Origin: a virus
Length of the DNA stretch: 40,028 nucleotides
Strand: one strand, 5' to 3'
IMG/VR virus record: IMGVR_UViG_3300028068_000038
Coordinates: 1-40,028 of that record
The notes under the pieces were generated by a model, which saw nothing but the letters and a program-made list of their open reading frames with translations, was not told the origin of the DNA and did not search any database. Made by a program: the position numbers and the translations under genes. This document shows positions 1-40,028 of the stretch, one piece after another (the first letter of the stretch is position 1; the number at the start of each line of letters is the position of its first letter).

Positions 1-84
1 GGAAAGTTCCTCAAGCGTCCCTTCGCCTTGATCGTAGGCGGAAAGCAGTTTACGGCGCAGATCATCCCCAAGGGGTTTTCCCAT
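1..84 (-). CDS. IS630-family transposase, N-terminal fragment
   Basis: The reading frame starts at ATG 84 on the minus strand and continues past position 1, so only 28 residues are visible. They begin MGKPLGDDLRRKLLSAY and continue with D-Q-G-E-G, which matches the start of the helix-turn-helix domain of IS630-family transposases (pattern MGKxLSxDLRxRxxxAxExGEG). AAGGA lies just before the ATG and is a good ribosome-binding site. The catalytic DDE domain lies outside the window, so activity cannot be judged. The same frame is open upstream as far as position 330. Confidence 0.7.
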   Translation of the reverse strand, partial: MGKPLGDDLRRKLLSAYDQGEGTLEELS

Positions 85-176
85 GTCCTTATTCGCCGCA
101 GAGTCTCGCCAGAAACAGTGTGGCTGCAGAAATTCCGTTACAGTGAAAACAGGCGTTCGATTACAGTACCACTGTA
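1..176 (-). mobile_element. Partial IS630-like insertion sequence (runs off left edge)
   Basis: Only the 5' end of an insertion sequence is in the window. It is recognised by the transposase start at position 84. The outer boundary is unresolved. Three copies of TTACAGT occur at 138-144 and 161-167 (plus) and 171-177 (inverted), and TA followed by CAGT is typical of Tc1/mariner/IS630 ends, so the end could lie near 176 or closer to 140. The neighbour on the other side is the phage tail-fibre region, so the element seems to sit inside or at the edge of the prophage. Confidence 0.55.
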
Positions 177-327
177 AAAGAATTCCTGTATTCCATTTTT
201 CATAGATTCCAAAGGCTGCCCGAGTCGACCCTCCATGCCCTCCCAAATTTCCTGCGCTCGTCAGAACGCCAGATGCCTCGATAAATTCAGCCGTAGTTAT
301 CCCCAGCCAAGCTACTGCCGAGCCGCT
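85..327 (-). pseudogene. Possible tail-fibre remnant next to the insertion sequence
   Basis: No ATG- or GTG-started gene fills this stretch. One minus-strand frame is nevertheless open from about 330 into the transposase frame. It encodes AAFGIYEKWNTGILLQW at 228-163, similar in style to the G-x-x-K-x-x-x-G-L-I-I-Q-W signature of phage tail-fibre C-termini. I read this as the end of a fibre gene whose start or end was destroyed by the insertion sequence. A short competing frame from ATG 237 (32 codons) is the alternative. Evidence is weak. Confidence 0.3.
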
Positions 328-1462
328 AAGATATGGCGTTTACGACGACCGTCGCAGCGACAATTTGCTGGCCGAGAGTCACCCCAGTCCAAGTGATACC
401 CGGCATCGAACGAGTTCCTGCTGCTAGGTTCGCTCCCTGAATCACAACAATCGGATGTGAGGTTCCCTGTCCAAGAAAAGTGAGTAAAGTAAAGTCCGTT
501 TGTGCCGCAGCGCTCGTGGCGCCATCCGCCTCAAATCCCGCAAATACCAATGCGGGGCCGCCCGAAAACGACTGAGCCAAAGGAGCAAAGGATGTCGCTC
601 CTGTGTTGCTTGGCTGCCCTAGACTCACGGCCAAAGCACTCACATAGCCAGCATTTTCGATCTCTACCGCGAATACATTGAGCACGTCACCGCTCGGCGT
701 GAAACTCCAAGATTGGCCATCTCCAGAGACTACCGGCTTTAGATAGACGCCAATTTCTTCGTTAGTCACCATGACCGCGGAGAACAGACTTACGCCGTCA
801 GGAGGCGTAACGTTGTTCGCCCAGCCGCCCACGATAAACAGGAGCAAATTCCCAGGGGTTGGAGTGCTTGGAAAAGTGACATTCACGGGGGAACCGCTAT
901 TAGATGCTTGCGCTGACTGCACTACGGTAGGAGCTATGCCTCCGCTGCCCCCACTTCCTCCGCTGGGCGCAACCCAGGATGGAGACGCTGTCGATCCGTT
1001 TGATTGGAGCACCTGGCCGCTGGTGCCGGGAGCGAGTCGCGTCGGAGCTCCTGATGCGCCGCCAACGATAAGATCACCTTCGGTGGTCATGGGGTTCGTC
1101 ATGCCCCCGCCAGAGCCCCCACCAACCGCTGAGATCACGCCATCATCAATTGTGATCGTCGTGCCGTCAGGCTGGACAATGCCCGGCGCGGAAGTAGTCG
1201 CGATCGGCGTCGAGGGAGGCACATACCAAGTGCCGTCCGCTTTCAGCACTTTGCCCGCAGCGGCATCGCCAGCGGCTGGCGCGGGCACAACGCCCATGCT
1301 TCCGCCAGCGCCGGTGTCGCCCGTGAATTTCGGCACGTAGGCCGAGACATTCCTAGCTATCGTGGAATCGAGAGACGGGGCGTCTGCCTGCCATTCGACA
1401 TTCAAGGTACCGGCGGGAGCTGCGGGAGTCGAGTTATTGAGATTGATGATCTGCGTTGGCAT
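326..1462 (-). CDS. Tail-fibre-like virion protein
   Basis: This 378-residue protein is the last intact gene of the tail operon, starting 2 nt after the tip-protein gene ends. GGGAG precedes its ATG. The N-terminal half is low in charge and has Gly/Ser-rich hinges (SGGGSGGG-type around residues 115-120 and 165-175). It also holds the pattern AAGKVLKADGTWYVP, a short motif seen in many phage fibre repeats (KVLxxDGTW), and MTTEGDLIVGGASGAPTRL, another common fibre motif. The C-terminal 200 residues are beta-rich with no recognisable enzyme motif and may be the receptor-binding head. Position and composition support a fibre; the exact role is inferred. Confidence 0.65.
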   Translation of the reverse strand: MPTQIINLNNSTPAAPAGTLNVEWQADAPSLDSTIARNVSAYVPKFTGDTGAGGSMGVVPAPAAGDAAAGKVLKADGTWYVPPSTPIATTSAPGIVQPDGTTITIDDGVISAVGGGSGGGMTNPMTTEGDLIVGGASGAPTRLAPGTSGQVLQSNGSTASPSWVAPSGGSGGSGGIAPTVVQSAQASNSGSPVNVTFPSTPTPGNLLLFIVGGWANNVTPPDGVSLFSAVMVTNEEIGVYLKPVVSGDGQSWSFTPSGDVLNVFAVEIENAGYVSALAVSLGQPSNTGATSFAPLAQSFSGGPALVFAGFEADGATSAAAQTDFTLLTFLGQGTSHPIVVIQGANLAAGTRSMPGITWTGVTLGQQIVAATVVVNAIS

Positions 1463-1463
1463 G

Positions 1464-4400
1464 TTAGCTCCCGTTGATTGTCCAGCCGCCGCCGCCTTCG
1501 CCTGTGCTGGCCCAGACAGTAACTGGGGCTGAACCGGATGCGGTTACATCCGCCACACTTGTGGCGGCGATGGTGTGCGATCCAGCCGCATTCGGTGCCG
1601 TATAAAGCCCGGCGGCGCTGATCGTGCCCACAGTTACATTGCCGCCCACGATGCCATCCACGCTCCAGGTCACGTTGGGGTTGGCGTTATTCGCCACGGT
1701 GGCGGCGAACTGCTGCGTCGTACCCGTCATGATGCTCGCGGAGGCCGGGGTCACCGTGACCAAAGTCAGCGCGGCAGTCGTGGGAGTGCAATAGATGCCA
1801 AGGACATCTGCGGTTCCAGGCCAGGTGTCGCCTGAGCCATCCTGGAAGGAGATATGGACGACATTGTCGGCATCCAGATAACACGAACCGACACCCTGCG
1901 CGTGCTGAGTGTTGGCCTCGGGCTGTCCGTTGCTCGATCCGATCAGGACTTCAAGGGTAGCTCCGTCACCCGCAGCGTCAGGCAATGCGAGCGTCGCGCC
2001 GTTCGCCATACTCTTTGCGCAGCCAGCGCCGAAGACGATGCCATTCGCAAGCGGAATCTCCATCCAGTTACCGCCGCTGAGGGCTTGCGTGGTGACGGTG
2101 CCCATGTTGTTTTTCCACGCGAAGACAAGCACCGAGGCGTTTCCGTGCCAAAGGTTGCCGCTGCCGTCGGTGATGTCAAAGTGGACGACCAGGTCCGCAT
2201 CGACATAAGCGCCCATCATATGCGCTACGTTGTTGCCGGACGTCGGCCCATCGTGCATTTCCGCGACGGCGAAGCTTTGCGCGGCTGTATAACCTGGCGG
2301 CAGAACGATAGAGGCTCCATCCGCCAGAACGCCGTTGCCGAAGAGGATGGTTTCGCCGCCGGGAAGAGTTAGCTCAAGCCAAGTGAGGCCATTGCTCGAT
2401 GTGGTTGTATCTGGGCTGAGCCAGCTCAAAGCCGCATAGTTCACGTCACCGTTCCATACGAAGCCTTCCCAGTCGGAGTAATTGAGTGTGAGAAGCCGCG
2501 TGGCACTCGCCGCGCATAACACAATTGCGCTCGCGGAATGATCGTTTCCCGGCACGTTCGCGCCCGCGGCCGAGGCCCAGGCGAGCAGGTTTGCAGCCGG
2601 GAAGCCTGACGACGGCAGTTGAAAGGGCTGGCCGCTAGGTAACTGGCCGCTGAAGAACACGAAGGTGCCACCATTCGCGAGCGGGATGCTGGTATAACTG
2701 GCATCGTTGCCGGAATCGCTGCCCGGCACGCTGGGCCAGCCAGCCTGGGTCGGGTCGCTGGTGTCGTATAGGATCGCTTCGTTATACGGTCCTAGCGTGA
2801 ACTCGATTTCGCCCGAATTCTCGTCGGGCTTGAGGGCAATTTCTCCTCCCGTGCCGGCGGCATGGCAGGTTGGCGGATAAACAGTGCGATCGAGTACTTC
2901 GTACTCGCCGGCATATTGAAAGTTTGTAGTGTCATCGAGAGTGGTGTGATCGCCCGGTTCCACAGCACAGGCCAGGTTCCCAAAGACGTCCTTTGCAAAC
3001 ATGCTGGTGCGCAGCTTGACGCTGGGCGGAGTGACATAGGGCGCCGTGGGCTGACCATCAGGGCCGGTCGGATCAATCCCCAGCAGCCGATCACGCTCGT
3101 AGCAAGTGAGGCGGCTGGCCTGATCCCAGGTCATAGTGGCGAAGTCGAGCTCCTGTTTTACCTTGTTGCGCTGCCGTGCAAGGCCAAGGCCCACGACGCC
3201 GCGGGCCAGCATATTGGCCTTGTGCCAGAACTCCGGCGCGCGTTCCTTGAAGCGCGAATAGAGCAGCCCGCATCCACCCACCGCGCCCACGCTGGCGGGA
3301 TAATTTGAGCCTTTTGGCACAAGAACAAAAGTCGTCGGATCGATCTCGGTTGATGTGCCTGGATTGATGACGTCGGGCACGCTGTAGACTTGCCACTGAC
3401 CATCGTAGGTTGTACTGGTTCCGCCGATGGCGATCCAATCCTGTGCCTCGAAGGGATGCGGCTCTTTGGTAGTAACCGTGGGCCGTACACCCGCGCCGCC
3501 GACAATCGAGGCGATCTGGCTGCATTCCGGCACCAGCAGGTCGCGGAATTTGGCGATGTAGCGATTTGCGCTTTTGTGCAGCGACTGATCGCTTGCATTC
3601 CACGAGCCGGGCAGAATATGGGCGCGGCTGAAGGTAAAAACGCTCGACCGGGGCATATCGCACTTGAGGCCGATCTTCCCGGCGTACTCGGTTGAGAAAC
3701 TGCGGCAGCAGAGCAGAATTTGCTCCAGTACGGCTTGCAGCGTGGTCTGGGTACTGAACGAATAGTTGCCCGAAAAGCGCGGCCGGCCGTTCGCGAGAAA
3801 TTCATCGAAGTATTGCGCGGCCGTGTAGATCGATCCCCAGTCAAAGCGGTTCTGCACCGCTGCGGTCAAAGCGTCCGGGCCAACGTTGAGCGTCAGGCCA
3901 TAATCGGGCATGATCTTGCGGCGCAGTAACACGTCCACGAAGTGCCAAGCAGGATTCGTTGTGAAGGCATAGCCAGTCTGATTGCCTTCGTCGTCAAAGA
4001 GGCGGCAGCGCAATGCGCGCCAGAGGCCGATGGGCGCGATGTCGGTCCACTGGCTGGGGTCGTTGCCATTGTTGCTCGTCTGATTGACCACAGGCTGTTT
4101 GCGCATCAGCGCGTAGTAGGCGATGCGCGAGTAAGCCAGCGGCTGGATCGCTGGCGGAAAGAGCGGCCACAGCAGATCGACGTTCTGATCCGGGCCGGTG
4201 GAGCTGGGCGTGAGCGATGCGCCAAGCGGAGTGTCGCAACCGGAGTGGAAATTGAAGACGAAGCCTTCAACGTTGTCGAGAGCGGCCAGCCAATTATATC
4301 CGTAGTTGCGGATGACCTTAGCCGCGGGTGCATTTCCGCCCATCCAGACCAGCAGATCGTTGATCCACAGCTCGCTGCACCCATCCCACTCGCCATGACC

Positions 4401-4571
4401 GAGCAGCCATATCCCCAGGCGGGTGTACATATTGACGGAATCTCCGGTGTTCTGGAGCATGTAGTATTCAGCGCGCTTTCCCGTCGCCCAGGCATAGCCG
4501 TAGGTCAGCGGAATCGGCTGGCCGGTGGTCTCGCTGGCGCTGCTGGTCTGGGTTGTGGCGGCGTTCGCCAT
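1464..4571 (-). CDS. Large tail tip / host-attachment protein with C-terminal Ig-like domain
   Basis: The protein has 1035 residues from ATG 4571, which overlaps the TAA of the preceding gene; GGAGG sits 8 nt upstream. A longer open frame to 4754 lacks such a site. The N-terminal 550 residues are rich in Trp and Tyr and hold the tip core; the size and the position after the distal-tail and Cys-rich hub proteins fit the gpJ/GTA tip role. The middle contains repeated beta modules of about 90 residues with shared motifs such as F-G-N-G and L-P-x-G. The last 90 residues form a bacterial Ig-like domain (VTPASASIMTGTTQQFAATV, then TWSVDG and GLYTAP). Such domains on tips are thought to bind carbohydrate surfaces. 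The tip role is well supported; subdomain functions are inferred. Confidence 0.7.
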   Translation of the reverse strand: MANAATTQTSSASETTGQPIPLTYGYAWATGKRAEYYMLQNTGDSVNMYTRLGIWLLGHGEWDGCSELWINDLLVWMGGNAPAAKVIRNYGYNWLAALDNVEGFVFNFHSGCDTPLGASLTPSSTGPDQNVDLLWPLFPPAIQPLAYSRIAYYALMRKQPVVNQTSNNGNDPSQWTDIAPIGLWRALRCRLFDDEGNQTGYAFTTNPAWHFVDVLLRRKIMPDYGLTLNVGPDALTAAVQNRFDWGSIYTAAQYFDEFLANGRPRFSGNYSFSTQTTLQAVLEQILLCCRSFSTEYAGKIGLKCDMPRSSVFTFSRAHILPGSWNASDQSLHKSANRYIAKFRDLLVPECSQIASIVGGAGVRPTVTTKEPHPFEAQDWIAIGGTSTTYDGQWQVYSVPDVINPGTSTEIDPTTFVLVPKGSNYPASVGAVGGCGLLYSRFKERAPEFWHKANMLARGVVGLGLARQRNKVKQELDFATMTWDQASRLTCYERDRLLGIDPTGPDGQPTAPYVTPPSVKLRTSMFAKDVFGNLACAVEPGDHTTLDDTTNFQYAGEYEVLDRTVYPPTCHAAGTGGEIALKPDENSGEIEFTLGPYNEAILYDTSDPTQAGWPSVPGSDSGNDASYTSIPLANGGTFVFFSGQLPSGQPFQLPSSGFPAANLLAWASAAGANVPGNDHSASAIVLCAASATRLLTLNYSDWEGFVWNGDVNYAALSWLSPDTTTSSNGLTWLELTLPGGETILFGNGVLADGASIVLPPGYTAAQSFAVAEMHDGPTSGNNVAHMMGAYVDADLVVHFDITDGSGNLWHGNASVLVFAWKNNMGTVTTQALSGGNWMEIPLANGIVFGAGCAKSMANGATLALPDAAGDGATLEVLIGSSNGQPEANTQHAQGVGSCYLDADNVVHISFQDGSGDTWPGTADVLGIYCTPTTAALTLVTVTPASASIMTGTTQQFAATVANNANPNVTWSVDGIVGGNVTVGTISAAGLYTAPNAAGSHTIAATSVADVTASGSAPVTVWASTGEGGGGWTINGS

Positions 4572-5695
4572 TAGATGGTCCTCCGCCGGTTGATCACGTT
4601 CAGCGCGGTGTTGGCAGCGGCTTCGCCGTAATTCTTCTCGTAATTGTTCATCGCTACCATGATCCGGCTGAGCGACTGGCAGCTCTGGTAGCTGTAATTG
4701 CACTCGGTGGCTTGCGTTGAACCGCAGCGCGCTCCGCCCCACTGGAGCTGGCACGTTTCGCAGTAGATTTCAAGCGGGGTATCGTCTTGCGACGGGTTGA
4801 GGAGTTGTGCGCCCTTCAAGATCGCGGTGTCCACGCCGATCGGGTCGAGGGTCAGTGTGCCATGGACCTCAAGCCATGAGTCCTGGGCGTCAGCTTGGTA
4901 GCAGCGATAGACGAACATCGCGCCCTCAAGCGTGGAGCGGCGCACGATCTTCTCGAAGTCGCGGCTGAGCGTGTCGCCGCTGAGATTCTGGATCACGAAC
5001 GCGCCCACGTCGGTCTGGAGCGAACGATGAAAGCTGAACTGCGGGACGCCGACGAGCCAGGGAAGATAAGGGCCTCCGCCGTAGGTTTCACCGGCGTAAT
5101 TTTGGCCTCCAGAATAGCTCACACCGGGCAAAGAATAGACAACACACATGTAGCCCTTCAGGTCGAAATCAATCAAGCCCGGTCCTTCGTCGGGATAATA
5201 GCCGACGTATGCGATGAAACTAAAGACTCCACTTCCATCCGATGTCGCGACAAGATTCTCTGACCAGAGGGTTCCGGAAAATGAGCCTGTCGGCTGAGTC
5301 ATTCCAGGTGCGCTGATGACGAAGCCACCGCAGCCAGTGCATGCTACCTTTCCGGTAATGACCGCATAAACAGCGGAGATCACAGCGCCTTTGGGAAGGA
5401 CGGGGGCCTCCAATGTCTCATTTTTGTTGGTCGCATAGAATTGCGATGAATTGGAAGATTTCTTTAAAGAAATAGGGCCAGTCCAAACCGCAATTCCGCC
5501 TCCTGCGCCGCTTCCCGCGCCTCGGGGAACAATAAGATCAGCCGGAGCGCTCGTGATCACGTTCGGTGCGTTGCTGGGCCGATCCGACCAGTAGTGAAGA
5601 TTGCCGTTGGTATCCTGCACGTCGAGCAGGTTCACCGGCGCGATGCCCGTGTGCGCACCGCCAACAGCCAAGAGACGCGACGAATAGTTGGTCAC
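4571..5695 (-). CDS. Tail hub protein, phage BR0599/DUF2163-like, Cys-rich C-terminus
   Basis: This 374-residue protein starts at GTG 5695, overlapping the TGA of the upstream gene (GTGA), with GGAGGTG 7 nt ahead. Near the C-terminus are six cysteines in the order CETCQLQWGGARCGS, then C-N-Y and SCQSL, the arrangement of the BR0599/DUF2163 family. That family lies between the distal-tail and tip genes in transposable siphophages and gene transfer agents. Homologues may bind an iron-sulfur cluster or zinc at the tail hub. The segment before it (GTLTLDPIGVDTAILKG) also fits the family. The upstream third is Gly- and Ser-rich and may be an insertion. Confidence 0.65.
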   Translation of the reverse strand: MTNYSSRLLAVGGAHTGIAPVNLLDVQDTNGNLHYWSDRPSNAPNVITSAPADLIVPRGAGSGAGGGIAVWTGPISLKKSSNSSQFYATNKNETLEAPVLPKGAVISAVYAVITGKVACTGCGGFVISAPGMTQPTGSFSGTLWSENLVATSDGSGVFSFIAYVGYYPDEGPGLIDFDLKGYMCVVYSLPGVSYSGGQNYAGETYGGGPYLPWLVGVPQFSFHRSLQTDVGAFVIQNLSGDTLSRDFEKIVRRSTLEGAMFVYRCYQADAQDSWLEVHGTLTLDPIGVDTAILKGAQLLNPSQDDTPLEIYCETCQLQWGGARCGSTQATECNYSYQSCQSLSRIMVAMNNYEKNYGEAAANTALNVINRRRTI

Positions 5696-6846
5696 CGCAT
5701 CACCTCCAGCGCGTACCAGCTCACCGCGATGCCACCCGGTGTGCCCGGCGTTGTGTCGGTCAGATTCGAACCCACGATGGCATCGAGAAGCGTGCCCGCA
5801 AATGTCATCGCGGTACCACCAGCGATGGTGGCCGTGATACCGTAGCCGCCCGCATTGATCGTCACCGCCAGGTTGGCGAGTGTATCCGTGCTTCCAGCCG
5901 TGCCCAGAGGCAGATTCGTAACCGTGCCTGTCGCGTTGGTGATGGCCAGCGAGCCGCCGAGCACATCTTGCGATTGAGCCACTGCAAGCGTCCCGGCCAG
6001 AGAAGCCAGAACCGGAGCCGCGTTGACGACCGGAGGAACCCGCCAGGAATAGGTACCGTCGCAGACCACCTGGACACGATGAATATCGAGCGGAAGATTC
6101 TGGTACGAGGCCACGATCTGCGGCCCTTGATCCGTGGCCGCAAAGAGGCTGAGCGTCTCCACCAGCACGCCATCAATATACAGATCCGCGTTGCCGAACT
6201 CCGGACCTTTCAGTATGTAGAGCCGGAAGCCGTAGCCGCGATATTCGTAGCAGGCCCAGTCGCCAGCCGTGCCCGCATCGTCCATCGTGGTGTAGGCCGT
6301 GCCCGCGGCGAGAGGGACGTGCTCTGTGCCCTGGCTGCCGGCGATGGCCGTGCGCGCTGTTTGTGTCCATGCGCCGCTGGTGGCCAGCTTCTGATCGCCA
6401 GAATCGTTTGCTGCGAAGAATGCAATCGCGTCACCGGCCCAGTCGCTGGGGTACACCAGCATCTGCTGCTGCGGGATCTCCTCGAAGGTCACGTTCTGTA
6501 CGTCCCACATGCCGTTGCCCGTTTCGACGGGCACAACCTCAGTGGTGAACCTGCCGACGTACTGACGGCCTCCGCCATCCCAGTCGATGATGGTAAAGAA
6601 GCCGTCTTCGTACTGCTCGCCATACCTCTTCAGCCGCTGTACGCAAGCCCAAGTGCGCGCCAACCACGAAAAATTGAAGCTATGTCCGGTGTTCTGCGTT
6701 TCTCTCGTCCAGGGTGTGCCCCCGACAGCCTTTTTGTTCAGCTTGGTACTGACCCGCTTGCGCGTGAAGCCGTAGTTGGGCGTCATCGAATCCTGGATGT
6801 CTTCTTCCCAGATCGTCGTCGGGTTAAGAATGTCGCTGGCTGGCAT
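5692..6846 (-). CDS. Distal tail protein-like
   Basis: This 384-residue product starts at ATG 6846, sharing one base with the tape-measure stop (TGATG), behind a GGAGGAGG ribosome-binding site. The first 150 residues are compact, with WTRETQNTGHSFNFSW and FTIIDWDGGGRQYVGRF, a pattern resembling DUF2460-type distal tail proteins that form the ring closing the tail tube. The remaining 230 residues are beta-rich with Ala/Thr/Gly runs and look like added surface domains. Position directly after the tape measure supports a distal-tail role. Family assignment is moderate. Confidence 0.55.
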   Translation of the reverse strand: MPASDILNPTTIWEEDIQDSMTPNYGFTRKRVSTKLNKKAVGGTPWTRETQNTGHSFNFSWLARTWACVQRLKRYGEQYEDGFFTIIDWDGGGRQYVGRFTTEVVPVETGNGMWDVQNVTFEEIPQQQMLVYPSDWAGDAIAFFAANDSGDQKLATSGAWTQTARTAIAGSQGTEHVPLAAGTAYTTMDDAGTAGDWACYEYRGYGFRLYILKGPEFGNADLYIDGVLVETLSLFAATDQGPQIVASYQNLPLDIHRVQVVCDGTYSWRVPPVVNAAPVLASLAGTLAVAQSQDVLGGSLAITNATGTVTNLPLGTAGSTDTLANLAVTINAGGYGITATIAGGTAMTFAGTLLDAIVGSNLTDTTPGTPGGIAVSWYALEVMR

Positions 6847-9800
6847 CAGAGACCTCCTCCCGAGTTCTCGGCATAGCTGTCATTCACGGCGGAGCGGATG
6901 TTGTGCTTGTACTGGTCGAGGAAGCCCGCTACGCCCTTCGCGTCAATGGCGTGGACGTGCAGATGCACATCGCCCATCGAGGCAGGCTGAACAGGCATTT
7001 GCCCGCGATTTCCCTCCGTGACGGCCTTCACGATGTCACTGTTCTGAACCCCTGAAAAGATGCGCTCACCCGCGTGGTTCAAGTTGAGGCCAGTTTCCTG
7101 CACATAGGGATTGCCGGACGCGTAAGACGCGCCGCTGGCCGTGTACATGCTGCGCCCAGCCTTTTGCTCCGCGGTAATCTTCTCCATGAACTGCAGCAGT
7201 TCGGGTTTGATCGTGTTCTGGTAATAGCGACCATCGGCTGGCCCCATTTTGGTCGTCGTTTTGGCCGCCTCCATCTGAAGACTTTGCCCGTCTGAATAAG
7301 CGCCGAGATAATCCATCGAGCCGGAATGGTAGGCTTCCAGGTCCGCCGTGATCCGCGGGCGCACGGTCTTCAGGTCGTATTTCCGCGCTTCTTGGCCGCT
7401 GCCAACGGCTCCTATGATCGCCCCGGCCGCCGCGCCGATCACCATACCCATCGGACCGCCGATCATGAGGCCGAGCTGCGCGCCGCTGGCCGCGCCTTTC
7501 AGTGCTCCGCCAGCTCCGCCGCCTCCCCGCTCCGCCGCATACAAGCCCACCACATCTTGCCCGGCGGTGATCCCTTCAGATACGTCTTGCCGCGCTCCCG
7601 AGCCTCGAGAAGTTCCGGTGCCAGAATTCTTCTGGTCGAGTGCTTGATTCGCGGTCTTATTCAGCGATTCGGCTGAATCGAGGAATCCGGCAGCGGTCGA
7701 GCCTGGCGCTTTGCTGGTGTCCGGCATATGCGTGGTTTGATCGCGGTCGGTCGCAGCGCGCGGGCCAGCGGTGGCCGCACCGCCAAAAGAGCCGGAGTCT
7801 ACGGCAGATCCCGTACCCGGCTCGGTGTCCGCCCCCGCTCCCACACCGATAGAGGAGGAGCCACGAGCGAATCCGGCGTTGGCGTCGTTCAACTGATTGC
7901 CGGTACCCGCTGTTGTCGAGCCCTGATGATGGAAGAGATGTTTTAGCAGGTAATCGCTCTGTTGCTGCTGCTGACGGGGGTGCTGGAACACGCCTTTCAT
8001 CTCTTTGGCGAGAGGGAATTCTTCATAAAGATCGTTTTCCATGCCCTTCCAGAAACCACCTTTCCCTGGAGGTGCATCGGAAGTGACCGTGCCAACAGAA
8101 GCTTTATTGCCGAGCTGATACAGGCTGGAGATCGATCCGAGATATCCGGCAGCGGTTGATCCGGGCGCTTTGCTTATGTCCGGCATATGCGTGCTTTGAT
8201 TTCGGCCATCCGCCGTGCGCATACCAGCAGTAGCTGCGCCGCCGAAGGAACCTGCATCAGCGTCGGGGGCTAAATGAACCCCGGCTTCTGCCCCGGCTCC
8301 CGAGCCCACGCCCCCAGTGGTTGAGCCTTTGGCGCTCCACGCCGGCCCTCCCACCGCAGTCGAAGTGCTGCCCGTGCCCAAGGCCGCATTGCCGGCGGCT
8401 GTGGAAGCCGTGCCCGTGCCAGTTCCTGTGCTGACACCACCCGCGCCTGAAATCGTTGCACTGCCAACATGGATGGTGGCGGAAGCGATGGAAAGCATCT
8501 TGCTCGACTCGGCGCTCATGCCGGCTGCGCCGTGCATCTTGCCGCCCTTGCCGCCGTTGAACACATCACTGAAGATGCCGCTGTCGGGCGTCCGATCCGC
8601 AGCCTTTCCGGTGCCTTGGAAGTGCTGCACTAGCGAAGCGGCCGCATTGCCCGCGGTCTTGTCGCCCAACTTTTCAAGGTATTTGAGGGGGTGATTCATG
8701 CCCTCGAAGAGCTGATCAAATTCGCCAGCCATCTTCTTGTGCGCGTCTTGATTGGCCTCCACCATCTCAGCGTTGGCTTCCGCCTGCGCAGCGGCCGCGC
8801 GGCGCGCGTATTGCACGTCTGCATCCGCCTGCCCGGCCAGTTCCTCTTTGTATCGCTGGAGCTTCTCATCGAGTTCCGCTTGAATCGATGCTGTTTTCTG
8901 CTTCTCCGCGCTCAGCGATTTCACCCGCGCCTGGGCCTCAATATGCTCGGTTTCTTCGATGGACCGCTGATGCTTTGCAGCCAGTTCGTCGGCGGCTTTC
9001 TTCCTCTCCTCGGCATCTGTTTTGTCCTGTGCATGAACTTGCTGATCGGTTTGCTGCCCGATTTCATGTTCCATGGCCAGGCGTTCGCCAGGCGCCAGAT
9101 CCGGGCTGAGGTTTTTGATGCGGTTCTCGCCTTCCTGCTTGATTCGCGCCGTTCCGGTGAGGCCCATCAATTGAGTCTCCTGGCGCATATGTTCGAGTTC
9201 CGCCTGCTGTGTGCGGAGCCGGTTCATCTCCTCGTTATGGAATTTGGTGTGGACGTCTTCAACGGCCTGGGAGCTGGAGATGCCTCTGCGCTTCAGATCC
9301 TCGATAGCGGCCGCTTCCTGCGCGTGATAGAGCGCGGAGCCGCGCAGACCGGATTCCAGCGCCTGCTCGTGGATGCGCGCCAGTTCCTGCGCCTGAGATT
9401 TTGCATCGCCTGTTCCGCCGCCTCCCGTTCCGGCGAGATCTGCGAGAGACTTGTCGGCTTTAGCGTCCGCGAGCAAGTCCTTCGTCCCCTGAGTGCTCGA
9501 AATAGGCGCTCCGGTGCCGAAAACCTCGGTCATTTGACCCTTAGAAAATAAAGCCATCCCTCGATGCGGAGTGCCGACAGAGTTTCCGTAACGCCCCTCT
9601 ACTTCGGATGTATGCCTGGAATCTTCCGCGTCGATCTCGTGCTGTTTCCGCCTTTCTTCGGTGATCTCCTTTTCCTTGCTCAGTCTCCAGTCGTAGGCGT
9701 GTTCCAGCTCGATCGTATCGAGTTTTTGTTCGTGGCGTTGCTCGATAAGGTTCTCTTTGTTCAGCTTGTCGAGTTGTTCCTGAGCCTCCATCTGTTTGAC

Positions 9801-10436
9801 TTGTGCATCGTGCGCCCACCAGGTGTCGTGGATTGATACAAGCGCGTTTCCGCCAGGTATCGCCGCAAAGAGAGGATTTGTCGCGGCGCTGGCTGCTCTT
9901 CGTTTCAGTTCTTCAACTTCGGCCTCGTATTGCTTCACTGAGGCAGTGGCCTCGTTGATGCGCAGTCTGGTCGTCTCGATTGATTGCGTGTTGCCAAAGT
10001 CATCCTGTTTTGTCTTCGCAACCTTCGCGTTGTAATCCTCTACCGCCTGATTCACATTGAGGACGTTATGCCACAGCTTCTCCGCTCCTCGAACCGCCGC
10101 CTCGAAGACCATGCCGCCGATCTGTATCGCGCCCAGGGCGATCATCGCTCCGCTGACAGCGCCGATGGCGCCCATCACCGCCGGGCACTTCGAGATCACC
10201 GACTGCATGGCGCGCGGGATGCGCACGCCGAATTCTTCAGTTAGGAGGCGCACCTTCTCGTGTGCCGAGAGCGCCCCCGCGCCCACCTGGCCCAACCCTG
10301 CGCCCACCTTTGGGCCGACGCTTGCGCCCGCCGCGCCCAGCTTGGTCAGGTTCTGCTCAACGCCCGCGAGCACCTGGCTGGAGGTGTTGTCAACGACATT
10401 GACCGAGATTTGGACGGCGGAAGTCTCTACAGCCAC
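6846..10436 (-). CDS. Tail tape measure protein
   Basis: This 1196-residue protein starts at GTG 10436 with AAGGAG 6 nt upstream. It is the longest gene in the window, as expected for the ruler that sets tail length. At the usual 1.5 A per residue it predicts a tail near 180 nm. The N-terminus carries a Gly/Ala segment and a hydrophobic stretch (AVMGAIGAVSGAMIALGAI, about 90-110). Long charged helices rich in Glu, Lys, Gln and Ala follow at 140-600. A Gly/Ser/Thr-rich middle contains two copies of one module, then a hydrophobic Gly-rich stretch (SGAQLGLMIGGPMGMVIGAA). The C-terminus ends in VHLHVHAIDAKGVAGF, a common tape-measure tail motif. Confidence 0.88.
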   Translation of the reverse strand: MAVETSAVQISVNVVDNTSSQVLAGVEQNLTKLGAAGASVGPKVGAGLGQVGAGALSAHEKVRLLTEEFGVRIPRAMQSVISKCPAVMGAIGAVSGAMIALGAIQIGGMVFEAAVRGAEKLWHNVLNVNQAVEDYNAKVAKTKQDDFGNTQSIETTRLRINEATASVKQYEAEVEELKRRAASAATNPLFAAIPGGNALVSIHDTWWAHDAQVKQMEAQEQLDKLNKENLIEQRHEQKLDTIELEHAYDWRLSKEKEITEERRKQHEIDAEDSRHTSEVEGRYGNSVGTPHRGMALFSKGQMTEVFGTGAPISSTQGTKDLLADAKADKSLADLAGTGGGGTGDAKSQAQELARIHEQALESGLRGSALYHAQEAAAIEDLKRRGISSSQAVEDVHTKFHNEEMNRLRTQQAELEHMRQETQLMGLTGTARIKQEGENRIKNLSPDLAPGERLAMEHEIGQQTDQQVHAQDKTDAEERKKAADELAAKHQRSIEETEHIEAQARVKSLSAEKQKTASIQAELDEKLQRYKEELAGQADADVQYARRAAAAQAEANAEMVEANQDAHKKMAGEFDQLFEGMNHPLKYLEKLGDKTAGNAAASLVQHFQGTGKAADRTPDSGIFSDVFNGGKGGKMHGAAGMSAESSKMLSIASATIHVGSATISGAGGVSTGTGTGTASTAAGNAALGTGSTSTAVGGPAWSAKGSTTGGVGSGAGAEAGVHLAPDADAGSFGGAATAGMRTADGRNQSTHMPDISKAPGSTAAGYLGSISSLYQLGNKASVGTVTSDAPPGKGGFWKGMENDLYEEFPLAKEMKGVFQHPRQQQQQSDYLLKHLFHHQGSTTAGTGNQLNDANAGFARGSSSIGVGAGADTEPGTGSAVDSGSFGGAATAGPRAATDRDQTTHMPDTSKAPGSTAAGFLDSAESLNKTANQALDQKNSGTGTSRGSGARQDVSEGITAGQDVVGLYAAERGGGGAGGALKGAASGAQLGLMIGGPMGMVIGAAAGAIIGAVGSGQEARKYDLKTVRPRITADLEAYHSGSMDYLGAYSDGQSLQMEAAKTTTKMGPADGRYYQNTIKPELLQFMEKITAEQKAGRSMYTASGASYASGNPYVQETGLNLNHAGERIFSGVQNSDIVKAVTEGNRGQMPVQPASMGDVHLHVHAIDAKGVAGFLDQYKHNIRSAVNDSYAENSGGGL
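7668..7860 (-). repeat. Tape-measure internal module, copy 2
   Basis: This stretch encodes the second copy of a module of about 60 residues in the tape measure. It includes GSFGGAATAG, then THMPDTSKAPGSTAAGFL. The same order recurs in copy 1 at 8130-8322 with conservative changes. The flanking residues differ, so this is a tandem-like duplication within one gene rather than a simple low-complexity run. Confidence 0.75.
8130..8322 (-). repeat. Tape-measure internal module, copy 1
   Basis: First copy of the duplicated tape-measure module, with GSFGGAATAG followed by THMPDISKAPGSTAAGYL. Together with copy 2 it makes up most of the Gly/Ser/Thr-rich centre of the protein. Confidence 0.75.
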
Positions 10437-10439
10437 GAT

Positions 10440-10844
10440 TTACTCCTTGCGGCGCTGGAACTTGGCCCCACAGCCAGGACATTCCCTGCCAAAGCGATTC
10501 TGTTGCCGCGTCCCGCAAGAGCCGCACGCCGGGTGGTGGCTCTCGAATGCAGCACGAGCGCGACCAAGAGCCAAAATCCCTTCTGCCTCGAAGCCAGCGA
10601 GGTCCCGGACCTGGAAGCCGATGCCCGCACGTTGGAGGGCATCAAGATGGAGCAGATACTCGCCAAAACGGTAATAGCCCCACGCCAGCGTGCGCGGCGG
10701 AATCTGGCGCTCCATCCTCTCGACGGTTTCGGGGCTGGCTCCAGAGGCCTCGCGCTGGATGCGGCTGCGCACGAAGTCGCTCTCGAAGATCTCTTCGAGG
10801 GCCATCCGCACGCCTTCCGCATCGCGCCAAACATCAATTGCCAT
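10440..10844 (-). CDS. Small tail-assembly gene product with C-terminal zinc ribbon
   Basis: The frame is open from 10925, but ATG 10844 (134 residues) is preferred because it slightly overlaps the previous gene and has GAAGAGG just ahead. The body (about 1-100) is helical and charged. The last 30 residues hold C107-x-x-C110 and C122-x-x-C125, a clear zinc-ribbon pattern (CGSCG, then CPGCGAKF). The gene occupies the slot of the second tail-assembly chaperone between the tail tube and the tape measure. A zinc ribbon is unusual for that slot. It could be made as a fusion with the upstream protein by ribosomal frameshifting, but no slippery sequence was recognised. Confidence 0.6.
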   Translation of the reverse strand: MAIDVWRDAEGVRMALEEIFESDFVRSRIQREASGASPETVERMERQIPPRTLAWGYYRFGEYLLHLDALQRAGIGFQVRDLAGFEAEGILALGRARAAFESHHPACGSCGTRQQNRFGRECPGCGAKFQRRKE

Positions 10845-11571
10845 CCTCTTCGACCTTTGCAGCCGCGGGAGCGAAGAGCGTGTCCACGGCCGCGACCTTG
10901 TGGTAGGTGTCCATGAACTCGACAACGGCTTCGCGGTCCGGAGTCGTGCCGTCCACCGTGTAGCCTTCGACGCTCACGATCAGCTCGTCATACAGTTCGG
11001 CGAGCGTGGCCTGCGCGCCCAGCCATTGCGTCTTTCCGTTGCGGCTTCCTCCCACCACGCGTGAGCGGCTGCTATCGCGAGAGAAGCGCCGCTGCTGGTC
11101 AGCCGTGGGCGTCTTGAAGTTGTGGCAGAGACCATGGAACTTCCGCATGATGCCGTCGTCTCCGGCGCTCCAGACCGCGTCGAGGAAGACCGACTCCTGG
11201 CCGAGCGCAATCGGATCGTCGTCGGCCGGATCGCTTGCCGAGACGGAGATGATGGCGTTGGCCACGCCCAGGCGATGCGAGAGAGGCAGCAAGGCTTTCC
11301 AACCCTCGACCTGGTCGATACTGGTTTTGTCTGCGGGCAGTGCATAGCCGTTGGCTGTGATGAGGCATTGTTCCACCAGGTCTAGCCGCGCGGCGCTGGA
11401 GTCGAAGCTGTCAACCCGCTTGCCGTTCTGGTTTTCGCTGGTGGAGAGGATGGCTTCGAAATAGCGCAGCCATAGCTTTTTCGTGATGCGCGCGAGGGTG
11501 AAGGCATACTGCTTGCCGCGATCTTCGATGGTGATGATGCGCGGCGCTTTCAGTTCGATTGATGCAGACAT
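10834..11571 (-). CDS. Putative tail-assembly chaperone
   Basis: This 245-residue protein starts at ATG 11571 with GAAGGACC upstream. No catalytic motif is seen. The N-terminus (IELKAPRIITIEDRGKQYAF) resembles the opening of phage tail-assembly chaperone-type proteins, and the rest is mixed helix with many charged residues. It lies between the tail tube gene, separated by the tRNA and terminator, and the zinc-ribbon and tape-measure genes, where lambda G and Mu gp41 analogues sit. Those are known to bind the tape measure before tail assembly. The role is inferred from position. Confidence 0.5.
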   Translation of the reverse strand: MSASIELKAPRIITIEDRGKQYAFTLARITKKLWLRYFEAILSTSENQNGKRVDSFDSSAARLDLVEQCLITANGYALPADKTSIDQVEGWKALLPLSHRLGVANAIISVSASDPADDDPIALGQESVFLDAVWSAGDDGIMRKFHGLCHNFKTPTADQQRRFSRDSSRSRVVGGSRNGKTQWLGAQATLAELYDELIVSVEGYTVDGTTPDREAVVEFMDTYHKVAAVDTLFAPAAAKVEEDGN

Positions 11572-11703
11572 AGGTCCTTCTTTCGTTTGGGAGTTGAGAT
11601 TTTGTACAACAGCCAGGTGAAGGACCCGGTCTTTCTTGAAGCTCCGCGCAGGTCATGCGAGGCTTCGACCGCGGCGAAGGGATGCCACGGATGGTACGGA
11701 AGT

Positions 11704-11781
11704 TGGTTGCCGGGGCGGGACTCGAACCCGCATCATTCAGGTTATGAGCCTGCCGCTGGAACCATTCCAGCTCACCCGGCG
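11704..11781 (-). tRNA. tRNA with CAU anticodon (Met, initiator-like or Ile2), CCA encoded
   Basis: A full cloverleaf can be drawn on the minus strand, 5' end at 11781. The acceptor CGCCGGG pairs with CCCGGCA at six of seven positions, leaving a C1-A72 mismatch. A GCTG/CAGC D-stem encloses a GG-containing loop. The anticodon loop is CTCATAA (CAU). The T-arm is GCGGG-TTCGAGT-CCCGC, and ACCA follows at 11707-11704. One extra base lies between the acceptor and D-stem. C1-A72 is a hallmark of bacterial initiator tRNA, but the D-stem and the anticodon stem (AGG/CCT instead of three G-C pairs) are not typical of initiators, so the amino acid is open. It sits in the tail operon just after a terminator. 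Confidence 0.85.
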
Positions 11782-11783
11782 GT

Positions 11784-11820
11784 AAAAAAAGGGGCGCGCC
11801 TCCCCGTTCCAACGCGCCCC
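11784..11820 (-). terminator. Intrinsic terminator after the tail tube gene
   Basis: On the minus strand GGGGCGCG and CGCGCCCC form a perfect 8-bp stem (11820-11813 with 11798-11791), followed at once by seven T (11790-11784). It starts 11 nt after the tail tube stop codon and ends at the tRNA 5' end. It would reduce transcription of the tape measure and tip genes relative to the abundant tail tube, unless read through or antiterminated. Confidence 0.85.
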
Positions 11821-11831
11821 CAGGAGAAACT

Positions 11832-12857
11832 TTAAGCGCCCGGAGCCGCCAGATAGGAAGCGACGGAGTTGGTCACCCCGATGGTGATGGGAGGAACTCC
11901 AGCCGCCTGGTAGTTGGTGGTTTCGTCGTTTTCGACCTGCCACACGACCATGTCGCCGTCGAAGCCGAGCTTGGTCGTCTTCAGGTGCATCTGGGGCACG
12001 GAAATCGTCAACTGCGCGGCCGCCCCGGAATTGACAGCCAGCTCGTAATCGCAAGGGGTGTCGTTATCGAAGCGCGCGTAGACGTCGTCGGTGTCCTTGG
12101 CCGCGAAGACCGTCGAGAGCGAGAACTTGGGGTTGCCCTTGCGCACGAAGATTCCGTAGAGGCCGCCGCCGGGCGCTCTGTGAACCATGAGCTGATTCTC
12201 CAGCTTGAGCGTGGTGCTCATGTGGCGTCCGACGAGAGATGCGGGGGCGCCGACCGGGCCAAAGTTCAATACCGCGTCAGACCCCAAAAGATACGTCTCG
12301 GCTGGCGCGACGGGCAATGGAGCAGCCATCGATCCGAGGATCTGGATACCGGTGCCAGTCATGCCCAACTCCAACATGATGGCGCCGATCTCACTGATGG
12401 TGAGCGTGAGATCGCCGATGCACATGTCCGGGCACTTGTAATGGACGTCCTCGGTATCTTCCATGTAGATCGTCGTGGGCACCGCGGTGCGCGTCGATTC
12501 ATCAAAAGTGAAGGTGTGCGTATACGGCGCGGCCACTCCGACCACCGTGTCAGTACCCATCAGAAAAGCACACGCCCAGCCAGCCAGCCAGCTCGACAGC
12601 TCAAACTTGGCTCCGCTCAGAGCGGTGTCATAGGCCGTGATCTGGCCGTTGGTGGCGAAAGCCGTGCCCTTGCCGGCGTAGGCAATATCGGAGCGCCGCG
12701 TGATTTTACGTTCAAGCACCGCGGCCCCATCGAATCGCTGGCGCTGCGTGAGCGCCGCATCGGCCAGGGCGGTATTCCAGGCAAGCTGCGAGTTCACGCT
12801 GAGCATCAGGTTTCGGGCTGTTTTCCATTGCGAAAGAAAATTGAAAGGACCGGCCAT
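11832..12857 (-). CDS. Major tail tube protein
   Basis: The start is taken as ATG 12857 (341 residues, MAGPFNFLSQWKTARNL) because GAGGTGATT lies 4-10 nt upstream. ATG 12884 is in frame but lacks a good site. The protein is beta-rich with few charges and has Thr/Val runs typical of tail tubes. It is in the expected place between the connector genes (gp36, gpG and gp37 analogues) and the tail-assembly and tape-measure genes. A terminator follows directly, as expected for a highly expressed structural gene. No family motif proves it; the assignment rests on order, size and composition. Confidence 0.6.
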   Translation of the reverse strand: MAGPFNFLSQWKTARNLMLSVNSQLAWNTALADAALTQRQRFDGAAVLERKITRRSDIAYAGKGTAFATNGQITAYDTALSGAKFELSSWLAGWACAFLMGTDTVVGVAAPYTHTFTFDESTRTAVPTTIYMEDTEDVHYKCPDMCIGDLTLTISEIGAIMLELGMTGTGIQILGSMAAPLPVAPAETYLLGSDAVLNFGPVGAPASLVGRHMSTTLKLENQLMVHRAPGGGLYGIFVRKGNPKFSLSTVFAAKDTDDVYARFDNDTPCDYELAVNSGAAAQLTISVPQMHLKTTKLGFDGDMVVWQVENDETTNYQAAGVPPITIGVTNSVASYLAAPGA

Positions 12858-12896
12858 CTGAATCACCTCGGGTTGTGCGGCCATGGGCCGCCAAGC

Positions 12897-13220
12897 TTAT
12901 TTCGTCGTTGTGGATGCCACCGCATCCGTGTGGCTGGCGGCCACGGTCACCGTCCGTTTACTTGCCGCGTTGGCCGTGGCCGAGATTTCAGCCGTGGCCG
13001 AAGTCTCGGAAATGACCTGGAGAATGGCCGCGCCTTGATAAGTTTTGAGCGAAAGCACGCGCCGCCATTCGCTGGTGAGCACGCGAACCGGCGTGGTTGC
13101 CGTGAAGGCATAAAAAAAATGCGCGGTTGCGATGCGCACCATTCCACCGGCCCCCGCGAACTTCACGCCCGCCGCACTCAACTGCACCTGAACAAAATCG
13201 GAAGCTGCTGAAGCCGTCAT
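12897..13220 (-). CDS. Small tail or connector protein, unknown family
   Basis: This 107-residue product starts at ATG 13220, overlapping the preceding stop (ATGA). It is Ala-, Ser-, Thr- and Val-rich with no Cys and few acidic residues. The C-terminal 45 residues are almost wholly beta-prone (SATAEISATANAASKRTVTV). Its place between the gp37-like terminator protein and the tail tube suggests a minor virion or tail-completion role. I do not recognise the family. Confidence 0.6.
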   Translation of the reverse strand: MTASAASDFVQVQLSAAGVKFAGAGGMVRIATAHFFYAFTATTPVRVLTSEWRRVLSLKTYQGAAILQVISETSATAEISATANAASKRTVTVAASHTDAVASTTTK

Positions 13221-13738
13221 ACGAGTCCTCCATTCGGGCCGTTGAATTGGGCAATGCCCTCGACAGAAATCGTGATCGCATAGAGTTGATCCACGGGACC
13301 GCCATCGTCGGGAATGACCAGGGAGACGCGCTTGAGCGCGATGGGCATGGACCGTGTGCCATCGGCCAGTGTCAGTCTCGCACCCGCGAGCTGATTGTGC
13401 ACGACCGCGACCAGGACAAGCGATTGCAGCCGCTCATCGGCTTTCGAGCGCAGACTCGACTCGAAGCAGAGCACATCGAAAAGCATCCCGTTTTGGTAGG
13501 TCAGCCGCTGATTGTCGCGGAGATCGGCGAAGTTCGCATCGCCGAACTGCACGCGGATCGACGGCGGCTTGAGCGCGAGCTGCCCCTGGGCGTTGAAATC
13601 CTTGCTGTTGACCGAGTTGATGTCCACCAGAACCGGCGCATCCACCGTGCCATAAGCCGTGGGCATCACGGTTTTGAGAAGCGTGATCAGTGCGCCTTCG
13701 ACGTAATCGATCCGGAACTGCGAGGGAGCGCCCATCAT
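13217..13738 (-). CDS. Mu gp37-like (DUF1834) tail terminator-type protein
   Basis: The reading frame begins with ATGATG at 13738/13735; GGGAGG lies 4-7 nt upstream, so either codon may be used (173-174 residues). The N-terminal helix (FRIDYVEGALITLLKTVMPT) followed by an alpha/beta body with KPPSIRVQFGDANF fits the Mu gp37/tail terminator group. Those proteins cap the tail end before it joins the head. It overlaps the gpG-like gene by 4 nt and the next gene by 4 nt. Assignment is from pattern and gene order. Confidence 0.55.
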   Translation of the reverse strand: MMGAPSQFRIDYVEGALITLLKTVMPTAYGTVDAPVLVDINSVNSKDFNAQGQLALKPPSIRVQFGDANFADLRDNQRLTYQNGMLFDVLCFESSLRSKADERLQSLVLVAVVHNQLAGARLTLADGTRSMPIALKRVSLVIPDDGGPVDQLYAITISVEGIAQFNGPNGGLV

Positions 13739-14382
13739 TGGCCTCCCAGTCCGGCCGCGGCAATGGCGCGGCGGCAATAGGAGTTGACCAGGCTCTGAAT
13801 GCGGCGCGGATCTTCTGGCCGGAAGACCATGTAGGGCCGCGCGGGAATGTTCTGATGGCGCGTGTGGGCCGAAACTATCCCATGAACCTGATCGCGCGGT
13901 CCGCGAACATTGCGCACTCGGTTTCCCAAGCGGCCTTTGCCTAAAGATGCCGAGAGGCGCGCAAAGCCGTGCTGCGCAACATTGACCACGGATTCCTGCA
14001 TCGCCTTGGTGCGCGGGCCGAGGCCTACGCCGCCGCGATCACGCGAGCCGAACTGATGCACGGCCGCGTACTTGAGATTGGTTCCAAGCACGACGCTGCC
14101 TGGCTCGGTGTGGAAGCCGATGGAATTGAGCAGTGTGCCCTTGTCGATCAGGAGCTGGTGACCGGCGCCGTACTTTTTGGGATTGCTTGCGATGGTCGAA
14201 GGAGCCAGCGGCATCCAGGATTTGGCCGGAGAGCCTTGCTCGCGGAAGGTGCGCCGAATCGACACCAGCATGGCCGCGCCGATCTCAAACATCAGATCGT
14301 CCTTCTGAGCGAGCGAGAGGCGGAACTTCCCCAGGGCGACTCTCACGGTGCTGTCGTCGATCTGGATAACTTCCGCGCTCAT
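13735..14382 (-). CDS. Virion morphogenesis protein, Mu gpG-like
   Basis: This 215-residue protein has the head-tail connector features of the Mu gpG family. FREQGSPAKSWMPLAPSTIA at about 46-65 is followed by LLIDKGTLLNSIGF, then NLKYAAVHQFGSRDRGG. The ending is IPARPYMVFRPEDPRRIQSL, with the conserved ARP and E-D before the last helix. These proteins join tail completion to the portal vertex. ATG 14382 overlaps the stop of the gp36-like gene (ATGA). A stretch of about 30 residues between the QFG motif and the ARP motif is longer than usual and Arg/Gly-rich. Confidence 0.8.
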   Translation of the reverse strand: MSAEVIQIDDSTVRVALGKFRLSLAQKDDLMFEIGAAMLVSIRRTFREQGSPAKSWMPLAPSTIASNPKKYGAGHQLLIDKGTLLNSIGFHTEPGSVVLGTNLKYAAVHQFGSRDRGGVGLGPRTKAMQESVVNVAQHGFARLSASLGKGRLGNRVRNVRGPRDQVHGIVSAHTRHQNIPARPYMVFRPEDPRRIQSLVNSYCRRAIAAAGLGGQ

Positions 14383-14822
14383 ACAAAACCCTCGATATGT
14401 TTGTCGCTGAAGCGCAGGTGATGATCTTTGCTGGAGATCGTTGGGCCGCCCAGCGAGGTCTGCGGCTGGAGAGCCGTGGATGGCTGATCGAGCGAGGCCT
14501 TGGCCGCTGCGATGTCTTTGAGAAAGGCAATCGCCTGGTCAAAGCGCTGCTGCACCGTCTCGCCAATGGCCGTCTCGCGCCGCCGGCTAAAAAGCAGGTA
14601 GACAGCGATGTCCAGGGTGAGCGCCTTCACGTCGTCTGATTGCTGGAGCGGCGTGACATAGCGCATCCGGCAGTAGCTTTCCACGCGGCCCGATGCCTCT
14701 TCCAGCGCCGCCGTGACCGTCGTGGCGCAGATCTCGCCAGTATTGTCGTCGTCGGTCAGCTCAGTCAGATCCTTCGCCGTCATGCGAAGGGGGACGAGAT
14801 CGGCTTGGGTTGCGTAGGCCAT
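14379..14822 (-). CDS. Head-tail connector adaptor, Mu gp36-like (DUF1320)
   Basis: This 147-residue all-helical protein starts MAYATQADL, typical for DUF1320/gp36 adaptors, with AEDL-type spacing to TALEEASGRVESYCRMRY at about 40-57. The helix VKALTLDIAVYLLFSRR and the GETVQQRFDQAIAFLKDIA helix complete the fold. The protein links the portal ring to the tail terminator. AGGAAAAG precedes ATG 14822 and the stop overlaps the gpG-like gene. The C-terminal 35 residues are Pro/Ser-rich and variable. Confidence 0.82.
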   Translation of the reverse strand: MAYATQADLVPLRMTAKDLTELTDDDNTGEICATTVTAALEEASGRVESYCRMRYVTPLQQSDDVKALTLDIAVYLLFSRRRETAIGETVQQRFDQAIAFLKDIAAAKASLDQPSTALQPQTSLGGPTISSKDHHLRFSDKHIEGFV

Positions 14823-14826
14823 GCGG

Positions 14827-14982
14827 CTAATTCTTTTCCTGGACTTCCTTGATGACGCCGCGCTCGATCAGAGTTTTGGCCTCGGCTTCGGTGAACGGCT
14901 GCTCGGAGTTTGCAGTGACCACGCGATGACCGAAAAGGAAGCTGCTGAGCGCTTTGTAAGATTTCTGTTTCTTGGCTGCCAT
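14827..14982 (-). CDS. Small head-region protein (51 aa), Mu gp35 position
   Basis: Translation of the minus strand from ATG 14982 gives 51 residues beginning MAAKKQKSYKALSSFLFGHR and ending in TAG 14827. AGGAGA lies 6 nt upstream. The C-terminal part (FTEAEAKTLIERGVIKEV) is helical. It sits between the major capsid and gp36-like genes, the place of the small gene 35 in Mu-type genomes. The function is unknown. Confidence 0.7.
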   Translation of the reverse strand: MAAKKQKSYKALSSFLFGHRVVTANSEQPFTEAEAKTLIERGVIKEVQEKN

Positions 14983-15010
14983 GCGATTTCTCCTGGCGAT
15001 TTGCTGACTT

Positions 15011-15045
15011 GCATAGGGCGCGCGCTGGTAGCGCGCGCCCTATGC
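15011..15045. other. Perfect 16-bp hairpin after the capsid gene
   Basis: GCATAGGGCGCGCGCT at 15011-15026 and its exact reverse complement at 15030-15045 enclose a 3-nt loop. It lies 14 nt after the capsid stop. No T-run follows on either strand, so it is not a classical terminator. It may block exonucleases and protect the capsid mRNA, or end transcription without a U-tract. Confidence 0.8.
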
Positions 15046-15058
15046 GGTTGACTGCTGG

Positions 15059-16114
15059 TTAGCCTTCTACGTCGCCGGGGATCGCGCCCATGGTGGGAGC
15101 GACGCTCAGCGCGTTGAGCAGGGGGATACCCGTTTCCTGCGCGGTGGCGCGCAGGTCGTAGTACCAATCCACGCTCTGCCAATACTTCTTTTTGGCCAGG
15201 TGTGGATCGATCCATTCGAGAACGCCGTATCCGTCCACGGTCGAGGGCGGAGCGGCAATGGTGGCGCCGTTGCCATCGGTTCCGCCCGTCCAGACGAAGG
15301 TCTTGGCGCAGGACACATCGTCTTGCGTGGGCGCGGCTTGCGCGTAGCCCAGGAAGGCGTTGCTGCCCCAAACCCAAGAGGCCACATTCTGCCGGTTGAG
15401 CAGGATGGCGCTGCCCTGGATGCACTTCACGCGGAAGACCTGCGAGAGCTGATCCAGGGAGATGGAGCCGGGCGTGGTGTATTTGAAGCGGTTGATGATG
15501 TCCGGATGGTTCTGCAGGGCGACCACAACCGGGTCGCTCAGGAGCAGACCCATATCGGCATCCTGGACCCCCGCTTGGCGCAGAATCGCCTTGGCCGCCT
15601 CGACCTGCACGATCGGGTGAGAGCCATCGGTTCCCTCGCCGGGAACCGCGGGATACTTGTCCCACTGGTTATTCAATCCCGCACTCAGATCGATGTAATT
15701 GGGGAAGTTGGTCTCGCTCAGCAGCAGCTTGGCAGTCGCTACCTCCCTGTCGAGGTTGATCTGCTTGATGAGCTGTGCGGTGAGCTGCTTCCGCGTGGAG
15801 AATCCCAGGCCGAGGCCGTAACTCTCGCTCTCGAAAGGTACTTCGCCCTGGAGGGCGTGAGACGTCGCCATGTAGGGAGCGGTGGAATAGCTGCGCCGCA
15901 CCGTCTGCGGCTCGTCGCCTGGAGCGCGGAGCGTGGAGCCGGGCAGCTTGAAGTCGTCGCGATTCCATACGACGTACTGGAAAGACTGCCGCGCCACAGG
16001 TACGCGCGGGGCAAAGATTTCGCCAACTAAGGCGTTGTTGCGGAACTCCTTGGCGAAGTTCGACAACGCCACATTCAGAGCCCCAGCCGGCATCGTTCCA
16101 ACATAGCCGCCCAT
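15059..16114 (-). CDS. Major capsid protein
   Basis: This 351-residue protein starts at ATG 16114 behind GGAGGATG. It is flanked by the decoration-protein gene upstream and by gp35/gp36-type genes downstream, the place of the Mu major capsid gene. The N-terminal arm (NVALSNFAKEFRNNALVGEI) and the beta-rich body with a long spine-type helix (RKQLTAQLIKQINLDREVA) fit an HK97-fold capsid. It is not obviously close to Mu gpT in sequence. A strong hairpin follows the stop. Function is assigned from order, size and fold-like pattern. Confidence 0.78.
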   Translation of the reverse strand: MGGYVGTMPAGALNVALSNFAKEFRNNALVGEIFAPRVPVARQSFQYVVWNRDDFKLPGSTLRAPGDEPQTVRRSYSTAPYMATSHALQGEVPFESESYGLGLGFSTRKQLTAQLIKQINLDREVATAKLLLSETNFPNYIDLSAGLNNQWDKYPAVPGEGTDGSHPIVQVEAAKAILRQAGVQDADMGLLLSDPVVVALQNHPDIINRFKYTTPGSISLDQLSQVFRVKCIQGSAILLNRQNVASWVWGSNAFLGYAQAAPTQDDVSCAKTFVWTGGTDGNGATIAAPPSTVDGYGVLEWIDPHLAKKKYWQSVDWYYDLRATAQETGIPLLNALSVAPTMGAIPGDVEG

Positions 16115-16162
16115 TTACATCCTCCTGCCGCTTGCGCGGGTCGATTTCGGTTTCAGTGCGTT

Positions 16163-16195
16163 GCCAGGCGCTTAGCTCATCGCCGAACGCCTGGC
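16163..16195. other. 8-bp hairpin upstream of the capsid gene
   Basis: GCCAGGCG (16163-16170) and CGCCTGGC (16188-16195) form a perfect stem with a 17-nt loop in the gap between the decoration and capsid genes. The T-rich stretch precedes rather than follows the stem in the direction of transcription, so it is more likely an mRNA processing or stability element. Confidence 0.45.
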
Positions 16196-16206
16196 GAAAA
16201 AGTTAG

Positions 16207-16623
16207 TTAGGCGATTGCCGCCACCAGGCCGAAGAGTCCGGGAACGAAAACGCAGATATAATCCCCCGCGTTGGGCGCTGTTTCCAAGGCGATTGCCACC
16301 ACAGTCTGGCCGACGGTAGCCGGTACAAGCTGCCCCGTGGCGTTGTTGGTGAGGGCCAGCGGCGCGGAAGCAATGGCGGCGCCAACCTGGGCCACCGCCT
16401 GGCCATGCTCGATCACCGAGATTGCCTCGGTGGTAGAGACAGCACCTTCTTCGATGATGCCGATGCAAGCGGAGTTGGCGACGCTGGCCACGGCGGCATG
16501 ATTGACATCCGTGCCATAGACAACGGCCAGTCCGCGAGTAAAGCCGGACGAGCCGCCGGGGATCAGGCTTTCCTTGATCTGGACGCCCTTCGGCCCCTTC
16601 GTTTCAGTGTTGATGTTTGCCAT
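16207..16623 (-). CDS. Capsid decoration protein (DUF2190-like)
   Basis: This 138-residue protein starts at ATG 16623 with AGGAGGGC upstream. It is hydrophobic and rich in Ala, Val and Gly, with few charges after residue 20. The pattern IGIIEEGAVSTTEAISVIEH, then AQVGAAI and a C-terminal DYICVFV, matches DUF2190/capsid-cement proteins. These are usually encoded between the protease/scaffold and the major capsid gene, as here, and they coat the capsid surface. Confidence 0.72.
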   Translation of the reverse strand: MANINTETKGPKGVQIKESLIPGGSSGFTRGLAVVYGTDVNHAAVASVANSACIGIIEEGAVSTTEAISVIEHGQAVAQVGAAIASAPLALTNNATGQLVPATVGQTVVAIALETAPNAGDYICVFVPGLFGLVAAIA

Positions 16624-16723
16624 TTGCGCCCTCCTGGGCCGTTTGAAGTGTGCCGAGCGAATAGCGGCCGCTCAGCCATTTTCCAGATGCCGCTCCATCC
16701 TTGCCGTGGTTGAGACCGAACGC

Positions 16724-18055
16724 CTAGACTTGGCCGCCCGTAGAACCGCCGGCCACCGTCAACTCGGGATGCTCTTCCGCGACCTCCGACAGCGCTTCAC
16801 TGAAGGAGATCTTCTTTTCCTTCTCCCGCGCGCGTGCCGCATTGGTCAGCGGATCGCCGCTTGAGGTCTGCCCACGCCCAGCCGGAGCGCCGTCAATGAG
16901 CCGTCCGCCAGGAACGATCTTCGGCAGACCTTCCAGAAAGAGCACCAGCGTCTCCAGCGGGGAGACCGTCTTCTTCTCCACGCCTTCGCCAAACTCAACG
17001 GTCGCGCTGGACTTGGCCAGCTCCTCGAAGACCGGGCCGAGGCCCTGTTTGTCGAAGGCTGGAATCCACTTGCCCGCATTCTTGAGTTTGGCAATGGCCG
17101 CGACGGCGCGCTGTTTCACTTCGCCGCCAGCAATGGCTGTTTCGCGCTCCGCGAATTTCTTGGTTTGGTCCTTCAGCTCGGTTTCCAGAGCGGTAACTTT
17201 CGCCTGGAGCGGAGCCGCGGCCGCGGTGGCAGCCTCGGTGGCGATGCGCCTGGCATCGTCTTCGCTGAAAGTCTTTGGCTGGGCGTTTCCGCTAAAAATT
17301 TCGGCGAAATATGCCTTGATCTGCTCGGCTACGGTTTTCGGTTCTGCCACTGTGTCATCCTCCCCGAAGTCCACCTCGATGAACTTCGATCCGTGATCGT
17401 TGAATGCAACGTCTTGCAATCCCTTAATTTCAGGGATGCCTGCTCCCAGCCAGGCGAGATGCCGCAGGCCGGTAACCTGGCCGGCATCGTCGCAATAAAA
17501 TGCAGCCGAGCGCTTCTTGAATTTGCCAGCTCTGCGCGCCTCGTCAAACTTGGGATCGACCTCTTTTTCCCTGGCCAGCAGTGTGTCGCCGTCGAGCGTC
17601 AATGCATCGATCCATCCGTAAGCAGGCTGATCGTCTGCACGATGGCCGAGCGTCTCGGGAGCTTCGTGATAAGTGGGATCGTAATTGCGCACCACGCGGC
17701 TCAGATCGGCTGCTGTGATGACTCCCTTGCCGGCCTTGGAGTAATCGCCAGCGCGGAAGATCTCAATCCAGGGCCGCGGCGCTTCGCCGTGTTCCACGCT
17801 GGAGAGATAGGTCTGGCGGAAATCGGTTGTGTCCAGGCCCGCATCCTTCGCCTTCGCAGCGATTTTGCGGGCAGTGGCTGCCTTGGCGGCGGCCGGCACA
17901 TGCTTCTCGTGGCCGAAGAGTTTCAGCGCTGATTCGATGTGATCCTTGTCGATGGGCAAATGCCAGCTCTCGATCTCCGCTGGATCTCCGACGTAGGCAA
18001 ATTGATCCGCCTCGAGCGGCTTGCCATCTACTGTCTTCGTGAGCGCGTTCGCCAT
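16724..18055 (-). CDS. Prohead protease/scaffold, Mu I-like
   Basis: This 443-residue protein has the two-part layout of Mu gpI. The N-terminal part to about residue 230 holds the protease-like region. It includes the W-I-E-I-F block near 95, GYGWIDAL-like QPAYGWIDALTLDGDTL, KKRSAAFYCD and the segment HLAWLGAGIPEIKGL near 205, which is characteristic of the Mu I family. After residue 260 comes a helical Ala/Glu/Lys-rich scaffold segment (AAPLQAKVTALETELKDQ). ATG 18055 has AAGGTGG upstream. The product cleaves capsid proteins during head maturation and shapes the prohead. Confidence 0.8.
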   Translation of the reverse strand: MANALTKTVDGKPLEADQFAYVGDPAEIESWHLPIDKDHIESALKLFGHEKHVPAAAKAATARKIAAKAKDAGLDTTDFRQTYLSSVEHGEAPRPWIEIFRAGDYSKAGKGVITAADLSRVVRNYDPTYHEAPETLGHRADDQPAYGWIDALTLDGDTLLAREKEVDPKFDEARRAGKFKKRSAAFYCDDAGQVTGLRHLAWLGAGIPEIKGLQDVAFNDHGSKFIEVDFGEDDTVAEPKTVAEQIKAYFAEIFSGNAQPKTFSEDDARRIATEAATAAAAPLQAKVTALETELKDQTKKFAERETAIAGGEVKQRAVAAIAKLKNAGKWIPAFDKQGLGPVFEELAKSSATVEFGEGVEKKTVSPLETLVLFLEGLPKIVPGGRLIDGAPAGRGQTSSGDPLTNAARAREKEKKISFSEALSEVAEEHPELTVAGGSTGGQV

Positions 18056-18123
18056 GAAGCCACCTTATCGGGCCGCATCGCCGGCCCGTGCGATAACTGT
18101 GAGAGCTGTGCAACCTGGATTAC

Positions 18124-18942
18124 TTACACTCCAGACAGCGTGTGGAAGCCCGGCTCGGGTACTCCCAGCCGCGCCAATAACGGCAATCTTTCCATGCCGC
18201 CTTCGTCACTTCCCTCAGGCGCATCCTCGGGAAGTATGGGGATCACCGAGCAGCGGCAGTTGAAACCGCTGGGCGGATAAATCTTGAGCCATACCGGATC
18301 GATGGCGCGCGCGCAGAAGCCGTCGAGAGACGCGTGCGCGGGTCTCACGCGCAGATCTCCGACCGTCCAGTATTGCCAGTAAGGGAGATCCTCCATCAGC
18401 CCTGGGTCTTTCATCTGCTCCAGCCGGCCTGCGCTGTAGGCTTTGCCCGCGTTGGTCTGGAAGACGGTGTCCAGTTCGAAGGCCGCCAGTTTCTCTACGC
18501 CGGCCTCAGTCGTCATTCCCTCCACAGCTTTGTGGAACTCGGCCGCCGTTCCACCCTTGGCCAGCGTCTCGGCCAGGGTGTCGCGGATCTTCGTAATCAA
18601 CCGCTGATCGCTGACCCCTGCCACCGTGATGGCATCATTGCGGTACTGGCTCGTCAGGCCGTCGAAGAGATTGCGCGTCACCGGCGTCAGGTTGCGCAGA
18701 TACTCGACAGCGCCGACCGGAGGCAGCTCGAAGCTGAAGCCGACATTCAGGGTGTCGCCCTGGGCGTCATCTTCCGCAAAGTTCTTCAGCCGCGAGTTGG
18801 TGGCCAGGCGTATGGGACGGCCCAGTTTGACCAGGCCGACCTTGGCGACGTGCAGCCGCCCCAGCAGGTTTGCCGCGGCCAGGTGTGTGGCAAGAAGATC
18901 GCCGAGGCGCACTTGCTCCGCGTTTTGAGAGTGCAGCGTCAT
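18124..18942 (-). CDS. Head morphogenesis protein, MuF/SPP1 gp7 family
   Basis: This 272-residue protein carries the MuF domain at about 67-240. A helical region leads to FQTNAGKAYSAGRLEQM, then DLPYWQYWTVGD, HASLDGF, DPVWLKIYPPSGF and CRCSVIP, with the paired Cys characteristic of the family. MuF proteins bind the portal and are packaged in small numbers into the head. ATG 18942 overlaps the portal stop (ATGA). A second, shorter MuF protein lies at 27356-27961 and aligns with the same blocks. Confidence 0.88.
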   Translation of the reverse strand: MTLHSQNAEQVRLGDLLATHLAAANLLGRLHVAKVGLVKLGRPIRLATNSRLKNFAEDDAQGDTLNVGFSFELPPVGAVEYLRNLTPVTRNLFDGLTSQYRNDAITVAGVSDQRLITKIRDTLAETLAKGGTAAEFHKAVEGMTTEAGVEKLAAFELDTVFQTNAGKAYSAGRLEQMKDPGLMEDLPYWQYWTVGDLRVRPAHASLDGFCARAIDPVWLKIYPPSGFNCRCSVIPILPEDAPEGSDEGGMERLPLLARLGVPEPGFHTLSGV

Positions 18943-20549
18943 AACCCAGCTTTCGGCGGCACGGCCGTCGCGGCGATCTCGCGCACGCGCTGGGCGAAGA
19001 TACCTTTGGCTTCGCCCTGCAACTGCGCGAAGAGCTTGTCGTATTGCGCCATCTCCTCATGCAACTGCGCTTCTGCCTGGCGCTCCGCAAACTGGATCAC
19101 GTTCTGTTTCGCGCTCATCAATCGCGGAGTGGATGCTTCTGCCCACGCAAGAAGATTCCCGGAGGGCTTTGCGGCCAATGCCCTTGATCTCCGGCGGCTT
19201 GCAGACCAATCTGCTTGCCTCGCGGGATTCTCCGCAAAGGTTGCGCTGGAACGATCCGTGAGCGCCACGGACGGCGCGGCCGCGTTCGGCACCAGCTCCT
19301 GATCTTCCGTCTCGCCCGGAGTCAGAGGCCGGTCGTAACGGTCGGAGACGTAGCCGACGGTGAACTTCTTGCCCATGCGCATCAGGCCGGAGTCCACGGT
19401 GAGCGCGAGCTCAAGATCCTCAGCCTCTTCCAGATCAAATTGCCAAATCGGCATCGGGGCCTTGGGGCCGAAGTTCCACAGCACCAGAGGCTTGATGAGT
19501 TGATCGTTGATGACGCTCTGGAGACTGCGGCACAGCTCCACGCTGCGTTTATCCAGCGTATCGGCGTGCGTCTCGCCCTGGGCTTTGGAGCCTCCCCCGC
19601 CCTCGTTGCCGAAGCTGGTCAGCGTTTCGCCCATCACCCGGCGGGCGATGGAATACTGCATGGCCTTGAAATAGTTTTCGTGGACCTTGGGGTCCTGGGC
19701 GCGTGCAATCTTCAAGAGTTCCGCCTCAAACTCAAAACCCTTGGGAACGGCGACGGCGACATTGTCCACGAGAGCCTGGGCAATATCGACAGCCATCTGG
19801 CGTTCCGAGGCGTTGTCCGCGTCGTTGTAATGCACCACGGCGGTGCCCGGCCCTTTTTCGGCGTACTGCATCCAGAGACGCTGAATGTTCCGCTTGAACC
19901 AGCTTGGCCAAAAGACCGCCTTGAGCAACGGACGGCCCATCCGGTTGCGGCTGCGCTTGCGGTAGCTGAAGATCAGAAACTTTTGTTCGGGCATCTGGGT
20001 GCCCGTGGATGCCCAAGGATTGTCGAGCAATTGCAGGTTACCCACCTGCGGATAGAAACGGTCGCCGAAGAGGAAGAGTTCCTGCGGGCAGTCGTTGATG
20101 TCCAACAGCTCCGCCTGGCCCTCCGAGGAGTCGAAGATCATCTCCTGTACGGAAAAACCATAGCCCGGCGCATCCAGGATGCAGTCCAGCACGGCGTGAA
20201 AGTCGAGCCGGCCGAGCTGCTCCTCAACAAACTCCTTAACGTCCTGGGCTTGCGAAGATTCGTCGCGCGGCGCGGGAAGCACGCTGCGATCCCGTTCCAG
20301 AACGCTGAGTTTGAGCGTGTCCAGGCAGTTGGCCACGTCCTCGTCTTTGTCTTCCAGCTCGCGATAGTAGGCCATCGTCTCCGGCTGGTTATAGGTCATG
20401 GCCGCCCAGATCGATGTGGGGTTGCGCGTGCCGCCGAAGGCCAGCGTATTGCGGTAGAGCGAGATCTGCTGGAGGTAAAGGCTGGTGGACGAGATCATCT
20501 CGCCCTTGGGCGGAAGCGGTGGAACGGCAGGAATCTTTGCGTCGGCCAT
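18939..20549 (-). CDS. Portal protein, DUF935 (Mu gp29-like)
   Basis: The start is ATG 20549 (536 residues, MADAKIPAVPPLPP), which shares a base with the terminase stop (TGATG). The open frame extends to 20618 without a better site. DUF935 portals form the dodecameric vertex through which DNA is packaged. Supporting motifs are AMTYNQPETMAYYRELEDKD, RDRSVLPAPRDE, FEWxxS-type QEMIFDSSEGQAELLDIN, FKRNIQRLWMQYAEK and IARRVMGETLTSFGNEGGGG near residue 330. The C-terminal 100 residues include charged helices. The order terminase, portal, MuF is the standard one. Confidence 0.87.
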   Translation of the reverse strand: MADAKIPAVPPLPPKGEMISSTSLYLQQISLYRNTLAFGGTRNPTSIWAAMTYNQPETMAYYRELEDKDEDVANCLDTLKLSVLERDRSVLPAPRDESSQAQDVKEFVEEQLGRLDFHAVLDCILDAPGYGFSVQEMIFDSSEGQAELLDINDCPQELFLFGDRFYPQVGNLQLLDNPWASTGTQMPEQKFLIFSYRKRSRNRMGRPLLKAVFWPSWFKRNIQRLWMQYAEKGPGTAVVHYNDADNASERQMAVDIAQALVDNVAVAVPKGFEFEAELLKIARAQDPKVHENYFKAMQYSIARRVMGETLTSFGNEGGGGSKAQGETHADTLDKRSVELCRSLQSVINDQLIKPLVLWNFGPKAPMPIWQFDLEEAEDLELALTVDSGLMRMGKKFTVGYVSDRYDRPLTPGETEDQELVPNAAAPSVALTDRSSATFAENPARQADWSASRRRSRALAAKPSGNLLAWAEASTPRLMSAKQNVIQFAERQAEAQLHEEMAQYDKLFAQLQGEAKGIFAQRVREIAATAVPPKAGL

Positions 20550-22015
20550 CAGAGGTATCCCTTCATTTGCGAGTAAGAAGTTGGGTTTGCCGGCGTCTGG
20601 ACGCCGGTCAGCACGCATGAGCCGCCGTCCCCTGCCAGATCCGCGAGAGCTTTGGCCCAGAATGCGTCAGAGTGGACTCCAACTTTCTTCTTTTCGCCGC
20701 CGGCGACTGCCGTGTCCACCTCGATGCGCGGCGCGTCAAATGTGACGCCACTCGATGTAGCGTGGCGCTTGATCGCCTGCAGCTCGGCGCGGATCTGGGT
20801 GTCAAACGGGATTCGCACCCGTCCCTGTTCGAAGCGCGTCTTGATGCGGATCGCCAGGTCTATCTTCATGCGAACGCCATCATCGTTTGTGCCGCCAAAG
20901 TTCACACCCATCATGCGACCGGCGTTAGTCTCATTGAGCATGTCGTAGAGTCCGGAGCCCATGCCGGTCTTATCGATCGCGACGCGCTGGCACATACGGG
21001 CTATCGGATTCAGAATTCTGTACTGATTGGGGAACGTGATGCCATGCAGCCAGAAGACGCCGCGTGTCCAGGCCACGTCACCGATCTTTTCATCCAGCCA
21101 GGCGCAGGTGGCGTCGTGATCGCGGCCCACATCGATGCCTAGTGATAACGGTCCGCGCGGCTGGAAGCCTTCGAGATCGATTTGAGTCCCAGCGTTTGGA
21201 TCGAGATGGATAAGCTTAGCTTCGGTGCGAGTGTCTTCGCAGGCGGCGATCAACGGCAGAACAAGCCACGAGCCAGTGGACTTGAGGAATACGCAGCAAA
21301 ACTCCTGATTCCAGGTGTCGTCGTCGTTCAGACCTCTCTGCATCGTCTCGATGTCGATCGGACAGCCTTCAGCGACGGCCTTGTGAACGTCAATCCAATG
21401 TCCAGACCAGCCATCCTTTTGGACTGGAAGATCCGAAGGCGGAACGCCCATCTCAAGTCCGAGGTTGCGAGCGATATCGAAAAACTTGCCCTGCTCCCCA
21501 TTTGCAGTGGAGAAGACTTCGAGCGAGTTACCCAACGCGACCTGGCGGAAGACGGCTGCGTAGATCGCATAGCTGTCTTCATGGTGCGCGAACTCGTCGA
21601 GCACCGCGTCGCCCGGATAGCCGCGGGCCGTGCGCGGATTGGCCGGCAGAGCAATGATGCGGCTTCCGTTCGGGAAAGTGACTCTGCTCTGAATCGCCTC
21701 TATACGGCCAAGCGAGTCGATGAAGTCTTCATTCGCGAAGTGCTGGGCCGTGCCCCCCATGAGCTGGCAGAGTTTTGCGCAGGTCTCTACGAACTCTACC
21801 GATTGCGCCTTCGATGCTGAGAGGACGGTTGTTGTGCGCCCCGGTATCCTCATGGCGATTTCATCTCGCCGGTACCCGGTGGCGAAGGAAATGCCGATGC
21901 GTGCGCACTTCACCATGAACTTGAAGCGCGCGTCGTCGTCTATCCACCGCTGCTGATACGGCCGCATCTGCAGAACGGCCGGCAACTTGATCTCGTGATC
22001 TAGGACCTCAATCAT
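20549..22015 (-). CDS. Large terminase subunit, Mu gp28-like
   Basis: This 488-residue motor protein has an ATPase half and a nuclease half. The Walker A region is atypical (VKCARIGISFATG near 34-46) with Lys at the front rather than GKT, as in several phage terminases. Walker B is DAVLDEFAHHED near 135-146. The nuclease core shows GIDVGRDHDATCAWL and, near 315-330, DKTGMGSGLYDML, followed by HSDAFWAKALADLA. It packages DNA into the prohead and cuts host-flanked phage DNA in transposable phages. The start at ATG 22015 overlaps the DUF3486 gene by 8 nt. Confidence 0.87.
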   Translation of the reverse strand: MIEVLDHEIKLPAVLQMRPYQQRWIDDDARFKFMVKCARIGISFATGYRRDEIAMRIPGRTTTVLSASKAQSVEFVETCAKLCQLMGGTAQHFANEDFIDSLGRIEAIQSRVTFPNGSRIIALPANPRTARGYPGDAVLDEFAHHEDSYAIYAAVFRQVALGNSLEVFSTANGEQGKFFDIARNLGLEMGVPPSDLPVQKDGWSGHWIDVHKAVAEGCPIDIETMQRGLNDDDTWNQEFCCVFLKSTGSWLVLPLIAACEDTRTEAKLIHLDPNAGTQIDLEGFQPRGPLSLGIDVGRDHDATCAWLDEKIGDVAWTRGVFWLHGITFPNQYRILNPIARMCQRVAIDKTGMGSGLYDMLNETNAGRMMGVNFGGTNDDGVRMKIDLAIRIKTRFEQGRVRIPFDTQIRAELQAIKRHATSSGVTFDAPRIEVDTAVAGGEKKKVGVHSDAFWAKALADLAGDGGSCVLTGVQTPANPTSYSQMKGYL

Positions 22016-22712
22016 GAGCGATCACCAGTGGCGGCAAACCAAAGGTGCGCTCGCGGAGGAGGTTGATGTCCTCGATAGAGAACTGCCCGGTGCCTTTCTT
22101 TGCGGCGGACTGAGTAGCTTGGTCAACCCTTTTCCGCGCGGCCTTTTCCCGATCTTCCAGCAGCTTCAATTTGCGAGTGTCAACCTCGACCCGCTTCGCC
22201 TGTAGATCCACGCGCTGCAATCGTGAAAGCGTCAGCGAGAGCACATTCAAGCCGTCCAGAAACTTTGCCTGGTCGCCGGGGCCTACCTTCTGCATCAAGG
22301 TAAAGACCTGGTCGCGCATGGCGTTCATGACAGCGGCGTTCGACTCCGGCAGATCGTTGCCGGCGAAGGCTTGCGCCCACTCCCGCGCCTTGGCGCTTTC
22401 GGCCAGCACCTGGGCGCGCACCTGGCTCACGCGCAAATCAAACCATCTCTGCAAACTCGACTTGGCCAGGCGCAGACCTGGAAAAAGCTCCAGGGCCTCC
22501 CTGTCGACCAGGACCCAATCGATAAAACCGCCGCCATCATTCTCCCATTCGGAGCTATAGGGCTTCGCCGATTGCTCGGCGATCTCCACCCAGGTACGGC
22601 CGCGGTCGTAGAGCTGCTTGATCGCGTCCTGCGCGCTCTGCGGCAGACGGTCGATCTTGAGCGGCTGTCGTACTACCCGCTTTTCGCCGGTTTTTGGTCT
22701 GGGCTTGGTCAT
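22008..22712 (-). CDS. DUF3486 protein, Mu gp27-like (small terminase candidate)
   Basis: This 234-residue protein begins with a basic stretch (KPRPKTGEKRVVRQPLKIDR). A helix-turn-helix-like region follows (LPQSAQDAIKQLYDRGRTWV, then LRLAKSSLQRWFDLR) and then a long coiled helix (SLTLSRLQRVDLQAKRVEVD). This is the layout of DUF3486/Mu gp27, generally taken as the DNA-recognising small terminase. It lies directly before the large subunit. ATG 22712 has only a weak ribosome-binding site, and a 250-nt gap precedes it. Confidence 0.8.
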   Translation of the reverse strand: MTKPRPKTGEKRVVRQPLKIDRLPQSAQDAIKQLYDRGRTWVEIAEQSAKPYSSEWENDGGGFIDWVLVDREALELFPGLRLAKSSLQRWFDLRVSQVRAQVLAESAKAREWAQAFAGNDLPESNAAVMNAMRDQVFTLMQKVGPGDQAKFLDGLNVLSLTLSRLQRVDLQAKRVEVDTRKLKLLEDREKAARKRVDQATQSAAKKGTGQFSIEDINLLRERTFGLPPLVIAHD

Positions 22713-22962
22713 CGATTCAGCTTTCAGCTAACAGCTTGCAGTTGGTGAATTGCGCGGGCCGGACTCGATACCGGTTATGTACCACATTCAGACCATGCAA
22801 GAGCGGGTTATTGCCAGTTCTGCCGCCTTTTAGCTCTACCACCAAACATCTGGAGTTCTGCCTTTGCGGATGGACCCGATTGAAAATGGTATTGGCCTCT
22901 CACTCTGTTTCAGCTACGCATTGTGCCGTTGTCAGCGTGTCCTTCCACGCCGCCACGCAAAC
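22713..22962. other. 250-nt gap with tRNA-like and self-complementary stretches
   Basis: No gene fits here on either strand. The minus strand contains a D-arm-like GTTTGGTGGTAGAGC (22850-22836), a CCGG-TATCGAGT-CCGG hairpin (22774-22759) and ACCA at 22746-22743. The parts are 58 nt apart instead of about 23 and no acceptor stem closes them, so this is not a normal tRNA. ATGT-GGT-ACAT and AGAGC/GCTCT pairings add to the structure. It may be a decayed tRNA or a structured leader for the packaging genes. Confidence 0.35.
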
Positions 22963-23283
22963 TCAGTTGAAGAGCACGTCGTCATTGCTCTGGCGGCGCG
23001 TGTAAAAACGCAGGCCCGCCGCGGTAAGCACAATCTGACTCAGCTCCACGCGCCCGGTTTCTTCGTCGCAGGACGTTTTGAAGTCGATGTAATCGAGCAC
23101 CTGGAGATCCTGAAGTAGCGTCACCACCTGCTGGCGCCCGACCGCCTGCCCCATCTTGAGGAAGACCGCCCAGACTTCGAAGTCGTCCATCCGCGAGAGT
23201 TGGTTCTCATGGCCCTCGCGCACCAGTTTGAGAATGATGCCCCGCCGCCGCCGCGCTTGAATCTCCCTACGCTCCGCTTCCAT
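22963..23283 (-). CDS. Small winged-helix-like phage protein
   Basis: This 106-residue product starts at ATG 23283, where GGAGG is 6 nt upstream; the frame extends to 23337 without a site. The basic N-terminus (EAERREIQARRRRGIILKLV) is followed by helices and a wing-like segment (LQVLDYIDFKTSCDEETGRV, then LSQIVLTAAGLRFY). This pattern resembles small winged-helix proteins found in the same place in Mu-like genomes, between DUF2730 and DUF3486 genes. A packaging or regulatory role is possible; the family was not confirmed. Confidence 0.65.
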   Translation of the reverse strand: MEAERREIQARRRRGIILKLVREGHENQLSRMDDFEVWAVFLKMGQAVGRQQVVTLLQDLQVLDYIDFKTSCDEETGRVELSQIVLTAAGLRFYTRRQSNDDVLFN

Positions 23284-23794
23284 CGCGTTCCTCCAACTTT
23301 CTGTCCTTGCGATCCAATGCCGCTTTTTCATTCCCAAGCAACGTATGCAGCCCCTTCATGCCGCGCTGCAGTTCCTGTAAAACTTCATCCTGCTGATCCA
23401 GGCGCTGATAGACGCCGGGGAACTCCTGAGCCGCGTAGACAGCCAGGCGCTCCACCTGCTCAAACTCGCGCGTGCCCTGATCCGCCAGCCGGGTCAGCGC
23501 ATCGGCCGTCCGGCCGTTCGCCTGGGCGCCGGATTGAACGCTACTGGCTACCACATTGAAACTTTCGCGAACCGTCGCGTTCAATCCTTCGAGAAAGCGG
23601 CCCGAGACATACAGCGCGAAAAGCGCGATCAGGAAGGCCGGTCCCCAGCCCTGCAACAGCGCAAAAGATTGTTGCGGCTCGGCTCTCAGAACCTCGTAGC
23701 CGCCCACCACCACGGCCGCCCCGCTCGCCCCGCTGATTGCCAGGCCCAGGTGCTTGAGCCAACCGGCTCGGATGCCCCCCGGTATCTCTGCCAT
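23267..23794 (-). CDS. DUF2730/Mu gp25-like membrane coiled-coil protein
   Basis: ATG 23794 (175 residues) has GGGAG 8 nt upstream; GTG 23830 is a possible alternative just after the preceding stop. Two hydrophobic segments (HLGLAISGASGAAVVVGGY at about 15-33 and WGPAFLIALFALYVSGRFL at about 49-67) are followed by a long helical region rich in Gln, Glu, Arg and Leu. That layout, and the site before the small terminase, match DUF2730-type proteins of Mu-like phages. The function is unknown; membrane anchoring is read from sequence. Confidence 0.65.
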   Translation of the reverse strand: MAEIPGGIRAGWLKHLGLAISGASGAAVVVGGYEVLRAEPQQSFALLQGWGPAFLIALFALYVSGRFLEGLNATVRESFNVVASSVQSGAQANGRTADALTRLADQGTREFEQVERLAVYAAQEFPGVYQRLDQQDEVLQELQRGMKGLHTLLGNEKAALDRKDRKLEERDGSGA

Positions 23795-23847
23795 CGGTCC
23801 CACTCCCGCGCCCAAACCCAATGTCGTCACTGTGGCCAATTCCCCTC

Positions 23848-24252
23848 TCAACTTTTGCGTAAGAACTTTTTCCAGTACCTTTCGCGCCTCTCGGCATAAG
23901 CCGTTCGAGCTTTCTCCCGGTCGCCACCGCGTAGAACCCATCGGTTTCCTGCCTTTTCCCATCGCGACTCCGGCGGGGTGTCGATCCGCGCCCAGTCCGG
24001 CTCGAACATTGCTTCAAGATCTGCGAGATTCCGGCAGTTCTTCTGGCGCATCGCGCTTTCGATCAGCCATTCCACCTTTTCTTCTGGCAAATCCAAGCGA
24101 GAAGCAATTTCTCTTGCATCAGCCCCACGCCCGACCCAGACCGAAACCTCATACTCCAACGGGGTCAACCGGGCAGCGTCGCCGGCCCGGTCAATTCGGG
24201 GCTGAGGTTTGCGATTTTTTGAGCCTTTCGGCCTACCCTTGTTTTCCACCAT
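23848..24252 (-). CDS. Small HTH protein, possible packaging or regulatory factor
   Basis: The start is set at ATG 24252 (134 residues, MVENKGRPKGSKNRK), with GGGAG and GAGG upstream; ATG 24261 is in frame but too close to its site. Residues 28-70 (LTPLEYEVSVWVGRGADARE, then IASRLDLPEEKVEWLIES) read like a LuxR-type helix-turn-helix. The C-terminus is strongly basic and aromatic (RERYWKKFLRK). It could bind DNA during packaging or regulate late genes. No family is assigned. Confidence 0.65.
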   Translation of the reverse strand: MVENKGRPKGSKNRKPQPRIDRAGDAARLTPLEYEVSVWVGRGADAREIASRLDLPEEKVEWLIESAMRQKNCRNLADLEAMFEPDWARIDTPPESRWEKAGNRWVLRGGDREKARTAYAERRERYWKKFLRKS

Positions 24253-24376
24253 TCGCCTCATCTCCCTGAACGGGTACGACAGGCACCTTGCAGCCCCGTG
24301 GGGCCATCCTTTCCGTTTTTAGGTACCGAGCGGCCAACCTGCCTCCGCCGACGCCTTCTAGCCCCATTTCTGGCAT
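24233..24376 (-). CDS. Possible 47-aa small protein
   Basis: A 47-codon frame from ATG 24376 to TAG 24233 fills the only gap in this tightly packed stretch and overlaps the next gene by 20 nt. Its product contains GGGRLAARYLKTERMAP followed by a Val/Pro-rich segment. No clear ribosome-binding site is visible. It may be a real small gene or chance. Confidence 0.3.
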   Translation of the reverse strand: MPEMGLEGVGGGRLAARYLKTERMAPRGCKVPVVPVQGDEANGGKQG

Positions 24377-24402
24377 TCGGGTTACTTTGGTCACTTTCTG
24401 CC

Positions 24403-24513
24403 CTACTTCGGCAGCCGGGTGAGCGCGTAGGCGTAGTCACCGAAACTCGCCATCCACGAGGCCAGGGCAAAGCCCAAGGCCAGATAAATCCATCCTCGAA
24501 TTCGATTTGTCAT
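24403..24513 (-). CDS. 36-aa single-pass membrane protein
   Basis: ATG 24513 overlaps the preceding stop (ATGA), and GGAGG is 5 nt upstream, so this short frame is preferred to the longer one reaching 24624. The product is MTNRIRGWIYLALGFALASW plus a short tail; residues 8-27 form one membrane helix with a basic N-terminus inside. It could be a small holin-type or accessory membrane peptide of the lysis region. Confidence 0.6.
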   Translation of the reverse strand: MTNRIRGWIYLALGFALASWMASFGDYAYALTRLPK

Positions 24514-24767
24514 AGCGCCTCCACCAGGCCGCGAATTCTGCTCTCCACAAACGCCTCCGATTTCCACCAGGGTCGCTTTGTGCAGGTCATGGTCAGCTTT
24601 TGCTCGTCCTCGCAATAAACCCACTCGTAGGTCAGGGTGCCATCGCTCGCCGAGCCGGTATCGCCCAGGACACTCGTCTTCACGGCCTGCGCCCGGATGC
24701 GGGCTCTGATGGCCTTGAACTTGAGCCGCGAGATCCCGTGGAACGTAACCGACATCGAGGATGCCAT
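24510..24767 (-). CDS. 85-aa hypothetical protein
   Basis: ATG 24767 starts an 85-residue product. The basic N-terminal half (ISRLKFKAIRARIRAQAVKT) is followed by GTLTYEWVYCEDEQKLTMTC and a Trp pair. No known domain is recognised. It ends in an ATGA overlap with the next small membrane gene, so co-translation is likely. Only a weak AGGC precedes the start. Confidence 0.6.
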   Translation of the reverse strand: MASSMSVTFHGISRLKFKAIRARIRAQAVKTSVLGDTGSASDGTLTYEWVYCEDEQKLTMTCTKRPWWKSEAFVESRIRGLVEAL

Positions 24768-24851
24768 CTGTTGCCTCGCTTTTGTTGCCGCCGCCAGGCT
24801 TGGTTGGTCCCGACGGCGGCAGTTGGTTGGTGCTCTCTTTCAGTGTTCTCG

Positions 24852-25343
24852 TTAGCTCGGCGTCCCGAAGCTGATGCCGAGGCTGGCCGTGCGTCCCGTG
24901 GGCGGCGGAGGCGCGGTGACCGTCACCGTGTTGGTCCCGCTAAACGTGCCCACCACGCCGTCGCTGTCGGTGACCGTGGCGCTGACACCCACAGTGACCG
25001 AGCCAGGTGCGATGGCCGTCAAAGTCACTGTGCCGTCGGCGTTCAAGGTTGAAGTGACGACCGTCAGATCGCTGACCGACCAGGATTCGTTCGACACGAG
25101 TGCGCCGGGGGTTGGGGTTACGCCGTCCGCTTCAAGCGGTACAGCCTTCGCGGCCAGAGACTGGCCGACAAGCATCGTTGCTGAATCCATGGTTCCTCCG
25201 ATTACGACCTTCAAGTTCGTCGTGCGTTGAGGTTGCGGGCGCTGTTTCCAGCAGCCAGATAAGTTACGCCAGAAGCGGCGGCGCAGCCAGCAGAGGAGCC
25301 AGAAGAAGACCCAGCGTTTTTCTCGTCCGATAGGCTGCTCCAT
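24852..25343 (-). CDS. Ig-like domain protein with two possible starts
   Basis: Two in-frame starts are well supported. ATG 25343 has GGAGG 8 nt upstream and follows the previous gene by 14 nt (163 residues). ATG 25190 has GGAGG 4 nt upstream (112 residues). The long form adds a Trp/Arg-rich hydrophobic segment (WVFFWLLCWLRRRFW). The shared part is a bacterial Ig-like (Big2) domain: SATMLVGQSLAAKAVPLEAD, then NESWSVSD, GTVTLTAIAPGSVTV and a C-terminal NTVTVTAPPPP. Such domains usually decorate virions. Being in the lysis cluster rather than the tail genes is unusual. Which form is made is unknown. Confidence 0.65.
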   Translation of the reverse strand: MEQPIGREKRWVFFWLLCWLRRRFWRNLSGCWKQRPQPQRTTNLKVVIGGTMDSATMLVGQSLAAKAVPLEADGVTPTPGALVSNESWSVSDLTVVTSTLNADGTVTLTAIAPGSVTVGVSATVTDSDGVVGTFSGTNTVTVTAPPPPTGRTASLGISFGTPS

Positions 25344-25357
25344 CTCACCCGCCTCCG

Positions 25358-25510
25358 TTAAAGCTTTGCCTTGATGGCCGCTTCGAGAGCCAGCAGCCTG
25401 GTTTCGATGGTTGTTTCCAGGCTCTTGATGGCCGTCCCGATCTTGCCGGAGAAGACCACGCCCACTCCTACGCCGGCCACTGCCGCGATGCAAACCCACA
25501 AAATAACCAT
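25358..25510 (-). CDS. 50-aa membrane protein
   Basis: ATG 25510 shares bases with the TAA of the holin-like gene (TAATG). The product begins MVILWVCIAAVAGVGVGVVF, a single membrane helix, and then forms a charged amphipathic helix (KSLETTIETRLLALEAAIKA). The layout is that of small phage membrane proteins in lysis cassettes. The exact role is unknown. Confidence 0.65.
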   Translation of the reverse strand: MVILWVCIAAVAGVGVGVVFSGKIGTAIKSLETTIETRLLALEAAIKAKL

Positions 25511-25803
25511 TACTTTTCTCCCTCTTGCTGTTGTGCGGGCGGATCACCTCCGCCACGGTTTTTCCAGGCATCCGCGAACTTATTCACGCCGTACAGCGAC
25601 GTGCAAATGCCGCCGACATACATCCCGAGCTGCCCCACAAACGCCGTCAGTTCCGGTACCGTCACCGGCCCCCGAACCTTCATCAGCAGCGCCGTCATCC
25701 ACCCCGTCGCGAAGCCGATCACGATCACCACGCAAATGCGGGCATTGCTGATCGTGCCGTCCGGCTCGCTCAGCCAGGAGTGGACAAAAGCTAGTGGTTT
25801 CAC
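25510..25803 (-). CDS. Holin-like membrane protein
   Basis: GTG 25803 overlaps the preceding TGA (GTGA) and has GGAAGGG upstream, giving 97 residues; the open frame to 25872 has no such site. Two membrane helices are visible (ICVVIVIGFATGWMTALLM at about 23-41, then VGQLGMYVGGICTSLYGV), with an acidic, Gln-rich hydrophilic C-terminus. Size, topology and the place next to the lysozyme suggest a holin, which forms the pore that lets endolysin reach the wall. Homology not confirmed. Confidence 0.6.
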   Translation of the reverse strand: MKPLAFVHSWLSEPDGTISNARICVVIVIGFATGWMTALLMKVRGPVTVPELTAFVGQLGMYVGGICTSLYGVNKFADAWKNRGGGDPPAQQQEGEK

Positions 25804-25985
25804 GACGCCCTTCCAATCAAAATTCCTACCCAAGCAGAATCCAAAGCGAGATAAACGGCCAACATCCCCCAAAAGAGCAGCCCCAGGCCGATGTCCCCGT
25901 CGTCCGAGTCGCTAGAGATGATGCGGCGGTAGAAGACTCCCGCGGTGAAGACCTGTAACACCAATGCGATCAAAAGATCTTTCAT
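25800..25985 (-). CDS. 61-aa two-helix membrane protein
   Basis: ATG 25985 has GGGGAG 8 nt upstream, better than ATG 26024, and gives 61 residues. Helix one is LLIALVLQVFTAGVFY, followed by an acidic loop (SSDSDDGD), then helix two GLLFWGMLAVYLALDSAW. This hairpin topology could act as a second holin or an antiholin beside the next gene, with which it overlaps by 4 nt. Confidence 0.65.
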   Translation of the reverse strand: MKDLLIALVLQVFTAGVFYRRIISSDSDDGDIGLGLLFWGMLAVYLALDSAWVGILIGRAS

Positions 25986-25998
25986 GCGTTCGTCTCCC

Positions 25999-26679
25999 CT
26001 ACTTATGCGCTGCATACCCGGCAACAGCGCCCACAGCTCCGCCGATCACAATCCACTTTGCGGCCGTCACCGTCTTATGCAGCCAATTGCCGCCCTTGGC
26101 CGCCGTCTTCCACTCGTCGCGCTGCGCCGACGTCGCCTGCAGCTCGGTCGCTGTGTCCGCAGCCGTCCGGTTGCAGGAAGCCAGCTTGGCAGAGTCCTCC
26201 TGGCAGTCGATTTCGGCGTTCTGTATCGCGGCGAAATCGACTGCCGGAATCACAATTTGCTGTTGCGGAACTTTGGCCAGGTCCGCCGCTCCCGGCTGCG
26301 CGGGTCCGTTGCCCACCGCCGGTTGGGGCGCTGTCTGAATCGTGATCGGCTGGGGCAACCCTGGAATCAGCTTCGAGGTCTCAGCCACAATGCGCTGCGC
26401 CGTTGCGGGCTGCTGCCGCTGAGCTTCCAGCGATTTCAGTTGAGCGGCGAGCTGCTGCCCGACAGCCCGCGCGTCGCTCTTGGCCTGGTCGATGGTCTTC
26501 TGCTGCGCCGCCGTTTGCGTCTCAGCTTTGAGCCGCGCCGCGCGCTCCTGGAGCCACTCATAACCGCCCAGGGCGGCCAACGCCACTAAGACCGCAATGC
26601 CGATGAAGAGAGGCCAGGACAGAGGTGTCGGTAGCACCGGAGTAGAAGATGTCGTTGGAGTTTGTACTGGAGTCGTCAT
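25999..26679 (-). CDS. Membrane-anchored coiled-coil protein of the lysis cassette (spanin-like?)
   Basis: ATG 26679 overlaps the lysozyme stop (ATGA) and follows GAGGAGG; 226 residues. A Pro/Thr-rich start leads to an N-terminal membrane helix (PLFIGIAVLVALAALGGY). A long Gln/Ala/Lys coiled coil follows (residues 50-110), then a Pro-rich linker and a Cys pair. A second hydrophobic segment lies at the C-terminus (WIVIGGAVGAVAGYAA). Order and topology suggest an inner-membrane spanin (Rz-like), but the C-terminal helix is not usual for one. No partner Rz1 lipobox gene was found. Confidence 0.55.
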   Translation of the reverse strand: MTTPVQTPTTSSTPVLPTPLSWPLFIGIAVLVALAALGGYEWLQERAARLKAETQTAAQQKTIDQAKSDARAVGQQLAAQLKSLEAQRQQPATAQRIVAETSKLIPGLPQPITIQTAPQPAVGNGPAQPGAADLAKVPQQQIVIPAVDFAAIQNAEIDCQEDSAKLASCNRTAADTATELQATSAQRDEWKTAAKGGNWLHKTVTAAKWIVIGGAVGAVAGYAAHK

Positions 26680-27119
26680 GCTGCCTCCTCGCCGCGCCAC
26701 AGGGCCGCTTCCGCTTCGCGCCGGGACTTTAGGCCGTCGTTGACCTCGCCGCCGGTGTGATCCCAGAGCTGTAACTGTTCAACCGCATCGTCGTAGCGGC
26801 CGGCGTTCAAATCTTTGAGCAGCGTGGAGCCGGCGAGACGCGCCGCGCCCAGGTTGAAGACGAAGTCCACCAGCGCATCGAACTGCCCCTGGGAAAGCTG
26901 AACCTTGACCAGGCGCTCAACGGCACCTTTGGCATCATTCACGTCGCTTTCCAGCATTGCGTCCGCCGTGCTCTCGGTAACGCCATTGGGAAACGACTCC
27001 GCAGGCCGGAGTCTGTGACCATAGCCGATGGTCGGGAGGCCTGCGACGTCGAGGTAGACATGGCTGCGAAATCCCTCTGACCGCTTGAGCAATGCGTATC
27101 CCGCCGCACTAAGTTCCAT
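26676..27119 (-). CDS. Endolysin, T4-type lysozyme (GH24)
   Basis: This 147-residue protein has the GH24 triad spacing E15-x8-D24-x5-T30 in the segment SEGFRSHVYLDVAGLPTIGY followed by GH. It would cut the peptidoglycan glycan strand at host lysis. Residues 60-90 hold the conserved FDALVDFVFNLGAARLAGST block. ATG 27119 has GAGGG 5-6 nt ahead. No signal peptide is seen, so export probably needs the holin. It is the first gene of the leftward late operon. Confidence 0.92.
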   Translation of the reverse strand: MELSAAGYALLKRSEGFRSHVYLDVAGLPTIGYGHRLRPAESFPNGVTESTADAMLESDVNDAKGAVERLVKVQLSQGQFDALVDFVFNLGAARLAGSTLLKDLNAGRYDDAVEQLQLWDHTGGEVNDGLKSRREAEAALWRGEEAA

Positions 27120-27151
27120 TTGCCCTCACTCGGGAGGCCCGGCGGCGTTGC

Positions 27152-27177
27152 ATTCAGCGGAAGGCAATACGCTGAAT
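27152..27177. promoter_or_regulatory. Dyad ATTCAGCG-N10-CGCTGAAT upstream of lysozyme
   Basis: A perfect 8-bp inverted repeat separated by 10 nt lies 33-58 nt upstream of the lysozyme start. Arm spacing of about 18 nt centre to centre fits a dimeric regulator on one face of the helix. It could bind a late-gene activator; a hairpin in the leader RNA is the alternative. Confidence 0.45.
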
Positions 27178-27311
27178 CCAACACCGCACGGACGCTCGCT
27201 CTGGTGCCCCACATACTCCTTTCGCCGGAGATGATGGGGTGTTCAGGTCACAGAATAGGGCGCAGTCCTGCTGATCAGTGGGATAGCGGGTGAAGCTGAG
27301 ACAGTTGGTTT

Positions 27312-27340
27312 ACTTCGCGTCGCGGAGTGTGGCGCGAAGT
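27312..27340. other. Inverted repeat ACTTCGCG-N13-CGCGAAGT after the immunity operon
   Basis: The perfect 8-bp dyad starts 16 nt after the stop of the second MuF gene in the direction of transcription. It lacks a T-run, so it may be a weak terminator of the repressor operon or a regulator site. Confidence 0.4.
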
Positions 27341-27355
27341 GGGGTGATTGCGAAA

Positions 27356-27961
27356 TTAAAGCAACTTGAGAATATGATCTGGGCGCGTCTGCAACCAATT
27401 TCGGCACTGCGAGCGTAGAGCCTCGGATACGGGGCGTCCAATCGGTTTACGTGGAGGAACGTCGAAATCCATGATGGGCAAAACCGAGCATCCACACATC
27501 CAGCCGTTTGGTGGAAAGATGTCTTCCCAAATTGGGTCATCAGGGCGAGCGATATATTGATCAAGTGAAGAATGCTTCTTGCAGTATCGGGACATACAGT
27601 CAAGCTGCCAATAAGGAAAATCCTCGTTCGATGACTCTCTGATCTGGTTATATCGATGATACGCGTAGATGTCCAAAACGACGCTAGTGAAGAGGATCTC
27701 TGGCCATTTTCTGGAATCGGAGTGTGGCAGTGCGAATTCATGCCAAGCGGACACGCAATATGGCGCTTCGTCCGAACCGCACCAACGCCTGAAATCTCGT
27801 TCCGTTTCACCCCTTTTAGCGCTTTCAAGGATGCGCTGAGCAATTATCGGAACTGCATCGGCGCGATAAATTCCATCCCAACGGAGGACTTGTTCCACCA
27901 TCGACACTGCGTGCTGCCCCATGTCATAGTTGGTTTTTAAGTTGAAACTAAATCCTGCCAT
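27356..27961 (-). CDS. Second MuF-domain protein, in the repressor operon
   Basis: This 201-residue protein starts at ATG 27961 (GTGAGA 6 nt upstream; GTG 27964 possible). Residues 91-165 match the head MuF protein block by block: EDFPYWQL, HSSLDQYIAR, DPIWEDIFPPNGW and CGCSVLPI. Even the opening AGFSFNL resembles VGFSFEL of the head protein. The region before the MuF domain (first 66 residues of the head protein) is absent. It is not in the head cluster but third in the repressor transcript, so it may be expressed in lysogens. Superinfection control or interference with incoming phage heads is an idea, not shown. No toxin domain is attached. Confidence 0.75.
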   Translation of the reverse strand: MAGFSFNLKTNYDMGQHAVSMVEQVLRWDGIYRADAVPIIAQRILESAKRGETERDFRRWCGSDEAPYCVSAWHEFALPHSDSRKWPEILFTSVVLDIYAYHRYNQIRESSNEDFPYWQLDCMSRYCKKHSSLDQYIARPDDPIWEDIFPPNGWMCGCSVLPIMDFDVPPRKPIGRPVSEALRSQCRNWLQTRPDHILKLL

Positions 27962-27968
27962 CACGTTC

Positions 27969-28343
27969 TCACTTTCGGAAACCTGACATCGCTTTCTCTG
28001 CTTTTGCTGCTGCCTGATCGGCTATGCCCGCGCGAAGGACAGAAGTTTCAATAGAGTGCGAACTCACTAAGCTTTCAAGCGAGGAGAGCCATTCACGTAG
28101 TGCCTTCGCGGCTTGTGCTTCGGCTAGATTGAGTGATTCCGAATCAAGAGCGTCCAGACAGCCGCGCGCGGCCAGATCAGCCTCAGGAAATGCCCCATTC
28201 TGATAATAATCTTCTGCTGTGGAAACGGAAGAATAGGCGATTTGGAGCTGCCTGCGAATTTGCCGATGATGATAATTGTTCGCGAACAGACTGCCCCCAG
28301 CGAGCAAAACAATGGCTGCGACTAGAATTGCGCTCTTTCGCAT
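27969..28343 (-). CDS. Envelope-anchored helical protein
   Basis: The frame opens with ATGATG at 28346/28343 overlapping the repressor stop; the second ATG has the better GAGGG spacing. The 124-residue product has a basic start and one hydrophobic helix (AILVAAIVLLAGGSLFA), either a signal peptide or a membrane anchor, and then about 95 residues of helices rich in Ala, Glu and Ser. No lipobox is seen. Translational coupling to the repressor suggests expression in the lysogen. An exclusion or envelope-modifying role is a hypothesis. Confidence 0.65.
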   Translation of the reverse strand: MRKSAILVAAIVLLAGGSLFANNYHHRQIRRQLQIAYSSVSTAEDYYQNGAFPEADLAARGCLDALDSESLNLAEAQAAKALREWLSSLESLVSSHSIETSVLRAGIADQAAAKAEKAMSGFRK

Positions 28344-28885
28344 CATGCCCTCACTTTCCGGTTCGACGGGGAGAGGGCTTCATTGACCAGCCGTTCGACA
28401 AAAGCGTCGTTTCGCTCTCCAGATTGTCGCCATTCATCGTAGACCCTAGAGATGATCCCAGCGCGGATTTTTGTAGAGAAATAGCCACCGGCCCGATTCA
28501 TTGCAGTTTCGACAGCTTCTAGCACACTTGCCAACAGTTCCGGGTCCGTCGCCTTTCCCTCTTTCCGTTCAGCGCGGACCTCTTGAATCAGACGCCCAGT
28601 TTTGAGTCTTTCCGCAAATCGCGGGCCAGCCTGTTCATACCACCATGTCGCATCATCGTCGATTCGACCAATCGCCATCAACGCCATCGGAGTCGGCGGA
28701 TGGGTACCTTTTTCCCATTCCGAAACAGATCCCTGGCTTACCCCAAGGTGTTCAGCGAAAAGGGCTTGACTCATACCTAGCCGTTTCCTTAAGAGCCGGA
28801 CTTTGGCGGGAATAGAATCAGCCTCTATCGATACTCGATTATTTTTCTTGACAGAACTATCGACCATCGATATATTTCCCCCCAT
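28343..28885 (-). CDS. Phage repressor, XRE-type HTH
   Basis: The start is ATG 28885 (180 residues), or ATG 28867 (174 residues), which has GGGGGG 10 nt upstream. An XRE helix-turn-helix is clear: VRLLRKRLGMSQALFAEHLG, then VSQGSVSEWEKG. The rest is helical and has no peptidase motif, so it is not a LexA/CI self-cleaving type. It reads away from the early operon and its first codons overlap the early promoter and its dyad, the arrangement of an immunity repressor. It heads a three-gene operon. Confidence 0.82.
   Translation of the reverse strand: MGGNISMVDSSVKKNNRVSIEADSIPAKVRLLRKRLGMSQALFAEHLGVSQGSVSEWEKGTHPPTPMALMAIGRIDDDATWWYEQAGPRFAERLKTGRLIQEVRAERKEGKATDPELLASVLEAVETAMNRAGGYFSTKIRAGIISRVYDEWRQSGERNDAFVERLVNEALSPSNRKVRA
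28848..28876 (+). promoter_or_regulatory. Early promoter, TTGACA-17-TATATT
   Basis: TTGACA (28848-28853) and TATATT (28871-28876) are separated by exactly 17 nt, nearly the sigma-70 consensus. Transcription should start near 28883-28884, at or next to the ATG of the Ner-like gene. It drives the rightward early operon and lies within the repressor gene's 5' end. Confidence 0.82.
28858..28872. promoter_or_regulatory. Probable repressor operator TATCGA-CCA-TCGATA
   Basis: A perfect 6-bp inverted repeat with a 3-nt centre fills the spacer of the early promoter. A related palindrome, TATCGATA, is at 28826-28833, followed by TCGATTA. Binding here would block RNA polymerase directly. The likely ligands are the XRE repressor or the Ner-like protein. 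Confidence 0.65.
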
Positions 28886-29105
28886 GGTTCTTTCTCGGCA
28901 CCAATCGCAGCGTACCACGAACCGCGGAGTGCATCGCGCCCTTGTTTACAGAGGGGTCATTTCACGGGTTGCCGGTCGCTTGGGTATCAGTCCCTCCTTC
29001 GTGAGTCGAGTCGCGCGCGGGGTCGGTTCTTCGTCACGGGTTCACGCTGCGCTAGAAGCGGAAACCGCTCGTGTGGAGCGGTCTTTGCGGGAGCGGGCGG
29101 CATGA
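28884..29105 (+). CDS. Ner-like small HTH regulator
   Basis: This 73-residue protein from ATG 28884 matches Mu Ner in size and position (first early gene, opposite the repressor). The HTH is YRGVISRVAGRLGISPSFVS, followed by RVARG. No ribosome-binding site precedes the ATG. With transcription expected to begin at 28883-28884, the mRNA would be leaderless. GTG 28929 is an in-frame alternative. Its ATG sits in the CCATGG that also holds the minus-strand ATG of the repressor. It probably turns down early transcription or the repressor. Confidence 0.65.
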   Translation: MVLSRHQSQRTTNRGVHRALVYRGVISRVAGRLGISPSFVSRVARGVGSSSRVHAALEAETARVERSLRERAA

Positions 29106-29641
29106 CCCAGAGACCGAAACGCATCGAGCAATTGTGCGCACCAATTATCGCCATGATCTCCGTGATCCTGAACTGGTTGAGAGGAAAGCGGATTTCAGAA
29201 ACTCCACAAAGGTCCACTCCTTTCCTATCGCACCAAGAGCCCCGACTTGAACCCGCGAATATATGGTCTCCGAAGAAGTGCGAGGAGCAGGCAGCCAAAA
29301 GTAGAAATATGTGGGCTGACCCCAAGCTGCGCCAAAAGATCATTCGATCAATGCATGAGGCTTCGCTACGCCGCAAAGCAAAAAAGGCTGTGAAGCCGGA
29401 ATGTATTCTCGCCGTCACCCCCCTCAATAACTCTTCGGTTTGCGTTCCGTTTAGGAACCCTTTTCAGCAGGCACATAGTGTGAGGGGTCTTATCGCCGAC
29501 GTAGCCAGGCTGGAGGGCCTTTCGCATGAGCATGTCCGGCAGGTGGCATTGGGGCATCGCACAAGTCGACGGGTGGCCAAGGCATTGACCGCTGAGCTGC
29601 GCAAGCGCGAGAGGCAAGAGCAACGGGAGAAGACGGCATGA
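29102..29641 (+). CDS. HTH protein, paralogous to the Ner-like product
   Basis: This 179-residue protein overlaps the Ner-like gene by ATGA. The C-terminal 50 residues (IADVARLEGLSHEHVRQVAL, then GHRTSRRVAKAL) follow the same residue pattern as the Ner-like HTH and the same charged tail ending in A. The first 110 residues are basic with Trp and no known domain. It may be a second regulator with an added DNA- or protein-binding region. Family not identified. Confidence 0.6.
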   Translation: MTQRPKRIEQLCAPIIAMISVILNWLRGKRISETPQRSTPFLSHQEPRLEPANIWSPKKCEEQAAKSRNMWADPKLRQKIIRSMHEASLRRKAKKAVKPECILAVTPLNNSSVCVPFRNPFQQAHSVRGLIADVARLEGLSHEHVRQVALGHRTSRRVAKALTAELRKRERQEQREKTA

Positions 29642-30129
29642 ACTCATCACGCGTTCACTCTCCCGCATCCCCTCATTCCGTGTCACGGGAGAAGATTGCA
29701 GAAAGTTTTCGCCCCGAGCAGATGGACCTTTACGCCGACCAGGCGCCCCTCCCAGGCAGCCTCAACGACGAAAGCGTCGTTCGCGGCGTCGTCACGGAAG
29801 CCATCCGCCACAGCACCAAAAGCAGGGAAGAGATAGCCGAACAGATGTCCGGCCTTTCCGGCGATCACATCACCGTTCGGATGCTCAATTCCTACACCAG
29901 CGAAGCCGCCGAGCAGCATCGCTGGCCAGCCCAGTACACACGGGCCTTTTGCCAAGTCATTGGTGATTGGGGACTTCTTCGCTGCATATCGGAGCGCTCC
30001 GGTTTCCACTTGATCAACGACGACGAGGTTCTTCTCCTCGATCTCGGTCGCCAGTTTCTGGTTCGCAAGCGGGCCGACGAGAAGATTGCTCTTCTCGAAG
30101 CACAGCTCCATGGGAAGGAAACGCTATGA
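29638..30129 (+). CDS. CII-like regulatory protein upstream of the transposase
   Basis: This 163-residue protein holds REEIAEQMSGLSGDHITVRM, then LNSYTSEAAEQHRWPAQYTR and FCQVIGDWGLLRCISERSGF. These blocks read like the CII/CP76-type regulators found just before transposase genes in Mu-like phages. It starts at ATG 29638 in an ATGA overlap and ends in another with the transposase. It may control transposition or lysogeny choice. The family call is from memory of the pattern. Confidence 0.55.
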   Translation: MNSSRVHSPASPHSVSREKIAESFRPEQMDLYADQAPLPGSLNDESVVRGVVTEAIRHSTKSREEIAEQMSGLSGDHITVRMLNSYTSEAAEQHRWPAQYTRAFCQVIGDWGLLRCISERSGFHLINDDEVLLLDLGRQFLVRKRADEKIALLEAQLHGKETL

Positions 30130-31970
30130 GCGCACAGCTCGCGTTGACCCTCCCCCTTCCGATGCCCGTTGCATCCCCGCAGCGCGTGCTGCTTCCTGAT
30201 CCAGACGATCAGGCTCAAGCCGAATCCCGCCTCGCCACACTGCAGATGCTCTTCGATTACCGGCGCGATCCCGCTCGATTCGGCAGGCTATGCCTCAACG
30301 ATGGCACGCCGGTGACCAGCTCCAGCCGCATGGTTGCCTACATGGCTGAGTCAGCGGGCGTGAGCGAAGGCACGATCTGGCTCTGGTTGCGTCGCTTTCA
30401 GCACGGCGGCCTCGCGGAGCTGGCTGACCACAAACGCAAAGACAAGAATCAGTCGCGCTTCTTCGCAGCCTATCCCAAGGCCGCCTGGCTCGCAGCCTAC
30501 CTCTTCCTCACTTGCAAACAGAGTTGCATGGTGGCCTACGAGGCCATCGTCCGCGACCCGGCGATGGTCGAAGTTCCGCCCGAGGATCTGCCCAGCTACG
30601 AGACGGTGAGACGCTGGCTTGCCTCAATGCCGCCCTCACTCACTGTCTACGCGCGGAACGGCCGCAAGGCCTACCAGGAGCGCATGAGTCCCTATCTCAC
30701 GCGCGGCTTCACGGATGTCTATTCCAACGCCGTCTGGGTGGGCGACCACATGATCCACGATGTGGAGTGCTTCAACGATACGTTTGGAAACGTGGAGTGG
30801 GGCGCGCCGATCCGCATCCGGCTTACCGGATGGCTGGACTATCGCTCGCGGATGCCCATGGGCGCGAGCTGGTGCTGGGAAGGCAGCTCGCGTTCAATCG
30901 CCGCGGCTCTGCGGCGCGGCGTCACCACATACGGCCCTCCCGAGTGCGTCTACGTTGACAACGGTAAAGACTACCGCAAAGTGGGCAAGGGCGCGCTTCC
31001 CGGCTACATGATGGAGTCGCCTCTGGCGCCAAAGAATTGGTGGAAGTCTGAGATAGATTCCATCGCCGCCACCGGCTTTCTGGCGCGTCTCGGCATCGCA
31101 CTCACTCACTGCGCGCCTTATCACGGGCAAGCAAAGCACATCGAGCGATTCTGGGGATCGGTCCACGAACACTTCGATAAATGCTTTCCGACATACACCA
31201 GCGGCAACCCTTTCACGCGCCCCGATGCCACCTCCGCAGCCATGATGGAGCACCGCAAGCTGGCGCGCCATGGTCATGTCGCTGACTCGAACCATCCGAA
31301 GGCCAGCCTCTTCATTGCCGCCTGTCTGGCGTGGATGGAGGAATATGCTGACACGCCGCACACGGGCGAAGGAATGGACGGTGGCACCCCGCGCCAGGTC
31401 TTCGAGGCCAATCTTAATCCCCGGCAAAAACCTACGCCGGATGCGGCCACGCTCGCACTGCTGATGGCCGAGCACGAAAAGCGCCTGGTGCAGGAGTGCG
31501 CAATCCACCTGAATAAGCGCCGGTACACGCCCATCGACCAGCCTGGTTGGATCGCTCTCCACAATCTCAATTCGTGCGAAGTGCTGATCGCCTATGAACC
31601 AGGCGCGCCGGAAGACGCGGCCGCTTTGGATCTGGATGGAAACTTTATCTGCGCTCTGCGGACTGAGGAACTCGTCAGGTTCGCACCTGGTGATCCGCAC
31701 ACCAAATCCCTGGTGCAAGAAAGTATGCGCCAGCGCCGGCACCTCGAAAAGCAAACGCGCGAGGCGCTGCAAACCATCTCCCTCGTCGCCCGCCAGAACG
31801 GCGCTCAGTCGCCGCTGGAAGCCATGGCCAGCAGGCTGCAACTGCCCGCCGATACCAACATCTCCGACCTCGTTACGCAGCGCAAACCACGCTTCGGACC
31901 GGACAAACAGGCCGTCGCGCCCAAAAGCGCCTCGGAAATAGCCAGCAGTTTTTTGGAGGAACTCAAATGA
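30126..31970 (+). CDS. Transposase, MuA-like DDE
   Basis: ATG 30126 overlaps the preceding stop (ATGA), with AAGGAAA upstream; the open frame from 29967 is not used. The 614 residues include an N-terminal HTH (YMAESAGVSEGTIWLWLRRF at about 72-91) and an integrase-type core with D207 (VWVGDHMIHD), D278 (VYVDNGKDYR) and E340 (AKHIERFWGS). The rest is a Mu-type C-terminal domain (LNKRRYTPID region near 465) and a helical tail for MuB contact. It cuts and joins phage ends to target DNA during replicative transposition. MuA has 663 residues; this is slightly shorter. Confidence 0.93.
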   Translation: MSAQLALTLPLPMPVASPQRVLLPDPDDQAQAESRLATLQMLFDYRRDPARFGRLCLNDGTPVTSSSRMVAYMAESAGVSEGTIWLWLRRFQHGGLAELADHKRKDKNQSRFFAAYPKAAWLAAYLFLTCKQSCMVAYEAIVRDPAMVEVPPEDLPSYETVRRWLASMPPSLTVYARNGRKAYQERMSPYLTRGFTDVYSNAVWVGDHMIHDVECFNDTFGNVEWGAPIRIRLTGWLDYRSRMPMGASWCWEGSSRSIAAALRRGVTTYGPPECVYVDNGKDYRKVGKGALPGYMMESPLAPKNWWKSEIDSIAATGFLARLGIALTHCAPYHGQAKHIERFWGSVHEHFDKCFPTYTSGNPFTRPDATSAAMMEHRKLARHGHVADSNHPKASLFIAACLAWMEEYADTPHTGEGMDGGTPRQVFEANLNPRQKPTPDAATLALLMAEHEKRLVQECAIHLNKRRYTPIDQPGWIALHNLNSCEVLIAYEPGAPEDAAALDLDGNFICALRTEELVRFAPGDPHTKSLVQESMRQRRHLEKQTREALQTISLVARQNGAQSPLEAMASRLQLPADTNISDLVTQRKPRFGPDKQAVAPKSASEIASSFLEELK

Positions 31971-32995
31971 ACGGAAAGGCAAGCAGAAAGATGGCACTCG
32001 AAGACGAACGGGAATTTGATACCGCCGCCCGCCTACGCATCCACGATTATCTTGCGCGCACCGGGCTCTCGCAGCCCGACTTCGCGCGCCGGATCAATTA
32101 CTCGTACGACACGCTGCGGCTGTTTCTCACGGATCGCTATTACCGGATCGGCGCATCGGCGCGCAACGTGATCGCAGCCGCCGACGGCTATATGCAGGAG
32201 CATCCCATCGGCACCAGCGCGCGCATCCTGGGCGAACTCTACGACACCAGGAACGTGCAGATCATTCGCGACACCATCGAGCAGCTCCTGCGCCGGCCCG
32301 TTGCCTACATGCTCTACGGCGCGCCGGGAAATCAGAAGTCATTCGCTCTGGAACATGAGGTTGCGCAACTGAACCTGCGCGAGCTGGCCGCAAGCGACAA
32401 GGGTCGCCAGGCCTTTTATGTCTACGTGCGGAAAAATATCCGCCCACGGGACATCATCCGCCGCATCGCGGTCGAGTGCGGATGCCGAGTCAACGCACAG
32501 ATTGAATCGATGATTTCAGAGCTGCGCTTCCGTTTCGACGGCCGCCGCGTGGTGTTGATCTTCGACGAGGCGCAGCGGCTCTCGATCGAATGCCTGGAAA
32601 CCATTCAGGAATTGCTTGATCGGCCGCCGTATTTTTCAATCCTCCTCGCGGGCTCGCAGGATCTGAAGACGAAGCTGGATGAATTCTCCGCGACGCTGGA
32701 GCAGTGGAACAGCCGCATCATTGCCAGGGTGCTGCTGCCCGGACTCGAAAAGCAAGAAGCCCGCGGCATCATCGAGCGCGAGATCGGGATGTTATTGCTC
32801 CAGCGCACTTCCGACGATGCCAACCATCTCATTGACAAGCTCATCGCGGGGGCAACCGTGCCGGATGCCTTTAACGGAAACCGGACCTACATCAACATCC
32901 GCACCTTGACCAACGCGCTCGATCAGATTAAGGCCACGGCTCCTCCTCCGACTGATCCCGAACCGGCCGGCGAGAAAGTTGAGGCGATCTCATGA
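31967..32995 (+). CDS. MuB-like AAA ATPase, transposition target factor
   Basis: This 342-residue protein starts at ATG 31967 (ATGA). The N-terminal 60 residues are a helix-turn-helix (IHDYLARTGLSQPDFARRIN). The AAA domain shows YGAPGNQKSF at 117-126, a Walker A with N-Q before K-S, Walker B VVLIFDEAQ at 195-203, and ILLAGSQDL near 225. MuB-type proteins bind DNA as filaments and direct the transposase to targets away from the phage. The layout matches MuB and IS21 IstB/TniB relatives. Confidence 0.9.
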   Translation: MNGKASRKMALEDEREFDTAARLRIHDYLARTGLSQPDFARRINYSYDTLRLFLTDRYYRIGASARNVIAAADGYMQEHPIGTSARILGELYDTRNVQIIRDTIEQLLRRPVAYMLYGAPGNQKSFALEHEVAQLNLRELAASDKGRQAFYVYVRKNIRPRDIIRRIAVECGCRVNAQIESMISELRFRFDGRRVVLIFDEAQRLSIECLETIQELLDRPPYFSILLAGSQDLKTKLDEFSATLEQWNSRIIARVLLPGLEKQEARGIIEREIGMLLLQRTSDDANHLIDKLIAGATVPDAFNGNRTYINIRTLTNALDQIKATAPPPTDPEPAGEKVEAIS

Positions 32996-33381
32996 TTGAG
33001 GTGCATATCCACGTATCCGATATAGACAGAGAGTCGATGAACCGCTTTATGCGTGAGAATTCCGGAGCCATCCGAAGGGCCGTGAATGCTCACTTTCAGC
33101 AGAACTTCGACTCTAAGTTTCATTTTGTCGCCGACGAACCTCCATCTACTTTTAGCTCTTCCATGCGCCAGAAGTTTCGGACGCTCTTGCACCGCCGCTG
33201 GACCCCTACTGACGCCCAATTGCGCCGCATCACCGAGCTGATCTTCCGCTCGGAATCTGTCTGTGATCTCTGCCTAAAAGTTGTGACCATCGCCATCGCA
33301 ATCTATCTCGCCGTTGAGATTGGTGCGGCTTTCCTGCCCGGTGGCGCCGTCGAGCGGGTACTCGGAGGAGGAGCAAAATGA
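32992..33381 (+). CDS. Early membrane protein with tape-measure-like N-terminal motif
   Basis: This 129-residue product begins MIEVHIHVSDIDRESMNRFM, then I-R-R-A-V-N. The first 37 residues align without gaps to the C-terminal end of the tape measure (13 of 37 identical, including V-H-x-H-V, I-D, F and I-R-x-A-V-N). A membrane helix follows near 98-115 (VVTIAIAIYLAVEIGAAF). The remaining part is basic. It overlaps MuB and the next gene by 4 nt. It could compete with or bind tail proteins, for example in exclusion; nothing proves that. Confidence 0.65.
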   Translation: MIEVHIHVSDIDRESMNRFMRENSGAIRRAVNAHFQQNFDSKFHFVADEPPSTFSSSMRQKFRTLLHRRWTPTDAQLRRITELIFRSESVCDLCLKVVTIAIAIYLAVEIGAAFLPGGAVERVLGGGAK

Positions 33382-33671
33382 CAACTTGCGGAACTTACTT
33401 TCCTGAGGACGCTACCTATTTGTTGCTCGGTGCGAATGCAATCAAAGATGTCACCATCGAGCGCATAACCCCATATCTCTTTCTGCTCAATTATCGGGGC
33501 TCGTGCATTTGTGTCTCTGAGGCTTGGATCAATCGCGTCGGAATCAATGGACTTGAGCGAAAAGCATTTGCCTGGCGCCGTTATATACGCCGGTCAGCCA
33601 GACTCAACGCAAAAGTCTGCTGGGCCGACAAACCCGGTGCTTTTTCTGGCGATGCCGGAGGTGCGCGGTGA
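33378..33671 (+). CDS. Hypothetical early protein, 97 aa
   Basis: This 97-residue product begins MTTCGTYFPEDATYLLLGAN and has a short beta-like middle (YLFLLNYRGSCICVSEAW). Four cysteines occur without a clear metal site. The basic C-terminus (RKAFAWRRYIRRSARLNAK) may bind nucleic acid. ATGA joins it to the previous gene and GTGA to the next. No family recognised. Confidence 0.65.
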   Translation: MTTCGTYFPEDATYLLLGANAIKDVTIERITPYLFLLNYRGSCICVSEAWINRVGINGLERKAFAWRRYIRRSARLNAKVCWADKPGAFSGDAGGAR

Positions 33672-33916
33672 GAGATACCAAAGCACTCGACAAGTTTCTG
33701 ATTCAGGCAACAAACCGCACTCTCGACCTCCAGACCCAAATGGAGCGGCTGATGCGGATGGACCTGAACGCTGGCAACACCGTGGCGGGCGTGGCTTACG
33801 AACTTGGAAAAGCCCGTGGCATCAATCTCACAATCGCCGGTTTTCTCGATCAGGCAATGCAAGAAATCGACAAACTCGCAAAGCTCGACCTTGCCAAGAT
33901 CGGAGGCCACAAGTGA
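33668..33916 (+). CDS. Hypothetical helical early protein, 82 aa
   Basis: GTG 33668 overlaps the preceding stop. The 82 residues are helical and charged (RTLDLQTQMERLMRMDL, then GFLDQAMQEIDKLAKLDLAK). No Cys and no known domain. GTGA coupling on both sides places it in the early operon. Confidence 0.65.
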   Translation: MRDTKALDKFLIQATNRTLDLQTQMERLMRMDLNAGNTVAGVAYELGKARGINLTIAGFLDQAMQEIDKLAKLDLAKIGGHK

Positions 33917-34104
33917 TCGAGCGTTATATCCAAGTTCGCTGCGACGTTTGCCTGAACATCTCCGACTGCGAAGATGCGGCCCATATTACCGAGGCGCAAT
34001 TGCGGCGCGATCTCAAAACCCGAGGCTGGAAATTTGAAAGAGCCTCTCGGCTCCACGACAAATCCGACCGCTGCCCTGGTTGCGCGAAGGGAGGCTCAGA
34101 GTGA
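33913..34104 (+). CDS. Zinc-ribbon-like early protein A, 63 aa
   Basis: GTG 33913 in a GTGA overlap gives 63 residues; this frame is preferred over the longer one from 33511, which covers two neighbours. It has C10-D-V-C13 and C54-P-G-C57, with a conserved Leu-Arg-Arg and Gly-Trp (TRGWKF) between. The same arrangement is seen in the protein at 35690-35923, so the two are probably paralogs. It may be a small DNA- or protein-binding zinc module. Confidence 0.65.
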   Translation: MIERYIQVRCDVCLNISDCEDAAHITEAQLRRDLKTRGWKFERASRLHDKSDRCPGCAKGGSE

Positions 34105-34439
34105 GCGCGAAGCGCAAGCGGAAACCCGTCGAGGCGGGAGATGGGAGTTACGGCGGCACAGTGCTGGCGGCATTTGACCAGCAGAGACACCTTGTCTACA
34201 CAGATCAGCACGGAAAGGCGCAATGCGTCAACGCCGCGGCCCTCGTAGAACTGCCCTCTGGATTTGTCGCTACGCTGTTGACTCTCTCTGTGGATCTGGA
34301 GCTGGCGATTGATTGCCTCCATATCTTCGGCGGCGTGCCCGTTCCCGTGGCCAAGGCCATCCTCCGCAATATCGAACCCGCGCGCGCCGCCATCGATATG
34401 GCCGTGCGCGGCTCTCAGCCGAAAGCTCAGGTGAATTGA
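34101..34439 (+). CDS. Hypothetical early protein, 112 aa
   Basis: GTG 34101 (GTGA) is chosen over TTG 34080. The 112-residue product has a very basic start (SAKRKRKPVEAGDGSYGG), a beta-like middle (LAAFDQQRHLVYTDQHGKAQ) and a hydrophobic segment (ATLLTLSVDLELAIDCLHIF). No family was recognised. Confidence 0.65.
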   Translation: MSAKRKRKPVEAGDGSYGGTVLAAFDQQRHLVYTDQHGKAQCVNAAALVELPSGFVATLLTLSVDLELAIDCLHIFGGVPVPVAKAILRNIEPARAAIDMAVRGSQPKAQVN

Positions 34440-34654
34440 TGGCCTACGAATATGTGAAGGCGACCTACTGCGTTCCTGTTGAGGTCGGGCAGCGAGTCAC
34501 CATGAAAGACCATCTCGGCACTGTAAGAACAGGTGTTGTCGTCCGCAAGCGTTCCTATGACCACTGTGTTCATGTTCGCTTCGATGGGCGGAAGTTCAAC
34601 GTGCCTGTTCACCCGCTTGACCTCATTTATCACAACGGAAAGGTGGCTCCTTGA
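34439..34654 (+). CDS. Small beta-barrel-like early protein, 71 aa
   Basis: ATG 34439 shares bases with the preceding stop (TGATG). The product (YVKATYCVPVEVGQRVTMKD, then GTVRTGVVV and HVRFDGRKFNVPVHPLDLIY) reads as a compact KOW/SH3-like beta barrel. Such small barrels bind nucleic acid or proteins. The family is not confirmed. Confidence 0.65.
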   Translation: MAYEYVKATYCVPVEVGQRVTMKDHLGTVRTGVVVRKRSYDHCVHVRFDGRKFNVPVHPLDLIYHNGKVAP

Positions 34655-34923
34655 TGGAAAAAACTGTCATTTCCTGCAACGTCTGCAGCCGCATGAAGCA
34701 AGAGGCCAACCACTGGTTTGTTGCGATCACCCCGAAGGACGCCTCCGAAAAGCGCAGAGGCATAGCCTTCGGTCCCTCGGAGGTCGTGATCGACGAGGAG
34801 GATGACAGTTTGATCCTCGAAGACATCTGCGGCCAGGAGTGCCTCCACAAACGGCTCTCCCGCTGGATTGAATCTCTCAACCCCACAACCAAAGCACCCA
34901 ACCAAGAAAACGAGGCACTATGA
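34654..34923 (+). CDS. Zinc-finger-like early protein, 89 aa
   Basis: ATG 34654 overlaps the previous stop (TGATG). It contains C8-N-V-C11 near the start and C59-G-Q-E-C63-x-H65 near the end, a plausible zinc site, with an acidic stretch between (VVIDEEDDSLILEDI). No homologue family is recognised. It lies directly before the Gam-like gene. Confidence 0.65.
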   Translation: MEKTVISCNVCSRMKQEANHWFVAITPKDASEKRRGIAFGPSEVVIDEEDDSLILEDICGQECLHKRLSRWIESLNPTTKAPNQENEAL

Positions 34924-35474
34924 CCACCGCAACCGTTAATTTCTGCACCACCGAGCAGCTCTCCAACGAAGTCGTCGTGGCAAGACCCACCCCCGAGCAG
35001 ATCGACGACTTGGCCGTGCGCCACGTCCACGCAATGTTTGCCAAAGCCGAAGCGGCCGCGCAGCTCGAAGCGCTGGAAGCCGAAGCCATCCAGATGGTGA
35101 TGAACTTCGGCATTGTTCCGCCGCATGCCGAGAAGAGCCGCCGCCTGGCCGGCAAGCTCTCGGAGTTCACCGTCACCAAGTCCGACACGCTCACCATCGT
35201 GGACGACCGCGTGGAGACGCTACGCGAAGCGCTGGAAGCCAACGGCTTCGGCGAGTACTTTAAGAAGCTCTTCACGCTGCGCTCAAAATATGAAGTCGTC
35301 GAGGGCGCCGAAGCCGCGCTCAAGTCCGAGTCGCTGCCCAAGCGGCTGAGCGAGAAGGTCCTGAATCTGTGGGGCCGTTGCGTCACCGTCAAGCCCAAAA
35401 AGCCATCGCTCAAAGTCGTCCTCGCTGATCCAGCCAAGCCCGCGAAGAGGGCCAAGAAAGGCGGCGCGCAGTGA
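34920..35474 (+). CDS. Possible Gam-like DNA-end protector
   Basis: This 184-residue protein has a helical first half (ALEAEAIQMVMNFGIVPPHA) and then TKSDTLTIVDDRVETLREAL, EANGFGEYFKKLFTLRSKYE. That part reads like the domain of Mu Gam after its coiled coil (a VSI-x-x-MDAV-type strand-helix, then FIR-x-x-x-E). Gam binds DNA ends and blocks host nucleases. The early-operon location fits; similarity is low and should be tested. The Lys-rich tail could bind DNA. Confidence 0.45.
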   Translation: MTTATVNFCTTEQLSNEVVVARPTPEQIDDLAVRHVHAMFAKAEAAAQLEALEAEAIQMVMNFGIVPPHAEKSRRLAGKLSEFTVTKSDTLTIVDDRVETLREALEANGFGEYFKKLFTLRSKYEVVEGAEAALKSESLPKRLSEKVLNLWGRCVTVKPKKPSLKVVLADPAKPAKRAKKGGAQ

Positions 35475-35677
35475 GTCCCATCGTTGAAACGATCACCCCT
35501 CAGATGCTCGGAAGCCTGGTGATCCTGGCCCTGATTGCTTATGTGCTGGGGTTGTGGCTGATCAAACGGCGCGAGCGCGAAGAAGATGAAGCGGATCGCG
35601 CCGAAGCCGAAGAGCAGCGGCGGATCAAGCTGGCCGCGCTGCGCAACGCCAACACACCGCTCAACCAGCGCGACTGA
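35471..35677 (+). CDS. Small membrane protein with charged tail, 68 aa
   Basis: GTG 35471 overlaps the Gam-like stop (GTGA). The product has one membrane helix (LGSLVILALIAYVLGLWLI) and a strongly charged tail (KRREREEDEADRAEAEEQRR). It ends ALRNANTPLNQRD, encoded by the first copy of a 48-nt repeat. The next gene starts 13 nt later, one of the few non-overlapping joints in this operon. Confidence 0.7.
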   Translation: MSPIVETITPQMLGSLVILALIAYVLGLWLIKRREREEDEADRAEAEEQRRIKLAALRNANTPLNQRD

Positions 35678-35681
35678 AAGG
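35634..35681 (+). repeat. 48-nt direct repeat, copy 1
   Basis: Copy 1 covers the last 14 codons and stop of the membrane-protein gene. It matches 35867-35914 at 44 of 48 positions, including a run of 22 identical bases. The frame reading ALRNANTPLN is kept in both copies but is the coding frame only here. Confidence 0.9.
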
Positions 35682-35689
35682 AACAGAGG

Positions 35690-35923
35690 ATGGTCCGGAT
35701 ACGACTGAATCTCGAATGCGATCAATGCGGCGATCCCTTTCCTCACTGCGATGTGAACCCTGCGCCCGTGGATGGAGCGATTATTCCGGCTCCGATATTG
35801 AGACAGGAAGCAAAGAAGTATGGCTGGACGCGACGCAAGGTGGGTGCGGATTTCCGCGACCTTTGTCCGCGCTGCGCAACGCCAACACGCCACTCAACCG
35901 GCGCGAATGAAAGGGGAGCATGA
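35690..35923 (+). CDS. Zinc-ribbon-like early protein B, 77 aa
   Basis: ATG 35690 has GGAACAGAGG upstream. C10-D-Q-C13 and C59-P-R-C62 flank LRQEAKKYGWTRRK, the same layout as the protein at 33913-34104. The last 20 residues are encoded by the second copy of the 48-nt repeat, read in a different frame from copy 1. This suggests the C-terminus was built by a short duplication. Function unknown; zinc binding inferred. Confidence 0.65.
   Translation: MVRIRLNLECDQCGDPFPHCDVNPAPVDGAIIPAPILRQEAKKYGWTRRKVGADFRDLCPRCATPTRHSTGANERGA
35867..35914 (+). repeat. 48-nt direct repeat, copy 2
   Basis: Copy 2 lies in the 3' end of zinc-ribbon protein B. The frame that matches copy 1 also ends in TGA (35908-35910) here, but the zinc-ribbon gene uses another frame and runs on to 35923. 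Confidence 0.9.
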
Positions 35924-36147
35924 TGACTCAATCCGTCCACGCTCGGCTTGTCGAAATCGAAAATCTGCTGCGCGCAGCTCACTGCTCCGTATCGCGCCTT
36001 GACTCTCTCGATGGCGCTCGCAACCCCTTTGATTCGCTGGCAGAAAACGCGAGCCTCCACGACTGGCTCAAACGCGCAATTGCACAAGCCGACAAGCTCA
36101 CTGCGCACTTCAGCAACCAGGCGACGCGGAAAGGCCCGCGCTCATGA
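35920..36147 (+). CDS. Hypothetical early protein, 75 aa
   Basis: Two ATG codons open the frame (35920 and 35923); GGGGAG lies upstream. The 75-residue helical product (ARLVEIENLLRAAHCSVSRL, then DWLKRAIAQADKLTAHF) has no known motif. It is coupled to the next gene by ATGA. Confidence 0.6.
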   Translation: MMTQSVHARLVEIENLLRAAHCSVSRLDSLDGARNPFDSLAENASLHDWLKRAIAQADKLTAHFSNQATRKGPRS

Positions 36148-36752
36148 TCTCCCAAGTCACCACTGTGGCCCCGCGCGGAAAGCGCTGTTCGCGCTGTCTC
36201 TGCTGTGACGCTGTGATCGTCTTCGACGGCGAAGCGCTCTGCGCCGCCTGCGATGCCGGCACGCACCCACCGCTGCCCGACGACACCCTTTCGAATTTCC
36301 GCTGTTCGGTAGTCCCAGTTCTGAGGGGGTCTAAGCTGGCGCAATCCCTCCTCCTCAACATCCAGCAACCAATCGAGGAGAAATCTATGAAAGTTACCCC
36401 GGAGATGAAACAAGCAATCCGCGACGCCGATCCCAGAGAATCCTGCAGAAGTATCGGGCAACGCCTGGGCCTAAGCGGTTCAGCAGTTGATTACCACCGC
36501 GGGCTGCTTGGCAAAGTGGCAAAGAGCAAGAAACCCGCGAAGGCGAAGGATAAGGATAAGAAGCCCGCGAAGGCAACAGACACCAGCGCATCACGCATCG
36601 GCCCTGGACACGCTCTGGCCAACACCGCGCAAGCCACCTTCATCGTTACGGACGCAATCGTCGACGCCTGGTGGAAAGGCCTCACGCTCGGCGACAAGGC
36701 CGCGCTCTTCGCCCGCAACTATGTAATCCGTGTGGAAGGGAGCATCCAGTGA
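36144..36752 (+). CDS. Zinc-ribbon plus HTH fusion protein
   Basis: This 202-residue protein has two parts. Residues 12-40 hold C15-x-x-C18-x-C20-C21 and C33-x-x-C36, a zinc-ribbon. The second part, from M82 (MKVTPEMKQAIRDADPRESC), reads like an HTH with GQRLGLSGSAVDYHRGLLGK, and continues into a Lys/Pro/Ala-rich linker with a repeated K-K-P-A-K-A motif. GAGGAG lies before ATG 36387, the start of that second part. Either one fused protein or two products from one frame are possible. It could bind DNA or RNA during replication. Confidence 0.6.
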   Translation: MISQVTTVAPRGKRCSRCLCCDAVIVFDGEALCAACDAGTHPPLPDDTLSNFRCSVVPVLRGSKLAQSLLLNIQQPIEEKSMKVTPEMKQAIRDADPRESCRSIGQRLGLSGSAVDYHRGLLGKVAKSKKPAKAKDKDKKPAKATDTSASRIGPGHALANTAQATFIVTDAIVDAWWKGLTLGDKAALFARNYVIRVEGSIQ

Positions 36753-36964
36753 CTCTCAGCTCCGCTCATATCAACGTGTTTCGCAAGCTTGACGCGCTGA
36801 ACGATGCCTGGGCAGAACATCCGGATGCGCCGGTCGATCCAGAAATCGCCCTGAGCCTGGCTGATTCGCTCGATTCGTGGGCTGGCTGTCTCATTTCCGC
36901 CATCGCGCTGTTGCGCCACCAGGCCCAGATGGAGATCGAAGCGCGCAAAGGAGTAGGTCGATGA
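36749..36964 (+). CDS. Hypothetical early protein, 71 aa
   Basis: GTG 36749 overlaps the fusion gene's stop (GTGA). The 71-residue product (HINVFRKLDALNDAWAEHPD, then LSLADSLDSWAGCLISAIAL) is helical with a weak hydrophobic C-terminal half. It overlaps the next start by ATGA. Family unknown. Confidence 0.62.
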   Translation: MTLSSAHINVFRKLDALNDAWAEHPDAPVDPEIALSLADSLDSWAGCLISAIALLRHQAQMEIEARKGVGR

Positions 36965-37182
36965 AAGCCGCAGCCGCGACGAACAGCGTCATCTGGATAC
37001 AGGCTCGCGTCCCGCATCGTTGCGACGAATGCGATGCGGAGATCCTGCCCGGTGATCGCATGGCTGTCTGGTATGAAGTTTGTCACGAGGGCATCTTTAA
37101 GAAGTACCACCTCAAGCGCCGCTATTGCGAACGCGATGGTCACTTCCTCAAAGACTCACTCACCACAACGGAGGCGCTATGA
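36961..37182 (+). CDS. Zinc-finger-like early protein, 73 aa
   Basis: ATG 36961 gives 73 residues with C21-D-E-C24, C41 and a C-terminal C56-E-R-D-G-H60 cluster, consistent with a zinc site around a beta hairpin. The N-terminal 18 residues are a short beta stretch. No family is recognised. ATGA overlaps on both sides place it in the early operon. Confidence 0.6.
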   Translation: MKAAAATNSVIWIQARVPHRCDECDAEILPGDRMAVWYEVCHEGIFKKYHLKRRYCERDGHFLKDSLTTTEAL

Positions 37183-37658
37183 CTGAGCAATCTCTATTTC
37201 CTGAATCGATCGAGGAGCGCCGGCAGACCATCGACGCGCAGATCGAGTGGCTGCTCTTCGGCAAGCCTGGAGGCCCGCTCGGACTCACGCTCTCCAACGA
37301 CGAAAAGCGTGTACTCACCGCCATTCGTTACCGTCGCGGCGCTGTCAACGCCATCTCCATCGCCGACATGCGCGAGGCTATGGGACGCACCGCGGCCGGC
37401 GCGCTCACGGACCGTGAAGTCAAGAAGATCGTCCGCTCGCTGCGCGTTCAATTTCATCTGCCGATCGGCTCCAGTAAATTCGGCTCGAATGGTGGCTATT
37501 TCGTGATGCTGACCGACAAAGATCACGCCATTCTGCATAGCCAAGTGCTCGACCAGGTGCGCGCTGAACTCGAAGTGCTGAAAGCCGTTGACGGCCCGCG
37601 CGCCGCGCTGGAGCTGCTCGGCCAACTGCAACTTGAAGTGGGAGTGACCGCACAATGA
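37179..37658 (+). CDS. Winged-helix-like early protein, 159 aa
   Basis: ATG 37179 overlaps the preceding stop. Residues 38-110 (LSNDEKRVLTAIRYRRGAVN, then TDREVKKIVRSLRVQFHLPI and SNGGYFVML) look like a winged helix with a beta wing, similar to regions seen in phage DNA-binding and replication-associated proteins. A helical tail follows (LDQVRAELEVLKAVDGPRAA). Role is uncertain. Confidence 0.6.
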   Translation: MTEQSLFPESIEERRQTIDAQIEWLLFGKPGGPLGLTLSNDEKRVLTAIRYRRGAVNAISIADMREAMGRTAAGALTDREVKKIVRSLRVQFHLPIGSSKFGSNGGYFVMLTDKDHAILHSQVLDQVRAELEVLKAVDGPRAALELLGQLQLEVGVTAQ

Positions 37659-38170
37659 CGAGAGCCCAGGAGCCACGCGCGCGCAAGGCGGCCGATCCAC
37701 GGCATACGCCCATCAAGGAGATGCTCGGCGAATATTGGCAGCGCGAAAATCCGATGGTTCCTGCCCTCCCTTGGAACGGCGCCGATGCCGGCGCCCTGGC
37801 CAGCTTTCTGCGCGCCAACCCCACCATCACGCCTGAGATCGTTGCGCTCTGCCTGGAGCATCGTTTGCGCGGCGAAGACCACGCGCCCGGCGAGCGCGCC
37901 TTCCGTTGGATCGGCGATCTGCTGCGCTACGCCAGCGGGCCGCTCAATCGCTTCAAGCAGCCCATGCGCACGTCGCCACTGGCCGCGCAAGCATCGTTGG
38001 GCACTTATCACCCCGGAGAGCGCTACGGGCCAGAGGATGAGCCGCAGAGGCCATTGCGCGACGTGATGAGCGCGGATTGGCAGCGGCGAACCATCCGGCG
38101 TCTGCGCGAAGTTCCCAACGGATTGAGCGACCTGGAACGTGACTTTTTGAAGGAGGAAAAACTGCTATGA
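37655..38170 (+). CDS. Early protein of unknown function, 171 aa
   Basis: ATG 37655 in an ATGA overlap. The region around 35-105 (NPMVPALPWNGADAGALASF, then TPEIVALCLEHRLRG, GERAFRWIGDLLRYASGPLN) has a helical, Trp-containing layout, with SGPLNRFKQ as its most distinctive short run. No catalytic motif is seen. Confidence 0.6.
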   Translation: MTRAQEPRARKAADPRHTPIKEMLGEYWQRENPMVPALPWNGADAGALASFLRANPTITPEIVALCLEHRLRGEDHAPGERAFRWIGDLLRYASGPLNRFKQPMRTSPLAAQASLGTYHPGERYGPEDEPQRPLRDVMSADWQRRTIRRLREVPNGLSDLERDFLKEEKLL

Positions 38171-38409
38171 CTGAAGTGATGATACTAGCCCATAAGATCG
38201 CGCTGGAAGCGGCGAAAGAGAGACTCGTTTGCGAAACTGTCTCTCGCAAACTAGACGGCGTAACATGGCGCGACGTGGATACCCAGCTTGATGGCGTCCC
38301 GCTCGGCATCGCGCTCAAGAGTGAGTTGCGCTACCTGACTTTGCGTGGTGCTCTTGTGTGGAATCCGCTGAAACCGAGCCTGGTGCGCATCGTCGAGGTG
38401 GACCAATGA
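38167..38409 (+). CDS. Small helical early protein, 80 aa
   Basis: ATG 38167 overlaps the preceding stop, with AGGAGG upstream. The product (ILAHKIALEAAKERLVCETV, then LRYLTLRGALVWNPLKPSLV) may be a small winged-helix-like protein. Unrecognised family. Confidence 0.6.
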   Translation: MTEVMILAHKIALEAAKERLVCETVSRKLDGVTWRDVDTQLDGVPLGIALKSELRYLTLRGALVWNPLKPSLVRIVEVDQ

Positions 38410-38957
38410 AGATTTACGTGGCAAGCAGTTGGCGATGTGAATTCCAACCTATCGCCGTGCAAAGACTTCGCGCTCTTGGGCATGAGGTCTATGACTTTCG
38501 GGGAAAGGGATCAGGGTGGGGGGATGAAGTTACTTGCGAAGACTGCAAGAGGGCCAAGGATAGAGCATATCCGAACTATGGAGCGGCAGGAGGATACTTT
38601 GCCGATTGCCCGCGCCATCGTGGAGAAGGTGGATTCCATTGGTCCGCAGTCGATCCTGGTTGGCAGAACTGGCCCAACGATGTGCCCCGTTTCCTTCGCG
38701 GCCTAAACCATCCTCGCGCCATCGTAGGATTCAACCGAGACATGGATGCCCTCAGAATGGCTGATACTTGCATCCTCGTCAATCCGTGCGGGAAAAGCGC
38801 CCATGCGGAACTCGGTTGGGCGGCTGGCGCGGGAAAGCTAACCGCAGCCTGGTGTCCAGAGATTCGAGAACCCGATCTAATGCTCAAGATGGCAGGTTAC
38901 ATCACCAACAGTTGGGATTCTATTGAGCTTTGGCTGAGGATTCCGCTCGAACTTTAG
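38406..38957 (+). CDS. Nucleoside 2-deoxyribosyltransferase-like enzyme with a Cys/His insertion
   Basis: The 183-residue protein starts MKIYVASSWR and has EVYDFR, GFHWSAVDPGWQNW, FNRDMDALRMADTCILVNPC, GKSAHAELGWAAGAGK and EPDLMLKMAGY. This is the pattern of phage nucleotide-sugar/nucleoside 2-deoxyribosyltransferase-like proteins, with E135 in the AELGWA motif as the likely nucleophile. A segment of about 38 residues between EVYDFR and GFHW holds C44-E-D-C47, C68-P-R-H71, which would make a zinc site. Family members I know do not have it. It may act in nucleotide salvage or DNA-base modification. Confidence 0.75.
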   Translation: MKIYVASSWRCEFQPIAVQRLRALGHEVYDFRGKGSGWGDEVTCEDCKRAKDRAYPNYGAAGGYFADCPRHRGEGGFHWSAVDPGWQNWPNDVPRFLRGLNHPRAIVGFNRDMDALRMADTCILVNPCGKSAHAELGWAAGAGKLTAAWCPEIREPDLMLKMAGYITNSWDSIELWLRIPLEL

Positions 38958-38969
38958 GAAAAGGGACTT

Positions 38970-39230
38970 ATGAAAATCACCTTGCTTGGCGATTTAGCTC
39001 CGGTGGACGACTTGGTATTTGATTTCCTTCAAAGTTATGAACAGAAAAGTACATTAAAGGAGATAGCGGGAAATGCAGTATCGACGCCAGTGTCAAAAAA
39101 TGGGGTGCACGCAATTGCTCAGCGCAAAACAGATGCGGGCGAGGGCGAGATTCTGCTCAGATGCCTGCCGGCAGAAAGATGGCCGGGAGATGCGGAAGAA
39201 CAAACCTCCTGTCCTCTGTGCCCGCTGTAG
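38970..39230 (+). CDS. Possible small early protein, 86 aa
   Basis: ATG 38970 follows AAGGGA. The first 35 residues (MKITLLGDLAPVDDLVFDFL) look plausible, but from 39073 the frame overlaps a Cys-rich gene read in another frame. The later part is probably a shadow. It could be a short true gene or a decayed one. AT content is higher here than in neighbours. Confidence 0.35.
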   Translation: MKITLLGDLAPVDDLVFDFLQSYEQKSTLKEIAGNAVSTPVSKNGVHAIAQRKTDAGEGEILLRCLPAERWPGDAEEQTSCPLCPL

Positions 39231-39255
39231 GCGGGAGTTACACCAGAAGGATTGA
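39073..39255 (+). CDS. Zinc-finger-like early protein, 60 aa
   Basis: ATG 39073 has AAAGGAG upstream. The 60 residues are basic and hold C7-x4-C12, FC28-S-D-A-C32 and C49-A-R-C52, a convincing metal-binding set. The frame is closed by stops immediately before the start, so it is not a fragment of the overlapping gene. Unrecognised family. Confidence 0.6.
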   Translation: MQYRRQCQKMGCTQLLSAKQMRARARFCSDACRQKDGREMRKNKPPVLCARCRRELHQKD

Positions 39256-39258
39256 GTT

Positions 39259-39786
39259 ATGCAGATCACGCAAAGACAACTCGGACGGCTCCAGACTCTC
39301 TACGGGCAGTTTGCCCGGCATGAGATAGGTGTGGACGCCGCGAGCCGCGACGAGCGGATTGCTTGGGCTTCCGCGCGGCTGCGCAAGCCGCTTTCGAGCT
39401 TCAAGGATTTGACCTTCGAGGATGCCGGCTGGCTGATTGACCAGCTCCAGACGCACCTGGGCGTGAAAGCCCCCGCCAAGCCCCACAATCGCCTCGACCG
39501 CGACCAGGCGCGCCGCGCAGGCCTCGACGGCCGCAAGGATGGCCAGGAGTTCGCCAGCGCCCCGCAGATGGCCTCCGCGGCCGATCTGGCAACCATTGAA
39601 GACTATTACTCGCGCCTGGGTTGGGGCCGCGCGCAATTCGATGCGTGGTTGCGCTCGCCGCGCTCGCCGCTCAAGCATAAGGCCGCGCCGACCATCGCCA
39701 CGCTCGCCGATGCAAACCGCGTCCGCTGGGCACTCAAAGGGATGCTTCAATACGCGGGTAAGTGGGAAGAGAGGCCAGCACGATGA
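39259..39786 (+). CDS. GemA/Gp16-like regulatory protein
   Basis: This 175-residue protein begins MQITQRQLGRLQTLYGQFAR, with SFKDLTFEDAGWLIDQLQTH at about 47-66. These match the first half of GemA/Gp16 proteins (I-T-x-x-Q-x-x-x-L, then S-x-x-D-L-T-x-x-x-A-x-x-L-I-x-x-L). GemA in Mu alters host gene expression and DNA supercoiling. The C-terminal part (DYYSRLGWGRAQFDAWLRSP) differs and ends basic. Its site near the end of the early operon is as in Mu. Confidence 0.7.
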   Translation: MQITQRQLGRLQTLYGQFARHEIGVDAASRDERIAWASARLRKPLSSFKDLTFEDAGWLIDQLQTHLGVKAPAKPHNRLDRDQARRAGLDGRKDGQEFASAPQMASAADLATIEDYYSRLGWGRAQFDAWLRSPRSPLKHKAAPTIATLADANRVRWALKGMLQYAGKWEERPAR

Positions 39787-40028
39787 AATTTCGTATCGGT
39801 GTCCAGTTGCTTCTCCCTTGGAGTCCGCAGTATGATATCTCCACCTCGCACGCGGCGGAGATCCTTGATGTATCCCCGCAGACGATCACGCGCATGATTG
39901 AAGATGGAACACTGAAGGCTTACAAGGTGCGCGACAAGATAAATAGCCCTTGGCGTATTAACTACGACTGCTTTGTGGCTTACATCGAAGGTATGCACAA
40001 GCGCAACGGCCTCGACCCCAGATTTTGA
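39783..40028 (+). CDS. Small HTH protein, excisionase/MerR-like fold
   Basis: ATG 39783 overlaps the GemA-like stop (ATGA). The 81-residue product has ISTSHAAEILDVSPQTITRM followed by IEDGTLKAYKV, the helix-turn-helix plus wing of excisionase-type (MerR/HTH_17) DNA-binding domains. The gene ends with TGA at the last base of the window. In Mu the following gene would be the middle activator Mor, which is not in view. This protein could be a regulator of the next operon. Confidence 0.75.
   Translation: MKFRIGVQLLLPWSPQYDISTSHAAEILDVSPQTITRMIEDGTLKAYKVRDKINSPWRINYDCFVAYIEGMHKRNGLDPRF

Follow-up and report, generated by a model that had tools for sequence, protein, structure and literature searches.

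The window analysed here is the whole stretch of 40,028 bases from an IMG/VR viral record, and it carries one tRNA gene, with the anticodon CAU, among the genes for the phage tail. The locus raises the question of which kind of CAU tRNA a phage would carry at such a place and how it would be used. The sequence-only reading had left its identity between an initiator-like, an elongator Met and an Ile2 tRNA. On the basis of sequence comparisons we consider it probable, at roughly 60%, that the gene encodes a functional, phage-borne, initiator-like tRNA(CAU).

Gene, cloverleaf and place in the tail operon

The gene, 78 nt long with its encoded CCA, is located at positions 11704-11781 on the minus strand and was supported by ARAGORN, Rfam RF00005, covariance models and the alignment of two lineages. 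ARAGORN called it as tRNA-Met(cat), running from 11781 to 11704, as the sole tRNA of the window, and RF00005 matched it at 42.3 bits, above its gathering score of 29; cloverleaf, score and CCA are those of a bacterial-type tRNA. The well-formed cloverleaf with encoded CCA that had been read from the letters was thus confirmed, and the covariance score, on which that reading had staked the gene, lies above the threshold.

Positions within the tRNA are numbered in the standard register, in which a 7-bp acceptor stem is followed by A73-CCA; the Rfam alignment shifts the 5′-end by one base. In the standard register the acceptor stem starts with C1·A72, G2-C71 and C3-G70. The mismatch at 1-72 that had been noted before is present in this register and is kept in a diverged copy of the tRNA from a related locus (L004), and in both lineages a strong Watson-Crick pair is thus missing at 1-72, as in initiators. 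The anticodon stem is formed by C28-G42, A29-U41, G30-C40 and G31-C39, while G27 and A43 are unpaired, which leaves a stem of 4 bp. Its description as a stem without the three G-C pairs of initiators (29-41, 30-40, 31-39) was right for 29-41, which is A-U, and went too far for the other two, which are both kept. The linker between acceptor and D stem has 3 nt instead of 2, the D stem has up to 5 bp, and the T loop, UUCGAGU, resembles that of elongators. The unpaired G27·A43, the extra D-arm nucleotide with the possible 5-bp D stem and the kind of T loop had been missed in the first description. Regarding the minimum-energy fold, the L004 copy adopts exactly this cloverleaf, and the window copy favours an alternative fold on paper.

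The position of the tRNA in the tail operon was borne out, with the tail-tube gene on one side, a tail gene of 245 aa on the other and the tape-measure gene beyond, all on the minus strand. In the direction of transcription the tail tube protein gene (11832-12884; Pfam PF18906 Phage_tube_2) is followed by a terminator-like hairpin, the tRNA, a structured leader and the gene for the 245-aa protein. The hairpin was read from the sequence at 11784-11820, in the interval between tail-tube gene and tRNA, and consists of GGGGCGCG/CGCGCCCC with a 14-nt loop and seven T; the automated terminator and promoter scan had a loop limit of 8 and thus did not list it. The called gene for the 245-aa protein (10834-11571) keeps its position in relatives and had no match in Pfam or PHROG; judged by its position, it may have a role in tail assembly. 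The tape measure protein gene starts with GTG (6846-10436). The minus-strand frames 10440-10925 and 10834-11571 overlap in the interval that separates the tail-tube from the tape-measure gene. This interval is the usual site of a frameshifted pair of tail-assembly chaperones, and the two frames are without family match.

No sigma-70-like promoter was detected by a sequence scan of positions 11500-12000, and transcription of the tRNA by read-through is therefore inferred.

The structured leader, 132 nt with three hairpins read from the sequence (11572-11703), precedes the gene for the 245-aa protein. Its third hairpin holds a segment, GGTCCTTC (11619-11626), that is complementary to the Shine-Dalgarno segment of the following gene, GAAGGACC (11573-11580). 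Homologues of this leader were found at L003, L004, L006, L011, L012, L014, L016, L018-L020, L023, L025 and L027-L029. Among 16 distinct leaders, the pairing between complement and Shine-Dalgarno sequence had a mean of 7.8 bp within the own leader, 6.6 bp when partners were swapped between loci and 4.2 bp with shuffled letters, and none of 1000 partner swaps reached the mean of 7.8 bp. Since the complement and the Shine-Dalgarno sequence covary, the leader is suggested as a candidate translational switch; an Rfam search with it gave no family match.

The tRNA is carried by a 40-kb Mu-like transposable phage, since a Mu-type transposase (29967-31970, plus strand; phrog_310, rve and Mu-transpos_C domains) and an adjoining AAA ATPase (31967-32995, plus strand), assigned by domain match and MuB-like by its position, are located opposite the structural genes. 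The DDE transposase with adjacent ATPase is combined with terminase, portal, protease, head, neck and tail genes, a typical siphophage set. The tRNA was also considered as an att-site remnant of an integrase phage, which was rejected in view of the Mu-type transposase and of a tRNA sequence identical to none of the initiator genes fetched.

Distribution and conservation among related phages

Relatives were collected with the tail-tube protein and comprised 29 viral loci and one locus in a metagenome-assembled genome (MAG) labelled Acidobacteriaceae. ARAGORN found the tRNA in three of the 29 viral loci, namely L002, whose tRNA is identical to that of the window, L004 and L022; when whole records were scanned, four of 30 (29 relatives and the window) had a tRNA over the cut-off. 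At the junction following the tail-tube terminator, three of the 30 loci have the tRNA, 23 are readable and empty, three have other DNA (L005, L007, L021) and one contig ends before the site (L013). As most relatives are without it, the tRNA is dispensable. At L005 and L007 an insertion starting with GGGAATTACATACTTGACTCCC directly follows the T-run of the tail-tube terminator, at the junction where other relatives have the tRNA. The insertion at L007 ends in an inverted copy of GGGAATTACATACTTGACTCCC, as in an insertion-sequence-like element.

The diverged copy of the L004/L022 lineage occupies the same site and differs from that of the window at 7 of 78 positions (71/78, 91% identity), and the adjacent tail-tube gene is 80% identical between window and L004. 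Two pairs were changed in a compensatory manner, G6-C67 to A6-U67 and C50-G64 to U50-A64, and no pair of the cloverleaf was broken. The remaining differences fall on two positions of the D loop and one of the variable loop. C1·A72, G2-C71, C3-G70, G30-C40, G31-C39 and A73-CCA are unchanged. With a diverged copy at the same site and compensatory changes in it, the cloverleaf is more than a chance resemblance, and a pseudogene is made unlikely by these changes.

In the tail-tube tree, L022 had been entered as a frame-broken translation and its long branch is artefactual. Without L022, the tRNA-bearing rows are those of the window and L004, and the nearest neighbour of L004, L029, is without the tRNA. 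With this neighbour, the tree would be compatible with a single ancestral gain followed by losses, with two separate gains or with a transfer.

The nearest provirus was found in the MAG labelled Acidobacteriaceae (G001:C108, about 10.7-48.5 kb; L325, L326, L032, L327); it is near-complete and adjoins a fructose PTS operon and an OprB porin gene. The best-scoring match of the flanking PTS protein in the other 20 genomes of the family searched was 35% identical, and among plasmid records, a set that is not a balanced bacterial sample, the eight matches listed were 44.6-48.4% identical and all from Azospirillum. Since the flanking gene looks unlike those of the family on the label, the contig may be misbinned, which we raise only as a doubt.

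Initiator-like and elongator-like features

For the assignment to one of the three CAU isotypes, covariance models for initiator, elongator Met and Ile2 were built from the CAU tRNA genes of genomes related to the Acidobacteriaceae-labelled MAG. The tRNA of the window scored 61.3 bits with the elongator Met, 52.1 bits with the initiator and 52.0 bits with the Ile2 model (filters off), and that of L004 scored 61.1, 48.0 and 46.0 bits, respectively (default filters), with models that represent a single host family. The initiator model was thus not the best-scoring one for the window tRNA (52.1 against 61.3 bits, with models from one host family), and the scores, as far as these models reach, speak against a plain initiator. 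They lean towards the elongator because both the D arm (UgAGCU, UGGUU) and the T arm (UUCGAGUCC) resemble those of elongators in the model alignment. In the register of the elongator model 11-24 is C-G, the extra nucleotide allowing other registers, and the initiators of the comparison family have A11-U24 in 12 of 12 unique genes, a case of the purine 11-pyrimidine 24 combination of bacterial initiators, and a UUCAAAU T loop.

The comparison with cellular CAU tRNAs, of the kind that had been proposed together with the isotype models, gave a divided answer: the models favour elongator Met, and 1-72 and 31-39 are initiator-like. All unique genes for elongator Met (10/10) and Ile2 (22/22) in the comparison family have G-C at 1-72, and the initiators have T-A, A·A or C·A (12/12 unique, none G-C). 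Position 1 of these initiators is T, A or C opposite A72, and T1-A72 thus occurs in cellular initiators there. Elongator Met has U31·U39 in 10 of 10 unique genes (9/10 rows of the model alignment), at the place of G31-C39 in the phage tRNA. The anticodon loop of the latter, CUCAUAA, together with C39 is the same as in the initiators of the comparison family. G2-C71 and C3-G70, which matter for formylation and are expected in initiators, are also present in elongator Met of this family and do not discriminate.

The lack of the three G-C pairs had been taken as a mark against an initiator, a view that is weakened by two comparisons. With an A29-U41 initiator as query, 191 plasmid records matched, the best 12 of the 191 (Azospirillum, Tistrella) over 77 of 77 bases, and Azospirillum, Rhizobium and Ensifer were the commonest names among the 191; by this sequence comparison, A29-U41/G30-C40/G31-C39 is a normal form of the initiator stem on alphaproteobacterial replicons. 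Viral contigs were moreover scanned for CAU tRNAs by their anticodon stem, counting only matches with an ARAGORN tRNA (22 and 8 were left out). Among the matches listed, G-C at 1-72 was found in only 2 of 83 unique tRNAs with the AGG/CCT stem, that of the phage tRNA, and in 2 of 106 with the GGG/CCC stem. The commonest state at 1-72 in both sets was C·A (26 of the 83 and 21 of the 106, among the matches listed). These final sets supersede a survey count of 89 unique tRNAs, which had pooled loci from a pattern fixing G27.

Because viral tRNAs with an initiator stem rarely have G-C at 1-72, and because A29-U41 is normal in alphaproteobacteria, the phage tRNA is best read as a mosaic, with an initiator-like acceptor end and anticodon stem and elongator-like D and T arms, and not as an unaltered host initiator. 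The marks by which initiators are functionally distinguished, C1·A72 and G30-C40/G31-C39, are of the initiator kind. Elongator-leaning scores, C11-G24 as aligned to the elongator model, UUCGAGU, the open 27·43, an unusual D loop, the absence from most relatives and the lack of a promoter detected at 11500-12000 count against this reading.

An elongator tRNA-Met, whose 1-72 pair decayed or which serves in both elongation and initiation, is the foremost alternative and in our view an unlikely one. Its model was preferred by about 9 bits for the window and 13 bits for L004, in agreement with the D and T arms. However, C1·A72 is the same in the two lineages although compensatory changes occurred elsewhere in the acceptor stem, and C1·A72 and G31-C39 stand against the uniform G-C at 1-72 and U31·U39 of elongator Met in the comparison family (10/10 each).

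If the phage tRNA is initiator-like, it would be part of the late tail-gene transcript, reached by read-through of the terminator behind the tail-tube gene, and would then be released by the tRNA-processing enzymes of the host and charged with Met. Formylation and exclusion from EF-Tu would be possible, since 1·72 is unpaired and G2-C71 and C3-G70 are kept. The tRNA could then add to the fMet-tRNA available for initiation in late infection, at a time when the host's own initiator may be limiting or damaged, to the presumed benefit of the phage. In a statement of PMC11497404, C1-A72 is given as the basis of formylation.

Alternative roles and relation to known systems

A replacement initiator that withstands VapC or other host enzymes directed at tRNAfMet, with recognition spoiled by the altered D arm, A29-U41 and the open 27·43, would be a further explanation, to which we attach a small probability. 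VapC enzymes are described as cleaving tRNAfMet in the anticodon stem-loop (PMC4105405, PMC8522696), between A38 and C39 (PMC4105405), and evasion of such enzymes has been proposed for phage tRNAs (PMC10264068). The CUCAUAA loop and C39 are the same as in the initiators of the comparison family, though, and where the anticodon of tRNAfMet is under attack, phages are stated to avoid this tRNA as a rule (PMC10264068).

It is also conceivable, but doubtful, that phage initiator-like tRNAs are freed from selection against a 4-bp stem and that the open 27·43 relaxes the choice of start codon, e.g. to AUA, in a looser, phage-supplied initiation. In the survey of PMC13092985, a 4-bp anticodon stem is reported for 82 of 50,849 bacterial tRNAfMet, and such tRNAfMet are predicted to be selected out, because AUA could serve them as a start codon. 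In the viral sets with an initiator-like stem (L184-L187, L210-L324, L328-L447), 27·43 was open in 6 of 83 (AGG/CCT) and 12 of 106 (GGG/CCC), i.e. in 18 of 189 unique tRNAs among the matches listed. Against the reported bacterial 82/50,849, the 18/189 of the matches listed gave a Fisher p of 1.8e-25, in a comparison of different pipelines with uncurated viral sets. This excess is a lead and not a result, and a greater tolerance of mismatches in phage tRNAs may be all that it reflects. Relaxed decoding of start codons through the open 27·43 is speculation.

The start codons of the phages themselves did not follow the tRNA. The suggestion that it might bear on GTG starts did not hold up, since the start of the tape-measure gene does not track its presence: GTG is found in the window and L002 and ATG in the tRNA-bearing L004 and L022, and among the tRNA-lacking loci GTG is found in L012 and L021 and ATG in nearly all others. 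Shine-Dalgarno-led ATA openings of at least 40 codons numbered 7 in the window (3.6 expected), 3 in L004 (0.8) and 4 in L022 (1.0). In tRNA-lacking loci there were 5 in L029 (0.8 expected), 3 in L032 (1.2) and 0 in both L003 (1.6) and L010 (1.0). A link between the tRNA and ATA start codons was rejected, the excess being also found in the tRNA-lacking L029 and L032.

We give little credence to a role as a mark for RNA processing, in which excision of the tRNA would define the 3′-terminus of the tail-tube transcript and the 5′-terminus of the one that follows, with its use in translation being secondary. The tRNA is placed exactly between the hairpin that resembles a terminator and the downstream leader, but 23 of 30 loci have a readable junction without it, and tRNA-specific features needless for cutting, e.g. 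the anticodon loop, were kept. An Ile2 tRNA with lysidine at C34 had rightly been left beside initiator-like and elongator Met among the candidates, and it has CAU, A73 and 52.0 bits with its model on its side, but is highly improbable at nine bits under elongator Met and with C1·A72 in place of the G-C of 22/22 unique Ile2 genes in the comparison family.

The preferred reading, a phage-borne initiator-like tRNA, has precedents. Phage-encoded tRNAfMet is already known from T5 and cyanophages (PMC4810235), and the tRNA described here is a variant of unusual shape. The likeness to T5 and the cyanophages, as described in that source, is an initiator-type tRNA carried by a tailed phage; the difference is that they encode many tRNAs, whereas a single tRNA, changed in its D arm and open at 27·43, is found here in a 40-kb Mu-like phage. 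CCA is reported to be templated more often in initiator genes than in those of elongators (PMC5143459). Among the literature titles listed, which alone are weak evidence of absence, none referred to a transposable phage with an initiator tRNA as its single tRNA. Initiator tRNAs of phages have received little study, and one that stands alone, is conserved and has an odd structure offers, in a small temperate phage, a clean case for asking whether a phage benefits from an initiator of its own and whether an open anticodon stem leads to a looser choice of start codon, as in the 4-bp-stem hypothesis for tRNAfMet.

With the A29-U41 initiator of Azospirillum and other alphaproteobacterial replicons, the phage tRNA shares C1·A72, the CAGG/CCUG stem, CUCAUAA and A73-CCA, but the former has U27-A43, A11-U24, a regular D arm and a UUCAAAU T loop. 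The 4-bp anticodon-stem tRNAs of PMC13092985 have 27·43 unpaired as well, but are reported there from bacterial genomes, in which tRNAfMet is almost never of this form. Among phage records, 84 matched the tRNA by BLAST, including that of Microbacterium phage Big4 (L092), whose tRNA-Met has, as here, the long linker and a D stem rich in G+C, together with GCAGG/CCTGA and UUCGA. The CAGG/CCUG stem with a weak or absent 1-72 pair is shared by the tRNA-Met of Big4, Gordonia phage GodonK (L093) and the viral contigs L199 and L251, and L199 and L251 also have the longer linker and G+C-rich D stem of Big4 and of the tRNA described here. The odd D arm is therefore not unique to the phage of the window, given the similar form in Big4, L199 and L251. 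The tRNA-Met genes of Big4, GodonK, L199 and L251 differ in sequence and are located beside other tRNA genes, whereas that of the Mu-like phage stands alone.

Follow-up and report, generated by a model that had tools for sequence, protein, structure and literature searches.

A small membrane protein gene next to MuB

Why should a small phage membrane protein, encoded beside the transposition genes, begin like the end of a tail tape measure protein (TMP)? The question is raised by a 40-kb virus record, analysed over its whole length of 40,028 nucleotides and called the window below. Its early region is Mu-like, with a transposase (PHROG 310) and a MuB protein (PHROG 296), and its siphophage tail region lies on the opposite strand. 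Prophages related to the window are located in Acidobacteriaceae MAGs. The genes and segments concerned are the following.

6846..10436, − strand: tail tape measure protein (TMP), 1196 aa, GTG start; PHROG 339 tail length tape measure protein, E 2e-6
6864..6977, − strand: TMP C-terminal motif, aa 1154-1191; from BLASTP against P0001, conserved in related TMPs
31967..32995, + strand: MuB-like transposition ATPase, 5′ neighbour of P0001; PHROG 296 DNA transposition protein, E 5e-19; Pfam AAA_22, E 4e-12
32992..33381, + strand: early membrane protein P0001, 129 aa; open reading frame whose homologues are likewise placed after MuB
32992..33105, + strand: TMP-C-terminus-like module, aa 1-38 of P0001, strand-like VHIHV followed by two helices; BLASTP, HMM, hhalign and shuffles

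The P0001 gene directly follows MuB, as the initial annotation had reported: its ATG overlaps the MuB stop codon (ATGA), an arrangement also found in most of its post-MuB homologues. In Mu, host-takeover genes are carried right after MuB. P0001 is probably made early in infection by this soil phage and, because its gene is coupled to MuB, would probably be silent in a repressed prophage. A promoter scan, which perhaps did not cover the promoters of the host, saw no sigma-70-like site on the + strand near the gene. No family of Pfam, PHROG, NCBIfam or PADLOC covers P0001.

Three other features of the − strand were recorded in passing. A large tail-region protein (1464-4754) has a bacterial Ig-like stretch (Big_2) near its C-terminus, at an E-value of 8e-4, a match that falls short of Pfam's cut-off. 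A second stretch conserved among related TMPs, TGxxxxHxGERIxxSDQNERIT, lies upstream of the TMP motif (6849-7148). Finally, an ORF at 27356-27964 has a MuF-like C-terminal pattern (DDPIWEDIFPPNGWMCGCSVLPI), like that of the ORF at 18124-18942 (DPVWLKIYPPSGFNCRCSVIPI), and, located away from the head genes, may be a second copy of minor-head type.

The P0001 N-terminus resembles the C-terminus of tape measure proteins

By BLASTP, residues 1-38 of P0001 aligned without gaps to residues 1154-1191 of the TMP, with 14 identities out of 38 (30 bits, E 3e-5 for the pair); the 13 identities over 37 residues reported initially come from the same alignment, with the start methionine omitted. By itself the pair would be only suggestive, with an E-value estimated at about 0.01 over all protein pairs of a 40-kb phage. 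An HMM was made from TMPs only, using 10 related TMP C-termini taken from related records, the window TMP being excluded. Against all ORFs of the window, it scored P0001 at 25.2 bits (E 4.6e-7) and the next ORF at 5.3 bits; the window TMP aside, P0001 was the only ORF that it picked.

Profile-profile comparison of the two segments, for which the lack of a significant score had been named beforehand as refuting, gave a significant one: with hhalign, the module of P0001 and a second early module (described below), compared with 21 TMP C-termini, reached a probability of 97.1 (E 7.5e-11). The best of 300 column-shuffled decoys scored 19 in hhalign, versus 54 for the true comparison. When the residues of the P0001 segment were shuffled, 0 of 100,000 shuffles reached 28.2 bits, the best one being at 15.3. 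Both early proteins retain two polar residues of the TMP motif: R28, which 94% of 18 related TMPs have, and N32, which all of them have (100%). A profile of the whole early family did not match the TMP profile (probability 0.3), because the unrelated N-termini of the other members, which are without the module, dilute it. Among cultured phages, tblastn with both window segments gave chance-level matches only, and a TMP segment from a related locus, L082, weakly matched the C-terminus of T5-like Klebsiella TMPs (tblastn, E 0.06).

Structure prediction agreed with the alignment. AlphaFold2 was run separately for the early family and for the TMP end, without cross-rows between the families, and placed a helix-break-helix at the same aligned residues, 13-22/24-42 in P0001 and 70-79/81-95 in the TMP end, the TMP model being of low confidence. 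A differing fold for the two segments, which the initial annotation had set against its own proposal, was thus not seen.

33028..33057, + strand: predicted helix 1 of the module, aa 13-22; AlphaFold2, block mean pLDDT above 90; the aligned TMP residues are helix 70-79
33061..33117, + strand: predicted helix 2 of the module, aa 24-42; AlphaFold2; the aligned TMP residues are helix 81-95 in the TMP model

A second fusion

The TMP-only profile was also run over 18,111 ORFs of related loci, where two non-TMP ORFs exceeded the threshold: P0001 and the post-MuB gene of L046, which belongs to an Acidobacteriaceae MAG and whose MuB is 38% identical to that of the window. The L046 protein (155 aa) consists of a leader of about 28 residues (SIHVHTVNAPSMSQFLERYRDEIRLTLN), the module and the same membrane anchor. 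It was found through the TMP-only profile and not through likeness to the P0001 N-terminus, and it has kept a charge pattern (QFLERYRDEIR vs QFLDKYKHNIR in TMP). No third fusion was found with the TMP/early module profile, either in viral scans or in two overlapping draws of about 400 Acidobacteria genomes.

A chance or convergent likeness between short strand-helix segments would fit the small size of the match (only about 38 residues), its HMM support of some 25 bits and the lack of a match for the whole-family profile. The HMM, hhalign and shuffle statistics, the independent case of L046 and the identical predicted helix break all argue against it, and we consider it very improbable. As judged from these comparisons, the first 38 or so residues of P0001 are, with high confidence, a homologue of the C-terminal plug of siphophage TMPs. 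A fusion of the same kind is also present in another, distantly related phage, which suggests that this part of the tail has been put to a further use by phages, perhaps that of a decoy.

Origin of the module

P0001 and L046 share only 10 of 36 module positions, compared to 18/36 between P0001 and the TMP of L082 (the median between TMPs being 17/36) and 12/36 between L046 and L034. Both early modules are therefore nearer to TMPs, each of a different subclade, than to one another, and 0% of the bootstrap trees unite them, in a module tree whose 36 columns give little resolution. This suggests separate captures from different TMP lineages, which would be likelier than one old event. The domain shuffle itself is well supported by the profile scores; that it was an ancient one, as first proposed, holds in part only, the two modules resembling different TMP subclades.

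A recent copy of the window's own TMP was ruled out, with 59/114 nucleotides and 18/38 third positions identical. The low G+C of the module (0.46) was considered as a sign of fresh import and discarded, other N-termini of the family being also lower in G+C.

A constant membrane anchor with exchangeable N-termini

The remainder of P0001 comprises three parts.

33157..33276, + strand: linker with a basic helical region (RRWTPTDAQLRRI), aa 56-95; family alignment and helix model, common to most members
33280..33336, + strand: single transmembrane helix, aa 97-115; from hydropathy (peak value 2.32 at aa 97) and model helix 74-114
33328..33378, + strand: conserved C-terminal tail AFLPGGAVERVLGGGAK, aa 113-129; most conserved part of a 22-member alignment

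The membrane helix noted initially was recovered as one transmembrane helix, at the hydropathy maximum of 2.32 at residue 97. The AlphaFold2 model of P0001 (pTM 0.37) consists of a single long helix and a short domain, and Foldseek with this model returned 0 PDB matches and no significant viral match. Family-wide, basic residues number about 4.1 in the 25 positions before the transmembrane helix versus 1.8 after it, where the tail is short. This charge distribution weakly suggests an N-in topology, in which the module would be cytoplasmic rather than located at a docking site in the periplasm.

Among about 30 post-MuB genes compared, most share the C-terminal anchor, made of one transmembrane helix followed by AFLPGGAVERVLGG, and only two carry the TMP-like module. 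Other N-termini are a PxxLRRLLD helix and a hairpin, GRxTxTVRGSHVxIxV; in L124 and L126 the N-terminal part is near-absent. A REYPL module is common to L003 and L010, on otherwise different anchors. When the N-terminal parts of the members were used as single-sequence queries, only those of P0001 and L046 had matches outside the family, all of them to TMPs. From these alignments, the post-MuB protein is modular, its C-terminal membrane anchor being constant and its N-terminal modules swappable. Such a locus would be of interest even if the mimicry proposed below is wrong.

Genes of this modular kind were listed at 32992-33381 of the window and in L003, L009-L015, L046, L048-L050, L054, L060, L061 and L122. 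Cys-pair, zinc-ribbon-like N-terminal stretches are present in L054 (11154-11876) and L122 (3812-4210), and the L054 protein also has a duplicated segment (SAEALPNEADYTQRAIR). The prophage of L082 and L109 (genome G411, contig C93) has the TMP end nearest to the P0001 module and a post-MuB-type gene without the module.

What the module may do

The place of the TMP C-terminus in the virion is known from several phages. The final 33 residues of the TMP of the Mu-like siphophage JBD30 assemble as a trimeric coiled coil within the baseplate core, and T5 and 80alpha share this fold (PMC11445458). In T5 the trimer is made of the last 35 residues; it is in contact with the hub plug and is expelled to the periplasm as the hub opens (PMC10038345). 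The coiled coil of DT57C, residues 1192-1227, remains in the tip (PMC10713586); our profile weakly matched residues 1185-1218 of that TMP (E 0.36), overlapping the resolved structure. The motif had initially been thought to sit where the tail tip contacts the host membrane, but the JBD30, T5 and DT57C structures place it inside the baseplate hub.

The explanation that we favour, tentatively and at somewhat less than even odds, is mimicry of the TMP plug. The course of events that we infer for P0001, with early expression, trimerisation and cytoplasmic display, would be as follows. Early in infection, ahead of the synthesis of the phage's own TMP, the anchor would display a copy of the plug on the inner membrane, probably on the cytoplasmic side, and the displayed module would bind the usual partners of the TMP C-terminus. 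By binding the hub or the TMP molecules of competing phages, it may render their tails defective, or it may soak up TMP-recognising defence proteins of the host or of a prophage (Tab-like or SNIPE-like). We favour mimicry because R28, N32 and the pre-helix segment are kept besides the hydrophobic positions, and because phages are known to be open to attack at the C-terminal region of the TMP, through which Tab acts in Mu-like phages, SNIPE being a binder of TMPs. Against it, just two of the about 30 family members carry the module, and the topology is weakly indicated as N-in. Furthermore, since the module would also meet the phage's own TMP, timing or affinity would have to prevent self-harm. 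The broader proposal, that transposable phages of Acidobacteriaceae repeatedly capture the TMP plug and turn it, fixed to an early membrane anchor, into a decoy against TMP-recognising defences or competitors' tails, is conceivable but rather unlikely.

Almost as probable as mimicry is a module that serves for trimerisation only. The captured parallel trimeric coiled coil would simply trimerise the anchor, the membrane part would be the one that acts, and the module would have no TMP-related role. This fits the trimeric coiled coils formed by the TMP C-terminus in JBD30, T5 and DT57C, as well as the constancy of the anchor beneath exchangeable N-termini. However, R28, N32 and the pre-helix HxHV segment, all kept, would not be needed for a coiled coil as such, and a coiled coil is not evident in the N-termini of the remaining members.

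The exclusion of incoming tails, in which the module would occupy the membrane docking site of the ejected TMP, was the idea first put forward for this locus, and it has a precedent in HK97 gp15, a small membrane protein described, in papers that cite it, as blocking injection through a TMP-related step. We find it improbable: given the weak N-in charge bias, the module would face the cytoplasm, and in the structures the segment lies within the hub of the tail rather than at a site of the host, both of which make tail blocking from the membrane less likely; moreover, the gene is tied to MuB, and the scan saw no promoter-like site on the + strand before it. Still less probable is a helper of the phage's own tail assembly, an anchored module that would retain proteins of the hub or baseplate at the membrane and later hand them over to TMP: the TMP C-terminus does anchor in the preassembled baseplate as tail assembly starts (PMC11445458), but the gene lies beside MuB, outside the tail operon, and the module is missing from almost every relative whose TMP is of this kind.

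If mimicry is true, P0001 would be a decoy of a tail part held within a module of 40 residues. The TMP C-terminus has become a focus of phage defence, with Tab acting through it, SNIPE binding TMPs and injection depending on TMPs. No report of a non-virion phage protein carrying a TMP C-terminal domain was found in the literature and collections searched.

Comparison with known systems

Three known proteins invite comparison with P0001. Tab is a tail assembly blocker from the Mu-like phage JBD26, and its action is exerted through the C-terminal region of the TMP (PMC10884400). Like P0001, it is a non-virion protein of a Mu-like siphophage lineage tied to that region, but Tab is expressed by the prophage and targets TMP, whereas P0001 resembles TMP and is coupled to MuB. 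With P0001 as the query, tblastn against the whole cultured-phage collection gave no JBD26 match, and no full-length match at E<=10.

HK97 gp15, which blocks injection as cited in PMC10884400 and PMC13190303, is like P0001 a small phage membrane protein and holds the same conceptual place, between membrane and TMP. No likeness of P0001 to gp15 or to another listed family was found by cultured-phage tblastn or in Pfam, NCBIfam and PADLOC. HK97 gp15 is a moron expressed by the prophage, whereas P0001 is not known as such. SNIPE, a membrane nuclease that binds TMPs (PMC13190303), is likewise a membrane protein connected with TMPs, but has DUF4041 and a nuclease domain, neither of which Pfam finds in P0001.

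The closest counterpart is the plug of the siphophage TMPs themselves (JBD30 gp46, T5 pb2C, DT57C and 80alpha), to which P0001 is related by the profile match and by the aligned, predicted helix-break-helix. There the plug is the end of a long tail protein, whereas in P0001 the module forms the N-terminus of a 129-residue membrane protein encoded beside MuB.
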